NCBI GenBank assembly: GCA_003058525.1
Contig: QBVD01000041.1
Location: forward strand, 62,001-126,000
Source: a gamma proteobacterium symbiont of Ctena orbiculata
GTDB taxonomy: Bacteria > Pseudomonadota > Gammaproteobacteria > Chromatiales > Chromatiaceae
DNA length: 64,000 bases
Direction: 5' to 3'
Every line of letters starts with the position of its first letter. Positions within the stretch are counted from its first letter, which is position 1. The notes below the pieces were generated by a model, which was not told where the DNA came from, did no database searches, and saw only the letters and a list, made by a program, of their open reading frames with translations. The translations under genes and the position numbers were made by a program. Shown here one piece after another: positions 1-64,000 of this stretch.

Positions 1-1922
1 TGCTCGGCAATGTCCGCCGCCGCAACCCGCAGCCTGTTACTCTGCGCGAAGAGACGCAGCAACTCCATCTGGCTCTCCAGGTCATCCTCATCGATACGGG
101 CAAGCTGATCCGCCAATTCCACATTGAGTTCAGCACGCTTCAGCGGGGAGTAGAGCCGCCTTGGATCGAGCAGTTCATCCAACAGGATAGGGTGCCGGGT
201 CAGCATATTGGCAACCCAGGGGCTGACCGCCGTCAGCTTGACCAATTGTGAGAGTACCAATGGATTCTCAACCAACAGCGCGATGTAGGCGGTACGCTGG
301 GCGATCGCTTCGAGCAGGCCGGTCACCCTATGCAGTGTATCGTCAGCCCACTCCGATTGCCCCACAGCCTCCAGCAGCAACGGCATCAATTGATCGAGTC
401 GCTCCCGTCCCTTGGTACTCAATCGACGGTAGGCATGGCTGCCACGAAATGTATGCAACTGACGTAACGCCTGTTCACTATTACTGAAGCCTGCCGCCCG
501 CAGGGCTTCAATCGCCTGCTCTTGATCGACACTATCGTGCCAGACCCCGGTAAGTGGTTGAGTCTCCTCGTCACTCGATGTCTGCGGCGCGGCGAACACC
601 ATATCGAAGTGTCCCTGAACGCGTCTGCGGTAGTGCTCAAGCTGGCTGGAGAAGTCATCCCAGCAGGCATATCCCATGGATCGGGCCAAGCGCAGCCTGC
701 CTACTTCATCCGCCGGCAGGAGATGGATCTGCCTGTCCTGCCATGCCTGCAGGCGATTCTCCACCAGGCGCAGGTACCGGTAGGATTCACTCAACTCCTG
801 CACCGCATATTCCGGCAACAGTCCCCGCTCCTGCAGGCATTGCAGCACAAGCAGGATAGGCCTGATCTGGAGCTCCTTATCCCGGCCACCGCGAATCAGC
901 TGAAAGGCCTGACCGATGAACTCAATCTCACGAATACCACCGGGACCAAGCTTGATATTGGCCTCCATGCCTTTTTTATGCAGCTCATTGCTGATCAACT
1001 GCTTCATCTCGCGCAGGGATTCAATCGCTCCAAAATCGAGATATCGACGGTAGACGAAGGGGCGCAACAGGGCCATCAACTCATCCCCGGCACGCGAATC
1101 ACCCGCCACTACACGCGCCTTGATCATGGCATAGCGTTCCCACTCCCGCCCTTGCGAGCCATAGTAACTCTCCATGGCGGCAAAACTCATGGCAAGGGGC
1201 CCGACACTGCCAAAGGGACGCAGCCGGGTATCCACCCTGAATACAAAACCGTCACCCGTATGATTGTCCAACACCTGGACCAGACGCTGGCAGAGGCGGA
1301 TAAAAAACTGCTCATTGGTGAATTGCCGTACACCATCGGTTTGTCCGCCTTCCGGATAGGCGAAGATCAGATCGATATCTGAGGATAGATTGAGCTCCCT
1401 GGCACCCAGTTTACCCATTCCGAGGACCACCAGCGATTGCGCTTCACCCTCCCGATTTCGAGGTGTACCCATCTGATCACAAAACCAGGCATAGAGCTTC
1501 TGCAGCGCCCGATCGATACAACTGTCCGCCAGTGCGGAAAGATCCTCCAAAGTTTCATCCAGAGGCGCCAATCTGGCAAGATCCCGCCAGATTATGCGCA
1601 CCATTTGACGGCGACGAAATTCTCTGAGTGTTTGTGAAAGCCCCGTTTCATCGCTGACACTCTCCAATGCGAGCGCAAGACGCTGCGACATTTCACCTTC
1701 ACTGAGGGAACGCTTCAGATCCCCATCTCGATAAAGATCCGGCAGCAATTCCAAATAACGCAGCGCACACTGCACCACATAATCGCTTGCCTCCCAGACC
1801 TTCAGCGCAGCATGATGAAATTCGGCCTCCTGGGGTATCAGCAGTCCCGCTTCATTCAGTTTCTGCTGCCACTGCTGCCACTGTTTTTCTGTCTCTTGTT
1901 GCAGATTCACACGCAAACCCAT
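1..1922 (-). CDS. glnE: Bifunctional glutamine synthetase adenylyltransferase/adenylyl-removing enzyme (3' end outside window)
   Basis: Attaches AMP to glutamine synthetase and removes it, in response to PII. The window holds about the first 640 residues; the C-terminal adenylyltransferase part lies beyond base 1. The minus-strand frame is open from an ATG at 1922, with an in-frame TAG upstream at 1947-1949. The N-terminal nucleotidyltransferase motif GMGKLGARELNLSSDIDLIF, including the DxD metal site, is readable near residues 165-185 (about 1370-1430). The protein begins MGLRVNLQQETEKQWQQWQQ. I translated the ends and a middle segment and saw no stop or frameshift. Family assignment is firm; the missing part could not be checked. 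Confidence 0.93.
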   Translation of the reverse strand, partial: MGLRVNLQQETEKQWQQWQQKLNEAGLLIPQEAEFHHAALKVWEASDYVVQCALRYLELLPDLYRDGDLKRSLSEGEMSQRLALALESVSDETGLSQTLREFRRRQMVRIIWRDLARLAPLDETLEDLSALADSCIDRALQKLYAWFCDQMGTPRNREGEAQSLVVLGMGKLGARELNLSSDIDLIFAYPEGGQTDGVRQFTNEQFFIRLCQRLVQVLDNHTGDGFVFRVDTRLRPFGSVGPLAMSFAAMESYYGSQGREWERYAMIKARVVAGDSRAGDELMALLRPFVYRRYLDFGAIESLREMKQLISNELHKKGMEANIKLGPGGIREIEFIGQAFQLIRGGRDKELQIRPILLVLQCLQERGLLPEYAVQELSESYRYLRLVENRLQAWQDRQIHLLPADEVGRLRLARSMGYACWDDFSSQLEHYRRRVQGHFDMVFAAPQTSSDEETQPLTGVWHDSVDQEQAIEALRAAGFSNSEQALRQLHTFRGSHAYRRLSTKGRERLDQLMPLLLEAVGQSEWADDTLHRVTGLLEAIAQRTAYIALLVENPLVLSQLVKLTAVSPWVANMLTRHPILLDELLDPRRLYSPLKRAELNVELADQLARIDEDDLESQMELLRLFAQSNRLRVAAADIAE

Positions 1923-2118
1923 GTCAGATTCAGGGTGGTAATGTTTCTATCATCCAATACTTCACAGGGTATCATCCGGTCATCTCTCGATACTTACTGA
2001 TTTTACCCGTGCTTATTCCCACTGTTTTGCCAGTCTAACAGTTTTTTTCCGGCTTAATGTTACGGAATCCCTGATTGGATCAGAGCTTCCTTAAGTGGAA
2101 TCATGAGACTCCGCTCCC

Positions 2119-2144
2119 AGGGCCTGTCAACACTGATCCAAATC
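2119..2144. repeat. Decayed end of the MITE found intact at 42670-42940
   Basis: About 22 of 26 bases match the terminal repeat of the 42.7-kb element (AGGGCCTGTcAACACTgATC, differences in lower case). No partner end is seen nearby, so this is probably a solo relic. It lies just upstream of the FMN-binding glutamate-synthase-like gene and argues against extending that reading frame upstream. Confidence 0.55.
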
Positions 2145-2203
2145 CAAGCCCCTCTCCGTTGCGTATAACAATTAGGCAATACACCATACAGTTGGTACCT
2201 GGG

Positions 2204-3721
2204 ATGGACTGGATCAGTTTCTTTTCAATGCAGGGTGTAGCGGCACTCTCAGCACTGTTTATCTTCGTCATCGGCTGTGCTGCATTGTTGGTTGTCATCC
2301 TGTTCATCATCGACCTCTCACAGACCAGGGACGCTATCCGTCATAATTTCCCGGTAATCGGCCGCTTTCGCTCCCTGTTCAACCGTCTGGGCGAGTTCTT
2401 CAGACAATATTTCTTTGCCATGGACAGGGAGGAGATGCCATTCAACCGGGCAGAACGGGAGTGGGTCTACCACTCCGCTGCGGGGGTCGACAATACCATC
2501 GCCTTCGGCTCCACCAAATCGCTGAATACGCCAGGCACGATCCTGTTCGTCAACACCCCGTTTCCCACCCTGGCAAGCGATGCCGCCCATGCACCGCCGG
2601 TGATCATTGGAGCCGGTTGCAGAGAGCCATACCGGACCGTTTCTCTGATCCACATATCCGGCATGAGTTATGGCGCCATCTCAATCCCGGCGGTTCGCGC
2701 CCTCTCTCGTGGGGCGAAACTGGCCGATTGCTGGCTGAATACCGGTGAAGGCGGTCTGTCACCCTATCATTTGGAAGGGGGCTGCGACCTGGTATTTCAG
2801 ATAGGCACCGCCAAATACGGTGTACGCGATCAAGCAGGCCGTTTCTGCAAGAAGAGGCTGACACAGATTGCAGCCATCCCCCGGATTAAGATGTTCGAGA
2901 TAAAACTCAGCCAGGGCGCCAAACCGGGCAAGGGCGGCATACTGCCGGGCAGGAAAGTCACTGAAGAGATCGCTGCGATACGCGGCATCCCGGTGGGCGA
3001 GGCTTCGATATCACCCAATCGTCATCCCGAGATCTCCAACTTTTCAGAGTTATTGGACTTTATCAATCTTGTGCGCGACCTCTCCGGCAAGCCGGTTGGT
3101 TTCAAGACCGTGGTCGGGACCCATACCTGGCTCGAAGAGATGTGCGAAAAGATACATCAATGTGGTATTGCCTGCGCACCGGACTTCATCACCATCGATG
3201 GTGGCGACGGTGGCACCGGTGCGGCACCGATGCCACTGATGGACAGTGTCGGGCTGCCCATCAAGGCGGCTTTGCCGAAAGTAGTCGATATCCTTCAACG
3301 ATATGGCCTGCGTGATCGAATCAAGGTGATCGCATCAGGCAAGTTGATCACGCCTTCGGAAACCGCCTGGGCATTCTGCGTTGGCGCGGATTTTGTCACA
3401 TCGGCACGTGGCTTTATGCTTGCAATGGGTTGCATCCAGGCCTTGAAGTGCAATAGAAACACCTGCCCCACGGGCATCACCACCCACAACAAGCGACTTC
3501 AGCGGGGACTCAATCCACAACAGAAGGCACAGCGAATAAAGAATTTTGTCGATAAGATTCACTATGGCAGCGGGCTGATCGCTCACTCATGCGGCGTACC
3601 TCATCCACGGGCGCTTCGGCGCCACCATTGTCAGATTATTCAGGCCAATACTCAGCCCATCCCGCTCGATAAGCTCTATCCATACCAGCAAACAGCAGCG
3701 TTGTATCGCACCGATATTTAA
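2204..3721 (+). CDS. Membrane-anchored FMN-binding glutamate synthase-like protein
   Basis: Resembles the FMN/iron-sulfur catalytic domain of the glutamate synthase large subunit, but stands alone without amidotransferase or GltD. One hydrophobic segment (about residues 8-40, LFIFVIGCAALLVVILFII) is followed by the barrel with GGDGGTGAAP and a Cys motif CNRNTCPTGITTHNKRL like the GltB cluster loop. The ATG at 2204 gives 505 aa. The open frame extends to a TTG at 2075, but that stretch contains a MITE relic, so the shorter start is preferred; neither start has a strong Shine-Dalgarno. Substrate unknown; such stand-alone proteins are usually annotated only by family. It is a single gene converging on a chemoreceptor. 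Confidence 0.85.
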   Translation: MDWISFFSMQGVAALSALFIFVIGCAALLVVILFIIDLSQTRDAIRHNFPVIGRFRSLFNRLGEFFRQYFFAMDREEMPFNRAEREWVYHSAAGVDNTIAFGSTKSLNTPGTILFVNTPFPTLASDAAHAPPVIIGAGCREPYRTVSLIHISGMSYGAISIPAVRALSRGAKLADCWLNTGEGGLSPYHLEGGCDLVFQIGTAKYGVRDQAGRFCKKRLTQIAAIPRIKMFEIKLSQGAKPGKGGILPGRKVTEEIAAIRGIPVGEASISPNRHPEISNFSELLDFINLVRDLSGKPVGFKTVVGTHTWLEEMCEKIHQCGIACAPDFITIDGGDGGTGAAPMPLMDSVGLPIKAALPKVVDILQRYGLRDRIKVIASGKLITPSETAWAFCVGADFVTSARGFMLAMGCIQALKCNRNTCPTGITTHNKRLQRGLNPQQKAQRIKNFVDKIHYGSGLIAHSCGVPHPRALRRHHCQIIQANTQPIPLDKLYPYQQTAALYRTDI

Positions 3722-3728
3722 ATGACAA

Positions 3729-3763
3729 GGCCCGCTGAGCAGGCAAAGATGTCTCAGCGGGCC
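3729..3763. terminator. GC-rich hairpin between converging genes
   Basis: Perfect 11-bp stem GGCCCGCTGAG / CTCAGCGGGCC with a 13-nt loop, lying between the converging ends of the glutamate synthase-like gene and the chemoreceptor gene. It lacks a clear T tract on either side, so it may be a weak or Rho-assisted bidirectional terminator. Confidence 0.55.
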
Positions 3764-3779
3764 AGGTTGTATACAAAGA

Positions 3780-6044
3780 TCAGTTCAGCTTGCTTTGAAT
3801 GGTCTGCATCATGCGTACGATCTCTTCAGAGAGGGGACCAACCCGCTGATACTCCCTCTCGGCAGCCTGCATATCACCCCTGTCCTTGAGGTCGGCTATA
3901 CGCTTGATCAGTTCATGCAGCTCTCTGTGCGGCTTTTCTATCTGGTTTATTTCGCTGATATGGGACAGCTCTTTACGCCCCACATTCTCGTACCAGACGC
4001 CAAAACCGCAAGCCTTGTGATTATAGGCGACCCGCTCATCCAGAGACCCTTTACCATCCAGAAAACCCCGCAGTTTGGTCTTCCAGCTCAGATGCGCGGC
4101 CATCGCCTGCTGCAGCTGATTGGAGTGAGCATCCCCGGTATTGAAATCCGACAACAACTTACCCAGCAGGTCGACCTCTTTCGACATCGCCTCACTCGCA
4201 TCATAACTCTTGGCCGAATCCTGGGAGGTCGCTTCCGCCACATGGGTAATGTCGACGATATTGCGATTGATATCCTCCGCCACCGCACTCTGCTCCTCGG
4301 CTGCGGTTGCAATCTGGGAGCTCATCTGAGAGATGGTATCGACGACCCGGGTTATCTCCTCGAGGGCCTCATGCGCACGACCGGCCTGGTCGACACTATC
4401 GGCAGCCTGTTGTTGACTGGTCTCCATGACCGTGACCGTCTCTCTGACACCTGTCTGCAGGCTTTCGATCATCTCCTGGATCTCCTCGGTGGAGTCCTGA
4501 GTGCGTTTGGCCAGGGTCCTGACTTCATCGGCCACCACGGCAAAACCCCGTCCCTGCTCGCCGGCACGGGCCGCCTCAATGGCTGCATTCAATGCCAGCA
4601 GGTTGGTCTGGTCCGCGATTCCGCGTATGACGTCGAGCACCGATCCGATTCGTTCACTGTCCTTCTCTACATGCTGCACCGTCTCTACCGCCCTGCCCAC
4701 TTCGGAAGCCAGAGAATCGATGCTGCTGGTAACTGCATTCACCACGTCCCGTCCGCTGTTGGCCTGCTGGTCGGCCTGCCGTGCAGCCTCTGCAGTCTGG
4801 GTGGTATTCTGCGCCACTTCATGCACGGTCGCCGACATCTCTGTCATCGCCGTCGCCACCTGCGTTGTCTGCTCGTGCTGTTTGGTGATGCCGTCCCGGG
4901 TATGCTCGGCGAGGGTGGCGAAATCACCAATCCGGATACTCAGATTCGCTGTCGCATTGGAGACCTTCTTGATCATTCCCTCGGTCTTGTCGGCAAAAAG
5001 ATTATAGGCCCGTGAAAGCCGCGTTACCTCGTCAGATCCCGACTCGTCCATGCGTACGGTAAGATCACCTTCAGCAGAGGCAATACCTTCCATCGCTACG
5101 GCGGCATCGCAAATCGGTTTCACCACACCACGACTGATCAGCCACACCATCGACCCGATCAGCAATACGGAGAGCAGACCCAATCCCATCACCATCATCA
5201 TCAGATTCGACATGGAGTCCGCGAAATAGCTACGATCTTTTGCCAGCACCAATACACCGATGGACTCACCTGAGTAGTTCTTTACCGGTGCCGCATAGTA
5301 GGCGACAGGCTTGCCGTCGAGTTCGCCCTTGTCGAAAATGTGCTTGTCGGCACCCAAACTCTTCAGCTGCTGCATAGCGACAAGCTCATTCCCCGCCATG
5401 GTGGTGGCAAACCTATCCATCGTGCCGTTGCGGTTGATGTAGAGCTCCATGTCGATCTCATGACTTTTGGAGTACTCGTCGAAAAAAGACTGGCCGAAAG
5501 ACATGCCGAACTCCACGGTCCCTACATGCTGACCATCATGACTGACAGGCACCAATCCCCGCACACCGAGACCGGCAACACCCACCTCCAGGCCCTGTAT
5601 CGCCTTTTTATTCTTATTACCTTCCACCACGGTGAAACGGAAAGAGGAAAGATCATCGCCAAACTTGGCCGGCTTGTGAACCCTCAGAAAAGAGGTGGCC
5701 GGCGGTTCATGAAACTGAAACTGTCGCACGCCATACTCTTTTTTCAATACCTGGAAACCAGGCACGAAGAGCTGTTCCAGCGCGGCGCGGTCACGATTGG
5801 CGAAATAGCTCTGAACCTCTGGAATACTGGCAACCAAGGCACTCATCGCCTTGGCGAGACGCCCTTCAGACTCGATCCCTGCCACTACGGTTTTAAAGAT
5901 CTCCTGCATCTCATTCTCTTCCGCCGAGTGCAGTGCACCACCCATGAAGTTAAAGGCGGCCGAGAGGGTAATCGCAAGAACGATAATAACAGCCAGGACT
6001 GTAGCAACGACAAACCGCGGTGTGATACCTATATTCCTGAACAT
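3780..6044 (-). CDS. Methyl-accepting chemotaxis protein with periplasmic Cache-type sensor and C-terminal CZB domain
   Basis: 754 aa. TM1 at about 10-32, a periplasmic Cache-like sensor to about 280, TM2 ([20 protein letters not shown]), HAMP, then the coiled-coil signalling domain with the conserved tip [20 protein letters not shown]. The last 110 residues are a chemoreceptor zinc-binding (CZB) domain: the Cys lies in [11 protein letters not shown] near residue 678, with His in AHLSW and KPHRELH. CZB domains bind zinc and in characterised receptors sense zinc or oxidants. The periplasmic ligand cannot be told from sequence. A FliA-type promoter lies at 6107-6133, fitting co-expression with flagella. 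Monocistronic. Confidence 0.9.
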
Positions 6045-6106
6045 GACTTTTCCCCGATAGGAAGACGCATCCCTCCGTCAAAAATAAAAATCCTCAACCA
6101 ATACAG

Positions 6107-6133
6107 ATAACGGCACAAGCGGGAAAATATTTA
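6107..6133 (-). promoter_or_regulatory. Candidate sigma-28 (FliA) promoter of the CZB chemoreceptor
   Basis: On the minus strand TAAATATT-N11-GCCGTTAT, compared with consensus TAAAGTTT-N11-GCCGATAA: 12 of 16 matches at the exact spacing. It would start transcription about 55 nt upstream of the receptor ATG. Confidence 0.6.
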
Positions 6134-6145
6134 CTCGTACAATGC

Positions 6146-6180
6146 AAAAAGCCCCACGCCTGTAGGGGCGAGGGGCTTTT
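6146..6180 (-). terminator. Rho-independent terminator of groES-groEL
   Basis: Minus-strand stem AAAAGCCCC / GGGGCTTTTT with the T run on its 3' side, about 30 nt after the groEL stop. The symmetric A/T runs may let it work in both directions. Confidence 0.8.
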
Positions 6181-6207
6181 CGACAGGTTATCTGCCTGTG
6201 GGGCGGA

Positions 6208-7854
<1,647 letters not shown>

Positions 7855-7928
7855 TTAATTCCTTGGGTAAATGTTGAGAATCTTTACCAGGTCTTGCCTG
7901 TATCGTTCTGTGTTCGAAAGTTCAGGGA

Positions 7929-8219
7929 TTAGTCTTCGATCACACCCATGATGTCTTCTTCACGCATGACGAGAACTTCCTCACCACCCAACTTCACTTC
8001 AGTGCCGGAGTATTTGCCAAACAGCACCTTATCCCCGACCTTGACATCCAACGGCCGAGCCTCACCGCTATCGGTGACCTTACCGTTGCCGACAGCGAGT
8101 ATTTCACCAAGAACAGGTTTCTCGGTAGCTGCATCAGGGAGCACAATGCCACCCGGGCTGGTGCGCTCCTCTTCCATACGACGAACGATCACGCGATCGT
8201 GCAGCGGACGAATATTCAT
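7929..8219 (-). CDS. groS: Co-chaperonin GroES (Hsp10)
   Basis: 96 aa, typical length. Heptameric lid of GroEL. Shows the N-terminal strand [14 protein letters not shown], the mobile loop [15 protein letters not shown], and the C-terminal EEDIMGVIE. First gene of the groE operon; a sigma-70-like promoter (8316-8343) and a CIRCE element lie about 80-120 nt upstream. Confidence 0.98.
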
Positions 8220-8289
8220 CGACTGATTCTCCTCATTAAATGGTTTTTCTGAAAAATCGATATTGGGTTCTTGTTACCAGGCAAGGCTG

Positions 8290-8316
8290 TTAGCACTCAC
8301 CAGAACTGAGTGCTAA
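8290..8316. promoter_or_regulatory. CIRCE operator (HrcA binding site)
   Basis: Perfect consensus inverted repeat TTAGCACTC-N9-GAGTGCTAA, at and just downstream of the -10 box of the groES promoter, so bound HrcA would block initiation. CIRCE is the established target of the HrcA heat-shock repressor. No hrcA gene lies in this window, so one is predicted elsewhere in the genome. Confidence 0.95.
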
Positions 8317-8343
8317 TAATAGAGGGAAAAAGCTGTTAGTCAA
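8316..8343 (-). promoter_or_regulatory. Sigma-70-type promoter of groES-groEL
   Basis: Minus strand TTGACT (8338-8343), 16-nt spacer, TATTAT (8316-8321), abutting the CIRCE operator. Confidence 0.75.
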
Positions 8344-8454
8344 GGCTGCCTGAGGAGATTTTTAGCGGCAGATTGCCACCTATCCAGCACGTTTAGCCTA
8401 ATCTGTGTGATAATTACCGTATTTACACTACAGCTATACAACAAGAGGCAGATC

Positions 8455-8883
8455 ATGAGGCAAGCCAAACAGGGTGATACCGTCCGCATCCACTACACCG
8501 GCACACTGGATGACGGAACCCAATTCGATTCTTCGGTAGATCGGGAGCCATTCGAATTCACCCTTGGCGAGAAAGCGGTGATCCCCGGTTTCGAAACGGG
8601 CGTGGAGGGTATGCAGGTTGGCGACCAGAAGTCGATCCATATTCCCGCTGATGATGCCTATGGTCAGCGTAACGACGCCCTCATCGAGAAGGTTCCACTG
8701 GAGCACTTCCCCGATGATCTGAATATCGAGGTGGGCATGCATCTTCAGGCGCAAAGCCCGAATGGTGAACATTTCAATGTGGTTGTTACCGCTCTCAGCG
8801 ACAAGGATGCGACGATCGACGGTAATCACCCGCTGGCAGGAGAAGCACTGAACTTCGATCTTGAACTGCTGGAAATCGTGTAA
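8455..8883 (+). CDS. FKBP-type peptidyl-prolyl isomerase, SlyD-like
   Basis: 142 aa. Cis-trans prolyl isomerase/chaperone of the SlyD/FkpB branch: FKBP halves GDTVRIHYTGTLDDGTQFDSS and ALNFDLELLEI enclose an insert-in-flap domain (about residues 70-120). It lacks the His/Cys-rich metal-binding tail of E. coli SlyD. The ATG at 8455 is chosen because AAGAGGCA lies just upstream and the family start aligns there. Single gene, divergent from groES. Confidence 0.9.
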   Translation: MRQAKQGDTVRIHYTGTLDDGTQFDSSVDREPFEFTLGEKAVIPGFETGVEGMQVGDQKSIHIPADDAYGQRNDALIEKVPLEHFPDDLNIEVGMHLQAQSPNGEHFNVVVTALSDKDATIDGNHPLAGEALNFDLELLEIV

Positions 8884-8954
8884 CCTACAGGTTTATTACA
8901 CGTACAACCAGTGTCTTTAACAATTTAAATAAAGCGTGAGACTGGGAGGCTGAT

Positions 8955-9773
8955 ATGGCTGAATCGAAAAAAAAGGCACCAAGCAAAAAACCAAAAAAAA
9001 TCAACAACAAAGTATATGAAAAGGAGCTGTTCAAACTGCAGCTCGAACTTGTCAAACTTCAGGAGTGGATCAAACATAAAGGCCTGAAAGTCGTTGTCAT
9101 CTTCGAGGGTCGGGATGCGGCCGGAAAGGGCGGCGTGATAAAGCGGATCACCCAACACCTCAGTCCGCGTATCTGCCCCGTGGTCGCCCTGCCCGCCCCC
9201 ACGGAAAGGGAACAGACCCAGTGGTATTTCCAACGCTACGTACCTCATCTGCCCGCTGCCGGCGAGATGGCGCTGTTCGACCGCAGTTGGTACAACCGGG
9301 CAGGCGTCGAGAAGGTGATGGGATTCTGTAGCGAGGATGAATATCAGGAATTCATGCGTTCCTGCCCAGAGTTTGAGCGCATGTTGGTACGTTCCGGCAT
9401 CATCCTCATCAAATACTGGTTCTCCGTATCCGATGAGGAGCAGGAGCGAAGATTCCAAAGCAGACTGGAAGAACCTCTCAAGCGCTGGAAGTTGAGTCCG
9501 ATGGATCTTGAGTCCCGTTCCCGTTGGCTGGAATATTCAAAAGCAAAAGATGAGATGTTTGCCCACACCGATATCAAACAGGCACCCTGGTATGTGGTGA
9601 ACTCCGATATCAAGAAACACGCCCGGCTGAACTGTATCGCCCATCTCTTAAGCATGATCCCCTACAAGGATTTGACCCCCGAACCTATCGAACTTCCTCA
9701 TCGCGCCCCCGATGTAGGTTACGTAAGGCCACCGATCACCGACCAGACATTTGTCCCGGAAATCTATCCCTAA
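8955..9773 (+). CDS. ppk2: Polyphosphate kinase 2 (PPK2)
   Basis: 272 aa. Transfers phosphate between polyphosphate and nucleotides; this size and architecture fit the one-domain PPK2 group that mainly phosphorylates nucleoside diphosphates. Walker A GRDAAGKGG near residue 52, Walker B region ALFDRSWYNR, and the lid SPMDLESRSRW. The N-terminal 20 residues are Lys-rich (SKKKAPSKKPKKINNK). The Shine-Dalgarno is GGGAGG before the ATG. Polyphosphate turnover beside glycogen phosphorylase elsewhere in the window fits a storage-polymer lifestyle. Confidence 0.93.
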   Translation: MAESKKKAPSKKPKKINNKVYEKELFKLQLELVKLQEWIKHKGLKVVVIFEGRDAAGKGGVIKRITQHLSPRICPVVALPAPTEREQTQWYFQRYVPHLPAAGEMALFDRSWYNRAGVEKVMGFCSEDEYQEFMRSCPEFERMLVRSGIILIKYWFSVSDEEQERRFQSRLEEPLKRWKLSPMDLESRSRWLEYSKAKDEMFAHTDIKQAPWYVVNSDIKKHARLNCIAHLLSMIPYKDLTPEPIELPHRAPDVGYVRPPITDQTFVPEIYP

Positions 9774-9788
9774 CCGGCAATCCGATCC

Positions 9789-9810
9789 CATCCCGGCACA
9801 CGCCGGGATG
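9789..9810. terminator. Hairpin after ppk2
   Basis: Perfect 9-bp stem CATCCCGGC-ACAC-GCCGGGATG between the converging ppk2 and fxsA genes. No long T run follows, so intrinsic termination is uncertain. Confidence 0.5.
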
Positions 9811-9822
9811 TGTTAGGGCCTG

Positions 9823-10275
9823 TTATTCATCATCCTCGCGCTTGAATTCACCTTCGATCACCCGCTTCTCCGGGCTTCTGTTCGATCCATTGGGCGGCGG
9901 TCCCGCCGGACCCATGACACCACCCTGTTGCAATCCCAATGTAATCAACCATCGCCGTACGGGGGGAACCAGAAACACAAAACCCACCACATCGGTGATA
10001 AAACCCGGGAGCAGCAACAGAAATCCACACACCAGCAATACCGCACCCTCCATCATCTCAAAGGCCGGCACTTCCCCGCGATCCATCGAGCCACGCACTT
10101 TGGAGAGGGTTGAAAAGCCCTGTGTTCGCACCATCCAACCACCGAGCAAAGCAGTAAAAACAGTCAGGAAAATCGTCGAAAAAGCACCGATCTGGGAACC
10201 CACCTCGATAAGAAAGTAGAGCTCCACCAGCGGAACGCCTACAAACAACAGCAAAAAGAGTAACAGAGGATTCAT
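9823..10275 (-). CDS. fxsA: FxsA family membrane protein
   Basis: About 150 aa. Cytoplasmic membrane protein with the family start MNPLLLFLLLFVGVPLVELYFLI, several hydrophobic segments in the first 115 residues (GAFSTIFLTVFTALLGGWMV; VLLVCGFLLLLPGFITDVVG) and a short charged tail. E. coli FxsA, when overproduced, relieves F-plasmid exclusion of phage T7; the normal role is unclear. The start at 10275 follows family alignment; an upstream ATG at 10308 has a better GGAG and is possible. Confidence 0.85.
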   Translation of the reverse strand: MNPLLLFLLLFVGVPLVELYFLIEVGSQIGAFSTIFLTVFTALLGGWMVRTQGFSTLSKVRGSMDRGEVPAFEMMEGAVLLVCGFLLLLPGFITDVVGFVFLVPPVRRWLITLGLQQGGVMGPAGPPPNGSNRSPEKRVIEGEFKREDDE

Positions 10276-10516
10276 AACGGGAGAGCTTACGCGGGGAGCC
10301 AGGCCCATACAAGACTCCATGCCTGTTAGTCGGACTCACCTTGCCGACAGACCATATTGCTCTGCACAAGGGTTGAATCAGCTTGAATTCAGCGCTCTGG
10401 GGGCAATTGATTTCGAAAAATATTCATGTTCTTATCAAACTTGACGACATAAAGAAACCAGAGTGCAATTGCACAATTCAAGCTATTATTATTATCTGTT
10501 CGTTAAAGGGAAAGTG

Positions 10517-11365
10517 ATGAAAATGAAACTATCAACCAATCTACAGAGAACACCTGGCTTTACCGCCCTGGCCGCCATAGTGGCGGCCGCCTTCATCGGC
10601 CTGAGCGGATGTGAGGCGACAATGCCGAAAATGGGAGGATCATCCGGACACACGGTGACCGGCGCCGCAGGCGGCGAAACCTCGGAGGGCGCGAATAGCG
10701 CGTTGGAGAGCTGCGATGAGACACTGGGCACGCTGGCCGTGGTTGAAGATCAGTCCGCCCCCTGGTGGGCCACCTACAGGCATCGCTATCCCACACTGGG
10801 CACCACTGTCCCGGTTCTGCGCACAATGATCCAGCAATCCAACTGTTTCGTTGTCGTCGAACGCGGCAGAGCGATGAACAACATGATGCAGGAACGCGCC
10901 CTGATGAAGTCCGGGGAAATGCGCCAAGGGAGTAACTTCGGCAAGGGTCAGATGGTTGCTGCCGACTACACCATGAATCCGAGTATCCAGTTCTCAGAAA
11001 AGGGCACTGGTGGCGTCAAGGGCATTGTCGGCGGTTTGTTCGGATCCGTTGCCGGCGCACTGGCTGGCGGATTGAAGTCCAACGAGGCCGCCACCACCCT
11101 GCTGCTGGTGGACAACCGCTCAGGGGTGCAGGTTTCATCCTCTGTGGGTAATGCAAAGAACTTTGACTATAACCTGTTTGGCGGCCTGTTCGGTGGCGGC
11201 GCTTTTGGCGGCGCAGGCGCATTCACCAACACCCCGGAAGGCAAGGTGATTACCGCAGCCTTCGCCGATTCCTTCAACCAGATGGTCAAGGCGCTGAGAA
11301 ACTACAAGGCACAGACAGTCAAGGGTGGCCTGGGCAAGGGTGGACGCCTGAAAGTCGGCAACTGA
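10517..11365 (+). CDS. CsgG/HfaB-like secreted lipoprotein
   Basis: 282 aa from the ATG at 10517 (AAAGGGAAAG just upstream). A lipoprotein signal peptide ends at IGLSGC (Cys32). The segment VLRTMIQQSNCFVVVERGRAM matches the CsgG pattern in which a ring-forming outer-membrane lipoprotein domain carries a conserved VVER-type strand. Two Gly/Ala-rich hydrophobic stretches (GGLFGSVAGALAGGL; GGLFGGGAFGGAGAF) are prominent. No curli or holdfast subunit gene lies nearby, so export function is not implied. Monocistronic with a strong terminator. Confidence 0.7.
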   Translation: MKMKLSTNLQRTPGFTALAAIVAAAFIGLSGCEATMPKMGGSSGHTVTGAAGGETSEGANSALESCDETLGTLAVVEDQSAPWWATYRHRYPTLGTTVPVLRTMIQQSNCFVVVERGRAMNNMMQERALMKSGEMRQGSNFGKGQMVAADYTMNPSIQFSEKGTGGVKGIVGGLFGSVAGALAGGLKSNEAATTLLLVDNRSGVQVSSSVGNAKNFDYNLFGGLFGGGAFGGAGAFTNTPEGKVITAAFADSFNQMVKALRNYKAQTVKGGLGKGGRLKVGN

Positions 11366-11398
11366 GTCGATCACCGCCTCTGATCCAGAGGCCCGGCT

Positions 11399-11430
11399 AT
11401 AAAGGCGGCCCTTGGCCGCCTTTATCATTT
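11399..11430 (+). terminator. Rho-independent terminator after the CsgG-like gene
   Basis: Perfect 12-bp stem ATAAAGGCGGCC / GGCCGCCTTTAT with loop CTT, 34 nt after the stop codon, followed by a T-containing stretch. Confidence 0.8.
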
Positions 11431-11575
11431 CCGCATCAGAGCCAAACCCGGCCAATTACATAAGGCTTGATGCATCACGGCAATCATATAGCTTTTGGGA
11501 ATCATCCTCCCAGCAGACACCGACTGCTCCGTTGCGAATTTTGCCAGTTGCATGCGGATAGTGTATTTTCCGCCA

Positions 11576-11899
11576 ATGCCGACACCACTCCTCTTGATTC
11601 TCTGTACCGCACCGGACAGGGAGACTGCACTTAAGCTCTCCAGGTCTTTGCTAGAGCAGAGGCTGGCAGCCTGCGTCAACCTCTCCCCGCCCGTAACCTC
11701 CGTATACCATTGGCAGGGAAAGCTGGAAGAGTCTGAGGAAATCCTGCTGCTGATCAAGACAACAAAACAACAATATAACAATGTGGAGGCAACGCTCCGG
11801 GCACAACATCCCTATGAACTTCCGGAAATCATCGCAGTCCCTGTAGAGCAGGGGCTGGACGATTACATCGACTGGGTGGAGAGATGCACAAAAGAATAG
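11576..11899 (+). CDS. cutA: Divalent-cation tolerance protein CutA
   Basis: 107 aa, usual length. Small trimeric ferredoxin-fold protein linked to copper tolerance in E. coli; biochemical role unsettled. Recognisable by LILCTAPDRETALKLSRSLL, LAACVNLSPPVTSVYHWQGK and HPYELPEIIAVPV. Start set at MPTPLLL by family length; the frame continues upstream to 11495 without support. It overlaps dsbD by 16 nt, so the two are co-transcribed; this cutA-dsbD pair is common in gammaproteobacteria. Confidence 0.92.
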   Translation: MPTPLLLILCTAPDRETALKLSRSLLEQRLAACVNLSPPVTSVYHWQGKLEESEEILLLIKTTKQQYNNVEATLRAQHPYELPEIIAVPVEQGLDDYIDWVERCTKE

Positions 11900-14190
11900 A
11901 CTTAACAACGATGTTCCTGATGCTGCTGGTGTTATCCAGCCTGAGCATGGCGGCATGGAACCAGGAAGACCTGTTGTTGCCCGACCAGGCCTTCCAGATC
12001 TCCGGCCGCACCGATGGCACGGAAAAGCTCCTCGTAGAATGGCGTATTGCCGACGGCTACTACATGTATCGCGACAAGATCCAGTTCGACAGCGACACTA
12101 TAGGCATAGAAATCGGAGAACCGAAACTATCGCAAGCCAAGATAAAGAACGACGAATTCTTCGGCGAGGTCGCCGTCTACCGCAATAAAGCCACTGCGGA
12201 AATCCCGATTCGTCGCATGCAGGGATCCCAGGAGACACTATTGTTAAAGGCCCGCTCTCAGGGCTGCGCGGACCTGGGAATCTGCTTTCCCCCGCACATG
12301 CAGGAGATACGACTGGCACTCGAGCCGATGGCGGCCGGCAATCGCACCGCAGCTGTCGCTGAGCCGTTATTCGACATCGGCGATTCAGCTTCGAATCAAC
12401 TGTTTGACAACAATATCGAAGATGACCTGCTGGATCCGGAAGAGGCCTATAAACTCTCGGTAACCGTCGAGGATGGAACCCATCTCCGCCTCTACTGGAG
12501 TATCGCTGAAGGGACCTATCTCTATCACGATAAGGTTACACTTTCCGCAGGCGAGAACCGGGGAATTGCCCTGGGTCAGTTCACACTGCCTGATCCGAAG
12601 ATCAAGCAGGATACGGTAAGACCCGATGGCACCATTGGCGAAGTTGCCGTTTACCACGACGAGATAGACCTCATCCTGCCGCTGGTAAGAAGCAGCACGG
12701 AAGCAACGGAGGTCACCTTGAACGTGGGTTATCAAGGGTGCGCCGAGATCGGCGTATGCTATCCGCCTATAAACAAGCAGTTCACCCTCGCACTGCCAGC
12801 CATCTCCGAGGCTGAGGCAAACGAAACCATAAGCCCCGCCGGCACCCCACCGACCGCATCCTCCGATGAGCCGATCTCTGAACTGGACGAGATCACCGAA
12901 ACCATGAAAGGCGGGTCAATCCTGCTTATCATCGGTCTCTTTTTTCTACTCGGGCTGGGATTGGCATTTACACCTTGCATCTTTCCCATGATCCCCATTC
13001 TTTCCGGTATCATTGCGGGTCACGGCGACAAGATCACCACACAAAAGGCCTTCATACTATCACTGGTCTATGTATTGGCGATGGCGATCACCTATACCAT
13101 TGCAGGGGTTCTGGCCGGATTGTTCGGCGAAAACCTGCAAGCCTATTTTCAGAACCCATGGATACTCAGCGCCTTTGCCTTGGTCTTTGTCCTGCTGGCC
13201 CTGTCAATGTTTGGTTTCTATGACCTGCAACTGCCCAGCAGCCTGCAGAGCCGTCTTACCGAAGTCAGCAACAGGCAACAGGGCGGCTCCCTCACCGGGG
13301 TTGCCATCATGGGATTTCTCTCTGCCCTGATAGTCGGCCCATGTGTCGCACCACCGTTGGCGGGTGCGCTTATCTATATCGGCCAGACCGGTGACGCGCT
13401 GCTGGGAGGCTTGGCCCTGTTTTCCCTCAGTATGGGCATGGGAACGCCGGTGATTGCAATCGGCACCTCCGCCGGTAAGCTGCTGCCGCGTGCCGGCAGT
13501 TGGATGGATGCCGTCAAGGCCGTATTCGGTGTCGCCCTGCTGGCTGTCGCCATCATCCTGCTTGAACGTATCATTCCGGCCGATATCGCTATGCTGCTCT
13601 GGGGCATCCTCTTCATCGTCTCCGCGATCTACATGGGAGCCCTGCGCAATCTGGAGATCGAGGCAAGTGGTTGGCAGAAGCTGTGGAAAGGTCTCGGTTT
13701 CGTGTTTCTGGTCTACGGAACATTGATGCTGGTCGGTGCTGCTGCAGGCGGTAAGGATACCTTGCAGCCACTTCGCGGGATTGCCATAGCTGGAGGCTCT
13801 GGCAGTGCCCAGGGTCATCAGGAACTTCAATTCAAACGCATCAAAAGCTTGGACGACCTGCAACGTGAAGTCGCTTTTGCCAGCAGTCAGGGGAAACCGG
13901 TGATGCTGGACTTCTATGCCGACTGGTGTGTCTCCTGCAAAGAGATGGAGAAATATACCTTTTCCGATCCCCAGGTGATCGATGCGCTCGCCAATACACA
14001 CCTGCTGCAGGCCGATGTCACCGCCAATGACGACATCGACCAGGCATTGCTGCAGGGGCATTTCGGCCTACCCGGCCCGCCTGCCATCATCTTTTACGGC
14101 AGTGATGGACGGGAGCGCAAGAACTACCGGCTGGTGGGATTCAAGCCCGCCGAGGAATTCAGTGCCCACGCAACCAGAGCCATACAGTAA
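11884..14190 (+). CDS. dsbD: Thiol:disulfide interchange protein DsbD with two tandem N-terminal alpha domains
   Basis: 768 aa, about 200 longer than E. coli DsbD. It carries electrons from cytoplasmic thioredoxin to periplasmic thiol proteins. Order: signal peptide; alpha domain 1 with GCADLGICFPP (Cys128, Cys134); alpha domain 2 with GCAEIGVCYPP (Cys285, Cys291); multi-pass membrane domain (about 340-610) with the redox Cys of FTPCIFP and VGPCVAPP; C-terminal thioredoxin domain with YADWCVSCKEM near residue 680. Both alpha domains keep the CX5C pair, so both may be active. Reducing power would serve cytochrome c maturation, relevant to the multiheme protein at 27.8 kb. Confidence 0.95.
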   Translation: MHKRIDLTTMFLMLLVLSSLSMAAWNQEDLLLPDQAFQISGRTDGTEKLLVEWRIADGYYMYRDKIQFDSDTIGIEIGEPKLSQAKIKNDEFFGEVAVYRNKATAEIPIRRMQGSQETLLLKARSQGCADLGICFPPHMQEIRLALEPMAAGNRTAAVAEPLFDIGDSASNQLFDNNIEDDLLDPEEAYKLSVTVEDGTHLRLYWSIAEGTYLYHDKVTLSAGENRGIALGQFTLPDPKIKQDTVRPDGTIGEVAVYHDEIDLILPLVRSSTEATEVTLNVGYQGCAEIGVCYPPINKQFTLALPAISEAEANETISPAGTPPTASSDEPISELDEITETMKGGSILLIIGLFFLLGLGLAFTPCIFPMIPILSGIIAGHGDKITTQKAFILSLVYVLAMAITYTIAGVLAGLFGENLQAYFQNPWILSAFALVFVLLALSMFGFYDLQLPSSLQSRLTEVSNRQQGGSLTGVAIMGFLSALIVGPCVAPPLAGALIYIGQTGDALLGGLALFSLSMGMGTPVIAIGTSAGKLLPRAGSWMDAVKAVFGVALLAVAIILLERIIPADIAMLLWGILFIVSAIYMGALRNLEIEASGWQKLWKGLGFVFLVYGTLMLVGAAAGGKDTLQPLRGIAIAGGSGSAQGHQELQFKRIKSLDDLQREVAFASSQGKPVMLDFYADWCVSCKEMEKYTFSDPQVIDALANTHLLQADVTANDDIDQALLQGHFGLPGPPAIIFYGSDGRERKNYRLVGFKPAEEFSAHATRAIQ

Positions 14191-14358
14191 TTTGCGACGA
14201 TCTTGGCATGTACTGCATTGAAACTGGACAAAATCGCGCTGATCTTGCAGAATCTAGCGATTCATAACCCACCCTCCTGAATCCCTGTGATGGGGAACGG
14301 CACCAGAAACAATAGCTGGGGGGTATAGACGTATTTCTCTGCACTGGAATATTGGATA

Positions 14359-14799
14359 ATGGCAAACATCCTGGTACTGAATGGCCCGAATTTGAATCTG
14401 CTCGGCACCCGGGAACCCAGTCACTATGGTCATGAGACACTGGATGCCATTCGCCAACGCCTGGAAAACCGAGGCAGAGAGTTGGGATTCGACATTGACT
14501 TCCGCCAAAGCAATGCGGAACACGAACTCCTGGCGTGGATACATCAGGCAAAACAATCGAATGTCTGTTTCATCATTATCAACCCGGCTGCATTCACCCA
14601 TACCAGCGTGGCGCTGAGGGATGCATTATTGGGAACAGGCATACCCTACATAGAGGTCCATCTCTCCAACGTGCACGCCAGAGAGGAGTTTCGCAAACAC
14701 TCCTATTTCTCTGACAAGGCCGAAGGTGTCATTACCGGCCTGGGCGCGGAGGGCTATGAACTCGCCTTGCAGGCCGCTGCCAAACGGCTCAACAAATAA
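14359..14799 (+). CDS. aroQ: 3-dehydroquinate dehydratase, type II
   Basis: 146 aa. Dehydrates 3-dehydroquinate in the shikimate pathway; cytosolic dodecamer. Typical signatures: [16 protein letters not shown] with the flexible-loop Arg/Tyr (SHYG), [35 protein letters not shown] and [17 protein letters not shown] (catalytic His region). It lies 19 nt before accB, a gene order standard in gammaproteobacteria. Confidence 0.97.
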
Positions 14800-14818
14800 T
14801 TCTTAGAGACAGGTCAAC

Positions 14819-15289
14819 ATGGATATTCGCAAAGTAAAAAAACTTATTGAGTTACTCGAGGAGTCAGACGTCGCGGAGATCGAAATTCATGAAGGGGAGG
14901 AGTCGGTCAGAATTAGCCGCCAAAGCTCGATTCCCTCAACGATAGCCATCCCCAGCATGCAGCCTCAGGTTGCGGCAGCCCCGGCGCCCGCACCGGCAGC
15001 AGCACCTGCCACTACCGGCGCCCCCGAACTGCAAGCCGCAACCGAGGAGATTCAGGGGCACAGTGTAAACTCACCGATGGTGGGTACCTTCTACCGCTCA
15101 CCCTCGCCCGGCAGCAAGCCGTTTGTGGAGGAGGGCCAAACGGTCGCTGTGGGTGACACCCTGTGTATCATTGAGGCGATGAAGATCCTCAACCAGATAG
15201 AGTCCGACAAGGCCGGTACCGTTAAAAAGATACTGGTTGAAAACGGTCAACCCGTCGAATACAACGAACCGCTATTCATCATTGATTGA
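14819..15289 (+). CDS. accB: Biotin carboxyl carrier protein of acetyl-CoA carboxylase
   Basis: 156 aa. Carries biotin between the two half reactions of fatty-acid precursor synthesis. N-terminal domain ([20 protein letters not shown]), an Ala/Pro-rich linker at about 45-70, and a C-terminal biotinyl domain whose target Lys is in [12 protein letters not shown]. Followed 8 nt later by accC. Confidence 0.97.
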
Positions 15290-15297
15290 GTGAAACC

Positions 15298-16638
15298 ATG
15301 ATAGATAAGATCGTAATCGCCAATCGTGGTGAGATAGCTTTGCGCATCCTGCGCGCCTGTAAAGAACTCGGTATCAAGACAGTTGCCGTACACTCCGAGG
15401 CTGATCGTGACCTAAAGCATGTGTTGCTTGCCGATGAATCCGTATGCATAGGTCCCGCCCCCTCCAGCGATAGCTATCTGAACATTCCAGCCATCATCAG
15501 TGCCGCCGAAGTCACCGACTCGGTTGCCATACACCCGGGATATGGTTTTCTTTCAGAAAATGCCGATTTCGCAGAACGGGTGGAAAACAGCGGCTTCATC
15601 TTTATTGGCCCCAAGGCCGATACGATCCGCACCATGGGCGACAAAGTGGCCGCCATCGAAGCCATGCGCAAGGCCAATGTGCCGACAGTGCCGGGCTCGA
15701 ACGGTCCGCTGGACAACAATGCCAAACGCACTAAGGATGTGGCGAACGAAATCGGTTATCCGGTCATCATCAAGGCTGCCGGCGGCGGTGGCGGCAGAGG
15801 CATGCGAGTGGTGCATACTGAAGCAACGCTACTGAATGCAGTTGCCATGACCAAGGCCGAGGCCGAGGCCGCATTCGGAAACGGCACAGTGTATATGGAA
15901 AAGTTCCTCGGCAATCCCCGCCACGTAGAGTTTCAGGTCCTTTCCGACACCCATGGCAATGCAATTCATCTTGGAGAGCGCGACTGTTCCATGCAACGCC
16001 GTCACCAGAAGGTGGTGGAAGAGGCGCCTGCGCCCGGCATTACCGAACAACAACGCAAAGATGTGGGTGAACGATGCGCCGAGGCCTGCCGCCAGATCGG
16101 CTATCGGGGAGCGGGTACGTTCGAGTTTCTCTATGAGGACGGCGAGTTCTACTTCATTGAGATGAATACCCGGGTGCAAGTGGAGCACCCGGTCACCGAA
16201 CTGATCACAGGTATCGACATCGTAAAACAACAGATTCTCATCGCCGCGGGGGAACCCTTGAGCTACAAACAGGATGAGATCAAGCTTCAAGGCCATGCGG
16301 TGGAGTGCCGAATCAATGCCGAGGACCCGGTAAAATTTCTTCCCAGCCCCGGCACCATCAGCCAACTCCATACCCCCGGTGGTCCAGGCGTTCGTGTCGA
16401 CACCCACATTTACAATGGCTATAGAGTGCCTCCCTACTACGACTCCATGATCGGCAAGCTTGTCACCCACGGGGAGACCCGTGATTCGGCTATCGCCAGG
16501 ATGCGCATCGCCCTGCAGGAGATGGTGATCAGCGGTATCAAGACAAACATACCACTGCACCTGGATATCATGCGTGACGCCGCCTTCAGAGAAGGAGGCG
16601 CCAACATCCACTACCTGGAAAAGAAACTGGGACTATAA
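15298..16638 (+). CDS. accC: Biotin carboxylase subunit of acetyl-CoA carboxylase
   Basis: 446 aa. ATP-dependent carboxylation of AccB-bound biotin. N-terminal domain [23 protein letters not shown]-grasp glycine loop [14 protein letters not shown], and catalytic residues in [18 protein letters not shown]. The ATG at 15298 matches the family start; an in-frame TTG at 15286 overlapping the accB stop is less likely. Followed by a long inverted repeat, then prmA. Confidence 0.98.
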
Positions 16639-16643
16639 CTGAA

Positions 16644-16724
16644 GAGTTTTGAGTTGTGAGTTTTAAGTTGATAAGGGCTTATCCCTCAACTGACTGATAG
16701 CTAAAAACTCACAACTCAAAACTC
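16644..16724. repeat. Long inverted repeat between accC and prmA
   Basis: Perfect 21-bp arms at 16644-16664 and 16704-16724 enclose a second palindrome (GATAAGGGCTTATC, 16670-16683). The transcript would fold into an extended hairpin ending just before the prmA ATG at 16730. It could be a processing or attenuation element, or a REP-like repeat. Confidence 0.85.
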
Positions 16725-16729
16725 ATAAT

Positions 16730-17611
16730 ATGTGGTTGCAACTCTCAATCGACTGCAATGAGAAGGAGGCCCCCCTGCTGGAACTGGTCTTCGAGAACCT
16801 CGGCGCCCTGTCTGTCACCCTGGGCGACGCTGGTGATCAGCCGCTGCTTGAAACCCCACCGGAGTCTACCCAGCTGTGGCAACATACCCAAGTCACTGCA
16901 CTGTTCGAGGGAGATCAGGAGCCGCTGAAGCTGCGCAATGCCCTTGCTACGGTCCTCGATCCCGAACTGGCCGGCAGACTCCGATGGGAACGCATAGAAG
17001 ACAGGATCTGGGAACGGGTGTGGTTGGATCATTTCAAGCCCATGTCATTCGGACGGCGCCTGTGGGTATGTCCGGCAGGTGATTCGATCGATCAACTGAA
17101 TGCAGTTGTGATTAAACTCGATCCAGGACTGGCCTTCGGTACCGGCACGCACCCCACCACAGCACTCTGCCTGGAATGGCTGGACGCTCAGGACCTGGCG
17201 GGAAAGCGCATCATAGACTATGGCTGTGGCTCCGGTATCCTCGCGATCGCTGCACTGAAACTTGGTGCGTCCTCCGCCGTTGCCCTCGACCATGACCCTC
17301 ATGCCTTGATAGCCAGCAGAGACAATGCGGAGAAGAACAGCGTTTCGAATCGTCTCCTGACATGCCTGCCGGATGAACTGCCAAATGGAATGTTCGACCT
17401 GTTGGTTGCCAATATTCTCGCTGCCCCATTGATCCAACTGGCCCCCGATTTTGCGCGGCTCATCCGACCCGGCGGTCGGTTTGCCCTCTCCGGTATACTC
17501 GCAGAGCAACAATCCGAAGTAGCGCCTGCCTACCAGGCATTTGCAACCCTGGAGACATCCAAACGGCAACAAGAATGGCTGCTATTGAGCGGTACAGTCA
17601 GCTGTCAATAG
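16730..17611 (+). CDS. prmA: Ribosomal protein L11 methyltransferase
   Basis: 293 aa. SAM-dependent methylation of ribosomal protein L11. N-terminal substrate-recognition domain (MWLQLSIDCNEKEAPLLELV), then the Rossmann methyltransferase: GLAFGTGTHPTTALCLEWL, motif I IIDYGCGSGILAIAALKLG, and LLVANILAAPLIQLAP. Its start sits 6 nt after the inverted repeat, leaving no obvious Shine-Dalgarno outside that hairpin, so translation may depend on its folding. Confidence 0.96.
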   Translation: MWLQLSIDCNEKEAPLLELVFENLGALSVTLGDAGDQPLLETPPESTQLWQHTQVTALFEGDQEPLKLRNALATVLDPELAGRLRWERIEDRIWERVWLDHFKPMSFGRRLWVCPAGDSIDQLNAVVIKLDPGLAFGTGTHPTTALCLEWLDAQDLAGKRIIDYGCGSGILAIAALKLGASSAVALDHDPHALIASRDNAEKNSVSNRLLTCLPDELPNGMFDLLVANILAAPLIQLAPDFARLIRPGGRFALSGILAEQQSEVAPAYQAFATLETSKRQQEWLLLSGTVSCQ

Positions 17612-17987
17612 TACTGCGACGAAGAGAACTGCAGCCTCAAGCCGCTTAAATCATCCATACAGAAAGCTATATTCCGGGGTCATGATCACTCTTCCCCGCA
17701 ATAAGCGAATAGTCATATCCAGGTCTTGCGGATGCCGTTAAAATCAGTCCGAATTTACCACAAAGGACTTGCCTGCCGTTTGGCTTCGGTCTAACGTAGA
17801 GGTGTTGAACGGTGACCTGAAAACCGACCCCAACCCAGGGTTCGTCACCGCTCAATTGGATATTGCAAGGGATTTGTTCCCTTGTTCCACTGAAGATACC
17901 CATTGAATACACACAAAGGTCTGCACGACCTTAGCCATTACAACAGCCAAACATTAATTGAAGCAGAGATAGAAAGTAATCCGCCAC
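17612..17987. other. Intergenic region without recognised gene
   Basis: 376 bp between prmA and the DUF3426 gene. Short open frames have no family signature. A small hairpin AAGGTC-TGCAC-GACCTT lies at 17916-17932 and a CGGTGAC/GTCACCG pair near 17808-17852. I see no convincing promoter. Confidence 0.5.
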
Positions 17988-19322
17988 ATGTTTACCCAGT
18001 GCCAACACTGTCTAACCATGTTCCGCATCACACCGGAACAACTTAAGGCCGCTGACGGAAAAGTACGCTGTTGTCAATGCAACAATGTATTCAATGCACT
18101 GCATAAACTTATGGAATCTCCCACATCATTTACCAATGATGATGATTTACAGGAGGAGTTGGCGCAAATTGACCAGAATGGAGGCGCCGTAGCCCCACAA
18201 CCATCGAATGGGGAGGCAACCTCGGATGGGCTTGTTATTGAATCGAGCTTGGTCAGTGACAGCGAAGTCGAGAAGTCACTTGACGCCTTGGCTGACGAAG
18301 AGCCCCCGGTCCAGCAATTGAGTGAAGAATCAATCCTTGAAGTGGATGAGAATAGTTCTGAATTCGATAGTCATAACCAATTCCTTCTTGAGCGTGATGA
18401 CGGACTCGAAACGGAACCGGATTATTTTGCCGCTGGTACCGAATCGCAAATGTCCGAACTACTCGATCGGGATTCCGCCTCTCTGCTTCTCGAAGAAAAA
18501 GGTGCGGATAATCGGTTAGCAGAGGTTATTTCATTCGATAACCATGACAAGGAATCTCTTGCTGAACCAGAATCAAGCACATCAAGCGAAGAACCGATTA
18601 CCGGTACTGACTCGGCAAACCCGGTCGAGGTACCGACCGATGAAGAAGAATCGACGGGTACAGTCGATGAATCTCCCGCTGAGGAAAAATCGATACTATC
18701 AGACGAGAAGCCCGAGCAAGAGATATCGCCGGAATCCATACCACTGGAACAGGATTTCATCCCCACCGAGGAAGAGTCTATACAGTCACAGGAGTCGCTG
18801 GATGAGGAGACCCGCTTTACGTTTGAGGAGGAGTTTGAAAGACCGCAACCCAGCCGCTACAGAGGCTATTGGATTATCGGCTCATTACTCCTGCTGCTCC
18901 CTCTCTGCGGACAGATCACATGGTACTTGAGGGACAGCCTCGTCTCCCACTATGCCGGAAGGCAGATTCTCCAGGGCGTCTGCAACCTGGCGGGTTGCGA
19001 GGTGCCCATACGGCGTGATACCGAACAGATAATCATCAGTGATCGCGCCCTCACCGCTCACCCGGAAAAGGAGGGTATTTTGTCACTCAAACTCGAGATG
19101 GTGAATGCAGCGGCCTTCCAGCAACCCTTTCCAAGACTGCAGTTAAGCCTCTACAACGATATGGGTACAATCATAGCAAGGCGTACCTTCCTGCCGGATG
19201 AATACAAGGCCGATCAATACCAGTCCAGCCCGATGATGCCAAAATTAAGAACCATGCATGTAGAACTCGAACTGCAAGACCCGGGCAATGAAGTTACCGG
19301 CTTCAAATTCGACTTCCTTTAG
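17988..19322 (+). CDS. Zinc-ribbon and DUF3426 domain membrane protein
   Basis: 444 aa. An N-terminal zinc ribbon of the MJ0042 type (CQHCLTMFRITPEQL, then CCQCNNVFNALH) is followed by about 240 very acidic, low-complexity residues rich in Glu, Ser and Asp. One membrane helix (YWIIGSLLLLLPLCGQITWY, about 295-315) and a C-terminal DUF3426 domain of about 120 residues (QILQGVCNLAGCEVP) complete it. Function unknown; the layout suggests a cytoplasmic metal-binding head and a periplasmic domain. Genes of this type often sit between prmA and dusB/fis, as here. Confidence 0.85.
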   Translation: MFTQCQHCLTMFRITPEQLKAADGKVRCCQCNNVFNALHKLMESPTSFTNDDDLQEELAQIDQNGGAVAPQPSNGEATSDGLVIESSLVSDSEVEKSLDALADEEPPVQQLSEESILEVDENSSEFDSHNQFLLERDDGLETEPDYFAAGTESQMSELLDRDSASLLLEEKGADNRLAEVISFDNHDKESLAEPESSTSSEEPITGTDSANPVEVPTDEEESTGTVDESPAEEKSILSDEKPEQEISPESIPLEQDFIPTEEESIQSQESLDEETRFTFEEEFERPQPSRYRGYWIIGSLLLLLPLCGQITWYLRDSLVSHYAGRQILQGVCNLAGCEVPIRRDTEQIIISDRALTAHPEKEGILSLKLEMVNAAAFQQPFPRLQLSLYNDMGTIIARRTFLPDEYKADQYQSSPMMPKLRTMHVELELQDPGNEVTGFKFDFL

Positions 19323-20044
19323 CGGCTTCAATCAGCCGGATCAGTGCAGATAATCACTACTCTTCCACTATACCGGTTCCTGCTGTCAGGTCTTATCGGT
19401 GAGTAGCGTATGGCACTGTCATTCATATGGAAAAGTACCGACGACTCCATCTGACGCTACTCTGAATATCCCTATACGCCACTCTTACGAACGAATATCT
19501 CATCTTAGTAATCCAGTCATAGCTTGTTAAAAAATGTATCCGCCCGGATTGATAGCCCATGCCCATCATTCACCACAATAGCTTAAACAATAGAATCATT
19601 CTGAGATTCAGTGAGACAGTGGCTATAAGTGTTTCGCATCAACGCCACTATCCGAACAAAGCTCCAGCGATAGTTCAGTGCGACAATGAAAGGTCAATGG
19701 CATAAGCAAACCCTAACGGTGTCGCATCGAGATAGAGACATTCGGTGAGGTGACTGTAAAAAAGTTCGACACCTGATTATCAGACAGCATCAGTAAGGAA
19801 TTAAATTCTACACAATGAATTTACATTTCCCTTCTGATTGCCCGTTATAGGCCATCATTTACATATCTGCCTAAGATTTAAGAGCTTACTCACCACCCTT
19901 CCAGCCGATTCACAGGTAGACCCACAAACGCCATTTGTATCAGATCAATTCATACTCAATTTGCCTTTGATTCCGCCAACAATTAGCGGTAGTATCCCAC
20001 ACCCTCCTTCTCCAAGACGGACCCCCTGATGAGTGGCATTCTGA
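19323..20044. other. 722-bp intergenic region upstream of dusB
   Basis: No gene recognised on either strand; base composition is more AT-rich than in the neighbours. A small open frame at 19838-20029 has no support. It contains the probable dusB-fis promoter at 19967-19995. The length is unusual for this gene-dense window and could hide a non-coding RNA or a decayed gene. Confidence 0.5.
19967..19995 (+). promoter_or_regulatory. Candidate sigma-70 promoter of dusB-fis
   Basis: TTGATT, 17-nt spacer, TAGTAT, followed by a C-rich discriminator (CCCACACCC) as expected of stringently controlled promoters. Start of transcription would be about 45 nt upstream of dusB. Confidence 0.45.
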
Positions 20045-21031
20045 ATGCAAATTGGACCCTATAAATTAGAGAACAATCTGCTATTGGCGCCCATGGCCGG
20101 CGTCACGGACAGACCCTTCCGGCAACTCTGCAGGGAGATGGGCGCTGGGCTTGCGGTTTCGGAGATGGTCTCTTCTGATGCCTCCCTAAGAGGAACAAGA
20201 AAGACTGTCCGACGTCTCGATCTCGAAGGTGAAACGAGCCCTGTCAGTGTACAGATCGTCGGCTCCGATCCGCATCAGATGGCGGAAGCGGCACGGGCCA
20301 ATGTCGCCAATGGCGCGCAGATAATCGATATCAATATGGGATGCCCGGCAAAAAAGGTTTGTAAGCGCACAGCAGGATCTGCGTTGTTGGAGGATGAATA
20401 TCTCGTAGGAAAGATATTGGAGGCGGTTGTCAGTGCCGTCGAGGTACCTGTGACATTGAAAATCCGCACAGGTACAGATCCCGAAAACCGCAACGGGGTA
20501 CGTATCGCGACCATCGCGGAAGCAGCGGGTATCCGAGCCCTCGCCATTCACGGTCGCACGCGTGCGTGTAGGTTTTCAGGTGATGCAGAGTACGAAACAA
20601 TCAGCGACATCAAGCAATCAGTCAACATCCCGGTTATCGCGAATGGGGATATCGATTCACCACAAAAAGCCTCATTTGTTTTAAAACGAACCGGGGCCGA
20701 TGCCCTGATGATAGGTCGCGCTGCGCAAGGACGCCCTTGGATTTTTGATGAGATCAACCACTATCTGCACACCGGCAGTGAGATGCCGGAACCTGATCTC
20801 GAATGGGTTGCCGGCATCCTTATCGGACATGTCAGGCAACTGTATGATTTTTATGGGGAGTACCTTGGCATACGTATTGCGCGCAAGCATATCGCCTGGT
20901 ACAGCAGGGGGCGCCCTGACGGCGCAGTTTTTAGGAACAAAATAAACTACACAGAGTCTGCGGAACAACAACTGCAGGCTATCCGTAACTATTTTGATTG
21001 CCTACAAAACAATGGGGAATTGGCGGCATGA
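20045..21031 (+). CDS. dusB: tRNA-dihydrouridine synthase B
   Basis: 328 aa. FMN enzyme reducing uridine in the tRNA D-loop. TIM-barrel start LLLAPMAGVTDRPFRQLCRE, catalytic Cys near residue 100 in NMGCPAKKVCKRTAGSALL, and FMN-binding IHGRTRACRF and ANGDIDSPQKA. Overlaps fis by 4 nt (ATGA), the classic dusB-fis operon. Confidence 0.97.
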   Translation: MQIGPYKLENNLLLAPMAGVTDRPFRQLCREMGAGLAVSEMVSSDASLRGTRKTVRRLDLEGETSPVSVQIVGSDPHQMAEAARANVANGAQIIDINMGCPAKKVCKRTAGSALLEDEYLVGKILEAVVSAVEVPVTLKIRTGTDPENRNGVRIATIAEAAGIRALAIHGRTRACRFSGDAEYETISDIKQSVNIPVIANGDIDSPQKASFVLKRTGADALMIGRAAQGRPWIFDEINHYLHTGSEMPEPDLEWVAGILIGHVRQLYDFYGEYLGIRIARKHIAWYSRGRPDGAVFRNKINYTESAEQQLQAIRNYFDCLQNNGELAA

Positions 21032-21324
21032 TGACTGATGCGGTTCTTAGCAAAAAAGAGAATCAAGAGTATCTGACAGTCACACACAGTAAGAAATCAG
21101 AACCCTTACGCCAGTGTGTCAGTGATGCAATGCAACGTTATTTCAATAACCTTGACGGGCATGGTGCAAACAACCTCTATAGACTGGTGATGAATGAGGT
21201 GGAGGCGCCATTACTCGAAAGTGTCATGAAACATACCGGCGGCAACCAGTCCCAGGCAGCATCCATTCTAGGTATCAGTCGAAGCACCTTGCGCAAGAAA
21301 CTCTCACAATACGACCTCGACTGA
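21028..21324 (+). CDS. fis: DNA-binding protein Fis
   Basis: 98 aa, identical in length to E. coli Fis. Nucleoid protein and activator of rRNA promoters. The C-terminal helix-turn-helix [20 protein letters not shown] (about 73-92) is highly conserved. The ATG at 21028 overlaps the dusB stop. Followed 31 nt later by purH. Confidence 0.97.
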
Positions 21325-21355
21325 AGCCGGCTTACACTTACTTGGAAATTTCAAC

Positions 21356-22915
21356 ATGGCATCGATTAAACGCGCCCTGATTAGCGTTTCAGACAAAACC
21401 GGGATTGTGGAATTCGCCCGCAATCTCGCTGACAACAAGATTGAGATCCTTTCAACTGGCGGTACCGCAAAACTGCTGACGCAAAATGATATCCCGGTCA
21501 TCGAAGTCTCAGAATATACCGGCTATCCGGAAATGATGGATGGCCGGGTCAAGACCCTGCACCCAAAAATTCACGGCGGAATACTCGGACGGCGAGGCAT
21601 CGATGACGGTGTCATGAAAGAGAACGGTATCGGTGGCATCGACCTGATCGTGGTCAATCTCTACCCCTTCGAAGAGACAGTGTCCAATCCCGATTGCGAT
21701 CTTCCGACGGCAATAGAAAACATCGATATCGGCGGTCCCACCATGCTTCGCGCAGCGGCCAAGAACCACAAGGATGTAACGGTGATCGTCGATGCACTCG
21801 ACTATGACAGGGTGCTGCATGAAATGAGGGACAACAACAACGAATTGAGCAGTGCCACCCGATTCGACCTTGCGGTAAAGACCTTCGAACATACCGCCCG
21901 CTACGATGCCGCCATTGCCAACTACCTTGGCTCGCGTCTGGGGGATGAAGTCAGCGATTTTCCACGCACGCTGTCCCTTCAATTCAAACAGGCACAGACC
22001 ATGCGCTATGGGGAGAACCCCCACCAGAAGGCGGCCTTCTTTGTCGAGCACAGGATCGATGAGGCGAGCGTGGCCACGGCCAAGCAACTGCAGGGCAAGG
22101 AGCTCTCGTACAACAATATCGGTGATACCGACGCCGCATTGGAGTGTGTTAAGAGTTTTGACGAAGGACCCGCCTGCGTCATCGTCAAACATGCCAATCC
22201 CTGTGGTGTGGCATATGGCGCCAACATGCTGGAGGCCTATGATCGCGCCTACACTACCGATCCCGAGTCGGCGTTTGGCGGCATTATCGCCTTTAACGGT
22301 GAACTGGACGGGGAGACGGCAAAAACCATCATCGACCGCCAGTTCGTTGAAGTGATCATCGCACCGAAGATCTCGGCGGCAGCCATCGAGGCTGTCAGCA
22401 GCAAGAAAAATGTACGCCTGCTGGAGTGTGGTGAATGGCTCAGTGAGGCAATCCACCGCACCGAATACAAGCGGGTCAATGGCGGCCTGCTGGTCCAGGA
22501 TGCCGATCTGCAGCTGACCCACCACATCAAGGTTGTGACCCAAAGGCATCCCACAGAGCAGGAGATGAGTGATCTGTTGTTTACCTGGCGCGTCGCCAAG
22601 TTCGTCAAGTCAAACGCCATCGTCTATGGCAGGGATGGCATGACCATCGGTGTCGGCGCCGGCCAGATGAGTCGGGTCAACTCTGCGCGTATCGCCGCAA
22701 TCAAAGCGGAACACGCCTCGCTTGAAGTCAGGGGTTCGGTGATGGCCTCGGATGCGTTCTTCCCATTCCGCGACGGCATAGACAATGCCGCAGAGGTCGG
22801 CATTACTGCCGTCATTCAACCCGGTGGATCGATGCGCGACGATGAGGCGATCGCCGCCGCCGATGAGCATGACATGGCGATGGTATTCACCGGTATGCGC
22901 CACTTCCGTCACTGA
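21356..22915 (+). CDS. purH: Bifunctional AICAR transformylase/IMP cyclohydrolase
   Basis: 519 aa. Last two steps of IMP synthesis. N-terminal cyclohydrolase ([38 protein letters not shown]) and C-terminal transformylase with the catalytic [11 protein letters not shown] and [19 protein letters not shown]. Its TGA overlaps the purD ATG by one base. Confidence 0.98.
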
Positions 22916-24204
22916 TGAATATTCTTGTCATCGGTTCGGGCGGCCGTGAACACGCCCTTGCCTGGAAAGCCGCGCAATCGGATCTGGCGGATAAGGTCTT
23001 TGTCGCCCCCGGCAATGCCGGCACGGCCCTCGAAAAGAAGCTCGAGAATGTGGAAATCGATGCCGACTCGATCGATGAACTGATCGAATTCGCGAAGGCC
23101 AAACAAATAGGACTGACCATTGTCGGCCCGGAGGCGCCGCTGGTGAACGGCATCGTCAATGCCTTCGAAGCAGCCGGTCTTCACTGTTTCGGGCCAAGCA
23201 AGGATGCGGCGCAACTGGAGGGTTCAAAATCCTTCACCAAAGACTTCCTCGCACGCCACGACATTCCCAGCGGCAGCTACCAGACCTTCACCGAGATTGA
23301 TGCCGCGCTGACCTATCTCAACCAAGTTGGCGCTCCCATCGTCATCAAGGCGGATGGCCTGGCGGCCGGAAAAGGCGTCATTGTCGCCATGGACATCTCT
23401 ACCGCTGAATCAGCGGTCCGCGACATGCTGGCGGGCAATGCCTTTGGCGAAGCCGGTCATCGCGTGGTCATCGAGGAGTACCTGGAAGGTGAAGAGGCCA
23501 GTTTCATTGTCATGGCCGACGGTAGTCATATCCTGCCGATGGCAACCAGCCAGGACCACAAGCGGGTGGGTGATGGCGATACCGGTCTCAATACCGGCGG
23601 GATGGGGGCCTACTCTCCAGCACCCGTGGTCGATGACACCATATATGAGAGGATCATGCAGCAGGTAATCCGGCCCACCGTCAAGGGCATGGCCGAGGAG
23701 GGCATGCCCTATACCGGATTCCTCTACGCCGGATTGATGATTACTGCGGACGGCACACCCAAGGTTATCGAATACAATTGTCGCTTTGGCGACCCCGAGA
23801 CACAACCGATCATGTTACGCATGCGTTCCGACCTGGTTGCGCACTGCCTGGCCGCACTGGATGGAAGGCTTGACAAGGAGCGGACCGAATGGGATTCCAG
23901 GGCATCCGTGGGTGTCGTGCTGGCGGCTGGCGGCTATCCAGGCCCCTATGAAAAAGGCAAGGTCATCAGCGGCCTCCCTGAATCCGCCGACCCCTCCTGT
24001 AAAGTCTTCCACGCCGGCACCAGGCTGGATGACGACAGGGTCGTCACCACAGGTGGACGGGTATTATGTGCCACCGCTCTGGGAGAAAGCGTCACATCGG
24101 CACAACAGAGCGCCTACGCATTGACCCGCTCTATCCATTGGGATGATGTCTATTACCGCACCGACATCGCATACCGTGCGATTGCCAGGGAAGAGCGCGA
24201 TTGA
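22915..24204 (+). CDS. purD: Phosphoribosylamine-glycine ligase
   Basis: 429 aa. ATP-grasp enzyme of purine synthesis. Starts [36 protein letters not shown] and NTGGMGAYSPAPVV are diagnostic, and IEYNCRFGDPETQPI supplies metal ligands. Tight coupling with purH is usual. Confidence 0.98.
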   Translation: MNILVIGSGGREHALAWKAAQSDLADKVFVAPGNAGTALEKKLENVEIDADSIDELIEFAKAKQIGLTIVGPEAPLVNGIVNAFEAAGLHCFGPSKDAAQLEGSKSFTKDFLARHDIPSGSYQTFTEIDAALTYLNQVGAPIVIKADGLAAGKGVIVAMDISTAESAVRDMLAGNAFGEAGHRVVIEEYLEGEEASFIVMADGSHILPMATSQDHKRVGDGDTGLNTGGMGAYSPAPVVDDTIYERIMQQVIRPTVKGMAEEGMPYTGFLYAGLMITADGTPKVIEYNCRFGDPETQPIMLRMRSDLVAHCLAALDGRLDKERTEWDSRASVGVVLAAGGYPGPYEKGKVISGLPESADPSCKVFHAGTRLDDDRVVTTGGRVLCATALGESVTSAQQSAYALTRSIHWDDVYYRTDIAYRAIAREERD

Positions 24205-24605
24205 AGCATTGGGTTGCTACGGCTGCCTCCATCTTCAGCACACACACCATTCGTGTATTGCTGGCAATGGCGCTTCTGGTGATCAGTTATCTCGCGTTCA
24301 CGCCCCTGGATACCCCCGTCGTCACAGAGTTCAATGACAAGCTGTCCCATATTGTGGCCTTTTTTACGCTCGCCTTTCTGGTCGATTTTTCATGGCCTCG
24401 ATCAAAATGGAAACCGATAAAATATCTACCGCTCTTCGGTTATGGTCTTTTCATCGAGGTAGTGCAAGCCTTCATGCCTCATCGGTTATTTTCTACCTGG
24501 GATTTGGTGGCGGATATCTTGGGGCTGCTCATCTATCCTCTAGTGTTACCGTTGCTGTTGCGAATCCCCCGACTCCAGCAACTGCGTCACGGCACTGTTA
24601 AGTAG
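24201..24605 (+). CDS. VanZ-like family membrane protein
   Basis: 134 aa. Three to four hydrophobic segments (TIRVLLAMALLVISYLAF; IVAFFTLAFLVDF; ILGLLIYPLVLPLLLRI) with the VanZ-like core NDKLSHIVAFF and the EVVQAFMPHRLFSTWDLVADI block. Start taken as TTG at 24201, overlapping the purD stop and preceded by GGGAAGAG; an internal ATG would remove TM1. Function unknown; not linked here to glycopeptide resistance. Confidence 0.75.
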   Translation: MKHWVATAASIFSTHTIRVLLAMALLVISYLAFTPLDTPVVTEFNDKLSHIVAFFTLAFLVDFSWPRSKWKPIKYLPLFGYGLFIEVVQAFMPHRLFSTWDLVADILGLLIYPLVLPLLLRIPRLQQLRHGTVK

Positions 24606-24803
24606 TGCCTTATCCACACTATCTTCAACAGTTTATTTTTTATGGATCTTCATAAAAAATTTGCGCGTGGTTTTGCATGATAAATGTCACTAACTTATTG
24701 AAAGACAGACACAATATCGGAATAATCAGTAATATCTTTTGAGGGTCAGTTCTGACTACCTGATGCTGTCTAAGTAACGGACAAGCTAATATCCTATGAT
24801 CAC

Positions 24804-24830
24804 GTCATTCCGGCGCAGGCCGGAATCCAG
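24804..24830 (+). repeat. Left 27-bp palindromic repeat flanking the GIY-YIG remnant
   Basis: Exact inverted copy of 25037-25063, itself internally palindromic (ATTCCGGC-GCAG-GCCGGAAT). Of the GTCATTCCGGCG type of dispersed repeat known in many proteobacteria. Confidence 0.9.
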
Positions 24831-24835
24831 GGAGA

Positions 24836-24985
24836 ATGCCAAGGAAGTGGTATGAGATGCATGAGACGATGGAATCCGCTATTGAGTGGGAAAAAGCCAT
24901 CAAGAATAGGAAGCGGGCGTGGAAGTTAAAAACGATTGAAGCGCTGAACCCAGGCTGGCGGGATTTGTATCCGGCGCTGATTTGA
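24836..24985 (+). pseudogene. GIY-YIG endonuclease, C-terminal remnant
   Basis: An open frame of 49 codons reads MPRKWYEMHETMESAIEWEK, then KNRKRAW...NPGWRDLYPALI, matching the C-terminal half of small single-domain GIY-YIG nucleases (ethmesAierEkxiKxwkR...NPxWxDLY). The N-terminal half with the GIY...YIG strand and catalytic Arg is missing; the left repeat ends only 5 bp before this frame, implying a deletion up to the repeat. Almost certainly non-functional. Confidence 0.8.
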
Positions 24986-25036
24986 CGAGCAGATTTCTTT
25001 ACTGAAAGAGAAGCGGTCGACAACCGATTGGAGCAT

Positions 25037-25063
25037 CTGGATTCCGGCCTGCGCCGGAATGAC
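25037..25063 (-). repeat. Right 27-bp palindromic repeat flanking the GIY-YIG remnant
   Basis: Reverse complement of 24804-24830 with no mismatch. Confidence 0.9.
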
Positions 25064-25207
25064 GGGATCAGTGAAGTCTACCCATAAATTCTTCGGAGGA
25101 TCCTTTTTTATTTGGGTTATAGTTAAACTATATGTCAGTGGTAGTCGCCCGGATTTCATCAGACCCCTGTCGTTCAGTACCACAACCAATACAGTGCTTC
25201 GTCTGTC

Positions 25208-27676
25208 ATGAGTAAAGTCAAACACAGTGCTTTCAAGTATGATTTTCTAGGCTCAGATCCAAAGGACATCCAACGATCGGCCTCCAATCACCTCGTCTAC
25301 ACCATTGGCAAGGATCCCTACACCGCCACCGATCATGATTGGATGATGGCATTCAGTCACGTGATTCGCGACCGCCTGATTGAACGCTGGATGGAGACCC
25401 AGCGTAACTTTTACAGACACGACGCCAAGCGGGTCTACTACCTGTCGATGGAATTTCTTATTGGACGCAGTCTTATCAACAGCTTGTTGAATATGGATAT
25501 TCACGATGCGTGCACCGAGGCCCTGCATAAACTCGGCATCGAACTTGAGCGGCTACGCAACCTTGAGCATGACGCGGCGCTTGGCAATGGTGGACTCGGA
25601 CGCCTGGCGGCCTGCTTTCTCGACTCCATAGCCAGTTTGAACATTCCCGGATACGGCTACGGTATCCGTTTCGAATATGGCATGTTCAGACAGAAGATCG
25701 AAAACGGCTGCCAGGTCGAGCTGCCGGAAAATTGGCTGATACACGACAACCCCTGGGAGTTTCCCCGCCCAGAGGTCTCCTACCGGGTCCGCTTCGGCGG
25801 GCGAGTCATGGAGTATCAGGATACAACAGGCCGTCGCCATTTTGATTGGATAGAGGGCGATGTCGTGATCGCCCAGGCCTATGACACCCCGATACCCGGT
25901 TATAAAAACGATACCGTCAACAATCTCCGACTGTGGAGCGCCAAGGCCTATGAGGACTTCGATCTAAACCGGTTCAATGAGGGAGAGTATACCGAGGCCG
26001 TCGTCGGCAAGACCCTGTCCGAGAACATCTCCAAGGTACTCTATCCCAACGACAGCTCCACTATGAACAAGCGCCTGCGGCTGAAGCAGCAATACTTTTT
26101 TGTCTGCGCCTCACTGAAGGATATTCTACGCCGCTTCTTCACCGATCATGACAGTCTGAGCGAACTGCCGAACAAGGTGGCAATCCAACTCAACGACACC
26201 CACCCAGCCATCGCCATCCCGGAGATGATGCGACTGCTGATGGACAAACACCACCTCGAATGGCAACCTGCCTGGGAGATCACCACCCGGGTCTTCTCAT
26301 ACACCAACCACACCCTGCTGCCCGAAGCGTTGGAAACATGGCCGATGGATATCTTCGAACAACTGTTGCCAAGGCACCTGCAGTTGATAATGGAGATCAA
26401 CCGGCGTTTTCTGCTGATACTTGGCCACCTCCACCCGGGGGACATGGATATCCTGCGCCGCCTCTCCATCATCGATGAAGGCAACGGACGACGAATTCGC
26501 ATGGCCCACTTGGCGATCATCGGCAGTCACAAGGTGAATGGCGTCTCGGCACTCCACAGTGAGCTTTTGCGCAAATCAACCTTTAAGGATTTCAACAGCT
26601 TCTATCCCGGCAAGATCATCAACATCACTAATGGGATTACACCACGACGCTGGCTCTATCAATCCAACCGGGGGCTCTCAACACTGATCAGTGATGCCAT
26701 TGGTCCGGAATGGATCAGAGACCTCAGCCAGATAAAACAGCTTGAATCCCTGGCCGAAGACAGTGCCTTCCAGGAGAGATTTTGTGCCATTAAGCAGGCA
26801 AACAAACAACGCCTTGCCAAGTTGATCCTGTACTATTTGGACAGCAAGGTTGACTCAAACATGCTATTCGACGTTCAGGTTAAGAGAATTCACGAATACA
26901 AACGTCAACTGCTCAACCTATTTCGCGCCATAGCCCTCTACAATCGCCTACTGGATGATCCCAACGCAAATCACGTGCCACGCACCATCCTGTTCGGGGG
27001 TAAGGCGGCACCTGGCTATACCATGGCGAAACTGATTATCCGCCTCATCAATGATGTGGCCGACGTCATCGACAACGACCCGGCTGTAAGCGATCGCCTG
27101 AAGATCCTTTTTATCCCCAATTACGACGTTACCACCGCTTCGGATATCATCCCCGCGGCGGAACTCTCGCAACAGATCTCCACAGCCGGCATGGAGGCAT
27201 CGGGTACCGGCAACATGAAACTTGCCCTCAATGGCGCCCTGACCATGGGAACCATGGACGGTGCCAATGTAGAGATGCAAGAGAATATCGGTGCCGATAA
27301 TATTTTCATCTTCGGTTTGACGACAGAAGATATTACAAGGCTAAATCGACAGGGATACCAGCCCCGGCGTTATTATGATTCGGACCCGGTATTGAAACGT
27401 ATCATCGACATGATCGCCAACGGCTTCTTTTCACCGGAAGAACCGGCGCGCTATCGTATGATCACCGACAATCTTCTCAACAAAGATCATTTCAAGGTAA
27501 TCGCCGATTTCAAGAGCTACCTTGAAGTAAGTGACCGGGCCGACCAGCTGTATCTCAACACCGCCGAATGGAACAGGCGGGCAATTCTCAACACTGCCCG
27601 TATGGGCTATTTCTCCAGCGACCGCACCATCCAGGAGTATGCTGAAAAAATCTGGCATGTGAAGCCGATCAGATAG
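25208..27676 (+). CDS. glgP: Glycogen/maltodextrin phosphorylase
   Basis: 822 aa. Phosphorolysis of alpha-1,4-glucan to glucose-1-phosphate, PLP-dependent. The PLP lysine lies near residue 670 in GTGNMKLALNGALTMGT; other marks are DAALGNGGLGRLAACFLDS, LNDTHPAIAIPEMMR and FDVQVKRIHEYKRQLLN. Full length. No other glg genes are adjacent. Start MSKVKHSAFKYDFLG. Confidence 0.97.
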   Translation: MSKVKHSAFKYDFLGSDPKDIQRSASNHLVYTIGKDPYTATDHDWMMAFSHVIRDRLIERWMETQRNFYRHDAKRVYYLSMEFLIGRSLINSLLNMDIHDACTEALHKLGIELERLRNLEHDAALGNGGLGRLAACFLDSIASLNIPGYGYGIRFEYGMFRQKIENGCQVELPENWLIHDNPWEFPRPEVSYRVRFGGRVMEYQDTTGRRHFDWIEGDVVIAQAYDTPIPGYKNDTVNNLRLWSAKAYEDFDLNRFNEGEYTEAVVGKTLSENISKVLYPNDSSTMNKRLRLKQQYFFVCASLKDILRRFFTDHDSLSELPNKVAIQLNDTHPAIAIPEMMRLLMDKHHLEWQPAWEITTRVFSYTNHTLLPEALETWPMDIFEQLLPRHLQLIMEINRRFLLILGHLHPGDMDILRRLSIIDEGNGRRIRMAHLAIIGSHKVNGVSALHSELLRKSTFKDFNSFYPGKIINITNGITPRRWLYQSNRGLSTLISDAIGPEWIRDLSQIKQLESLAEDSAFQERFCAIKQANKQRLAKLILYYLDSKVDSNMLFDVQVKRIHEYKRQLLNLFRAIALYNRLLDDPNANHVPRTILFGGKAAPGYTMAKLIIRLINDVADVIDNDPAVSDRLKILFIPNYDVTTASDIIPAAELSQQISTAGMEASGTGNMKLALNGALTMGTMDGANVEMQENIGADNIFIFGLTTEDITRLNRQGYQPRRYYDSDPVLKRIIDMIANGFFSPEEPARYRMITDNLLNKDHFKVIADFKSYLEVSDRADQLYLNTAEWNRRAILNTARMGYFSSDRTIQEYAEKIWHVKPIR

Positions 27677-27819
27677 ATTTTAACTATACCGAGCCGAACG
27701 AAACCACCGCCGGAGATAGAATGGCGGTCGACAATATATACAGGTGAAGTCAGCATAGTATTTAGGATATAATTCCCAAATACACCATCTCGACGATTAC
27801 GGTTCAGGGAGTGTACACG

Positions 27820-29565
27820 ATGAAACGGCACCGGGAATGGCTGACCGCACTGTTCATTTTGCTGTCATTGACCGCCTGTGGCGGTGGCGGTGGCGATGAC
27901 AACGACGATGACGATGATGACCACCACAACGGATCGGGAGTATCACAGGCAACAGGCAGCCATCGCGTATTGGCATTCAACGATCTGGGCATGCACTGCG
28001 CCGATCTGGACTACTCGACCTTCGTCATCCTTCCGCCCTTCAATGTCATACATACCCAGGTAATCGAGCGTGGCGCAACACCCCGTATCCTCGATGCCTC
28101 GAGCGTCAATGTCCACTACCTGGCCATTGCGGATGGCAACGGCTCCATCAACACTACCAGCCAAAACCTGGCGGGAAGCGTCAGCAAGACAAACTTCTGG
28201 GACATCAATCCCGCCACCGGCAATAGCTTTGTCAGCGACTTGTTCGGACTCAACCCGGCACCGGATGAGGGCCTGCTCTTTGGCCAGTCGATGCCAGGTA
28301 TTCTGAATCCCTACAACACGAACGATGCGCAGGCCTTCAATCACTATGACCCGGATAAAAAATGGTTTGCCGCCGATGGCGTACCCATACTTCCCATCGA
28401 CGATTCCGGGCAGCTGAATGCCTATCCGCTGATGCGGGTCACCGCCAGCAAGCCGGATAACCCGGATGCCCTTGCCAGCCTGGATGTAGTGCTGCCTGTC
28501 GCCTCCGAAGCGGATTGCCAGAACTGCCATGCCGCGGGAGAGATCGCCGCCCCTCTCGACAGCAGCATCGATTTCATCCTACCCGACGACATCAATGATC
28601 CAAACAGTGTTTTACAAGCTGCGAAATGGAATATCCTGGTGCTGCACGACGCCGAGCACGGTACTGACCTTATCAATGCAACTCCCGTTTTATGTGCCGG
28701 TTGCCACTACTCGGCGGCACTCGATCTCACCGGCGCAGGCCCCACCGGCCAGCAATTGAGACTGGATACCATGTCCCAGGTCATGCATGGTCACCACGGC
28801 CGCTTAATAGACCCGGATACCGACCAGGCACTGTTCCCGGTAGATGGCAGCCTGGAGGAGACCTGCTATCAGTGCCATCCGGGTAAGGTGACCCAATGTC
28901 TCAGGGGTGCAATGGGTGCCGCAGGCATCAGTTGCCAGGACTGCCATGGCAGCATGCTTGCGGTGGGTGGCGATGAACGGCGGCCCTGGCTGGATGAACC
29001 CCGCTGCGAATCCTGCCACACCGGCGATGCGAACAGCCACCTGGGTGATTCCCTGCGCCTGACCCAAGCCTGGGAAGATGATATCGATACCGCCACACCC
29101 CGCCTGGCCGGTAACAAGAGATTTGCGGAAAATAGCGGTACGCTCTATCGAAACAGCCTCGGACATGGCGGCGTTGCCTGCCAAGGTTGTCACGGCTCGA
29201 CCCATGCGATCTGGCCAAATCCACTTGCTTCCGCCAACGATAACCTGGCTGCCAATCAGCTTCAGGGTCATGCCGGGACGCTGAGCGAATGCAGCAGCTG
29301 CCACACCAGCCTGCCCCTTACTCTTGACGGCCCCCATGGCATGCACAACGTCAACAGTCGTGGCTGGAACCTTGAACATGAGGAGTTCTACGAAGACAAC
29401 TCCAATGCCTGCAAAAGCTGTCATGGACAGAACCTGGAGGGGACTGTCCTCTCGATGACCGCGGCAGACCGGACCTTTCTCAGTGATGATGACGGGGAGA
29501 GGACCCGCTTCGTTGCCAAAGGTACACCGGTGAGTTGTACTTTATGTCATGAAAGACCCGATTAA
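27820..29565 (+). CDS. Nine-heme c-type cytochrome lipoprotein
   Basis: 581 aa. The lipoprotein signal peptide ends LLSLTAC, followed by Gly5 and an Asp/His-rich linker (DDNDDDDDDHHNG). Residues 40-225 lack heme motifs but carry distinctive FNDLGMHCADLDYSTFVILP. Nine CXXCH motifs follow at about residues 232, 291, 348, 372, 395, 453, 490, 530 and 572. Expected to be exported, matured with heme c and lipid-anchored. The ATG at 27820 has AGGGAG upstream; a GTG at 27811 is less likely. No electron-transfer partner genes are adjacent, so donor and acceptor are unknown. Confidence 0.9.
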   Translation: MKRHREWLTALFILLSLTACGGGGGDDNDDDDDDHHNGSGVSQATGSHRVLAFNDLGMHCADLDYSTFVILPPFNVIHTQVIERGATPRILDASSVNVHYLAIADGNGSINTTSQNLAGSVSKTNFWDINPATGNSFVSDLFGLNPAPDEGLLFGQSMPGILNPYNTNDAQAFNHYDPDKKWFAADGVPILPIDDSGQLNAYPLMRVTASKPDNPDALASLDVVLPVASEADCQNCHAAGEIAAPLDSSIDFILPDDINDPNSVLQAAKWNILVLHDAEHGTDLINATPVLCAGCHYSAALDLTGAGPTGQQLRLDTMSQVMHGHHGRLIDPDTDQALFPVDGSLEETCYQCHPGKVTQCLRGAMGAAGISCQDCHGSMLAVGGDERRPWLDEPRCESCHTGDANSHLGDSLRLTQAWEDDIDTATPRLAGNKRFAENSGTLYRNSLGHGGVACQGCHGSTHAIWPNPLASANDNLAANQLQGHAGTLSECSSCHTSLPLTLDGPHGMHNVNSRGWNLEHEEFYEDNSNACKSCHGQNLEGTVLSMTAADRTFLSDDDGERTRFVAKGTPVSCTLCHERPD

Positions 29566-29643
29566 GCCTCCTCCGGGATCGCTCCGCACATACAGAAGAC
29601 GTGGATCAAAGTGCTGACAGACAAGCCGGAAGGCGGAGTTGAC

Positions 29644-31377
29644 TCAATCGAACAGGCTATCGAAATGCCCGCTGTCGCCGCTGGCTTCGAGCTGCCTGAA
29701 AAATTCTGCGGTGCGCTGCTGCAATGTTGAGAGTGATGACTGCCTCACCAACTCCCTGGCTTCGAGCAGCGCGCTGGGCTGCATACTCAACTCGCGCAGT
29801 CCCATACCGATCAATAGTCTTGCATAGCGAGGTTCACCCGCCATCTCGCCGCACATGCTGACCGGAATACCCGTCCGGTTGGCAGCATCGATGGTTCGCT
29901 GTATCAGATGGAGCACAGAAGGGTGGAGCGGGTCGAAGAGGAAATTCACCTCCTCATCCATGCGGTCGACCGCCAGGGTATATTGAATCAGGTCATTGGT
30001 ACCGATCGAGAGAAAATCGAGGTGGCGGGCAAAGCTGTCAGCCGCCAACGCCGCAGCCGGCACTTCGATCATCCCGCCTATCGGGATATCGGCATCAAAG
30101 GGTAAATCCGCATTGCGCAGCTCCTCCTTGGTCCTCTCGATCATTCGCAAAGCCTGTTTCAGTTCCTGGATCCCCGACAGCATCGGCAGCATCAATCTCA
30201 CCGGCCCCTCGGCGGAGGCACGCAGAATCGCCCTGAGTTGCGGTATGAACAACTCGGGCTCCTTCAGGCACAGTCGAATCGCACGCAGGCCCAAGGCAGG
30301 GTTGATAGCCGGCATACAGCCTGAGTCAGTGATACTTCCGGTGGTCTTGTCCATGCCCAAGTCGAGGGTACGGATGGTGAGGGGGATACCACCCAATCCC
30401 TTGACGGCTTCGCGATACGCCTCTAATTGCTCCTCTTCCGTTGGCGGTGTTGGCCGGTTCATAAAGAGAAACTCGGTGCGGAACAGACCCACGCCATCTG
30501 CCCTGTTATTGAGCGTGATCTCAATATCTTCCGGCAGTTCAATATTCGCGTGCAAAAAGATCTGCTCACCATCTATCGTGAGTGCCGGCAGATCGACTCG
30601 GCGCCGCAGTTCCTCCTCTCTGAGACGCCTCTCCTCGATGCGCTGGCGATAATAGTCGAGGATTCGCGGTGTGGGGTCCGCAAGCACCACACCCTGCGCC
30701 CCATCGACCACCAGCTGTTCCCCATGCCTGAACAGAGAGGTCGCCTGGTGAATACCCACAACCGCGGGAATACCCAGACTGCGCGCTAGAATCGCGGTAT
30801 GAGAGAGAGGGCCGCCAAATTCGGTAACGAAGGCAACGACACCCTGGTTCTTCATCATGATGGTCTCGGCGGGTGTCAGGTCCTTGGCCACCACGATCCG
30901 CCCATTCAGGTCACTCTGTTGTTGCGGCTTGCCTCCCGCGAGTACAAACTGCACCTGACCCACCACATGATCCACATCATCCTTGCGGGTTCTCAGGTAA
31001 GGATCATCCATCTCGTCGAACACCCTGACCAACTCATCCCTGCGTACCTGTAACGCCCACTCGGCACTAAACAGATTCTCCCTGATGAGATTGATCGTCG
31101 CCTGACTGATGGCATAGTCCTCCAACATCAACAGGTGGGTATCGATGAATTCACTGATATCCAATGCCGTGTTGGTCGGTATCTGTTCGCGCACCAGACG
31201 CAGGTGGTTGCTGGTGATATGCAGGGCGTTTTCGAAGCGTTCGATTTCGCTCTGAATCAAATCATCGCTGATCTCACGATGAGTAACCTCCGGAATGCCC
31301 CGCTGCAGCAGATAGACATCACCTATCGCGACTTCGCGAGAGGTGTTGATACCTATACCCTGGCAGGATAGCGTCAC
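29644..31377 (-). CDS. ptsI: Phosphoenolpyruvate-protein phosphotransferase (PTS enzyme I)
   Basis: 577 aa. Takes phosphate from PEP onto the His of GGPLSHTAILARSLGIPAV and passes it to HPr. The PEP-binding domain shows GVGLFRTEFLFMNR, and the active Cys is in VSMCGEMAGEP. There is no N-terminal GAF domain, so it is EI-like rather than the long PtsP type. GTG start overlapping the HPr stop (GTGA). Last gene of the regulatory PTS block. With no sugar permease nearby, its likely role is regulation. Confidence 0.95.
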   Translation of the reverse strand: MTLSCQGIGINTSREVAIGDVYLLQRGIPEVTHREISDDLIQSEIERFENALHITSNHLRLVREQIPTNTALDISEFIDTHLLMLEDYAISQATINLIRENLFSAEWALQVRRDELVRVFDEMDDPYLRTRKDDVDHVVGQVQFVLAGGKPQQQSDLNGRIVVAKDLTPAETIMMKNQGVVAFVTEFGGPLSHTAILARSLGIPAVVGIHQATSLFRHGEQLVVDGAQGVVLADPTPRILDYYRQRIEERRLREEELRRRVDLPALTIDGEQIFLHANIELPEDIEITLNNRADGVGLFRTEFLFMNRPTPPTEEEQLEAYREAVKGLGGIPLTIRTLDLGMDKTTGSITDSGCMPAINPALGLRAIRLCLKEPELFIPQLRAILRASAEGPVRLMLPMLSGIQELKQALRMIERTKEELRNADLPFDADIPIGGMIEVPAAALAADSFARHLDFLSIGTNDLIQYTLAVDRMDEEVNFLFDPLHPSVLHLIQRTIDAANRTGIPVSMCGEMAGEPRYARLLIGMGLRELSMQPSALLEARELVRQSSLSTLQQRTAEFFRQLEASGDSGHFDSLFD

Positions 31378-31643
31378 TGATCTTCTCCGAATCGTTCGTT
31401 GATCAGAGAGATCAACGCCTGCATTGCCTCCTGTTCGTCACTACCTTCAATCTCAAGATGCAATGTGGTGCCCTGATTGGCTGCCAGCATCATAACGCCC
31501 ATAATGCTTTTACCGTTCACGCGCTGACCGTTACGATTCAGAAAAACGTCGCTCGAGAAGCTGTTGGCGCAGCTCACCAGTTTTGCCGCCGCGCGGGCAT
31601 GCAACCCCAGTTTGTTTATGATTTCAATCTCTTTATCCAACAT
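31374..31643 (-). CDS. ptsH: HPr family phosphocarrier protein
   Basis: 89 aa. Phospho-accepting His in KLGLHARAAAKLV (about residue 16) and the HprK target Ser region in GKSIMGVMMLAANQG. The presence of HprK upstream suggests regulatory Ser phosphorylation. Could equally be called NPr. Confidence 0.95.
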   Translation of the reverse strand: MLDKEIEIINKLGLHARAAAKLVSCANSFSSDVFLNRNGQRVNGKSIMGVMMLAANQGTTLHLEIEGSDEQEAMQALISLINERFGEDQ

Positions 31644-31651
31644 ACGCTTCG

Positions 31652-32050
31652 CTATTTATTAAGGGTTTCACAGCAGATTATTCCCTCTTTCCCGCCACTC
31701 ATCGCCTTCTCGGTCAACCCGTCGAGATCCATGGTTTGATAATTGAGGGTTCGTATCAGCATCGGCAGATTGATACCCGAAATCACATTTACCCGCCCCT
31801 TGTCCGCCAAACTGTAGGCGATGTTGCTGGGTGTGGAACCATACATATCGGTAAACACCAACACTCCCTGGCCCTGGTCCAACCGCTCGATCAATCCGCT
31901 GGCCTGTTGGACAAGTTTTTCCGGATTGCTGTCGATGCCGACAGGCAGGGTCTCAACAGCCAGTGGCGCACCTTCAAGCATCTTCCCCGCGGTCTCCAGC
32001 ATTGCTTCCCCGATCCTGCTGTGAGTGATGAGCAGCAGGCCGATGGTCAT
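31652..32050 (-). CDS. PTS system mannose-type IIA component
   Basis: 132 aa. Fold and motifs of EIIA-Man: MTIGLLLITHSRIGEAMLETA with the phosphorylated His10, and VFTDMYGSTPSNIAYSLA. It has no IIB/IIC/IID partner in the window; in proteobacteria such stand-alone IIA proteins belong to regulatory PTS chains. Confidence 0.9.
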   Translation of the reverse strand: MTIGLLLITHSRIGEAMLETAGKMLEGAPLAVETLPVGIDSNPEKLVQQASGLIERLDQGQGVLVFTDMYGSTPSNIAYSLADKGRVNVISGINLPMLIRTLNYQTMDLDGLTEKAMSGGKEGIICCETLNK

Positions 32051-32913
32051 GACAGTTCCCGATGTCGGCTCATGACATCCAAACCCGCCTCAGAAAAGTG
32101 TTTTGCCAGCCGTTCCACTAAAAACACGGACCTATGCTGACCCCCTGTACATCCCACGGCAATAGTGAGATAGCTACGCCCATCCGCCTCGAACGCCGGT
32201 ATCCAGCGGGCCAGGAAATCGATCATGTCGGAAAGCATGCCGGTCACCTCTTGATGAGCCGACAGATAGTCCGCTACCGGCGCCTCCATACCATTGTAGA
32301 CACGGAGTTCTTCCTGCCAATAGGGATTCGGCAGACAGCGGGCATCAAACACAAAATCGACATCCCTGGGTAGACCGTGTTTGAAGCCGAAGGATTCGAA
32401 CAGTATCGATACCCTGCCCTCATCCCCCCCGATACGGTGTCGCACCAGGTCACGCAGTTCATGAAGATTGGTATAGGTGGTATCGAGTCGCAGGTCTGCC
32501 GCTTCGATCACCGGCGACAGCAACTCCCGTTCATAACGAATTGCCTCTGGCAGTGAGCGCTGTTCATTCGTCAAAGGATGTTTACGACGGGTCTCGCTGA
32601 AACGCTTGATCAATGTATCGGCATTGGTATCAAGAAAAAGCATTTTACAGTCGAGCCCGCGCTGCCGGATATTCTCCACCATCTCCGGCAGGGTGGATAG
32701 CTGACTAGACTGACTGCGGGCATCGATGCTCACCGCGGTCTTGTTGAAAATGGCCTCCGGATTGCCGATAAGATGATCAGCCATCGAGATCAACAGCGAA
32801 ATCGGCAGATTATCGATGCAATAATAGCCCATGTCCTCCAGGGTATGCAGGGCTATGGTCTTGCCTGAACCCGACATGCCGCTGACGATTTGCAGTTTGA
32901 TCCCCTCGGACAT
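32047..32913 (-). CDS. rapZ: RNase adapter protein RapZ
   Basis: 288 aa. Walker A GMSGSGKTIALHTLEDMG (Thr replaces the usual Ser), then CIDNLPISLL and C-terminal TIAVGCTGGQHRSVFLVERL. In E. coli RapZ controls GlmS through GlmY/GlmZ small RNAs and RNase E; here only family identity is shown. Overlaps the IIA gene by 4 nt. Confidence 0.95.
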   Translation of the reverse strand: MSEGIKLQIVSGMSGSGKTIALHTLEDMGYYCIDNLPISLLISMADHLIGNPEAIFNKTAVSIDARSQSSQLSTLPEMVENIRQRGLDCKMLFLDTNADTLIKRFSETRRKHPLTNEQRSLPEAIRYERELLSPVIEAADLRLDTTYTNLHELRDLVRHRIGGDEGRVSILFESFGFKHGLPRDVDFVFDARCLPNPYWQEELRVYNGMEAPVADYLSAHQEVTGMLSDMIDFLARWIPAFEADGRSYLTIAVGCTGGQHRSVFLVERLAKHFSEAGLDVMSRHRELS

Positions 32914-32922
32914 GATTGTCTC

Positions 32923-33861
32923 TTATTGATCCTGATCGATATAGATCTGTTGACGATCGATGAAGTCCTGTGTGGCATTGTAGCCGTCAAGCATCAACAT
33001 ATGCTGTCGCACAGCAGTCTCCACCAGAATAGCCAGATTCCGACCGGCGGCTACCGGCAGACTTGTCTGCGGTATATCGACCCCCAGCATCGAGCGTTTT
33101 GAATGGCAACCTTCGAGACGATCCATTTCATGCAGTTTCTTGTCATCGAAGTGCAGCAGGTCAATGATCAAATGCAACTCTTTGTTGGGTTTTATCGCAC
33201 TGTTTCCGAACATAGCGCGGATATTAATCATCCCTAAACCGCGTACTTCCAGGAAATCCTGCAACACCTTCGGACAGCGGCCGATAAGTGTATTACTGGC
33301 GGATTTGTAGATCTCTGTTGCATCATCGGCGATCAAACAATGGCCCCGTGAAATCAATGCCAATGCGAGTTCGCTTTTACCGATCGCCGGATCACCGCTG
33401 AGCAATACGCCCCTGCCAAGGACCTCCATGTAGACCCCGTGCACCAACAGTTTTTCACCCACCGGCTGACTGAAGCGTTCCAATAGGCGATTTATCACCT
33501 GATTGTCGGGTTGAGGGGTATAGAAAAGCGCAATACTCCTTTCCAGTGCCTGCTCCTCACATTCCTGAAGCGGTTTCAGTCCATCGGTGAATATAAGCGA
33601 TGCGGGGGAGGCCTTGAACAGTACCTGTAGATAATCATGATAGACAGCCTTTTCATCATTCAACAGATGTTCCCTTTCCGGCGGCCCGATAACCTGGATC
33701 TGATTGGGCCGAACCAGATTCAGGGGACCTGCGGGTGGCTTTCCATGTTGAGATTCAATATCCAGAACGATCTCAGTGTCCCCCCCTTCACCATTCCAGC
33801 TCAGCGAAAGCTCGCCGGCCAGCTCTTCATAGAGATCCCGAATGGTATAGATTGGCTTCAT
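32923..33861 (-). CDS. hprK: HPr kinase/phosphorylase
   Basis: 312 aa. Bifunctional kinase/phosphorylase acting on HPr Ser46. N-terminal domain then Walker A SGDPAIGKSELALALISRG, the metal-binding EVRGLGMINIRAMFG segment, and a C-terminal region typical of proteobacterial HprK. Its stop-to-rapZ gap is 9 nt and it overlaps ptsN by one base. Absent from E. coli; common in PTS-Ntr clusters of other proteobacteria. Confidence 0.95.
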   Translation of the reverse strand: MKPIYTIRDLYEELAGELSLSWNGEGGDTEIVLDIESQHGKPPAGPLNLVRPNQIQVIGPPEREHLLNDEKAVYHDYLQVLFKASPASLIFTDGLKPLQECEEQALERSIALFYTPQPDNQVINRLLERFSQPVGEKLLVHGVYMEVLGRGVLLSGDPAIGKSELALALISRGHCLIADDATEIYKSASNTLIGRCPKVLQDFLEVRGLGMINIRAMFGNSAIKPNKELHLIIDLLHFDDKKLHEMDRLEGCHSKRSMLGVDIPQTSLPVAAGRNLAILVETAVRQHMLMLDGYNATQDFIDRQQIYIDQDQ

Positions 33862-34328
33862 TAAGAGGAGATTATAGCTTCCCGTTGCTGGATCAGTTGA
33901 TAAAGATCTTGCGCAGTTGTCGCTTGCCTCAACTCACTACAGAAATCGTGATCGTCAAACATCTGCGCCAGTTTGGCCAACAATTGCAGATGCTCATCGG
34001 TTGCCTCTTCCGGCACCAACATGGCGAAGGCAAGATCAACCGGTTGATTGTCGATGGCATCGAAATCGATTCCCTCCGGCAGTTGGACAAACGCCGCGAG
34101 AGCCTCGGTGATATGCGGCATGCGGGCATGGGGAAGTGCTATACCCTTGCCCAAACCGGTACTACCCAGCCTTTCACGCTCAAGGAGCGCATCAAAAACC
34201 ATATCTTGATTGAGATCTGGAACAGCCTCGGCCAGTCGCTGACCGAGCTGTTCCAATACGCGCTTCTTGCTGGCCGCCTCCACATTGCAACCGATCCGTT
34301 CTTCCACAAGATAACCGTTTGGAAACAT
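33861..34328 (-). CDS. ptsN: Nitrogen-regulatory PTS protein EIIA-Ntr
   Basis: 155 aa. Phosphorylated His in GKGIALPHARMPHITEAL; N-terminal ERIGCNVEAASKKRVLEQLG. Regulates potassium uptake, sigma-54-linked and envelope functions in other species. ATG at 34328 with GAGG upstream. Confidence 0.96.
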   Translation of the reverse strand: MFPNGYLVEERIGCNVEAASKKRVLEQLGQRLAEAVPDLNQDMVFDALLERERLGSTGLGKGIALPHARMPHITEALAAFVQLPEGIDFDAIDNQPVDLAFAMLVPEEATDEHLQLLAKLAQMFDDHDFCSELRQATTAQDLYQLIQQREAIISS

Positions 34329-34357
34329 GGAAACCTCGCCAGTTCAATCAGCCCGTA

Positions 34358-34678
34358 TTATTCAGACGCATATTTTACGCCGCTTCCGGCGCGATGACTT
34401 TTCATTTTCTCCTTGTGCTTCAGCACCTGTCTATCCAGCCTGTCCGTGAGCAGATCTATAGCTGCATACATGTCTTCCTGTACAGAATCCGCATAAACAC
34501 TCGCACCGTTCACTTGCATTGTGGCTTCTGCCTTCTGCCTCATTTTTTCCACACTCAGGATAACGTGAACATTAATCACATTATCGAAATGGCGCTCCAG
34601 GCGCTCAAATTTACTATCCACATAGCTTTTCAAGGCATTGGTTACATCCACATGATGACCGGTCACGCTAATTTGCAT
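34358..34678 (-). CDS. hpf: Ribosome hibernation promoting factor
   Basis: 106 aa, short form. MQISVTGHHVDVTNALKSYV, RHFDNVINVHVILSVEKMRQ and VYADSVQEDMYAAIDLLTDRL are family marks. Binds 30S and promotes inactive 70S/100S ribosomes. Canonical place between rpoN and ptsN. Confidence 0.96.
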   Translation of the reverse strand: MQISVTGHHVDVTNALKSYVDSKFERLERHFDNVINVHVILSVEKMRQKAEATMQVNGASVYADSVQEDMYAAIDLLTDRLDRQVLKHKEKMKSHRAGSGVKYASE

Positions 34679-34849
34679 AATTTTCTCCTATCTTAGATGA
34701 GGTTACCCATCACCCTGCCTGACATGACTAAATGGCGACAAGCCACATTTACAGTATATGCTGTTTGGCAATCCTCATAAGCCTTGTGCCTGGTTGCATC
34801 CGCAAAGGGATTACTGTCAACAGCCGGTGATCAGTCGCGCATTCAACTC

Positions 34850-36337
34850 CTATATCAGACGTTTACGTTCGTTCGACGGTGGAATACCCATCGACTCACG
34901 GTACTTTGCCACTGTCCGACGGGCAACTTCGATACCCTGATCGGACAAGAGGGCGGCAATCTTATTGTCACTGAGAGGCTTGTTGGGAATCTCAGCGGCA
35001 ATCATTTTTTTTATCAGCGCACGAATTGCAGTAGACGAGCACTCACCTCCCGCACTGGTGCTGACATGGCTGGAAAAGAAATACTTGAACTCCAGCGTAC
35101 CCCTGGGTGTATGCATATATTTCTGTGTCGTCACACGGGATATCGTCGATTCATGCATCTCCAGCGCCTCGGCGATATCCCTCAATACCAGAGGTTTCAT
35201 CGCCTCCTCTCCATGCTCAAAGAACCCCCGTTGATACTCTACGATTTTACTCGCCACGCGTAAAATAGTTTCGTTTCTGCTCATCAGGCTCTTAATGAAC
35301 CACCGGGCCTCCTGCAGATGGTTCTTCAAAAAAGTATTGTCTTTACTCTGGTCCGCGCGTCTGATCAGATTGGCATAGCCGGTGTTTACCCGCAGTTTCG
35401 GGGTCACCTCGCCATTCAGTTCAACCACCCATCGGCCGTTGCGCTTACTCACGAACACATCAGGTATGACATATTCAGGCTCGCTGCTCGCAATGAGTGT
35501 ACCCGGATGGGGATTGAGCGTACGAATCAGCTGCATCACAGCCGCCAGCTCATCCTGATCGATCTTCATCCTACGCATGATCTGGTTCTGGTCCTGCGCG
35601 GTCAGGAGGCTGAAATGGTCCTTGCAAAGCCTGATTGCCGACTGTAGATAGGGGGTCGATTCGGACAGTTGATTCAACTGGATAAGCAGGCAGTCCTGAG
35701 GACCCTGGGCGCCGACACCAGGTGGATCGAATGCCTGTATTCGATGCAACACCGCTTTGACATCGTCAAGGGTGGCCTCTTCATCGTTCAGTGACTGCAG
35801 CACCTCCTCCAGATCGCCGGTGAAATAACCATCCTCGTTGATGCTGTCGATGATGGCTGTGGCGACATAGATATCCTGCGGAGTGAAGGGAGTCAGATTC
35901 ATCTGCCACAGCAGATGGTCTTGTAGCGTCGTGGCGCTACTGTTCTGTATCAAATAGTCGTGGTCATTACTCTCGCCACTGCCACCCGTCGTCGGCTGAT
36001 AGCTGTCATAGACATCGCTCCATTCACTGTCGACCGGCAGTTCTTCAGTCACCTGAGACGCATCAGTCTGGATTTCACGTTCATTGTTGATGTCGTTACT
36101 GCTCGAACCCTCTGCCGCTGAATTTTCCGCCGCCCCGTTGTCAGCCTCCTCATTCTCCTGAGTGCTGTTTTGTTGACCGAACTCCTCCTCCATTTCGAGC
36201 ATGGGATTGGTCTCGATCACCTCCTGAACCTCCTGACTGAGATCGAGAGCAGACAGTTGCAGCAGGCGTATTGCCTGCTGCAACTGTGGTGTCATGGTGA
36301 GATGTTGTCCGAGTCGGAGCTGTAGCGCCTGCTTCAT
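34850..36337 (-). CDS. rpoN: RNA polymerase sigma-54 factor
   Basis: 495 aa. Region I MKQALQLRLGQHLTMTPQLQ (activator and core interaction), an acidic, Gln/Asn-rich region II (about 50-120), the core-binding region, HTH (LRDIAEALEMHESTISRVTT) and the RpoN box RRTVAKYRESMGI near the C terminus. Directs enhancer-dependent transcription. Confidence 0.97.
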   Translation of the reverse strand: MKQALQLRLGQHLTMTPQLQQAIRLLQLSALDLSQEVQEVIETNPMLEMEEEFGQQNSTQENEEADNGAAENSAAEGSSSNDINNEREIQTDASQVTEELPVDSEWSDVYDSYQPTTGGSGESNDHDYLIQNSSATTLQDHLLWQMNLTPFTPQDIYVATAIIDSINEDGYFTGDLEEVLQSLNDEEATLDDVKAVLHRIQAFDPPGVGAQGPQDCLLIQLNQLSESTPYLQSAIRLCKDHFSLLTAQDQNQIMRRMKIDQDELAAVMQLIRTLNPHPGTLIASSEPEYVIPDVFVSKRNGRWVVELNGEVTPKLRVNTGYANLIRRADQSKDNTFLKNHLQEARWFIKSLMSRNETILRVASKIVEYQRGFFEHGEEAMKPLVLRDIAEALEMHESTISRVTTQKYMHTPRGTLEFKYFFSSHVSTSAGGECSSTAIRALIKKMIAAEIPNKPLSDNKIAALLSDQGIEVARRTVAKYRESMGIPPSNERKRLI

Positions 36338-36532
36338 CGCAGATGATATCTTTGGACCTGGTATGTTATTTGTATGTCTTTAACTTCATTCTAGCTAAAA
36401 AAACTCACCGAGGAAAAAGATTTTCTCCCCGGAATCCCGCCAGAAAGCTAAAACCTGTCACTGCAAGCTTCCAGGATCAATCCTGGAATCCATTAGAAAT
36501 CAAGGGGATGCATTACCCCCACAAAACCATCT

Positions 36533-37258
36533 CTACATAGAAAAATCTTCGCCAAGATAGACACTTCTCACCTCATCATTCTGGAGAATCTCATTCGTGG
36601 AGCCCTCAGCCAGCACTTGACCGCTATTGATGATATAGGCCCGATCACAGATATCCAGTGTCTCTCTAACATTATGATCCGTAATCAGAACGCCTATCTG
36701 CAGGGCCTTGAGATGTTGAATGATCTTTTTGATATCGATGACAGCAATAGGATCGACACCGGCGAAAGGCTCATCCAATAGAATAAAGCGCGGCTGGACG
36801 GAGAGGGCTCTGGCAATCTCCAGACGCCTGCGCTCACCCCCCGAGAGGCTCATTGCCAGATTGTCCCGCAAGTGATCGATACCGAATTCCCGCAACAGCT
36901 GGTCACACATTTCACGGCGCTTGCCGGCATCCAGACCCTCCACTGTCTCCAGAATCGCAAGAATGTTCTGCTCAACCGTAAGCCGTCGAAATACCGATGG
37001 CTCCTGCGCCAGATAGCCAATACCGCTGCGAGCTCGCATATGCATAGCCCGATCGGTCAGAACCTCCCCATTGAGAAGTATCTCGCCATGATCCACCGGG
37101 ATCAGACCGACGATCATATAAAAACTGGTGGTCTTACCGGCCCCATTGGGCCCCAGTAACCCGACCACTTCACCGCTGTTCACGCTGAGTGAGACGCCGT
37201 CCACAACATTGCGCTTACCATACTGCTTTTGAAGCGCCTTGGCCTGTAGCTGACTCAT
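36533..37258 (-). CDS. lptB: LPS export ABC transporter ATP-binding protein LptB
   Basis: 241 aa. Powers LPS extraction from the inner membrane with LptFG. Walker [20 protein letters not shown], signature [15 protein letters not shown], Walker [14 protein letters not shown]. Overlaps lptA by 4 nt. A 9-bp palindrome (TTCCAGGAT-CA-ATCCTGGAA, 36469-36488) lies between it and rpoN and may reduce read-through. Confidence 0.97.
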
Positions 37259-37764
37259 GGCTGCTTGTTTGGCTCGATGACAACCTGCACGCGTTGCTTA
37301 CCTTGCGCGCTTGTACCCGCCTTGACCATTGCCTTGGCACGATTGTAGATAATCCGGTCGTTGCGAAAACGGTTGCCACCCTGCTCAAGCGATGCATCAT
37401 CGATTAACAGCAATTCATCACGTTCCGCGTTGATCTCCACACGCCGGGCTTCGCCATGAACCTCCTCATCCCCTTTCTCCGTCAACTGACGAAAGCGAAC
37501 GGGACTCCCTTCACTGATGACCTTCTCCGTTTTGCCCTGGCGACGATGGATCCACAGCCGATCGGCCCAAATCCTCAGACTGCCCTGGGTGATCTCGACA
37601 CTTCCCTCATATAACACCACACCGGATGCCTCATCGACGGAAAGGCTGTCCGCTTCCAGATGCATGGGTTGATCCTTGTCACTTTCCAACGCATGCCCCG
37701 GCGCCCAAACGATCAGCAGCAACACCAGGCAGGTCACAGCGTATTTCATTCTATTGGAATTCAT
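37255..37764 (-). CDS. lptA: LPS transport periplasmic protein LptA
   Basis: 169 aa from the ATG at 37764 (GAGG just upstream; overlaps the end of lptC by 14 nt). Signal peptide ([20 protein letters not shown]), then an OstA-like beta-jellyroll ([20 protein letters not shown]). Bridges LptC to the outer-membrane LptDE. Confidence 0.94.
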
Positions 37765-38314
37765 AATAGCCTCGCACCTCATGCAGCAGTTTGAGCCGTA
37801 GCGGTCCCTTCAGCCAGGCCTCCATACCTGTTGCGGTCATCCATTGGTCATCGCTCTCGATGCGTACCGGGCCATCGGTTGTAGCAAATGAATCTTCAAA
37901 GTGCAGAGTCAAATCCTGCGTGACAATATGCAGCGGTGCCGTGTCCGCGCCGCTAGGACGATCGATAACCACACCCCCGGCAAGATGGAGACTCTCTTCA
38001 CTGCGTCTGATCAGACCATCCTGCGCCCGCATCTGCAAAGGGGGGCTCTGTTGGTTGTAATGCCAGAGAACCGGTTGTTGCAGTTCGGTAATCCCGGTTT
38101 TTTCAAAATGCCTCATCCCCCGAGACTGCAATCGCTGTTTGAGTGCACCCTGTTCATCGTAGGTTTGCACAACCAACTCCTCGGCGTAGGAATCGGGATC
38201 GTGTCTAACACCCGGCGTTCGGGCCTCCTCCGGCTGCATCAACCTATTCATCCACCAGCCCAGGCTCAGCAGCGCTGCAGCTATAAAAAAGAGACCGATT
38301 AATTGACGCTTCAA
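37751..38314 (-). CDS. lptC: LPS export protein LptC
   Basis: 187 aa. A single N-terminal membrane helix (LIGLFFIAAALLSLGWWMN) and a periplasmic jellyroll; conserved features are weak, but position between kdsC and lptA is decisive. Overlaps kdsC by 4 nt. Confidence 0.93.
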   Translation of the reverse strand: MKRQLIGLFFIAAALLSLGWWMNRLMQPEEARTPGVRHDPDSYAEELVVQTYDEQGALKQRLQSRGMRHFEKTGITELQQPVLWHYNQQSPPLQMRAQDGLIRRSEESLHLAGGVVIDRPSGADTAPLHIVTQDLTLHFEDSFATTDGPVRIESDDQWMTATGMEAWLKGPLRLKLLHEVRGYYEFQ

Positions 38315-38832
38315 AGATAGCTGTCCAACTCAGTCTTAAGATTACCCTGGGCCTCGAGCACCATCTCGCAAACATCTCTGGCGGCGCCACGCCCACCGCT
38401 GTGGCGTGTCTGCCAGTGAGCATGCTGGAGAACAAACGGATGGGCGTCATTCACGGCGATGGCCAATCCGACACGCCGCATGATGGGCAGATCGACGACG
38501 TCATCACCCACATAGGCTACCTGGTCATCCGAAAGGCCCAGTTTATTACGCAACTCCTCATAGGCCGGCAGTTTGTCCAACTTACCCTGATAGACATGCT
38601 CGATACCCAGACTCTCCATACGGATACGCACGACCTCAGAGCTTCGTCCGGTGATAATGCCGATTACCACACCCGATTTCTGCAACATCTTCATACCGTG
38701 ACCATCCCTGGAGTTGAACGACTTATACTCCTGACCGTCGTCACCAAGAAACAGACCACCATCGGTCAGCACACCATCGACATCAAAAATGACCAGTTTC
38801 ACACCACTGGCCTTGGCATGTATATCCTGCAC
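38311..38832 (-). CDS. kdsC: 3-deoxy-D-manno-octulosonate 8-phosphate phosphatase
   Basis: 173 aa. HAD phosphatase: nucleophile motif VIFDVDGVLTDGGLFLG, then FNSRDGHGMKM, IITGRSSEVV and YVGDDVVDLPIM. Makes Kdo for the LPS core. Confidence 0.96.
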   Translation of the reverse strand: MQDIHAKASGVKLVIFDVDGVLTDGGLFLGDDGQEYKSFNSRDGHGMKMLQKSGVVIGIITGRSSEVVRIRMESLGIEHVYQGKLDKLPAYEELRNKLGLSDDQVAYVGDDVVDLPIMRRVGLAIAVNDAHPFVLQHAHWQTRHSGGRGAARDVCEMVLEAQGNLKTELDSYL

Positions 38833-38845
38833 TTTCTCTACCCCT

Positions 38846-39844
38846 CTACATCACACCGGCTCTAAGCAGATCATGCATATTGAATGCACCGATCAGTTGC
38901 TGTTTTTCATCAATAACCAGCAGGCCGTTAATCTTTTTCTCGTCCATCATCTGCAAGGCTTCTGCTGCCAACGTCTCAGGTGATACTGTCAGGCAGTCGC
39001 TGGTCATCACCTCACTCACCTTGACATAGTGTATATCGATAGGCTTGTTCAAGGTACGCCGCAGATCGCCATCGGTATAGACTCCGGCCACTCCACCCTC
39101 CGGATCCACTATCGCGGTCATACCCAGGCCTTTGGCCGACATCACTTCCAACGCCTCATGCAATGTGGCATCGAGACCTACCGACGGCAAAGACCCGTCC
39201 GCATGCATTATATCACTGACCCGCAAAAGCAACCGCCTTCCCAGGGTGCCTCCCGGATGGGAGAGGGCGAAATCCTTGGCGGTAAAACCCCGTGCCTGCA
39301 GCAATGCAACCGCCATCGCATCTCCCATCACCAATGCCGCAGTCGTGCTTGATGTCGGGGCCAAGCCCAGGGGGCAGGCCTCCTTCTGAACGCTGACATC
39401 GATATGTACCTCGGATTCTCTTGCCAGCGTCGACTCAGGTTTTCCGGTCATGGCGATCAAGGGCGCACCCAGTCGCTTAAGCAGGGGCAGGATGACCAGT
39501 AACTCGCCGGTCTCCCCTGAGTTGGACAGCGCCAGGACCACATCCTGAGGAGTTATCATACCGAGATCACCGTGGCTGGCCTCACCCGGATGTACAAAAA
39601 AGGCCGGGCTGCCGGTACTGGCCAGGGTCGCAGCGATCTTATTGCCGATATGACCCGATTTGCCCATTCCGATAACGACAATCCTGCCCTGGCAATGAAG
39701 AAGATAACTGCATGCCAGGGCAAATTCATCACCCAACCTGGGGATCAGCGATTGGACTGCATCAGCCTCAGTTTCGATCACAGCTCTGCCCAGATCGATC
39801 ATCCGAACCATCTCTTCTTTAGTTGGACTTGTGGCTTTGGTCAT
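38846..39844 (-). CDS. kdsD: D-arabinose 5-phosphate isomerase
   Basis: 332 aa from the ATG at 39844 (a GTG at 39856 is possible). SIS domain (VVIGMGKSGHIGNKIAATL; SNSGETGELL) followed by two CBS domains. First step of Kdo synthesis, from ribulose 5-phosphate. Confidence 0.96.
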   Translation of the reverse strand: MTKATSPTKEEMVRMIDLGRAVIETEADAVQSLIPRLGDEFALACSYLLHCQGRIVVIGMGKSGHIGNKIAATLASTGSPAFFVHPGEASHGDLGMITPQDVVLALSNSGETGELLVILPLLKRLGAPLIAMTGKPESTLARESEVHIDVSVQKEACPLGLAPTSSTTAALVMGDAMAVALLQARGFTAKDFALSHPGGTLGRRLLLRVSDIMHADGSLPSVGLDATLHEALEVMSAKGLGMTAIVDPEGGVAGVYTDGDLRRTLNKPIDIHYVKVSEVMTSDCLTVSPETLAAEALQMMDEKKINGLLVIDEKQQLIGAFNMHDLLRAGVM

Positions 39845-39882
39845 TAGACAACTCACTCACATAAGGTTGAAACATCCATAGA

Positions 39883-40851
39883 TCAGGCATTCACCAGTGA
39901 CACAAAGAGCAGAGACTGATAGCCAATGAAGCAGAGCAGCAGGAGTAATCCTTCCAGACGGTTGATACGCCCCTGTTTACCCAGACCGTGCCCCATAAAA
40001 AAGAGGAACATGGTAAGCACCATCATCACCGGAAGATCACGCTCCATGACCTCAGGCGAATAGGCTCCTGGCGCCACCAAGCCCGGGATACTCAGTACCG
40101 CCAGCAGATTATAGAGATTGGAACCGATGACATTGCCGATGGCGAGGTCATCCTCCCCTTTCAGAGCGCTGGTGATACTGGCAGCCAACTCAGGCAGGCT
40201 GGTGCCGATGGCAACGATGGTCAAACCGATAATGACATCACTGACGCCCAGTGCAGATGCCACATTCGTGGCACCCCAAACAAGCAGTCGGGAACTCAAA
40301 AGCAGAAATATCAAGCCTCCCAAAAGCAGAACAATCGCCTTTTGAGTAGGTATATCGTGCGGAATCTCTGCATCAAACTCTCCGGCGATGGGGTCTGCAG
40401 CCCCGGTCTTGGCGGTATAGATCATCCATCCCAGCACTGCCACCAGGGTCACGACCAGGATTACCCCATCGAACTGGTTCAGTTCACCATCCCACATCAA
40501 AAGAAAAGCCATCGCCGAGACCGCTAGCAGTAACGGATACTCACGTCTCAAGACGCTGGAGTGGACGGAAAGGGGGATCAACAGGGCAGTGAAACCGAGT
40601 ATCAGCCCGATGTTGGCGATATTGGAGCCGATGGCATTGCCGATAGCCAGGCCCGGGTTGCCGTTGAAGGACGCCATGGTTGAAACCAGCACTTCTGGCG
40701 CTGAAGTGCCAAAACCGACAACAGTGAGTCCTATCAGCATGGGTGAGACACCCAGATTATCTGCCAGGGCAGCCGCCCCACTGATAAACCGGTCGGCACT
40801 CCAAACGAGTACAACCAAGCCGACAAGTATCGCAACACTGAAAAGAAACAT
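39883..40851 (-). CDS. Calcium/sodium antiporter, CaCA family (YrbG-like)
   Basis: 322 aa. Ten or so membrane segments in two inverted halves, each with the exchanger alpha repeat: VVGFGTSAPEVLVSTMA and IVAIGTSLPELAASITS, each followed by AIGNAIGSNIANIG / AIGNVIGSNLYNLL. Head of the Kdo/LPS block, a conserved position in gammaproteobacteria. Confidence 0.94.
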   Translation of the reverse strand: MFLFSVAILVGLVVLVWSADRFISGAAALADNLGVSPMLIGLTVVGFGTSAPEVLVSTMASFNGNPGLAIGNAIGSNIANIGLILGFTALLIPLSVHSSVLRREYPLLLAVSAMAFLLMWDGELNQFDGVILVVTLVAVLGWMIYTAKTGAADPIAGEFDAEIPHDIPTQKAIVLLLGGLIFLLLSSRLLVWGATNVASALGVSDVIIGLTIVAIGTSLPELAASITSALKGEDDLAIGNVIGSNLYNLLAVLSIPGLVAPGAYSPEVMERDLPVMMVLTMFLFFMGHGLGKQGRINRLEGLLLLLCFIGYQSLLFVSLVNA

Positions 40852-40990
40852 AAAATATTTATTTAATATTCAATATGATACAAAAGCCAGGGGCTGAATG
40901 AATGTATCTCTTGACTGTCATTAGCTGGCTATTGATCGGCTACTGGGGAGCTGAGGGCAAAGATAATAACAGAAAGACACAGCGATTGGC

Positions 40991-41019
40991 TTGACAAGAA
41001 TCTTAGTATATTAGATAAT
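40991..41019 (+). promoter_or_regulatory. Near-consensus sigma-70 promoter of the candidate small RNA
   Basis: TTGACA, 17-nt spacer, GATAAT: 11 of 12 consensus bases. Transcription would begin near 41026. Confidence 0.8.
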
Positions 41020-41025
41020 TCATAC

Positions 41026-41108
41026 ATACTGATGCATTGAGCGTCAGTATTCCTCCTTTGGTGGTAAATATAGATTCAGCGCGACATCCCCCTGTCGCGC
41101 TTTTTTTT
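41026..41108 (+). ncRNA. Candidate orphan small RNA, about 83 nt
   Basis: Starts about 7 nt after a near-consensus -10 box. A 10-bp 5' hairpin (ATACTGATGC / GCGTCAGTAT, loop ATTGA, 41026-41050) begins at the predicted first base. A mostly unpaired linker with TCCTCC (41051-41078) follows, then an 8-bp GC-rich hairpin (GCGCGACA / TGTCGCGC) and eight T residues. No start codon with Shine-Dalgarno is inside. The downstream rplM has its own promoter, so this looks like an independent RNA gene rather than a leader, although rplM attenuation is not excluded. Confidence 0.65.
41079..41108 (+). terminator. Rho-independent terminator of the candidate small RNA
   Basis: Stem GCGCGACA / TGTCGCGC, 6-nt loop, T8. 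Confidence 0.9.
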
Positions 41109-41177
41109 GCCGCACGCCCGGTCATCGTCGAGAACCGACACGCCTTCGACTCAGGCCTAAATATCATGGATTAGGTC

Positions 41178-41206
41178 TTGTCTCCCATTCCTGGATCATG
41201 TAATAT
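41178..41206 (+). promoter_or_regulatory. Candidate promoter of rplM-rpsI
   Basis: TTGTCT, 17-nt spacer, TAATAT, with a GC-rich discriminator (CCGCCG) as in ribosomal protein promoters. The leader to the rplM ATG would be about 43 nt. Confidence 0.6.
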
Positions 41207-41255
41207 CCGCCGTCTTTTTCAAGGCATTTTTAGTTCTCCATCGGAGCGACATCGG

Positions 41256-41684
41256 ATGACTACTGTAAGCGCGAAGCCGGCAGAGGTACGCCGCAATTGG
41301 TATCTCGTGGATGCAACAGACAAGACCCTGGGTCGTCTGTCCACGGAAATTGCCCGTCACCTGCGCGGTAAACATAAACCGGAATATACACCTCACGTCG
41401 ATACCGGCGACTATATCGTCGTTGTCAACGCCGAAAAGATCCGTGTAACCGGTAACAAACTGAGCGACAAGATGTACCATCATCACACCGGTTTCATCGG
41501 CAATCTGAAATCCATCAATCTGGAGAAGCTGCTGCAGAAGGCCCCGGAACGCGCCATAGAACACGCGGTCAAGGGCATGATGCCGAAAAACCCGCTGGGC
41601 CGCGCCATGTTGAAAAAACTGCGCGTCTTCGCCGGTCCCGAGCACACCCATCAGGCCCAGCAGCCCCAGCCGCTGGACATCTGA
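41256..41684 (+). CDS. rplM: 50S ribosomal protein L13
   Basis: 142 aa, same length as in E. coli. Starts [53 protein letters not shown] and [20 protein letters not shown] are diagnostic. The ATG at 41256 has GGAG 10-13 nt upstream. In E. coli L13 represses its own operon. Confidence 0.98.
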
Positions 41685-41707
41685 TCACTTAAATTAGAGT
41701 AACGAAC

Positions 41708-42097
41708 ATGGCAGACAAGCATATCACCACAGGACGCCGTAAAAGTTCAACCGCCCGCGTCTTCCTGACCGCAGGCAGCGGCAATATCGTGGTCAACAAC
41801 CGTCCCCTTGACGAGTACTTCGGCCGGGAGACAGCCCGCATGGTGGTTCGCCAACCACTGGATGCCACCGAAACCCGTGACAAGGTCGATATCAAAGTGA
41901 CGGTCAACGGCGGCGGCACCACCGGCCAGGCAGGCGCCATTCGCCACGGCATCTCGCGCGCCCTGGATGCCTACGACGAGTCCCTGCACGGCACTCTGCG
42001 CAGAGCCGGCTTCCTGACCCGCGACGCCCGCGCCGTGGAACGTAAGAAGGTCGGTCTGCACAAGGCCCGCAAACGTCCTCAATACTCCAAACGCTAA
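41708..42097 (+). CDS. rpsI: 30S ribosomal protein S9
   Basis: 129 aa. [36 protein letters not shown] and the basic C-terminal tail [19 protein letters not shown] that reaches the P site. Co-transcribed with rplM (23-nt gap); tRNA-Gln follows 24 nt later with no terminator between, so the tRNA may be cut from the same transcript. Confidence 0.98.
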
Positions 42098-42121
42098 GCC
42101 TGACTCTCACGAGCCTGCAAC

Positions 42122-42195
42122 TGGGGATTCGTCTAACGGCAGGACACCGGACTCTGACTCCGTATGTGGAGGTTCGAATCCTCCATCCCCAGCCA
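42122..42195 (+). tRNA. tRNA-Gln (anticodon CTG), CCA encoded
   Basis: Acceptor stem TGGGGAT / ATCCCCA, discriminator G, encoded CCA; anticodon loop CTCTGAC gives CUG; T arm GGAGG-TTCGAAT-CCTCC. Its final 19 nt are repeated twice downstream at 176-bp spacing. Confidence 0.96.
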
Positions 42196-42352
42196 ACAGC
42201 ATATTAAAGCCCACGCTATGTGGGCTTTTTTTACTGTCACTACAAAGCTGCCCGGATGGAGGATTAGAACCGATAAGAGGTTCGACGTCTGAGCAACGCG
42301 AAGACGAACAGCACAAGCTGGCCCCGTAGGGGTGAGACCCGACGGGCCGAAT
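42177..42352 (+). repeat. tRNA-linked tandem repeat, unit 1 (176 bp)
   Basis: Runs from the last 19 nt of tRNA-Gln through terminator 42206-42232 to the base before the next copy of the tRNA end. Differs from unit 2 at about 3 of 176 positions. Contains the 5' part of a foldable element at 42254-42364. Confidence 0.95.
42206..42232 (+). terminator. Terminator in repeat unit 1, just after tRNA-Gln
   Basis: Stem AAAGCCCAC-GCTAT-GTGGGCTTT followed by further T residues, 11 nt after the tRNA CCA. Confidence 0.9.
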
Positions 42353-42364
42353 AATCCTCCATCC
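42254..42364 (+). ncRNA. Foldable RNA element in repeat unit 1
   Basis: A 13-bp perfect closing stem (GGATGGAGGATTA / TAATCCTCCATCC) encloses three internal hairpins: GAACC/GGTTC, CGTCT/AGACG and GGCCC/GGGCC. The 3' strand of the closing stem is the copied tRNA 3' end, so the 5' strand is also complementary to tRNA-Gln itself. Whether it is transcribed past the upstream terminator is unknown. Confidence 0.5.
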
Positions 42365-42528
42365 CCAGCCAACAGCATATTAAAGCCCACGCTATGTGGG
42401 CTTTTTTTACTGTCACTACAAAGCTGCCCGGATGGAGGGTTAGAACCGATAAGAGGTTCGACGTCTGAGCAACGCGAAGACGAACAGCACAAGCTGGCCC
42501 CGTAGGGGTGAGGCCCAACGGGCCGAAT
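42353..42528 (+). repeat. tRNA-linked tandem repeat, unit 2 (176 bp)
   Basis: Exact period of 176 bp from unit 1. One of the three substitutions changes an A-U to a G-U pair in the closing stem of the next element, leaving the fold intact. Confidence 0.95.
42382..42408 (+). terminator. Terminator in repeat unit 2
   Basis: Identical copy of 42206-42232. Confidence 0.85.
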
Positions 42529-42540
42529 AATCCTCCATCC
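42430..42540 (+). ncRNA. Foldable RNA element in repeat unit 2
   Basis: Same architecture as 42254-42364, with a G-U wobble in the closing stem. Confidence 0.5.
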
Positions 42541-42634
42541 CCAGCCAATACAAAACCCGCCATGTGCGGGTTTTTTGGTGCCTGTAACAGAATCCTCTAG
42601 ATGGAGGATGAGAAGCTCCACCGAGGTTCACTAT
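42529..42634 (+). repeat. Third, decayed copy of the tRNA-linked repeat
   Basis: Begins with the same 19-nt tRNA end (AATCCTCCATCCCCAGCCA), has a different terminator, then a diverged GATGGAGGATGAGAAG...GAGGTTC segment that aligns with the start of the foldable element. Confidence 0.75.
42552..42576 (+). terminator. Terminator in the third repeat copy
   Basis: Stem AAAACCCGC-CATGT-GCGGGTTTT with a six-T run. The sequence differs from the two upstream terminators but its position in the unit is the same. Confidence 0.85.
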
Positions 42635-42669
42635 AAGGTTAGGTCAAGCTAACCTCATGAGCTTTATCA

Positions 42670-42940
42670 CTAGGGCCTGTTAACACTAATCCAATCGGCC
42701 CTGCTGGGACTATTTTTTTGTCCAGCAAGGCAGAATGAGCGAGGTGTAGTTACGCTACATGAGCGAATGATAACGCCGCTGGGCGGAAAAATAGTCCCAG
42801 CCCTTCGGGTTGCGCCTGAAAAAGCGCCACTCGGCGTTGCTTGTCGTTCATTTGGAGTGACCAAACCTCTCTCCTCGCGCCTTGATTGGCGTTTTTTCAG
42901 GCACAACAGGGCCGATTGGATTAGTGTTAACAGGCCCTAG
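42670..42940. mobile_element. MITE with perfect 34-bp terminal inverted repeats
   Basis: 271 bp, no transposase. Arms 42670-42703 and 42907-42940 are exact reverse complements beginning CTAGGGCCTGTTAACACTAA. The element is flanked by direct ATCA, a possible target duplication. Inside are nested inverted repeats: CTGGGACTATTTTT at 42704-42717 with its complement at 42786-42799, and GCCTGAAAAAGCGCC near 42815 with a one-mismatch partner near 42889. Partial ends occur at 2119 and perhaps 53041. Confidence 0.9.
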
Positions 42941-43110
42941 ATCACTCCCACCACAGACGGACAGAATGATCAGAATTATAGCGAAGAGCTTAAACCCGCC
43001 AGGATTCCCATTAATATATTCCCTTTCTTGCAGGGCGGGTCAGCAAGGGCGCTCAGCAGGTAATCACCATTGACCTAAACCGCCGGCGCCCTGATTTTGC
43101 AACCTAGCTC

Positions 43111-45411
43111 TTAGTAGAGATAAACCGCCCCGGCGTATGGACTGGTATCATCTTCCTGATCGGCGCTATCCCCCGAATTCTCGAATGGGGCGCCCACAAC
43201 CAGGGTTGTTCCATCACTGGAGATGCTCAGGCTATCGCCGAACTCATCGTTTAATTCGGGACAGAATGAACAACCCGGCTGTGGCCATCCCGCATCCGTA
43301 TTCGAGGCCTTGACATAGGAGTGCTGAAACCAGCCGGTGTCGCCGCGTGTAAACATGTAGACCGCACCTGGCGGAGAGGTCGCGCTGTCGTCTGCCTGGT
43401 TGCGGTTGACGCCCTGACCGACAGAGTCCTCAAAAGCCGCGCTCACGGCCAGGCTGTCCCCGTCCCCGGAAAGGGCCACTGTATTGCCAAAACCGTCGTT
43501 CGGATCGGCATTCGATGCCTTGAAGTATGCGGTTTGCGTCCATACATTGGCCTGACGCTCGAACAGATAGGCCGCACCGGAGTTCTCCCTGCCATTGTTG
43601 GAGAAGCTGCCATTGACTCCGATGGCCGATGAATCCTCTTTCCAGACACCCACGGCCAGGGTATTGCCGTCCGCGGAGATTGACACGTCGTTGCCGAATT
43701 CATCACCGCTGTCGGTTGCCGATGCCTTGAGATAGGCCTGCTGCGTCCAGCTAGCGCCGTCATAAGCGAATACATAGGCCGCACCGGCTCCCCGCGCGTC
43801 ATTGTTTGTTTGATCGCCATTAATGCCGGTTGCGGATGAGTCTTCTCCCGGAGCGCCGATTGCAAGCGTCGAGCCGTTACCGGAGAGTTCCAGGGCGGCG
43901 CCGAACTCGTCCGGACCCTCGCCGCTGGTTACCTCGAGGGTCGCCTGCTGAGCCCAACCACTGCTACCCTGGTCGAACACGAAGACACCTCCACCGCTGA
44001 CCGCCAGCCTCGTCCCGCTGCTGGAGAGTGATACCTGTTTACCGAAATTGGCGCCTGACACAGGTGCGGATGCCTTGATATAGGCCTGCTGGGCCCACGC
44101 CGAGCCGGAAAGGTTGAAGACATACACCGCTCCGGATCTCGACAAGGAGTTATCTGCCTGGTTGCCGTCGACGCCCGAAGCGGCCGAATCCTCGAATAGC
44201 GCACCGACGGCCAGTGTCTGTCCATCATCAGAGAGCGACACGGCAGAACCGAATTTGTCACCGGCCTCGGCGTTGGACGCCTTGATGTATGTCTGTTGAC
44301 TCCAACTGTCGCCATCTCGACTAAACAGATAGACTGCGCCGGAACTCGTTGCCATCTCGGTATCGACGACCGGGTCACCATCAATCCCTGTCGCTGTGGA
44401 ATCCTCTTCAGGCGCGCCTATCGCCAGTGTTGAGCCATCACCGGAAATTGCGACACTGCTGCCGAACTGATCCTCTGAGCCGATGAATGAGGGTTTGAGA
44501 TAGCCGATCACATCCAGTATCAGCGAGAAGGCTGTGACAGGTGTCGAATCGGCGCAATCCTCACTGGCGCTGCAGGCCTGAACCATGTAGCTGGCATTCA
44601 CCCAGTCGGTCAGATGGACAGAGATCACCGCGTCCACAGTGGTTGCGGTGATGTTGTCACCCACTTGGCTGAAGCCGGAGATCCCATCCGGATTGTACAG
44701 CAACCGGTAGTGATCAACCCCCACGTCGTTCCAGCTGAAGCGCAACAGCTTGGGCCCCGCCACGCTGACACTCGCGGTGAGATCCGCGTCGGGCGGGCAG
44801 CTGATCTGGACGTCGGTTACAGTGGCCCCGTTAAGCGTTCCAGTCCCATTCACCACTGTACACGTCTGGCCAGTGGGTTGGGTGGCGATCGTCACCGTAT
44901 AGGTATTGCCATCTTCCAGTTGGGTGGTAAAACTGAATTCACCGCTGGCCGTGATCGTAAGATCGTCACCGCCGTTGTTTTGCAACACCAGGCCATCACC
45001 CGCCAGACCGCTGACGCTGCCGCCAATGCTGAAGAATCCGGTATTGTCGGTACATGTGATGGTGATATTGGTGACGTCAGCAGCGGCAATTGTACCGCCG
45101 CCATTAGCCACCGCACAGCTTTGCTCGGCGGGCTGGGTAGCGATGGTTACCGCGTATGTGCTGCCGTCGCTCAGCTCAACGGTAAAACTGAAACTGCCGT
45201 CACTGTTTGGCGACAGATCATCACCACCATTATTCCGCAATACCAGTCCGCTGCCCGTCAGCCCCGTAATGGTGCCGCTTATTGTATAGGTGGTTCCCGT
45301 CGTGTCTCCATCATCACTACTGCTACCACCACCGCCGCCGCCGCAGGCGGTCAGCAACAACAGCTGCATTAAAATCACTACTTTGGCCGCCCATATCAGA
45401 TATCGATTCAT
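43111..45411 (-). CDS. FG-GAP/beta-propeller repeat lipoprotein
   Basis: 766 aa. The lipoprotein signal peptide ends LLLTACGGGGGG. Two similar Ig-like modules of about 85 residues follow (ISGTITGLTGSGLVLRNNGG; IGGSVSGLAGDGLVLQNNGG), then a fibronectin-like segment, then about seven FG-GAP-type blades (DxFGxxVxLSxDGxTLAVGA, with AVYLF ends; Asp-rich loops suit calcium). Probably exposed on the cell surface; ligand unknown. Monocistronic, downstream of the MITE. Confidence 0.85.
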   Translation of the reverse strand: MNRYLIWAAKVVILMQLLLLTACGGGGGGSSSDDGDTTGTTYTISGTITGLTGSGLVLRNNGGDDLSPNSDGSFSFTVELSDGSTYAVTIATQPAEQSCAVANGGGTIAAADVTNITITCTDNTGFFSIGGSVSGLAGDGLVLQNNGGDDLTITASGEFSFTTQLEDGNTYTVTIATQPTGQTCTVVNGTGTLNGATVTDVQISCPPDADLTASVSVAGPKLLRFSWNDVGVDHYRLLYNPDGISGFSQVGDNITATTVDAVISVHLTDWVNASYMVQACSASEDCADSTPVTAFSLILDVIGYLKPSFIGSEDQFGSSVAISGDGSTLAIGAPEEDSTATGIDGDPVVDTEMATSSGAVYLFSRDGDSWSQQTYIKASNAEAGDKFGSAVSLSDDGQTLAVGALFEDSAASGVDGNQADNSLSRSGAVYVFNLSGSAWAQQAYIKASAPVSGANFGKQVSLSSSGTRLAVSGGGVFVFDQGSSGWAQQATLEVTSGEGPDEFGAALELSGNGSTLAIGAPGEDSSATGINGDQTNNDARGAGAAYVFAYDGASWTQQAYLKASATDSGDEFGNDVSISADGNTLAVGVWKEDSSAIGVNGSFSNNGRENSGAAYLFERQANVWTQTAYFKASNADPNDGFGNTVALSGDGDSLAVSAAFEDSVGQGVNRNQADDSATSPPGAVYMFTRGDTGWFQHSYVKASNTDAGWPQPGCSFCPELNDEFGDSLSISSDGTTLVVGAPFENSGDSADQEDDTSPYAGAVYLY

Positions 45412-45481
45412 ACCAGGTTCCTGTATCCGTTTTAACTGTACGGTCTTGACGATAAGACCATATATTGCATCGTCAACTATC

Positions 45482-45892
45482 TCAGTAACTTGATACGTTT
45501 TCTACGATAGGTGGGTGGTAAATGATCTGAATAGTGGTGCCGTCGGGATCGAAACAGTAAAAACTGCGAGCTCCGTCACGGTGTGTGCGCGGCGCATTGC
45601 GCATCCTCACCCCGGCCGCCAGAAGATAGTCGTACCAGGCATCCACCTGATCGGGATCGGAGAGGAAGAAACCGATGTGGTCGAGGCGTTGTGCAGCCTC
45701 GTCCAGATACTCCGCCGCTGTCTTGTGCAGGGCAAGGTTGTCCGATCCCGATGTAAGATAGAGATTGTCCTGGTCCGGCCGCCATTCGACCTCCATTCCC
45801 AGCAGCTCGACGTAGAAGTGCTCGCTGGCGGCCATGTCCCTGATATTCAGGGCGACATGGCGCATGCCGAGATGTTGCGACGGCTGTTTCAT
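45482..45892 (-). CDS. VOC family (glyoxalase-like) protein
   Basis: 136 aa. Two beta-alpha-beta-beta-beta modules: MRHVALNIRDMAASEHFYVELLGMEV and LDHIGFFLSDPDQVDAWYDYL, ending SFYCFDPDGTTIQIIYHP. Metal-type His/Glu ligands appear present, but the substrate cannot be inferred. Overlaps the next upstream gene by 4 nt. Confidence 0.85.
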   Translation of the reverse strand: MKQPSQHLGMRHVALNIRDMAASEHFYVELLGMEVEWRPDQDNLYLTSGSDNLALHKTAAEYLDEAAQRLDHIGFFLSDPDQVDAWYDYLLAAGVRMRNAPRTHRDGARSFYCFDPDGTTIQIIYHPPIVENVSSY

Positions 45893-47484
45893 GAGAGTAC
45901 CTCGTTCAGGGCCCGTTCCCAGGTCTCCCGGTCGCAGGCGCGTTGCACCACCAACGGCAGGGCCACTGCACCATGGGCCAGTAACTCTTCGTGTAACGAA
46001 CGGAGCGTGGACCCCGGCCTTTGCTCGAGCTGTCGCTGGCAGAGATGTTCAATCAATTCGGCCCCCAACAGGGCCATGAAGGCGTCCGTCGGGCGCCTTG
46101 AGATCGCCGTCAGGCTGACTTCCGCCCAGCAGGGTATGTCTGAAAGCCGTTTCAGCCGTTCCAGAGCCTGACGGCTGTTGATCTCACCGGCATGAAACTC
46201 CAGGTCTATCGTTGCCTGTTCGGCCAGGGCCAGACGTCTCTGATAGAGCGACAGACGATCATTTTCGGTAAAGTAACCGCGCTCCTCCAGGATTCGGCTC
46301 ATGTAGTGGGCCCACCCCCTTTTGAAAGCGGCGGAGGGGTTGATCTGACGCACCAGACTGTGTGCCGAGACCCCACCGGCCCAAGCCAGATAGTGACGCC
46401 CCGCCCAACTGCTGTAGAGATTGCGCATTCGAATGGCGGAACGGCTCTCGCCACCCCCGACCTGCTGATCATGGGGTATCAGAAAGACCCCTCCCTGCTG
46501 CGTGCGCAGATAGCTGCCGCAATCAGGTTGCCTGAAGCAGCTGTCGGTAATGCGGAATGCCAGAGGCTGTGGGGAGTCGGGCAGGATTTCGAGCCGCTGC
46601 AGGAATGACCTTAGACCAGCCGCCTCCTCCCGATAGGCCTGCAATCTGTAGTCACCGTTGAGCTGCTTGCCGTTGTCCTGTTTTACAGCCTGCAGCGATA
46701 TCCCCTGCCGTTCCAGCTCTTCGTAGGTCTGGTGCAATCGCCTGCGGGCATAGGCCAGGGCATCTTCTACCGGGATATCGATCTGATCGCGGTGACGCAA
46801 CAGCCAGGCGAGCAGTTCCTTTCCGCAATCGGCGGTTCCCGAGGCTGACGGGGTCAGATCTTTGATCATCGCCAGCTTGAAATCATCCACGGCTTCCGCT
46901 GCCTGGCTGCTGAGGGACTGCAAACGTCCCTTGTCGGCACAGCATTCATGGGTCTGCGGAAGATCCCTGCCAAGCCGTTTCAGCCAGGGCACGCCCTTCT
47001 CCGCTGTCTCCAGGGCATCGGCCAACCACAGAGTGGAGACCAGTCCCGGAAGCTCTCCCAGCCGCCCTCTGGCATCCCGCAGGTAGTTGGGGGTCTTCTC
47101 CAATACTCCCATCAGGGCTTCGCACAACTTCTCCGGCTGGCGCACTACCAACTCCTGGAGCAGATGCAATGGGAGATAGCGGGCGGGATCCCGATGGCGC
47201 CAGTCGTGCTCGAGCAGCAAACGGTGCTCAACCATTGCGGTACCGTAGATCAGCTGCAGATCAAGCTGACGATCGGCATCCAGGGCATCATAGTCCAGTT
47301 CCTTGAGGCTCACCAGGAGATTACTGATCAGGCTTGCCAGCGCCCCCATATCGTCGTCCCCATCGGCTGCCAGCAGCCCCTCGTAGCCCGGCACCGATGC
47401 ATAGACAGCCGCCACCGGATGAAAACGGAACCACACCCTGTAGTAGTCTGCGATCAGACTGTCAAAGGCGGCGGCCTCATTGCT
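45889..47484 (-). CDS. DUF885-like protein with degenerate metal site
   Basis: About 531 aa from MSNEAAAFDSLIADYYRVWF (a slightly upstream ATG at 47493 is possible). Overall layout and the GWAHYMSRILEERGYFT block match the DUF885 group, whose members usually carry HExxPGHHLQ. At the matching place this protein reads NLYSSWAGRHYLAWAG, losing the first His and the Glu. It is thus predicted to be non-catalytic or to work differently. Overlaps the OsmC gene by 8 nt and the VOC gene by 4 nt, so the three form an operon. Confidence 0.7.
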   Translation of the reverse strand, partial: SNEAAAFDSLIADYYRVWFRFHPVAAVYASVPGYEGLLAADGDDDMGALASLISNLLVSLKELDYDALDADRQLDLQLIYGTAMVEHRLLLEHDWRHRDPARYLPLHLLQELVVRQPEKLCEALMGVLEKTPNYLRDARGRLGELPGLVSTLWLADALETAEKGVPWLKRLGRDLPQTHECCADKGRLQSLSSQAAEAVDDFKLAMIKDLTPSASGTADCGKELLAWLLRHRDQIDIPVEDALAYARRRLHQTYEELERQGISLQAVKQDNGKQLNGDYRLQAYREEAAGLRSFLQRLEILPDSPQPLAFRITDSCFRQPDCGSYLRTQQGGVFLIPHDQQVGGGESRSAIRMRNLYSSWAGRHYLAWAGGVSAHSLVRQINPSAAFKRGWAHYMSRILEERGYFTENDRLSLYQRRLALAEQATIDLEFHAGEINSRQALERLKRLSDIPCWAEVSLTAISRRPTDAFMALLGAELIEHLCQRQLEQRPGSTLRSLHEELLAHGAVALPLVVQRACDRETWERALNEVLS

Positions 47485-47896
47485 CATCGCGGATCTCATA
47501 GTCGTGGGTGATCTCAGCGCTCTTTCCAAGCATCAGGGATGCGGAACAGTATTTCTCAGCACTTAGCGAGATGGCGCGGGCCACGTGTTTTTCGCTAAGC
47601 CCCTTGCCGGAAACGATGAAATGGGCATGGATTCGGGTGAATACCTTGGGATCCTGCTGTGCCCGCTCTGCTTCGAGCTCCACCACGCAACGGGTCACCT
47701 GTTGGCGGGATTTGCGTAAAATCGACAACACATCGAATTCGGCACACCCCCCCATGCCAAGCAGCAGCATTTCCATCGGCCTGACGCCCAGATTGCGGCC
47801 ACCATGCTCTGGCGGACCGTCCATCACAATCCCATGACCACTCCCGGACTCCCCCATCATCACAGAATCCTCCACCCATACGACCCGTGCTTTCAT
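47477..47896 (-). CDS. OsmC family protein
   Basis: 139 aa. Family marks: GGRNLGVRPMEMLLLGMGGC (first redox Cys) and YCSASLMLGKSAEITHDYEI (second Cys region). OsmC-type proteins reduce organic hydroperoxides with a Cys pair; this branch resembles YhfA-like members often found beside crp, as here. Confidence 0.88.
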   Translation of the reverse strand: MKARVVWVEDSVMMGESGSGHGIVMDGPPEHGGRNLGVRPMEMLLLGMGGCAEFDVLSILRKSRQQVTRCVVELEAERAQQDPKVFTRIHAHFIVSGKGLSEKHVARAISLSAEKYCSASLMLGKSAEITHDYEIRDEQ

Positions 47897-48217
47897 CAGC
47901 TGCTCCAGTTATCCACCCCGAAGCCAGCAAAGATGTGACACCGGGGATAGATGATTAGTATGAATTGCGTTAAATTAATGAACTATTGTTTTTGTTAAAC
48001 TATGCGTCTATTGAATATACTGAAGGTTATACATTCGACAAGTTGAAAAGGGTTGCTAAACTAGATCCTAAACTCTTTTTAGAGACGACGACAATAAAAC
48101 TACGGAAGAGGGCTCAGATTTTACTGCGATGTAGATCACCTGAACCTGCCGACAGGCAGATAGCTGGATCATTCTGCAGGCTGATCTCTCCCCACAACAG
48201 CTAAGAGTCCCAAGATC
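47897..48217. other. crp upstream region
   Basis: 321 bp, AT-rich near 47950-48080. A 72-codon open frame here has no family signature or Shine-Dalgarno. Contains a candidate Crp site at 48125-48140. Confidence 0.5.
48125..48140. promoter_or_regulatory. Candidate Crp autoregulatory site
   Basis: TGCGA-TGTAGA-TCACC fits the Crp consensus TGTGA-N6-TCACA at 8 of 10 half-site bases and lies 78 nt before the crp start. Confidence 0.5.
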
Positions 48218-48871
48218 ATGACGATCATAAAACCGCCACCGCAGGAACCTGAGTATCTTCAGCGATTCCTCTCCTTTTGTCATCGCCGACGTTACCCCAA
48301 GAATACCGAGATTATTCATATCGGTGATCCGGCGGATATCCTCTATTACATCACGGAAGGCTCGGTAGCTGTCTACATCGAAGATGAAGACGGTCGGGAG
48401 ATTATCCTCACCTACCTCAACAAAGGACAATTTGTCGGCGAGATGGGTCTTTTCATCCCCGAACCCAAGCGCAGTGTGATGGTTCGCACGCGAACATCCT
48501 GTCAGATAGCGGAGATCAGCTATCAGCGACTGGAACAGCTCTTCAACCACGATCTCAAGGATTATACCAAAGACATCCTGTATGCCATGGGGGCGCAGCT
48601 GTCACAGCGTCTTAATCAGACCAGCAACAAGGTCGGGCATCTGGCCTTTTTCGATGTGACCGGTCGTATCGCCAGAACGCTGCTCGATCTGTGCAAGGAG
48701 CCGGACGCCATGACCCATCCCGACGGTATGCAGATCCGTATTACCCGTCAGGAGATCGGCCGTATTGTCGGCTGTTCCCGTGAGATGGCAGGCAGGGTAC
48801 TGAAGAACCTGGAAGAGCAGGGGCTGATCAGCGTAAAGGGCAAGACCATCGTCGTCTTCGGCACCCGCTGA
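48218..48871 (+). CDS. crp: cAMP receptor protein (Crp/Vfr-like regulator)
   Basis: 217 aa. The cyclic-nucleotide domain with [10 protein letters not shown] and [17 protein letters not shown] holds the cAMP phosphate-binding Glu/Arg region; the helix-turn-helix [20 protein letters not shown] starts near residue 176; it ends [10 protein letters not shown]. The close match to enteric Crp across the DNA-reading helix predicts TGTGA-N6-TCACA recognition. Confidence 0.95.
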
Positions 48872-48955
48872 ACACGGGTTCCACAAATCCCCCGGCTGCC
48901 CAAGTACCCGCTGCCGGGGCGGCGGATGCCGCATACCAATCCCGACCCGCGCGCC

Positions 48956-49534
48956 TCATTCAGCATTTCCGGCGACAGTCCGATGTCGCGGACAACTGAG
49001 CAGATGATCGTTCACCATCCCCACTGCCTGCATAAAGGCATAGCAGATCGTGCTGCCGACAAAACGAAATCCGCGTCGTTTGAGCTCCTTACTCATCGTA
49101 TCGGAAAGAGGTGTGGAAGCCGGCACCTGCTGCAGGCTGCGCCAACGGTTGTGGATCGGCTCACCATCCACGAATGACCAGAGCAGCCTGACCAATCCCT
49201 CCCCCGACTCCAGTTCCAACACGGCTCTGGCGTTATCGATCGTCGAAGCCACTTTGAGCCGGTTACGCACGATACCTGGATCAGCGAGTAACCTCGCCAC
49301 GTCTCCGTCGTCATAGCAAGCAATCCGCTCCACGTCAAAATCATGAAAGGCGCGACGATACCCCTCACGTTTACGCAGGATGGTCAACCAGGAGAGGCCG
49401 GCCTGGGCCCCCTCCAAAACAAGCATTTCGAAAAGGTGGCGCGGATCATGGGAGGGGACACCCCACTCCACATCGTGATATTGCATATATTCTTCATTCC
49501 CCAGACACCATGGACACCGTTTATCGCCACTCAT
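48956..49534 (-). CDS. tag: DNA-3-methyladenine glycosylase I
   Basis: 192 aa. Removes 3-methyladenine from DNA. RCPWCLGNEEYMQYHDVEWG, MLVLEGAQAGLSWLTILRKR and the zinc ligands (N-terminal Cys and His plus C-terminal His and Cys, LLSCPRH) are visible. Overlaps the following VOC gene by 4 nt. Confidence 0.95.
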   Translation of the reverse strand: MSGDKRCPWCLGNEEYMQYHDVEWGVPSHDPRHLFEMLVLEGAQAGLSWLTILRKREGYRRAFHDFDVERIACYDDGDVARLLADPGIVRNRLKVASTIDNARAVLELESGEGLVRLLWSFVDGEPIHNRWRSLQQVPASTPLSDTMSKELKRRGFRFVGSTICYAFMQAVGMVNDHLLSCPRHRTVAGNAE

Positions 49535-49956
49535 TCCTCTTCTCCGGCATCAGGTCCTATCCAGAAGTGGGGCACATAGGCCACTTCCCACAGGAAACCG
49601 TCCGGATCGGCAAAGTAACCGGAGTATCCGCCCCAAAAGGTCTCCTGGGCCGGTTTCACCAGCCGCGCACCGGCGCTCAATGCCTCTGACATTACCCTAT
49701 CCACCGCCTCCCGGCTGGTTACATTGTGCGCCAGGGTGAAACCGGGAAAACCGGAACCCTGGCCGGAAACATTGGCATCATCCGCCAGGGCCTGTTTCGG
49801 ATAGAGCGCCAACCAACTACCCTGCAGCTGAAAAAAGGCAACCTCTTGGCTGTCAAAATCGAAGCGTGTTAAACCGAGGGCCTCATAGAACCCGATGGAT
49901 TGTTTCAGGGCCTTTACCCCCAGAGTGATGAGATTGATTCTTGGTTCCATAGTCAC
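49531..49956 (-). CDS. VOC family protein
   Basis: 141 aa. INLITLGVKALKQSIGFYEALGL and GGYSGYFADPDGFLWEVAYVP are typical of the glyoxalase/bleomycin-resistance fold; substrate unknown. Forms a two-gene unit with tag. Confidence 0.87.
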   Translation of the reverse strand: MTMEPRINLITLGVKALKQSIGFYEALGLTRFDFDSQEVAFFQLQGSWLALYPKQALADDANVSGQGSGFPGFTLAHNVTSREAVDRVMSEALSAGARLVKPAQETFWGGYSGYFADPDGFLWEVAYVPHFWIGPDAGEEE

Positions 49957-50514
49957 ACTACTCCCGGTCGGTGGTTGTCCAGTGAAACCATGTTACTCCA
50001 CGGCTACTGACACCATTGTGTCAGTATTGCCCATACCATCTGCTCTTCAGTTCGGTGAATTGTTTATCACCGGTTAGTGATTTTTTCATAGTTGGACGCT
50101 GACAAAGGTGACTGGCTTGGACCTAACTATAACAAACCATGTCATTTCATCAGGACATCAAGCAGAAACCATACATATGTGCAACCGGATATATGGCAAA
50201 GCAGCGTAGCGCTTGTCCATCTGATGACAAGCCAGGAGGCATCCCAGTCTCTCTATGTACGGCGGATCGAGCACTGGCTGACAGCCATATGGCGATCGAC
50301 AACAGAGATGGGGCAGTCTCTACACTGGATAAAACCGTCAAACAGAAGAAAAGGCAGAAATCGGCCGAATCTGTTACCGACGATTTGGAAGATAGATCGA
50401 AAGCCGATAAACGGCGTAAGCGGTAACCGGCGGGAAGGTCTCCTAGGCCGGCCTTACCTGCCGTGCCCAGGTCTTGGCGGTCTTCCTGTAACCTGAGCGT
50501 TCCCGGAGCCGCAC
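49957..50514. other. Intergenic region with possible small transcript
   Basis: 558 bp. Two overlapping plus-strand frames (50092-50496; 50139-50426, Lys/Arg-rich end) have no recognised domain or Shine-Dalgarno. An imperfect GC hairpin CGGCGGGAAGG / CCTTACCTGCCG at 50428-50463 could end a transcript. No function assigned. Confidence 0.4.
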
Positions 50515-51204
50515 TCAGGCATCAGCGGTTGCACCCACGGCCAGGAGAAAATCGTTCAGTGTGCGTCCCTCCTTGGGCTTAAAACGGGTAACCGTCTGTA
50601 AAATATCCTCTATCCGGTCGAGTCGAAAATGGCGAAACGCACCACGCAGCTCACACCAGGCACCCAAGGTCCATTTCTCACCCCAGTAGAAGAGACAAAG
50701 GGGCCAGACAATGCGTTCGGATTTAACACCATCCGCCCTTTGGTATCCCATCTTTACTTTGCATTTAACAGCAATGGCCTGGCGCAATATCGCGACATGC
50801 CCCCGTACCCTTTCGGACAGATGCATGTCTGGTACCAGCATGGCCTCATCTTCGAGCACCGGACGCAACCGTTGCGGTACTATTCTTTCTATCTTGCGTC
50901 GCACCCGAGCCGCCGCCCCGGCCAGATCACGATCCGACCAGGCCTGCGCCATACGGATACCGAGCAACAGGGCACTCAGCTCCTCGTCATCGAACATCAA
51001 GGGCGGCAAGCGAAATCCCTCGCATAGGCGATAGCCGGCACCTGCCGTGCCCTCGATGGGGACACCGGATGCCGACAGGGCGTCGATATCGCGATAGATG
51101 GTACGTTGTGATACCTCGAGCATGCGGGCTAGTTCCCGGGCGGTAAGATAGCATTTCGTATCCAGCTCCTGGCTGATGCGAAAAAGGCGGTCGGCGCGAC
51201 GCAT
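50515..51204 (-). CDS. YafY/DeoR-type HTH transcriptional regulator with WYL-like domain
   Basis: 229 aa. N-terminal winged helix ([40 protein letters not shown]), a central all-helical part and a C-terminal WYL-type ligand-binding region (IVWPLCLFYWGEKWTLGAWC; FRHFRLDRIEDIL). Target and ligand unknown. Overlaps trpC by one base, so it is expressed with the tryptophan genes or uses that transcript. Confidence 0.85.
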   Translation of the reverse strand: MRRADRLFRISQELDTKCYLTARELARMLEVSQRTIYRDIDALSASGVPIEGTAGAGYRLCEGFRLPPLMFDDEELSALLLGIRMAQAWSDRDLAGAAARVRRKIERIVPQRLRPVLEDEAMLVPDMHLSERVRGHVAILRQAIAVKCKVKMGYQRADGVKSERIVWPLCLFYWGEKWTLGAWCELRGAFRHFRLDRIEDILQTVTRFKPKEGRTLNDFLLAVGATADA

Positions 51205-52001
51205 CAGGCAAAGAGTTGAGCCAGCTTCGCCCCCGGATCTTCGGCCCGCATAAAGGCCTCGCCCACCAGAAAGGCGTTTACCTGATGGCTGCGCATCAGG
51301 GCCACATCCTCGATTGTCAGAATGCCACTCTCTGTCACCACGATCCTGTCGGGTGGAAGCATGGGCAGCAGCGCCAAAGTGGTGTCGAGACAGACATCGA
51401 AGGTCCGAAGATTGCGGTTATTGATACCGATCAGACGGTTGTCCACCCGCAAGGCCCGCTGCAACTCCTCGCCATCATGGACCTCGATCAAGACATCCAT
51501 GCCCAACTGGTGGGCCAGATCATTCAATCCGTTGAGCTGCCGGTCATCGAGACAGGCGGCGATCAATAGAATACAGTCTGCACCGATCGCCCGCGCCTCA
51601 TAGACCTGATAGGGATCGATAATAAAATCTTTACGGATAACCGGCAGATTGCAGGCAGCCCGCGCCTGTTGCAGATATTGATCGCTACCTTGAAAGAAGT
51701 CGATGTCGGTCAATACAGAGAGGCAGGCAGCCCCGCCTTGAGCATAGCTCTGAGCGATCTGCGCAGGTTCAAAATACTCTCTCAACACACCCTTGCTGGG
51801 TGACGCCTTCTTGATCTCGGCGATCACACCCGACTCGCCTGCCGCCAGTTTGCCTGCAATCGCATCCGCAAAACCACGCGGTTCAGTAGCCTGAGATAGC
51901 TGCGTCTCCAGCTCGGCGATGGATCGTAGCGATGCCCTTTCACTGATCTCCTGCCGTTTGCGCCGGGTGATCTTCAACAGAATATCGGGAGTGCCGGTCA
52001 T
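51204..52001 (-). CDS. trpC: Indole-3-glycerol phosphate synthase
   Basis: 265 aa from the ATG at 52001 (a GTG at 52007 overlaps the trpD stop). Monofunctional. [40 protein letters not shown] and [19 protein letters not shown] carry catalytic Lys/Glu residues. Confidence 0.97.
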
Positions 52002-52003
52002 GA

Positions 52004-53026
52004 TCACTCAAAGCTCTGGGTCAGTACCACCAGGCGATCGAGACGGTTGCGGGCCTCACCGCTGTTAATCGCGTGATTGGCCTTCTCGATACCCGCTTGC
52101 AGATTCTCAGCCAGGCCGGCGGTATAGATAGCGGCCCCGGCATTGAACACCACGATATCCCGCGCCGGTCCGGGGCTGTCTTCCAGCACCCCGCGGATCA
52201 TGGCTAGGCTCCCCGCAGCGTCGTTGACCCGAATGGCATCCAGCGAACTGCGCTGCAGACCGAATTGCTCGGGTTGGATGGTAAAACGCCTGATCTGGCC
52301 ATCTTTCAACTCCGCCACATCGGTGACATCTCCGATACTGATCTCATCCAGGCCATCATGGGAGTGAACCACCATGACATGCCGACTTCCCAGTCGCTGT
52401 AACACCTCCGCCAGTGGTTCAAGCAAGTCGCTGTCGAAAACGCCAAGCAGCTGATTCGGCACCCCCGCGGGATTGGTGAGTGGTCCCAGCACATTGAAGA
52501 TGGTGCGCACACCCATCTCCTTGCGCGGACCGATGGCGTGCTTCATCGCGCTGTGATGGCCGGGGGCGAACATGAAGCCAACCCCCACTTCACGCACGCA
52601 CTGTTCCACCTGTTGGGGCGACAAGTCGAGCCTGACGCCTGCGGCCTCAAGCGCATCGGCGCTGCCCGACTTGGAAGAGACCGAACGGTTTCCATGTTTT
52701 GCCACATGACAGCCGGCGGCCGCGGCAACAAACATGCAGGCCGTCGAGACATTGAAGGTGCCCGATGCGTCACCGCCCGTACCGACGATATCTACCGTAT
52801 TCGAAAGATCAGCAATGGAGACACCGGAGGCCAGCTCACGCATCACCGAAGCGGCAGCGGCGATTTCGCTGACAGTCTCCTCTTTCATGCGCAGGCCGAC
52901 AAGAAATCCTCCGATCTGGGCCGGGGTGGCGTTACCGGTCATGATGTTGCGCATCACGGCAGTCATCTCATCGGCGGCGAGGTCCTGGCGGGCCAGCACT
53001 TTTTTTATTGCTTGCTGCATTTCCAC
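52004..53026 (-). CDS. trpD: Anthranilate phosphoribosyltransferase
   Basis: 340 aa. [39 protein letters not shown] and [20 protein letters not shown] are diagnostic. GTG start at 53026 chosen because AGGAG lies 7 nt upstream. It is separated from trpG by 3.8 kb of unrelated genes. Confidence 0.97.
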
Positions 53027-53547
53027 GGATCGTCTCCTCTAGGGCCTGTTATCCGGAACCAAGGCATTTTAATAGGATTTCGACTTTAATGAAATCGATA
53101 GCCTTGTTGATAATCCACCTCAATACAATCACCAAAGAGATAATTAAGGCGCCCGCCCAGAATGTACTTTTATAAATTTAATGAGGCAGCATTCAGAGAA
53201 CAACCCAATGCCGGCAACGCATGCCGCGAGAGGTAACCCTTACATATTCAAGATTGTATTCAACTCGATGATCGGACAGGCGCTGGAGGACAAGTGAGGA
53301 TTTGTTGGCGATAATCCAGCGACTTTACGCGAGCGGTTATAGATTGATCCCAAGCGTTGGCTCTATATTGAGTCAGAATATTGAGAGCAGTTTCGAACAT
53401 TATACCGGGTTCTGCTTCAGGCTCATTGAGGCCTACCGGATAACAGGTTTCTGAATAATGCCTGATCCTCGTCTGCTTTCACAAGACATCACATGAGCTC
53501 ACATCGCTTAATAGCTTTCTTGTGTAAATTTCGGCTTTGTTGAGGGC
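53027..53547. other. Intergenic region bounded by short inverted repeats
   Basis: 521 bp without a recognised gene, AT-rich. Contains the inverted-repeat pair 53045-53447. No transposase fragment could be identified. Confidence 0.5.
53045..53447. repeat. Possible MITE/IS remnant with 12-bp inverted ends
   Basis: CCTGTTATCCGG (53045-53056) and its exact complement (53436-53447). The left side extends as CTAGGGCCTGTTA, sharing 13 bases with the terminus of the 42.7-kb MITE. Confidence 0.4.
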
Positions 53548-55119
53548 TCAGATCCTAAAGCCGCGAACCACAGAGCGCATGTTCTCAGCCAGCCCGGCAA
53601 GATCCTTGGAGAGTTCGGTCATGGCCTCCGCGCTACGGGCATTGGTCTGTGCAGCATCTCCCACTGAATGGATGTTACCGCTGATGTCCTGGGCGACGAT
53701 GCTCTGTTGATTGGCGGCGGTGGCCACCATCTGGTTGAGGTCGCTGATTTCGGTAATCATCCCCGTGATCTCATTCAACACATCGACAACCTTGCTCGAC
53801 TGATCGATACCGACCCGCGCCTGGTTGCTGCCCTCATCCATCACCCGGCCCGCCTCATGGGCCCGTCGCTGCAGTTTTTCGATCATCTGATTGATCTCTT
53901 CCGTCGATCGTTGGGTGCGGTCCGCCAGGGTTCTGACCTCATCCGCCACCACCGCGAAGCCTCGGCCATGTACACCGGCCCTTGCCGCTTCGATGGCCGC
54001 GTTCAGCGCCAATAGATTGGTCTGTTCGGCTATCTCCCTGATGACATCGAGTATCTTGCCGATCGCGTCACTCTCCGATTCCAGGGTCCGGATCGTCTCA
54101 GCCGCCGTCTCGACCTCGCCGGCCATGCTGTTGATCATATTCATGGCTTCCCCAACGACCGACCTTCCGGCGGTGGCCGCATCATTCGATTTTCTGGTAG
54201 TATCGGCCGCGCTTTCTGCCGTTTTGGCCACCTCGACGATGGAATGGGACATCTCCTCCGAAGCGGTGGCCATCTGCTCGAGTGTGGAGCGCTGTCGACA
54301 GATCTCATTACCGACTTCAGCAACGGTTTCCGCCGATTTACAGGCATCCGACGCCAACTGTTTCGCGGTTTCATCCAGGCGTCCGAGCACGGTCCTCAAT
54401 CCCGCCTGCACCATCACTCCCGCCAACTCCACTGCGCCGACATCGCTCATATTGCCTGTATAGACATACTGCATGATCGGGTTATTCACCAGTCGCCTGG
54501 CCCGCGCCGCCGATTGTCTCACTTCGCGGGTCGCAATTGAGGCCACGCCATAGCTGATCACTATGCCGCCCATCCAGCCCAACAGCTGTGGCAACCATGA
54601 CCAGCCACCGAATAACGAGAAGAGCGCCATCGGCAGGCTGAAGATCAACGCCAGCCAGAAAAACTGACGCAGTGTGCTGCCGGGCCGAAAACGCAGCGCG
54701 AAGGGTATGCGGCCTTTGCGCAGGGATGTATAGAGTTTCTCCGCCCGCGCCACCCGTTCACGGCTGGGAGCGACACGTACCGACTGGTAACCCACCTTGG
54801 TCTCACCCTCATACACCGACGTCACATAGGCGTCCACCCAGTAATAGCCGCCATCCTTGCTGCGGTTTTTCACAATCCCCATCCAGGACTCATCCCGCTT
54901 CAGCGTCTCCCATAGATCGGCGAAGGCCTCTGGCGGCATATCCGGGTGGCGAACGATATTGTGGTTGACGTTCAGCAATTCATCCCGGGAGTACTGACTG
55001 ATGTCAACAAAGGCCTGATTGGCCTGGGTGATGATACCTTTAAGGTCGGTGGTCGATATGAGTTCAGCGTCCGATGCTACCGAGGATTCCTGATCCTTGA
55101 TCGGTAGATTGATTTTCAT
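53548..55119 (-). CDS. Aer-like chemoreceptor with N-terminal PAS domain
   Basis: 523 aa. A cytoplasmic PAS domain (residues about 15-125: [38 protein letters not shown]), like Aer with FAD, precedes two membrane segments ([38 protein letters not shown]) and the signalling domain with tip [18 protein letters not shown]. Probably senses redox or oxygen; the cofactor needs experiment. A FliA-like promoter lies at 55159-55185. It interrupts the trp cluster. Confidence 0.92.
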
Positions 55120-55480
55120 TGCGGTAGGTGCCTTTAAAGACAGATTAAACTACAACGTGTATCGGCCGGATAGACTTTAACTGAAGGACTTTCTGGCACA
55201 ATGAGGGTAAATAGTCACTATTGTCCTGAACTGTAACAATCGGGTCTTGCACGACAGATGCCGTTTTATTCGCATATCGGGTAATTGGTCGGCAGTCTCT
55301 ACCGCTGCCTACCGCAAAAAGTACGATAAAAATCCCATTTATTAAAGAACAACATAAAATGCACGCATTACAAATCGGAATGCTCCTTCTATTTAACATT
55401 TTATAACTCAAGCAAAGTTCAAATTAGCCGAAACAACCATTGCGACAATACCACTGTTTTTATGGTACTACTCCAGTGAA
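55120..55480. other. Divergent promoter region of the Aer-like and HD-GYP genes
   Basis: 361 bp. Holds a FliA-like promoter for the receptor. For the plus-strand HD-GYP gene no clear -35/-10 pair was found. No small gene seen. Confidence 0.5.
55159..55185 (-). promoter_or_regulatory. Candidate sigma-28 (FliA) promoter of the Aer-like receptor
   Basis: Minus strand TTCAGTTA-N11-GCCGATAC: -10 matches 7 of 8 and -35 matches 5 of 8 at exact spacing. A better TAAAG is present but at the wrong spacing. Confidence 0.5.
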
Positions 55481-56695
55481 ATGATTAAACAGATTACCAC
55501 GCAACAAATCAGACCGGGCATGTATGTCCATAAACTGGATTGCTCATGGCTGGATCACCCTTTCGCAAGAAATAGCTTCCTCATCAAAGATATGGATGAT
55601 GTACGTAAATTGCGTGGCGTAAAATTCAGTCAAATTTTGATTGATACGGAGAAGGGCCTTGACGTCGATGTGCGGATTGCAACCCAGGCCTCGGATCCAC
55701 AGCCGGAAGAGACGGTTGAAAAAGAGGTTAAATGTCCGAAAGACAGGCAGAAACGTATTTCGGTGGCGGAGGAGCGGCAGCGGGCTGGTGCGGTCAAGCA
55801 AGAGGCCGAGCGTGTGATCACAGGGATCATGGCGGACATCAAGCTGGGTAAAAGGATCGATGCTGAACGCGTGTCACCGGTCGTGGAGCATATGATGGGA
55901 TCAGTATTCCGCAACGAAGACGCCCTGCTGGGATTGACCCGCATCCGTCAGATGGACAAGTACACCTTTGAACATTCGGTGAGCGTATCGGTATTGTTAA
56001 TCGCATTTGCGAAACAACTTGGGTTGGAAGAGTCGATTATTCGGGATTTGGGCATTGGCGGGTTATTGCACGATATCGGTAAAATGCGTGTTCCCGATAA
56101 GATCCTGAATAAACCGGGGCGTCTGAACGATGAAGAGTTCGCGGTCATACGTGAACATGTGAATCATGGTCACGGCCTGGTTGACGGCGTGGAAACGATA
56201 TCCGCCACCGCGCTGGAAGTCGTGACGCAGCACCATGAGCGCATCGACGGCAGCGGCTATCCATGCAAACTGCAAGGTCATGAGACCAGTTTAAATGGAA
56301 AAATGGCTGCCGTGGTGGATGTCTATGACGCCATTACAAGCGATCGCGTCTACCATAAAGGACAACTGCCAAGCGTGGTGCTGAAACGCATGATAGAGTG
56401 GAGCGGTTCCCATTTCGATCCAAAGTTGGTGCAGCACTTTATTCAATGTGTCGGCATCTATCCGGTGGGCTCAGTGGTGGCGTTGGAAAGCGAGCGCCTG
56501 GCGATCGTGATCCAGTCGCCCGAGGAAGGCCTATTGGAGCCCCTGGTCAACATGGTTTACGACCTTCGCAAACGCCGCTTTATCACACCCCGGCTACTCG
56601 ATCTGGCAAACCAGCCGGAGGGCGAAAAGGATCGCATACTGCGCCTGGAATCTGCTGAGAGTTACGGCATTCGGCCTGAAGTGTTCATGCAATAA
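55481..56695 (+). CDS. HD-GYP domain cyclic-di-GMP phosphodiesterase with DUF3391
   Basis: 404 aa. N-terminal DUF3391 region (IRPGMYVHKLDCSWLDHPF), then an HD-GYP domain: HSVSVSVLLIAFA, HDIGK near residue 196, and the GYP signature HHERIDGSGYP near residue 250. All catalytic His/Asp are present, so c-di-GMP hydrolysis is expected. No receiver or membrane segment, so input is through DUF3391. Next to a chemoreceptor, it fits motility control. Confidence 0.92.
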   Translation: MIKQITTQQIRPGMYVHKLDCSWLDHPFARNSFLIKDMDDVRKLRGVKFSQILIDTEKGLDVDVRIATQASDPQPEETVEKEVKCPKDRQKRISVAEERQRAGAVKQEAERVITGIMADIKLGKRIDAERVSPVVEHMMGSVFRNEDALLGLTRIRQMDKYTFEHSVSVSVLLIAFAKQLGLEESIIRDLGIGGLLHDIGKMRVPDKILNKPGRLNDEEFAVIREHVNHGHGLVDGVETISATALEVVTQHHERIDGSGYPCKLQGHETSLNGKMAAVVDVYDAITSDRVYHKGQLPSVVLKRMIEWSGSHFDPKLVQHFIQCVGIYPVGSVVALESERLAIVIQSPEEGLLEPLVNMVYDLRKRRFITPRLLDLANQPEGEKDRILRLESAESYGIRPEVFMQ

Positions 56696-56852
56696 TCTAC
56701 AGCATAGGATGGCGGATAAAGAAGGAGTATTGCCTTAAAGGGATGCGCCCCGAAGGAAACGCCCTTGGGGTTCGTTGTCGGGGCGGCGAGCCGCACACCA
56801 CACCCAGAACATCATTTGCGTCTTTTTGCGTTTATTTGCGGACTTTAAAAAC

Positions 56853-57431
56853 CTAACGTCCCTCGACGAAGTTGCGTAGCAGGTCATGCCCATAACGGGT
56901 GAGGATGGATTCGGGGTGAAACTGCACCCCCTGGATTGCCAGTTCCTTATGCCGTACACCCATGATCTCATCCATCTCACCCTCATTCTCTGTCCAGGCC
57001 GTTATCTCCAGGCACGCGGGCAGGCTCTCCTTCTCGATCACCAGGGAGTGGTAGCGTGTCGCTTGGAAGGGATTTTCCAGTCCGCTGAAGACGCCTGCCC
57101 GGGCATGCAAAATGGGAGATGTCTTGCCGTGCATCACCTCCCGCGCGTGCACGATCTTGCCGCCGAAGGCCTGGCCAATGGATTGATGGCCAAGACAGAC
57201 ACCCAGGATCGGTATGCGTCCGGCATAGGCACGGATGGTCTCCACGGAGATGCCGGCCTCATTGGGTGTACAGGGCCCGGGAGAGATGACGATATGGTCG
57301 GGGGCGATGGCTTCGATCTGCCCTACCGTAATCTCATCGTTGCGCACCACCCTGACCTCGACACCGAGTTCACCCAGATACTGCACCAGGTTATAGGTGA
57401 AAGAGTCGTAATTATCGATCATCAACAACAT
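56853..57431 (-). CDS. trpG: Anthranilate synthase component II (glutamine amidotransferase)
   Basis: 192 aa. Class I amidotransferase: nucleophile Cys in [16 protein letters not shown] and His/Glu in [12 protein letters not shown]. Starts [20 protein letters not shown]. Two nt after trpE. Not fused to trpD. Confidence 0.97.
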
Positions 57432-57433
57432 GA

Positions 57434-58930
57434 TTACGCCTCCTCATCACAGGCATGCCGATCCAGCCCAGCCTCTGCCAGAGCCACCGCGCGGAACACC
57501 GCCCGCCCTTTGTTCATGGTCTCCTTCCACTCCAGTTCGGGGATGGAGTCTGCAACCACCCCCGCACCGGCCTGGATGTGCAGGGTCTCGTCTTTGATGA
57601 CCGCGGTCCTGATGGCGATGGCCGTATCCATATTGCCGTTCCACGAGAGATAACCGACCGCGCCGGAATAGATGCCCCGCTTCACCGGCTCCAGCTCATC
57701 GATGATCTCCATGGCGCGGATCTTCGGTGCCCCACTTACCGTACCGGCGGGAAAGGTGGCCCGCAGGACATCGATGGCACTCATACCGTCACGCAACTCT
57801 CCGATGACGTTGGAGACGATATGCATGACATGGGAGTAACGTTCGACGATCATCTTGTCGGTCAACTCCACACTTCCGATCTTCGCCACGCGACCGGTGT
57901 CGTTGCGTCCGAGGTCGATCAGCATCAGGTGTTCCGCCAGCTCCTTGGGATCCGCCAGCAGCTCAGCCTCCAGGGCCTTGTCCTCCTCTTCCGTATGTCC
58001 CCGCCGGCGGGTACCCGCGATGGGGCGTACCGTTACCACCCCATCCTCGAGACGGGTGAGGATCTCCGGCGAGGAGCCTACGATATGAAAACCGTCAAGA
58101 TTGAGGTAGTACATGTAGGGTGAAGGATTGAGTCCACGCAAGGCCCGATAGAGGTCGATGGGCGGAGCCTGAAACGGGATGGAAAGACGCTGCGAGACGA
58201 CCACCTGCATACAGTCACCCTCAAGGATATACTCCTTGATCCGTTCCACCGCCTGTTTGTAGCCCTGTTCGGTAAACCCGGAGACGAAATCGGACTCATT
58301 GACCATTCTTTCAGGACCGCAACTCTCCCGGGGTACGGGCTGCCTCATGGCGTATACCAACTCGCGGATCCTCGATTCGGCCAACGCCAGAGTGCCTCCC
58401 TGGGTGGGATCCACATGCACAATGACGAACATCCGCCCCGACAGGTTGTCGAATACCACCACTTCGTCCGAAACCATCAACAGAATATCGGGCGTCCCGA
58501 GTTGATCGGGATTGGGGCAATCGGCCAGTTTGGGTTCTATGTAACGGATGATGTCATATCCGAAATAGCCCACCAAACCACCATTGAAACGAGGTAAATC
58601 CTCCAGCTCGGCGGCCTTGAAGCGTTGCTGGAAGGACTCGATCCAGGCCAATGGATCATCCACCTGGTGGGATTCAATCACTTCGCCGTCGCTCACCACC
58701 TCGATCTGCAGGCCGTCAATCCTGACATGGGTACGGCATGGCAGGCCGATGATGGAGTAGCGCCCCCACTTCTCCCCGCCATGCACCGACTCAAATAGAT
58801 ACGAGTAGGGGCCATTGGCCAGCTTCATATAGACACTTAGGGGGGTATCGAGGTCCGCCAGGACCTCGCAGACGACGGGAATGCGATTATAGCCCTGTTG
58901 CGCCAGGGCGGCGAACTGTTGGGGGGTCAT
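57434..58930 (-). CDS. trpE: Anthranilate synthase component I
   Basis: 498 aa from the ATG at 58930 (GGAGAGGAAA upstream). Chorismate-binding core: [39 protein letters not shown] and [20 protein letters not shown]. The N-terminal feedback region includes [18 protein letters not shown] (tryptophan-binding ESxxxGxxxRYS pattern). Confidence 0.97.
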
Positions 58931-59007
58931 TTTCCTCTCCACACAAAAGACCAGACGACGGGATTTAACGGGTTGGTTCTGGAATCACCAACGCCATCGC
59001 GCGCCAT
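58927..59007 (-). other. Possible Trp-containing leader peptide ORF upstream of trpE
   Basis: A 26-codon frame ([16 protein letters not shown]...) has two nearby Trp codons ([10 protein letters not shown]) and its TGA overlaps the trpE ATG as ATGA. It has no clear Shine-Dalgarno, and no terminator/antiterminator pair was found, so classical attenuation is not supported; translational coupling is conceivable. Confidence 0.2.
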
Positions 59008-59098
59008 ACATTAAGGTCGTGTTGTGTGAAAGCAGGGTCATTTCGTATTGTTTACCGTCAATAGTTGCTGCTAACCATAATCAAAACTTAGGCAGGTC

Positions 59099-59776
59099 TC
59101 AAGCGGCATTTTCCAACAATGCACTGATCTCGGCCAATGAGTCGAGCACGGCATCCGGGTTATAGTGCCGGATATCCTCGCCATGGTTGTAACCGTAACT
59201 CATGCAGACAATCTGAAAACCGGCGGCACGGGCCGCTTTCACATCGCTCTGTGAATCACCCACCATCAGTGAGGCGGTCGGGTCAGCCGACAGTTGTTCG
59301 GCTGCATGCAGCAGCGGCATCGGATCGGGCTTCTTCTTCGGCAGCGTATCGCCGGCAATGACTATCTCAAAATCGTCATGAACACCCAGATCCCGCAGTA
59401 GCGGCAGGGTGAACTGGGCTGCCTTGTTGGTCACACAGCCGAGGCGAAAGCCTTTTCTCTTCAAATAGTCCAGACCTTCGCGAATTCCCGGATAGAGCAC
59501 TGAACGCTTACTCGTGTTTTCAGCATAGAGATCGAGAAAGAGGGGATAGGCGCGCTCATAGTCGGCTTCGTCCGGTTCACCGTCAAGCTGGCCGATGAGG
59601 GCTCGGCGCACCAGGCGCTCCACCCCATTACCGACCCAGTCCCGCACTTTTGTTTCACCGTGGCGCGGTCGACCCAGCCGACCCATCATCTCATCCACGC
59701 AATAGGCCAGATCAGGCACGCTGTCGACCAGGGTGCCGTCCACGTCGATGAGGATCATTTCGGGTTTCTTAATCAT
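59099..59776 (-). CDS. gph: Phosphoglycolate phosphatase
   Basis: 225 aa. HAD enzyme: LIDVDGTLVDSVPDLAYCVD (nucleophile Asp), GCVTNKAAQF and MVGDSQSDVKAARAAG. Clears 2-phosphoglycolate from DNA repair or from Rubisco oxygenation. Sits between rpe and trpE, a standard order. Confidence 0.94.
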   Translation of the reverse strand: MIKKPEMILIDVDGTLVDSVPDLAYCVDEMMGRLGRPRHGETKVRDWVGNGVERLVRRALIGQLDGEPDEADYERAYPLFLDLYAENTSKRSVLYPGIREGLDYLKRKGFRLGCVTNKAAQFTLPLLRDLGVHDDFEIVIAGDTLPKKKPDPMPLLHAAEQLSADPTASLMVGDSQSDVKAARAAGFQIVCMSYGYNHGEDIRHYNPDAVLDSLAEISALLENAA

Positions 59777-59841
59777 GACTGCATGTTCTCAATCGGAGGC
59801 TGTAAAAGGTCCGCGAATGGAGAGTTATTGATCGTTTATGG

Positions 59842-59911
59842 GTAGGGTGCGGCTTGCCGCACCGTGCACGGTTGAACCGACCTATCAATGGTGCGTCAAG
59901 CCGCACCCTAC
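59842..59911. repeat. Palindromic REP-like repeat between gph and rpe
   Basis: Arms GTAGGGTGCGGCTTG (59842-59856) and the exact complement (59897-59911), with an inner palindrome GGTGCGGCTTGCCGCACC. The GTGCGG...CCGCAC type is a common dispersed repeat. Confidence 0.8.
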
Positions 59912-59989
59912 ATGTCTGATTAGTAACATCGTCAAAAACATTTGCGTTTATTCGCGTTCACTTGCGGACTCATCATTCATTCAAACAAA

Positions 59990-60682
59990 TCAAACCTTGG
60001 CCAATTCCGCCTTCATTTTTCCGACGATGGTATCGTAACGGTTGGCATCGCCCGCTTCGGGAAAGCCGAAAATCCCCGATCCCGCCACGAAGGTGTCGGC
60101 TCCGGCGGCCTTGATCTCGGCGATATTGTCGACCTTGACGCCGCCATCGATCTCGAGGCGGATATCCAAGCCTGAATCATCGATCAGTTTGCGGCACTGG
60201 CGTAGTTTATCCATGGTGGCGGGAATAAAGCTCTGACCGCCGAATCCCGGGTTGACCGACATCAGCAGAATCATGTCGACCTTATCGAGCACATAGTCGA
60301 GATGGGACAGGGGAGTAGCCGGATTGAACACCAGACCCGATTTACAACCCTCGCTGCGTATCAACTGCAGACTGCGGTCGATATGCTCGGAGGCCTCCGG
60401 GTGGAAGGTGATGTAAGTGGCCCCGGCCTTGGCGAAATCGGGGATGATGCGGTCTACAGGCTTGACCATCATATGGACATCGATATCGGCTGTGACGCCA
60501 TGTTTGCGTAGGGCCTCGCAGACCAGCGGACCGATGGTCAGGTTCGGCACATAATGGTTGTCCATGACGTCAAAATGAACGATCTCAGCACCTGATGCGA
60601 GGACGCTATCCACCTCTTCACCCAACTTGGCGAAATCCGCTGACAATATTGACGGTGCGATCTTATCGGATTGACGGGCCAT
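59990..60682 (-). CDS. rpe: Ribulose-phosphate 3-epimerase
   Basis: 230 aa from the ATG at 60682 (GGAG 9 nt upstream; the ATG at 60691 leaves no room for it). Metal-dependent TIM barrel: [46 protein letters not shown] and [12 protein letters not shown]. Pentose phosphate pathway or Calvin cycle. Confidence 0.97.
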
Positions 60683-60932
60683 GTTTTTCATCTCCTACTG
60701 TTCTGCCGGCTGTGGCCTGGGAAACCCATTTTCTCGCCACATTACCAAAAAAAGGAGGCCACTTTACCCCAAAGCGCCACCATTTTCAGCTATCCCCTTT
60801 GTAGGGCATTACCCACAGCCGGCAATCGCAGTCGGCAGAACTCTGCAATCAAGCATGCTTCTGACGGACCCATGGCTATTCAACCTTTAGCGAGGGTACA
60901 CTAAGATCGTTGTAAGGCCTAAGGAATTCCAT

Positions 60933-61760
60933 GTGAATCGCTACCTTTGCACAACCAAGCTGAGACGAAGAAGAATCACCCCTGTTCCAATTCACCAGCT
61001 GTTCCTGCTGCTGCTTATCGGCATGGCGGAAATATCGCTTGCCGCCAATCTGAGCCGTGAACAGCGAGTTTCGGAAGCGCTGGAGGCGGCGCTCTCTGAA
61101 GGCAGTCCGGTATGGCTTGAAGCCGAATCAGTGCGCTTTCTGGCGATTCACAGGGAGACGTCCTCGGTAAAACGCCTTGGCAGTGCCGTTTTGTTACATG
61201 ACAGAGGCTCCCATGCCGATTGGCACGAAGTCATCAATCCCTTAAGACGCCACCTGGCTGAAAGGGGTTGGGATACCCTATCGATTCAAACACCGATCAC
61301 TGACGATCCGTCTGACCCTGTGACCATTCAGTCATTGATCGAACTGAGTCTGCCGCGCATCCAGGCCGCCATCGATTTCCTGACTGAGCAACAAACCGGC
61401 GAGACGGTCCTGATAGGACATGGACTGGGCGCCGGGATGGCCATGAACTTTGTGACTCAGCCAGGCAACCGGATTGGGGCGATTGCCGCCATCGGAGTGG
61501 CAATGTCCGCCGATGATGAGCAGGATCCGGCGTTTTTGGCCATCAAGGGGGCGGAAACAGCGATACTCGATCTCTATGGCAGCCGTGACCATCCCTCTGT
61601 GGTCGACAGTGCACCACTGCGCCGCGCCATTGCCGTAAGGAATGGACGAAAAAAATACCGTCAGGTTGAAGTATCCGGCGCCGATCACTTTTTCAGCGGC
61701 ATGCAGGAGGAGTTAGGCTATCGTATCGCTGCATGGTTAAGACAGGCTGTGCGCCAATAG
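60933..61760 (+). CDS. Exported alpha/beta-hydrolase-like protein (DUF3530-type)
   Basis: 275 aa. Signal peptide (HQLFLLLLIGMAEISLAAN), then an alpha/beta-hydrolase layout with AVLLHDRGSHADWHEVINPL, nucleophile-elbow-like LIGHGLGAGMAMNF and a late His in SGADHFFSGMQEE. The elbow reads GHGLG, so Gly replaces the usual catalytic Ser; activity is doubtful. GTG start with AAGGA upstream; the first downstream ATG would remove most of the signal peptide. Confidence 0.75.
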   Translation: MNRYLCTTKLRRRRITPVPIHQLFLLLLIGMAEISLAANLSREQRVSEALEAALSEGSPVWLEAESVRFLAIHRETSSVKRLGSAVLLHDRGSHADWHEVINPLRRHLAERGWDTLSIQTPITDDPSDPVTIQSLIELSLPRIQAAIDFLTEQQTGETVLIGHGLGAGMAMNFVTQPGNRIGAIAAIGVAMSADDEQDPAFLAIKGAETAILDLYGSRDHPSVVDSAPLRRAIAVRNGRKKYRQVEVSGADHFFSGMQEELGYRIAAWLRQAVRQ

Positions 61761-61764
61761 CAAC

Positions 61765-62325
61765 CTACTCAACATCCATCAATGCCTTGATCCGTCTGAC
61801 ATAGAAGCGGGTCTCACCGGGGGCATAGTACTCAACCTGACGCCATGCCTTGATCTCTCCATGTTCCTTCCTGGCTCTTTTATAGGCCTTGAGCACATTG
61901 CCGTAGCCGGCATTGTAGCTGGCCAGGGCGAAAGCCAGCCGTTGTTCCGTCGGCAAACCCTTTTTCCACTTCCGATAGAGTTTGCGATCATAGTAGATCC
62001 CAGCAGCGATATTCCACCGGGGTTCGTTGATCAGGGTAAAGTGAGGATTGTCTTCCTTAATTTCTTCATAAGTGGCCGGCAGAATCTGCATGATGCCCTT
62101 TGCGCCAGCCGGGCTTTTGGCAGTCGGTTTCAAACCGGACTCGGCGATCGCCTGAGCCTTGAACCAGTACCAGTCGATATGCGGTCCAAAATAGTGTTTG
62201 GTGTATTTTCGAAAATAGTTGTCGTATTCACGGCTCCAGTGGTTATCCTTGACGAGCTTGAGTGCTCCGGCAAAGGCCAGGCCAGGCAGCAAAACCAGCA
62301 ACAGCAACCAGCGTGGGGGCGACAT
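61765..62325 (-). CDS. Lytic transglycosylase (SLT domain)
   Basis: 186 aa. Signal peptide (WLLLLVLLPGLAFAGA), then an SLT fold: catalytic Glu in AQAIAESGLKPTAKSP, AGAKGIMQILPATYEE, and SYNAGYGNVLKAYK. Corresponds to the catalytic half of MltF without the substrate-binding domain. Cleaves peptidoglycan glycan strands. Confidence 0.92.
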   Translation of the reverse strand: MSPPRWLLLLVLLPGLAFAGALKLVKDNHWSREYDNYFRKYTKHYFGPHIDWYWFKAQAIAESGLKPTAKSPAGAKGIMQILPATYEEIKEDNPHFTLINEPRWNIAAGIYYDRKLYRKWKKGLPTEQRLAFALASYNAGYGNVLKAYKRARKEHGEIKAWRQVEYYAPGETRFYVRRIKALMDVE

Positions 62326-62362
62326 GGTGTGTCCGGATCTATTGAATCACAGTTGAGCGGCC

Positions 62363-62593
62363 TTAATTCAAACCTAGCCCTATCACCAAACCGAGTGCGG
62401 TACCGATACCGATGAAGATGCCCATGATCATAATCCCAACGGCTATATTCCCCTTCTGCAGCTCATCCGGAATACTGAAATTCACAATATGACTATAGAC
62501 TTTGCAGCCGAACCACATAAAGAAAATGGTTAGCGCGCCACCAAAGATCACATAGATGAAGTTGAGAAGAATCGGGTCAATGGAATCGGTCAT
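62363..62593 (-). CDS. DUF350 family small membrane protein
   Basis: 76 aa. Two hydrophobic segments (LLNFIYVIFGGALTIFFMWF; NIAVGIMIMGIFIGIGTALG) with the DUF350 pattern GCKVYSHI...IPDELQKGNIAVG. Function unknown. Confidence 0.82.
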   Translation of the reverse strand: MTDSIDPILLNFIYVIFGGALTIFFMWFGCKVYSHIVNFSIPDELQKGNIAVGIMIMGIFIGIGTALGLVIGLGLN

Positions 62594-62612
62594 ATCTCTC
62601 CTCCTTTAACTG

Positions 62613-63428
62613 TTAAGCCATGCCTCTGGCCTGTTTTACGCGTTCATAGGCTTTTTTGATCTCATCCGTCTTTTGTGCCGCCATTTTCATCATCTCCTCG
62701 GGAAGTCCCTTGGAGACCAGTTTGTCAGGATGGTGTTGACTGATCAGCCGTCGATAGGCCCGCTTGACCTCCTTATCCGTCGCCTCCGGTGTAATGTTCA
62801 GGATGTCGTAGGCATCCTTAACGGAAAGCCCCTGCGTCCTTGATGGTGCTCTATCACCCCTGCCGGTACCGGCATAGTGAGACTGGGCGCGTATCATGCG
62901 TTCCAGTCTTCTGAAGGTAAATTCGGAAACATTCAGCAGTGAACAGATATGCAGCAACAATGCCTCTTCAGCCCTGTCCATACGGTTGTCTGCATAGGCT
63001 GCCTGGATCTGGATCTCGAGAAACATCTGTATCAGGGTTTGACGACGATGGCACTCCAGTCGAAACTGCTCCACCACTTCGTCCAGAGGAAAGCCTTCCG
63101 CTTTACCTTCATTGAACAGACGGATCGCTGTCTTACGCATTTCGCTCGACAGCGACATCTGCGCCATGAGGGCTTCGGCCAGCTTGATCTCATCCGGGGA
63201 GACACGACCGTCAGCTTTGGCCAGATGCCCCATAACGGAAAAAGTGGCTGTGAAGAAGGCTGTCTGAACCCGTTCCTGATCACCCGGCCCCCAGCTTATC
63301 TGCTCGTCAGGCAGCCCCTGCAGGCCCTTATCGAAACGATGACCAAGGGCGGCACCCAGTACCGCGCCCAAGGGTCCACCCAGCATGAAACCGAACGCAC
63401 CACCTACCAGTTTACCCCACCAACTCAA
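62613..63428 (-). CDS. djlA: DjlA-like co-chaperone with TerB and J domains
   Basis: 271 aa. A short Gly-rich N-terminal segment (GGAFGFMLGGPLGAVLGAAL), a central TerB-like helical domain (FSVMGHLAKADGRVSPDEIK) and a C-terminal J domain DAYDILNITPEATDKEVKRA with the HPD motif in QHHPDKL. Stimulates DnaK ATPase; membrane-linked in E. coli. Confidence 0.93.
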   Translation of the reverse strand: MSWWGKLVGGAFGFMLGGPLGAVLGAALGHRFDKGLQGLPDEQISWGPGDQERVQTAFFTATFSVMGHLAKADGRVSPDEIKLAEALMAQMSLSSEMRKTAIRLFNEGKAEGFPLDEVVEQFRLECHRRQTLIQMFLEIQIQAAYADNRMDRAEEALLLHICSLLNVSEFTFRRLERMIRAQSHYAGTGRGDRAPSRTQGLSVKDAYDILNITPEATDKEVKRAYRRLISQHHPDKLVSKGLPEEMMKMAAQKTDEIKKAYERVKQARGMA

Positions 63429-63490
63429 AGGCTTACCTCTATACTACAGCTACTGAAGAAATCAAAGCGTCACTATACCTCAACGCAACG

Positions 63491-64000
63491 CTATTTTCCG
63501 TGGATATATTGCTCATCGCTGAAGGAGTAAACCCAGGTCGGACAGAACACCACCATCAGGGTGATCACCCAGCCGTTGACCAGGGCTTCCGGGAAAAACA
63601 TCAGGGGGAAGAAGGGCATCACTGTGACTTCCAGTTCCGCCATGGTATAGGCGCCACTGAGAACCAGTAGCTGCATCGCCAGATAGCCACTGGCATAGCC
63701 AACCAGCCAGGCGGTAAAAAAGCCGTTACCCAGGACATACACAAAGAACTGCCTGGGCAGCCAACTGCGTACCAATACCAGGGAAATTTGCGAAAGGGTG
63801 ATCGGAACCAATGCCACGGTCAGAAAGCTGACTACATAACCCTGCCACCCGATGCCCGCATTCAGACAGACGGCCAATAGGGCGATACTGGCCATAATGA
63901 TGGCCATAGACCATCCGAACATCAGGGTTATCACTGTAGCGCCAAGCAGGTGGAATGAGATCCCCGGTTGCAGATGGGCACGAATATGCCAGAGCACAAT
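63491..64000 (-). CDS. CbiM-like energy-coupling factor transporter permease (5' end outside window)
   Basis: At least 169 residues, continuing past base 64000 (the upstream frame is open). Polytopic membrane protein; ISFHLLGATVITLMFGW, VPITLSQISLVLVRSWLP and PEALVNGWVITLMVVFCPTW match the CbiM/predicted metal-transporter permease group. The missing N terminus would normally carry the metal-binding His. Specificity for cobalt or nickel cannot be told. Confidence 0.75.
   Translation of the reverse strand: MVLWHIRAHLQPGISFHLLGATVITLMFGWSMAIIMASIALLAVCLNAGIGWQGYVVSFLTVALVPITLSQISLVLVRSWLPRQFFVYVLGNGFFTAWLVGYASGYLAMQLLVLSGAYTMAELEVTVMPFFPLMFFPEALVNGWVITLMVVFCPTWVYSFSDEQYIHGK

Follow-up and report, generated by a model that had tools for sequence, protein, structure and literature searches.

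The tandem repeats behind a tRNA-Gln gene of a gammaproteobacterial symbiont of Ctena orbiculata belong to the RtT family (Rfam RF00391), to which rtT of the Escherichia coli tyrT locus also belongs. We consider it probable that RtT is a small, non-autonomous mobile element of four hairpins, which acts at the level of DNA and is lodged in a duplicated tRNA end, after which the number of units changes. A broader version, to which we give an even chance, is that RtT is one landing form of a phylum-wide mobile four-hairpin DNA element that inserts after GA in tRNA loops, in ERICs and in other dyad-symmetric DNA; at tRNA ends it would be accompanied by a host-matched inverted copy, so that the unit is complementary to its own target in a guide-like manner. 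Both readings are built on direct observations: the anatomy of the array, its family membership, the tracking of the host tRNA by the inverted copy, the dispersal of the core, the occurrence of empty ERICs beside filled ones, and a difference in unit number within one species. An earlier note on this DNA had described the repeats, and had missed the inverted copy of the tRNA end, its tracking of the host and the dispersed, apparently mobile four-hairpin remainder.

In the window, by which we mean the whole analysed stretch of 64,000 nucleotides, an ORF (41708-42097) that we take to encode ribosomal protein S9 ends 24 bp upstream of tRNA-Gln(CTG). The features of the array are given below, where R3 denotes a covariance model of the core alone that was built in this study.

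42122-42195, + strand: intact tRNA-Gln(CTG), the last 18-19 nt of which are the repeated end (ARAGORN; Rfam tRNA 59.2 bits)
42206-42232, + strand: intrinsic terminator directly after tRNA-Gln, at the start of unit 1 (terminator scan; 42206-42235 folds at -13.6 kcal/mol)
42254-42271, + strand: inverted copy (antisense arm) of the tRNA-Gln 3' end in unit 1, 94% complementary to 42171-42188
42277-42285, + strand: T-arm 5' strand GAGGTTCGA of unit 1, ending in TTCGA and followed by the core
42286-42353, + strand: core 1, 68 nt, four hairpins (R3 match 35.7 bits, E 7.8e-5; fold)
42242-42371, + strand: Rfam RtT match 1 (53.3 bits, gathering score 45)
42354-42371, + strand: copy 1 of the tRNA-Gln 3' end with CCA, 18/18 identical
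42382-42408, + strand: terminator of unit 2 (terminator scan)
42430-42447, + strand: inverted copy of the tRNA-Gln 3' end in unit 2, 89% complementary to 42171-42188
42462-42529, + strand: core 2, 68 nt, four hairpins (R3 match 40.5 bits, E 1.1e-5; fold)
42418-42547, + strand: Rfam RtT match 2 (53.0 bits, gathering score 45)
42530-42547, + strand: copy 2 of the tRNA-Gln 3' end with CCA, 18/18 identical
42548-42629, + strand: relic of an RtT unit of another subtype (by-eye likeness to the start of the complete single unit of genome G350 and to a relic in G372)

A 20-nt string, made up of the last 19 nt of tRNA-Gln and one further base, recurs exactly at 42177, 42353 and 42529, with spacings of 176 and 176. 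This bears out the two near-identical 176-bp units with about three differences that had been described; units 42177-42352 and 42353-42528 differ at three positions (42263, 42337 and 42341). Read 5' to 3', a unit is composed of the tRNA-Gln end from the T loop to the CCA, the terminator, the inverted copy, GAGGTTCGA and the 68-nt core, and is followed by the next tRNA-end copy. The core site within the unit corresponds to the T-loop position TTCGA^ATCC.

The third unit had been taken for a decayed copy of the same repeat. It resembles a different subtype, the complete form of which is the sole unit of G350 behind the same tRNA. The relic retains a terminator-like hairpin with a T run (42553-42576) and an antisense arm and T-arm (42599-42629), while the search with R3 finds no third core in the window, and none after the relic's T-arm. 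The statement that each unit has its own terminator holds for the two complete units; the terminator-like hairpin of the third is absent from the list of the terminator scan. A minus-strand ORF of 162 aa (42133-42621) lies antisense to tRNA-Gln and the repeats and is likely spurious, though annotation pipelines could call it. Just behind the relic, at 42670-42940, there is a MITE-like repeat of 271 bp with terminal inverted repeats of about 42 bp that are 93% complementary; it is absent from the corresponding place in G372, a genome of the same species.

The Rfam search proposed in the earlier note places both units above the gathering score of RF00391, and with E values of about 2e-9 each in 851 bases the matches are not due to chance. 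The parallel drawn there with E. coli tyrT was therefore right, and R3 matches four cores at E. coli tyrT/tyrV as well as both cores of the window. Where convergent or shared duplication had been proposed, the shared family stands; convergence with tyrT is rejected, since both loci belong to one Rfam family. "tRNA-end copying" is apt as a description. By eye, the tyrT locus of E. coli K-12 has the same anatomy, with tyrT and tyrV separated by one unit and a further three following tyrV. The 3' end of tyrV lies at 1287244, and the annotated rttR (1287066-1287236) terminates a single 178-bp period beyond it, at the CCA of a copied tRNA end. The two loci thus share their family, a similar period (176 bp in the window, 178 bp in E. 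coli), the copied terminal nucleotides of a tRNA, the inverted copy and the R3 core. They differ in the intrinsic terminator that stands ahead of each core in the window, unlike in E. coli rtT. They also differ in the tRNA, since the ends and inverted copies in the window match tRNA-Gln and not tRNA-Tyr.

The gene preceding the repeats is tRNA-Gln(CTG) and not tRNA-Tyr as at tyrT. A preceding tRNA-Tyr is not taken as defining for RtT because the loci found with the Rfam model have host tRNAs of six amino acids (79 tRNAs); the arrays are not tyrosine-specific. In the accessible text of PMC4986893, RtT-family RNAs are detected in Actinobacillus pleuropneumoniae and placed by Asn and Lys tRNA genes; therefore, the occurrence of RtT beyond tRNA-Tyr was, on that text, partly known already. 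The same text cites an effect of RtT on the stringent response in E. coli. From the portions available of other papers, RtT RNA is up at low temperature in Thioalkalivibrio (PMC8092127), a tandem GA motif is present in RtT (PMC7657543), rtT RNA is listed among variable-number repeat changes in Salmonella (PMC2658671), and, in enterobacteria, the BIMEs that precede gatY, rbfA and cvpA contain rtT-like sequences (PMC2965389). We found no core around gatY, rbfA and cvpA in the three corresponding MG1655 regions at E up to 1, and the BIME link is unconfirmed there. No description of host-tracking RtT arrays or of a mobile RtT core was recognised in the accessible part of the literature on rtT, tyrT, tRNA-end repeats and ERIC, most subscription papers lying outside that part.

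Three RtT arrays are found by Rfam in the window genome, behind tRNA-Gln, tRNA-Tyr and tRNA-Arg, and each copies the end of its own tRNA. Of 369 genomes from the class, 66 have an RF00391 match at E 1e-3 and 24 have one above the cut-off; among 14 control genomes, the sole match is in E. coli. The 109 RF00391 loci examined exclude an 80-base match at the end of a contig (G264:C155) and four loci that repeat the arrays of the window genome. They contain 79 tRNA genes with a copy of their own 3' end downstream (last 18 nt, up to two mismatches, within 260 bp): 34 for Ser, 27 for Gln, eight for Tyr, seven for Arg, two for Glu and one for Val. The 53 other tRNAs in the 109 loci are without such a copy, and the loci lacking one include contig ends, decayed units and orphan cores. 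In L043 (G048:C182, reverse complement, about 297-830), a tmRNA gene has behind it an RtT unit with a copy of the tmRNA 3' end, and in L289 a core lies near a tmRNA.

An inverted copy is present in most units and varies with the host tRNA. Across 78 arrays (a further one contained N bases and was excluded), the segment ahead of the core pairs with the end of its own tRNA at a mean of 13.4, as against 9.2 with the ends from other arrays. The observed mean was reached in none of 10,000 permutations, and again in none of 10,000 when permutation was confined to the same amino acid (mean 11.2). The inverted copy is best for its own tRNA, or tied, in 51 of the 78 arrays; for the Tyr arrays the difference between own and other is slight (13.1 vs 12.7). 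The extent of the arm varies, many arms reaching into the acceptor strand and others covering the T arm alone.

Comparison within the genus shows how the locus varies. The last 18 nt of tRNA-Gln are identical in all 22 genomes, and complete units stand behind it in 13 of them. There are two units in the window genome, G371, G375 and G369, and one in the same-species genome G372 and in G350, G373 (one mismatch), G387, G388, G376, G379, G380 and G381. A partial or decayed unit remains in G370, G378, G384, G385 and G386, no unit was seen behind tRNA-Gln in G382 and G383, and the locus is cut off by a contig edge in G374 and G377. Unit number thus differs within a species, with two in the window genome and one in G372; the earlier note had proposed comparing repeat number among close relatives. 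By eye, the counterpart of the relic behind the window array is the complete unit in G350, and the relic also corresponds to the one in G372.

These relatives also bear on the concern, voiced in the same note, that the repeat is a duplication made in assembly. Nothing was counted in favour of this reading, which is hardly credible: units 1 and 2 differ at three positions, and arrays of one or two units are found in other genomes of the genus, including the one-contig assemblies of G372 (one unit and the same relic) and its congener G375 (two units).

The core is far more widespread than the arrays. From 101 units, 96 distinct cores were obtained, of roughly 60-90 nt; a few lengths fall outside this range where a second or a degraded GGTTCGA made the cut ambiguous. 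When fitted, the alignment of 131 matches supports four hairpins: 23 of 24 pairs show changes on both sides, and 94.6% of cells are paired. Covariation is 0.500 compared with 0.119 after shuffling, in an alignment that was fitted to this structure and leans to it; when partners are displaced by 1-3 columns, no more than 48.2% of cells pair. R3 matches occur in 18 of 18 genomes picked for their RtT matches, and in 18 of the 22 genus genomes at E 0.01. Among 398 genomes drawn from across the phylum, 77 have matches at E 1e-4, including members of other classes.

Outside the arrays, cores are seen by eye inside extra partial copies of tRNAs that lie beside the intact tRNA. In L063 (three 213-bp units) and L062, both in G122, the core is in the T loop of the extra copy; in L025 (G264), cores occupy the D loop and the T loop of one tRNA-Ser copy; and in L114 (G311), the core is in the anticodon loop. 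In L063 and L114, more than 100 bp of flank appear by eye to be duplicated as well. The hosts in L070, L076 and L151 are tRNA-like, with no intact copy in the part viewed. Palindrome loops hold cores in L134 and L155, and in L304 and L306 cores follow what look by eye like stop codons.

Some cores interrupt genes. In L117, removal of the core as cut by the model restores the reading frame, with no target duplication; the joined peptide has no Pfam match, and its label as Y2-transposase-like rests on by-eye likeness to L171. With the core taken as one base longer, L171 likewise regains its frame, and the peptide that spans the junction matches PF04986 at 1.7e-21. In L233 (G386), a gene that looks HsdR-like by eye is interrupted by a core at an approximately placed target. 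Cores in L233, L169 (G000) and L306 (G677) lie in or next to genes that by eye resemble type I restriction-modification genes.

Several arrangements of cores were also noticed. Direct tandem cores without a spacer, about 75 nt apart, occur at G631:C2:184358-184582 and G561:C1:5141566-5141711, and two back-to-back cores on opposite strands lie within 166 bp in L162 (G311). In L115/L133 (G122), L267-L273 (G385), L310-L314 (G446) and L316-L323 (G766), the core is found in the middle of larger dispersed repeats with many near-identical copies. In the most amplified sets (G122, G385, G446, G766 and G592), the core is embedded in larger repeats that may carry it along.

ERICs with internal insertions of about 70 bp were reportedly described by Wilson and Sharp in 2006. 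In G592 and G703, the insert in some ERICs is the core described here. An exact-pattern search counted 38 uninterrupted ERICs in G592 and 27 in G703; G628, G537 and the reversed control gave none. One uninterrupted copy is identical at 107 of 127 positions to the E. coli ERIC consensus as printed in the available part of PMC2759123. In the filled ERICs (L325 and L326 in G592, L299 in G703), the core follows GGGTGA or GGGT(GA). The first base after the site differs between filled and uninterrupted ERICs, which may reflect the change or loss of a single base; a second insert in L325 is by eye a decayed core. Both filled and empty sites are thus found for dispersed cores, in the ERICs and in the Y2 transposase gene, the empty ones being paralogous copies of the same repeat or gene and not the same site in a sister strain.

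The target of the core is consistent, with GA at the left flank. Among 43 distinct flanks outside T-loop contexts, 33 left flanks end in GA, where 2.7 would be expected at 1/16, and 32 right flanks start with A; this set comprises hand-picked cores outside RtT arrays, in which duplicates of the last 10 nt were counted once and members of the same repeat family remain. The 10 left flanks without a terminal GA include five with CA, from two genomes. The T loop of the host tRNAs is TTCGAAT in 76 of 78 cases, as against 25 of the 49 other tRNAs ending in CCA in the same loci, which fits a GA^A site.

REP/REPIN elements are dispersed palindromic DNA without genes and are associated with RAYT transposases. 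The core resembles them in being dispersed, palindromic and gene-less, and differs in that cores lie beside only one of 30 Y1-family loci examined. Matches to Y1 transposases were present in 18 of 18 genomes examined (57 matches in total), and a mobilising enzyme was not found among the 30 loci; on this count, a Y1/RAYT transposase beside the cores was rejected. In the accessible part of PMC2229807, an ERIC is described as a MITE of 127 bp that has terminal inverted repeats and duplicates its target, whereas the core alone is without ERIC ends. On the same source, YPAL/RU-2 is likewise a small hairpin element with targets that span or adjoin dyad symmetry, studied by comparing empty and filled sites, and unlike the core it is about 168 bp long and duplicates 3-26 bp of its target. 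YPAL was rejected as a relative of the core: its printed copy scores 35, compared with a mean of 29.75 and a maximum of 45.5 in 40 shuffles, and so has no similarity.

An alternative that we think unlikely is a functional RNA, in which the RtT transcript folds as a mimic of a tRNA end with a 3' CCA and is regulatory, selection on the RNA stem keeping the inverted copy matched. The predicted fold of unit 2 has a 13-bp closing stem, a GAACC/GGUUC hairpin, the four core hairpins and a free CCAGCCA tail (z -6.05). That of unit 1 is similar, with the last two core hairpins merged (z -7.10) and a closing stem in which 42254-42266 pairs fully with 42352-42364. Such an RNA would agree with the position of the E. 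coli rttR end at the copied CCA, with the tracking of the tRNA by the inverted copy even within one amino acid, and with the RtT RNAs reported in the available text for Thioalkalivibrio (PMC8092127) and A. pleuropneumoniae (PMC4986893). The mismatches in the stems point in both directions. On the fitted core alignment, G-U exceeds A-C (63 vs 28, p 0.0003), an RNA-like sign, although the alignment itself favours G-U. Under symmetric scoring (passed by 88 of 120 cores for H1, 113 of 120 for H4, and 71 of 78 arrays for the antisense arm), there is little G-U excess: G-U and A-C number 11 and 8 in H1, 6 and 6 in H4, and 47 and 37 in the antisense arm (p 0.33). The acceptor and T stems of the 117 tRNAs in these loci have 30 G-U and no A-C, a biased control, as ARAGORN favours G-U over A-C in calling tRNAs. 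Intrinsic terminators stand between the tRNA and each core in the window, and would argue against a high yield of discrete RNA from the tRNA transcript. No promoter-like site was found at 42000-42950, which is weak evidence since the scan found none for tRNA-Gln either. The decayed or absent units of several congeners and the disruption of genes by cores also count against a functional RNA. We favour a DNA-level explanation, because G-U exceeds A-C only slightly in the stems and every core has a terminator ahead of it.

At the level of DNA, mutational copying alone might have generated the array: template switching at the tRNA end would produce the inverted and direct copies, and quasi-palindrome correction would match them, with neither selection nor mobility. 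The nearly symmetric G-U and A-C mismatches of the antisense arm and the differing extent of the arm among tRNAs agree with this, and the origin and matching of the inverted copy may perhaps be explained in this way. As a complete account it is improbable, as it leaves unexplained a conserved four-hairpin core in 77 of 398 phylum genomes and the cores in ERICs, transposase genes and tRNA loops. Elements that integrate at tRNA genes have direct repeats from the T loop to the CCA. The direct repeats of the array have the same span, and could be the att sites of a miniature element that uses a tyrosine integrase to insert at tRNA 3' ends. This is very doubtful: the 176-bp unit is too short for an integrase, inspection by eye of the ORFs at 38000-47000 revealed no such gene, the same core occurs at targets other than tRNAs, and the inverted copy is left unexplained.

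The preferred reading, that of a mobile hairpin element, can be set out as follows. A gene-less family of small hairpins would behave as mobile, with sites mostly after GA and often in or beside dyad-symmetric DNA, the core presumably moving by its own transposition-like event. Insertion into the sole copy of a tRNA would be expected to break it, while a core lodged in a duplicated tRNA end would give rise to an RtT array. Once identical tRNA ends are present, whole units could be gained or lost by recombination with the functional tRNA kept intact. The inverted copy might have arisen by template switching and later correction, which is a guess. RtT RNA would be secondary here, because a terminator stands before every core. 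Several of the results above count against this reading: the enzyme search at Y1 loci found none, the most amplified cores may travel with larger repeats, 10 of 43 left flanks lack the terminal GA, the empty sites are paralogous, G-U exceeds A-C on the fitted alignment, and the inverted copy is best or tied for its own tRNA in 51 of 78 arrays and not in all. In addition, RtT RNA is an annotated ncRNA in E. coli, and the RtT arrangement recurs at several tRNA types and a tmRNA, for which a purely selfish account needs a target preference.

These results recast rtT: it is not a curiosity of tyrT, and appears instead as a host-matching array at many tRNAs and a tmRNA, built around an apparently mobile small element. 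A route is thereby opened to the mobilising enzyme and to the means by which the inverted copy stays matched to its tRNA. There is also reason for caution in annotation, since RtT ncRNA annotations may mark DNA elements, and ORFs antisense to the arrays, such as that at 42133-42621, may be spurious.
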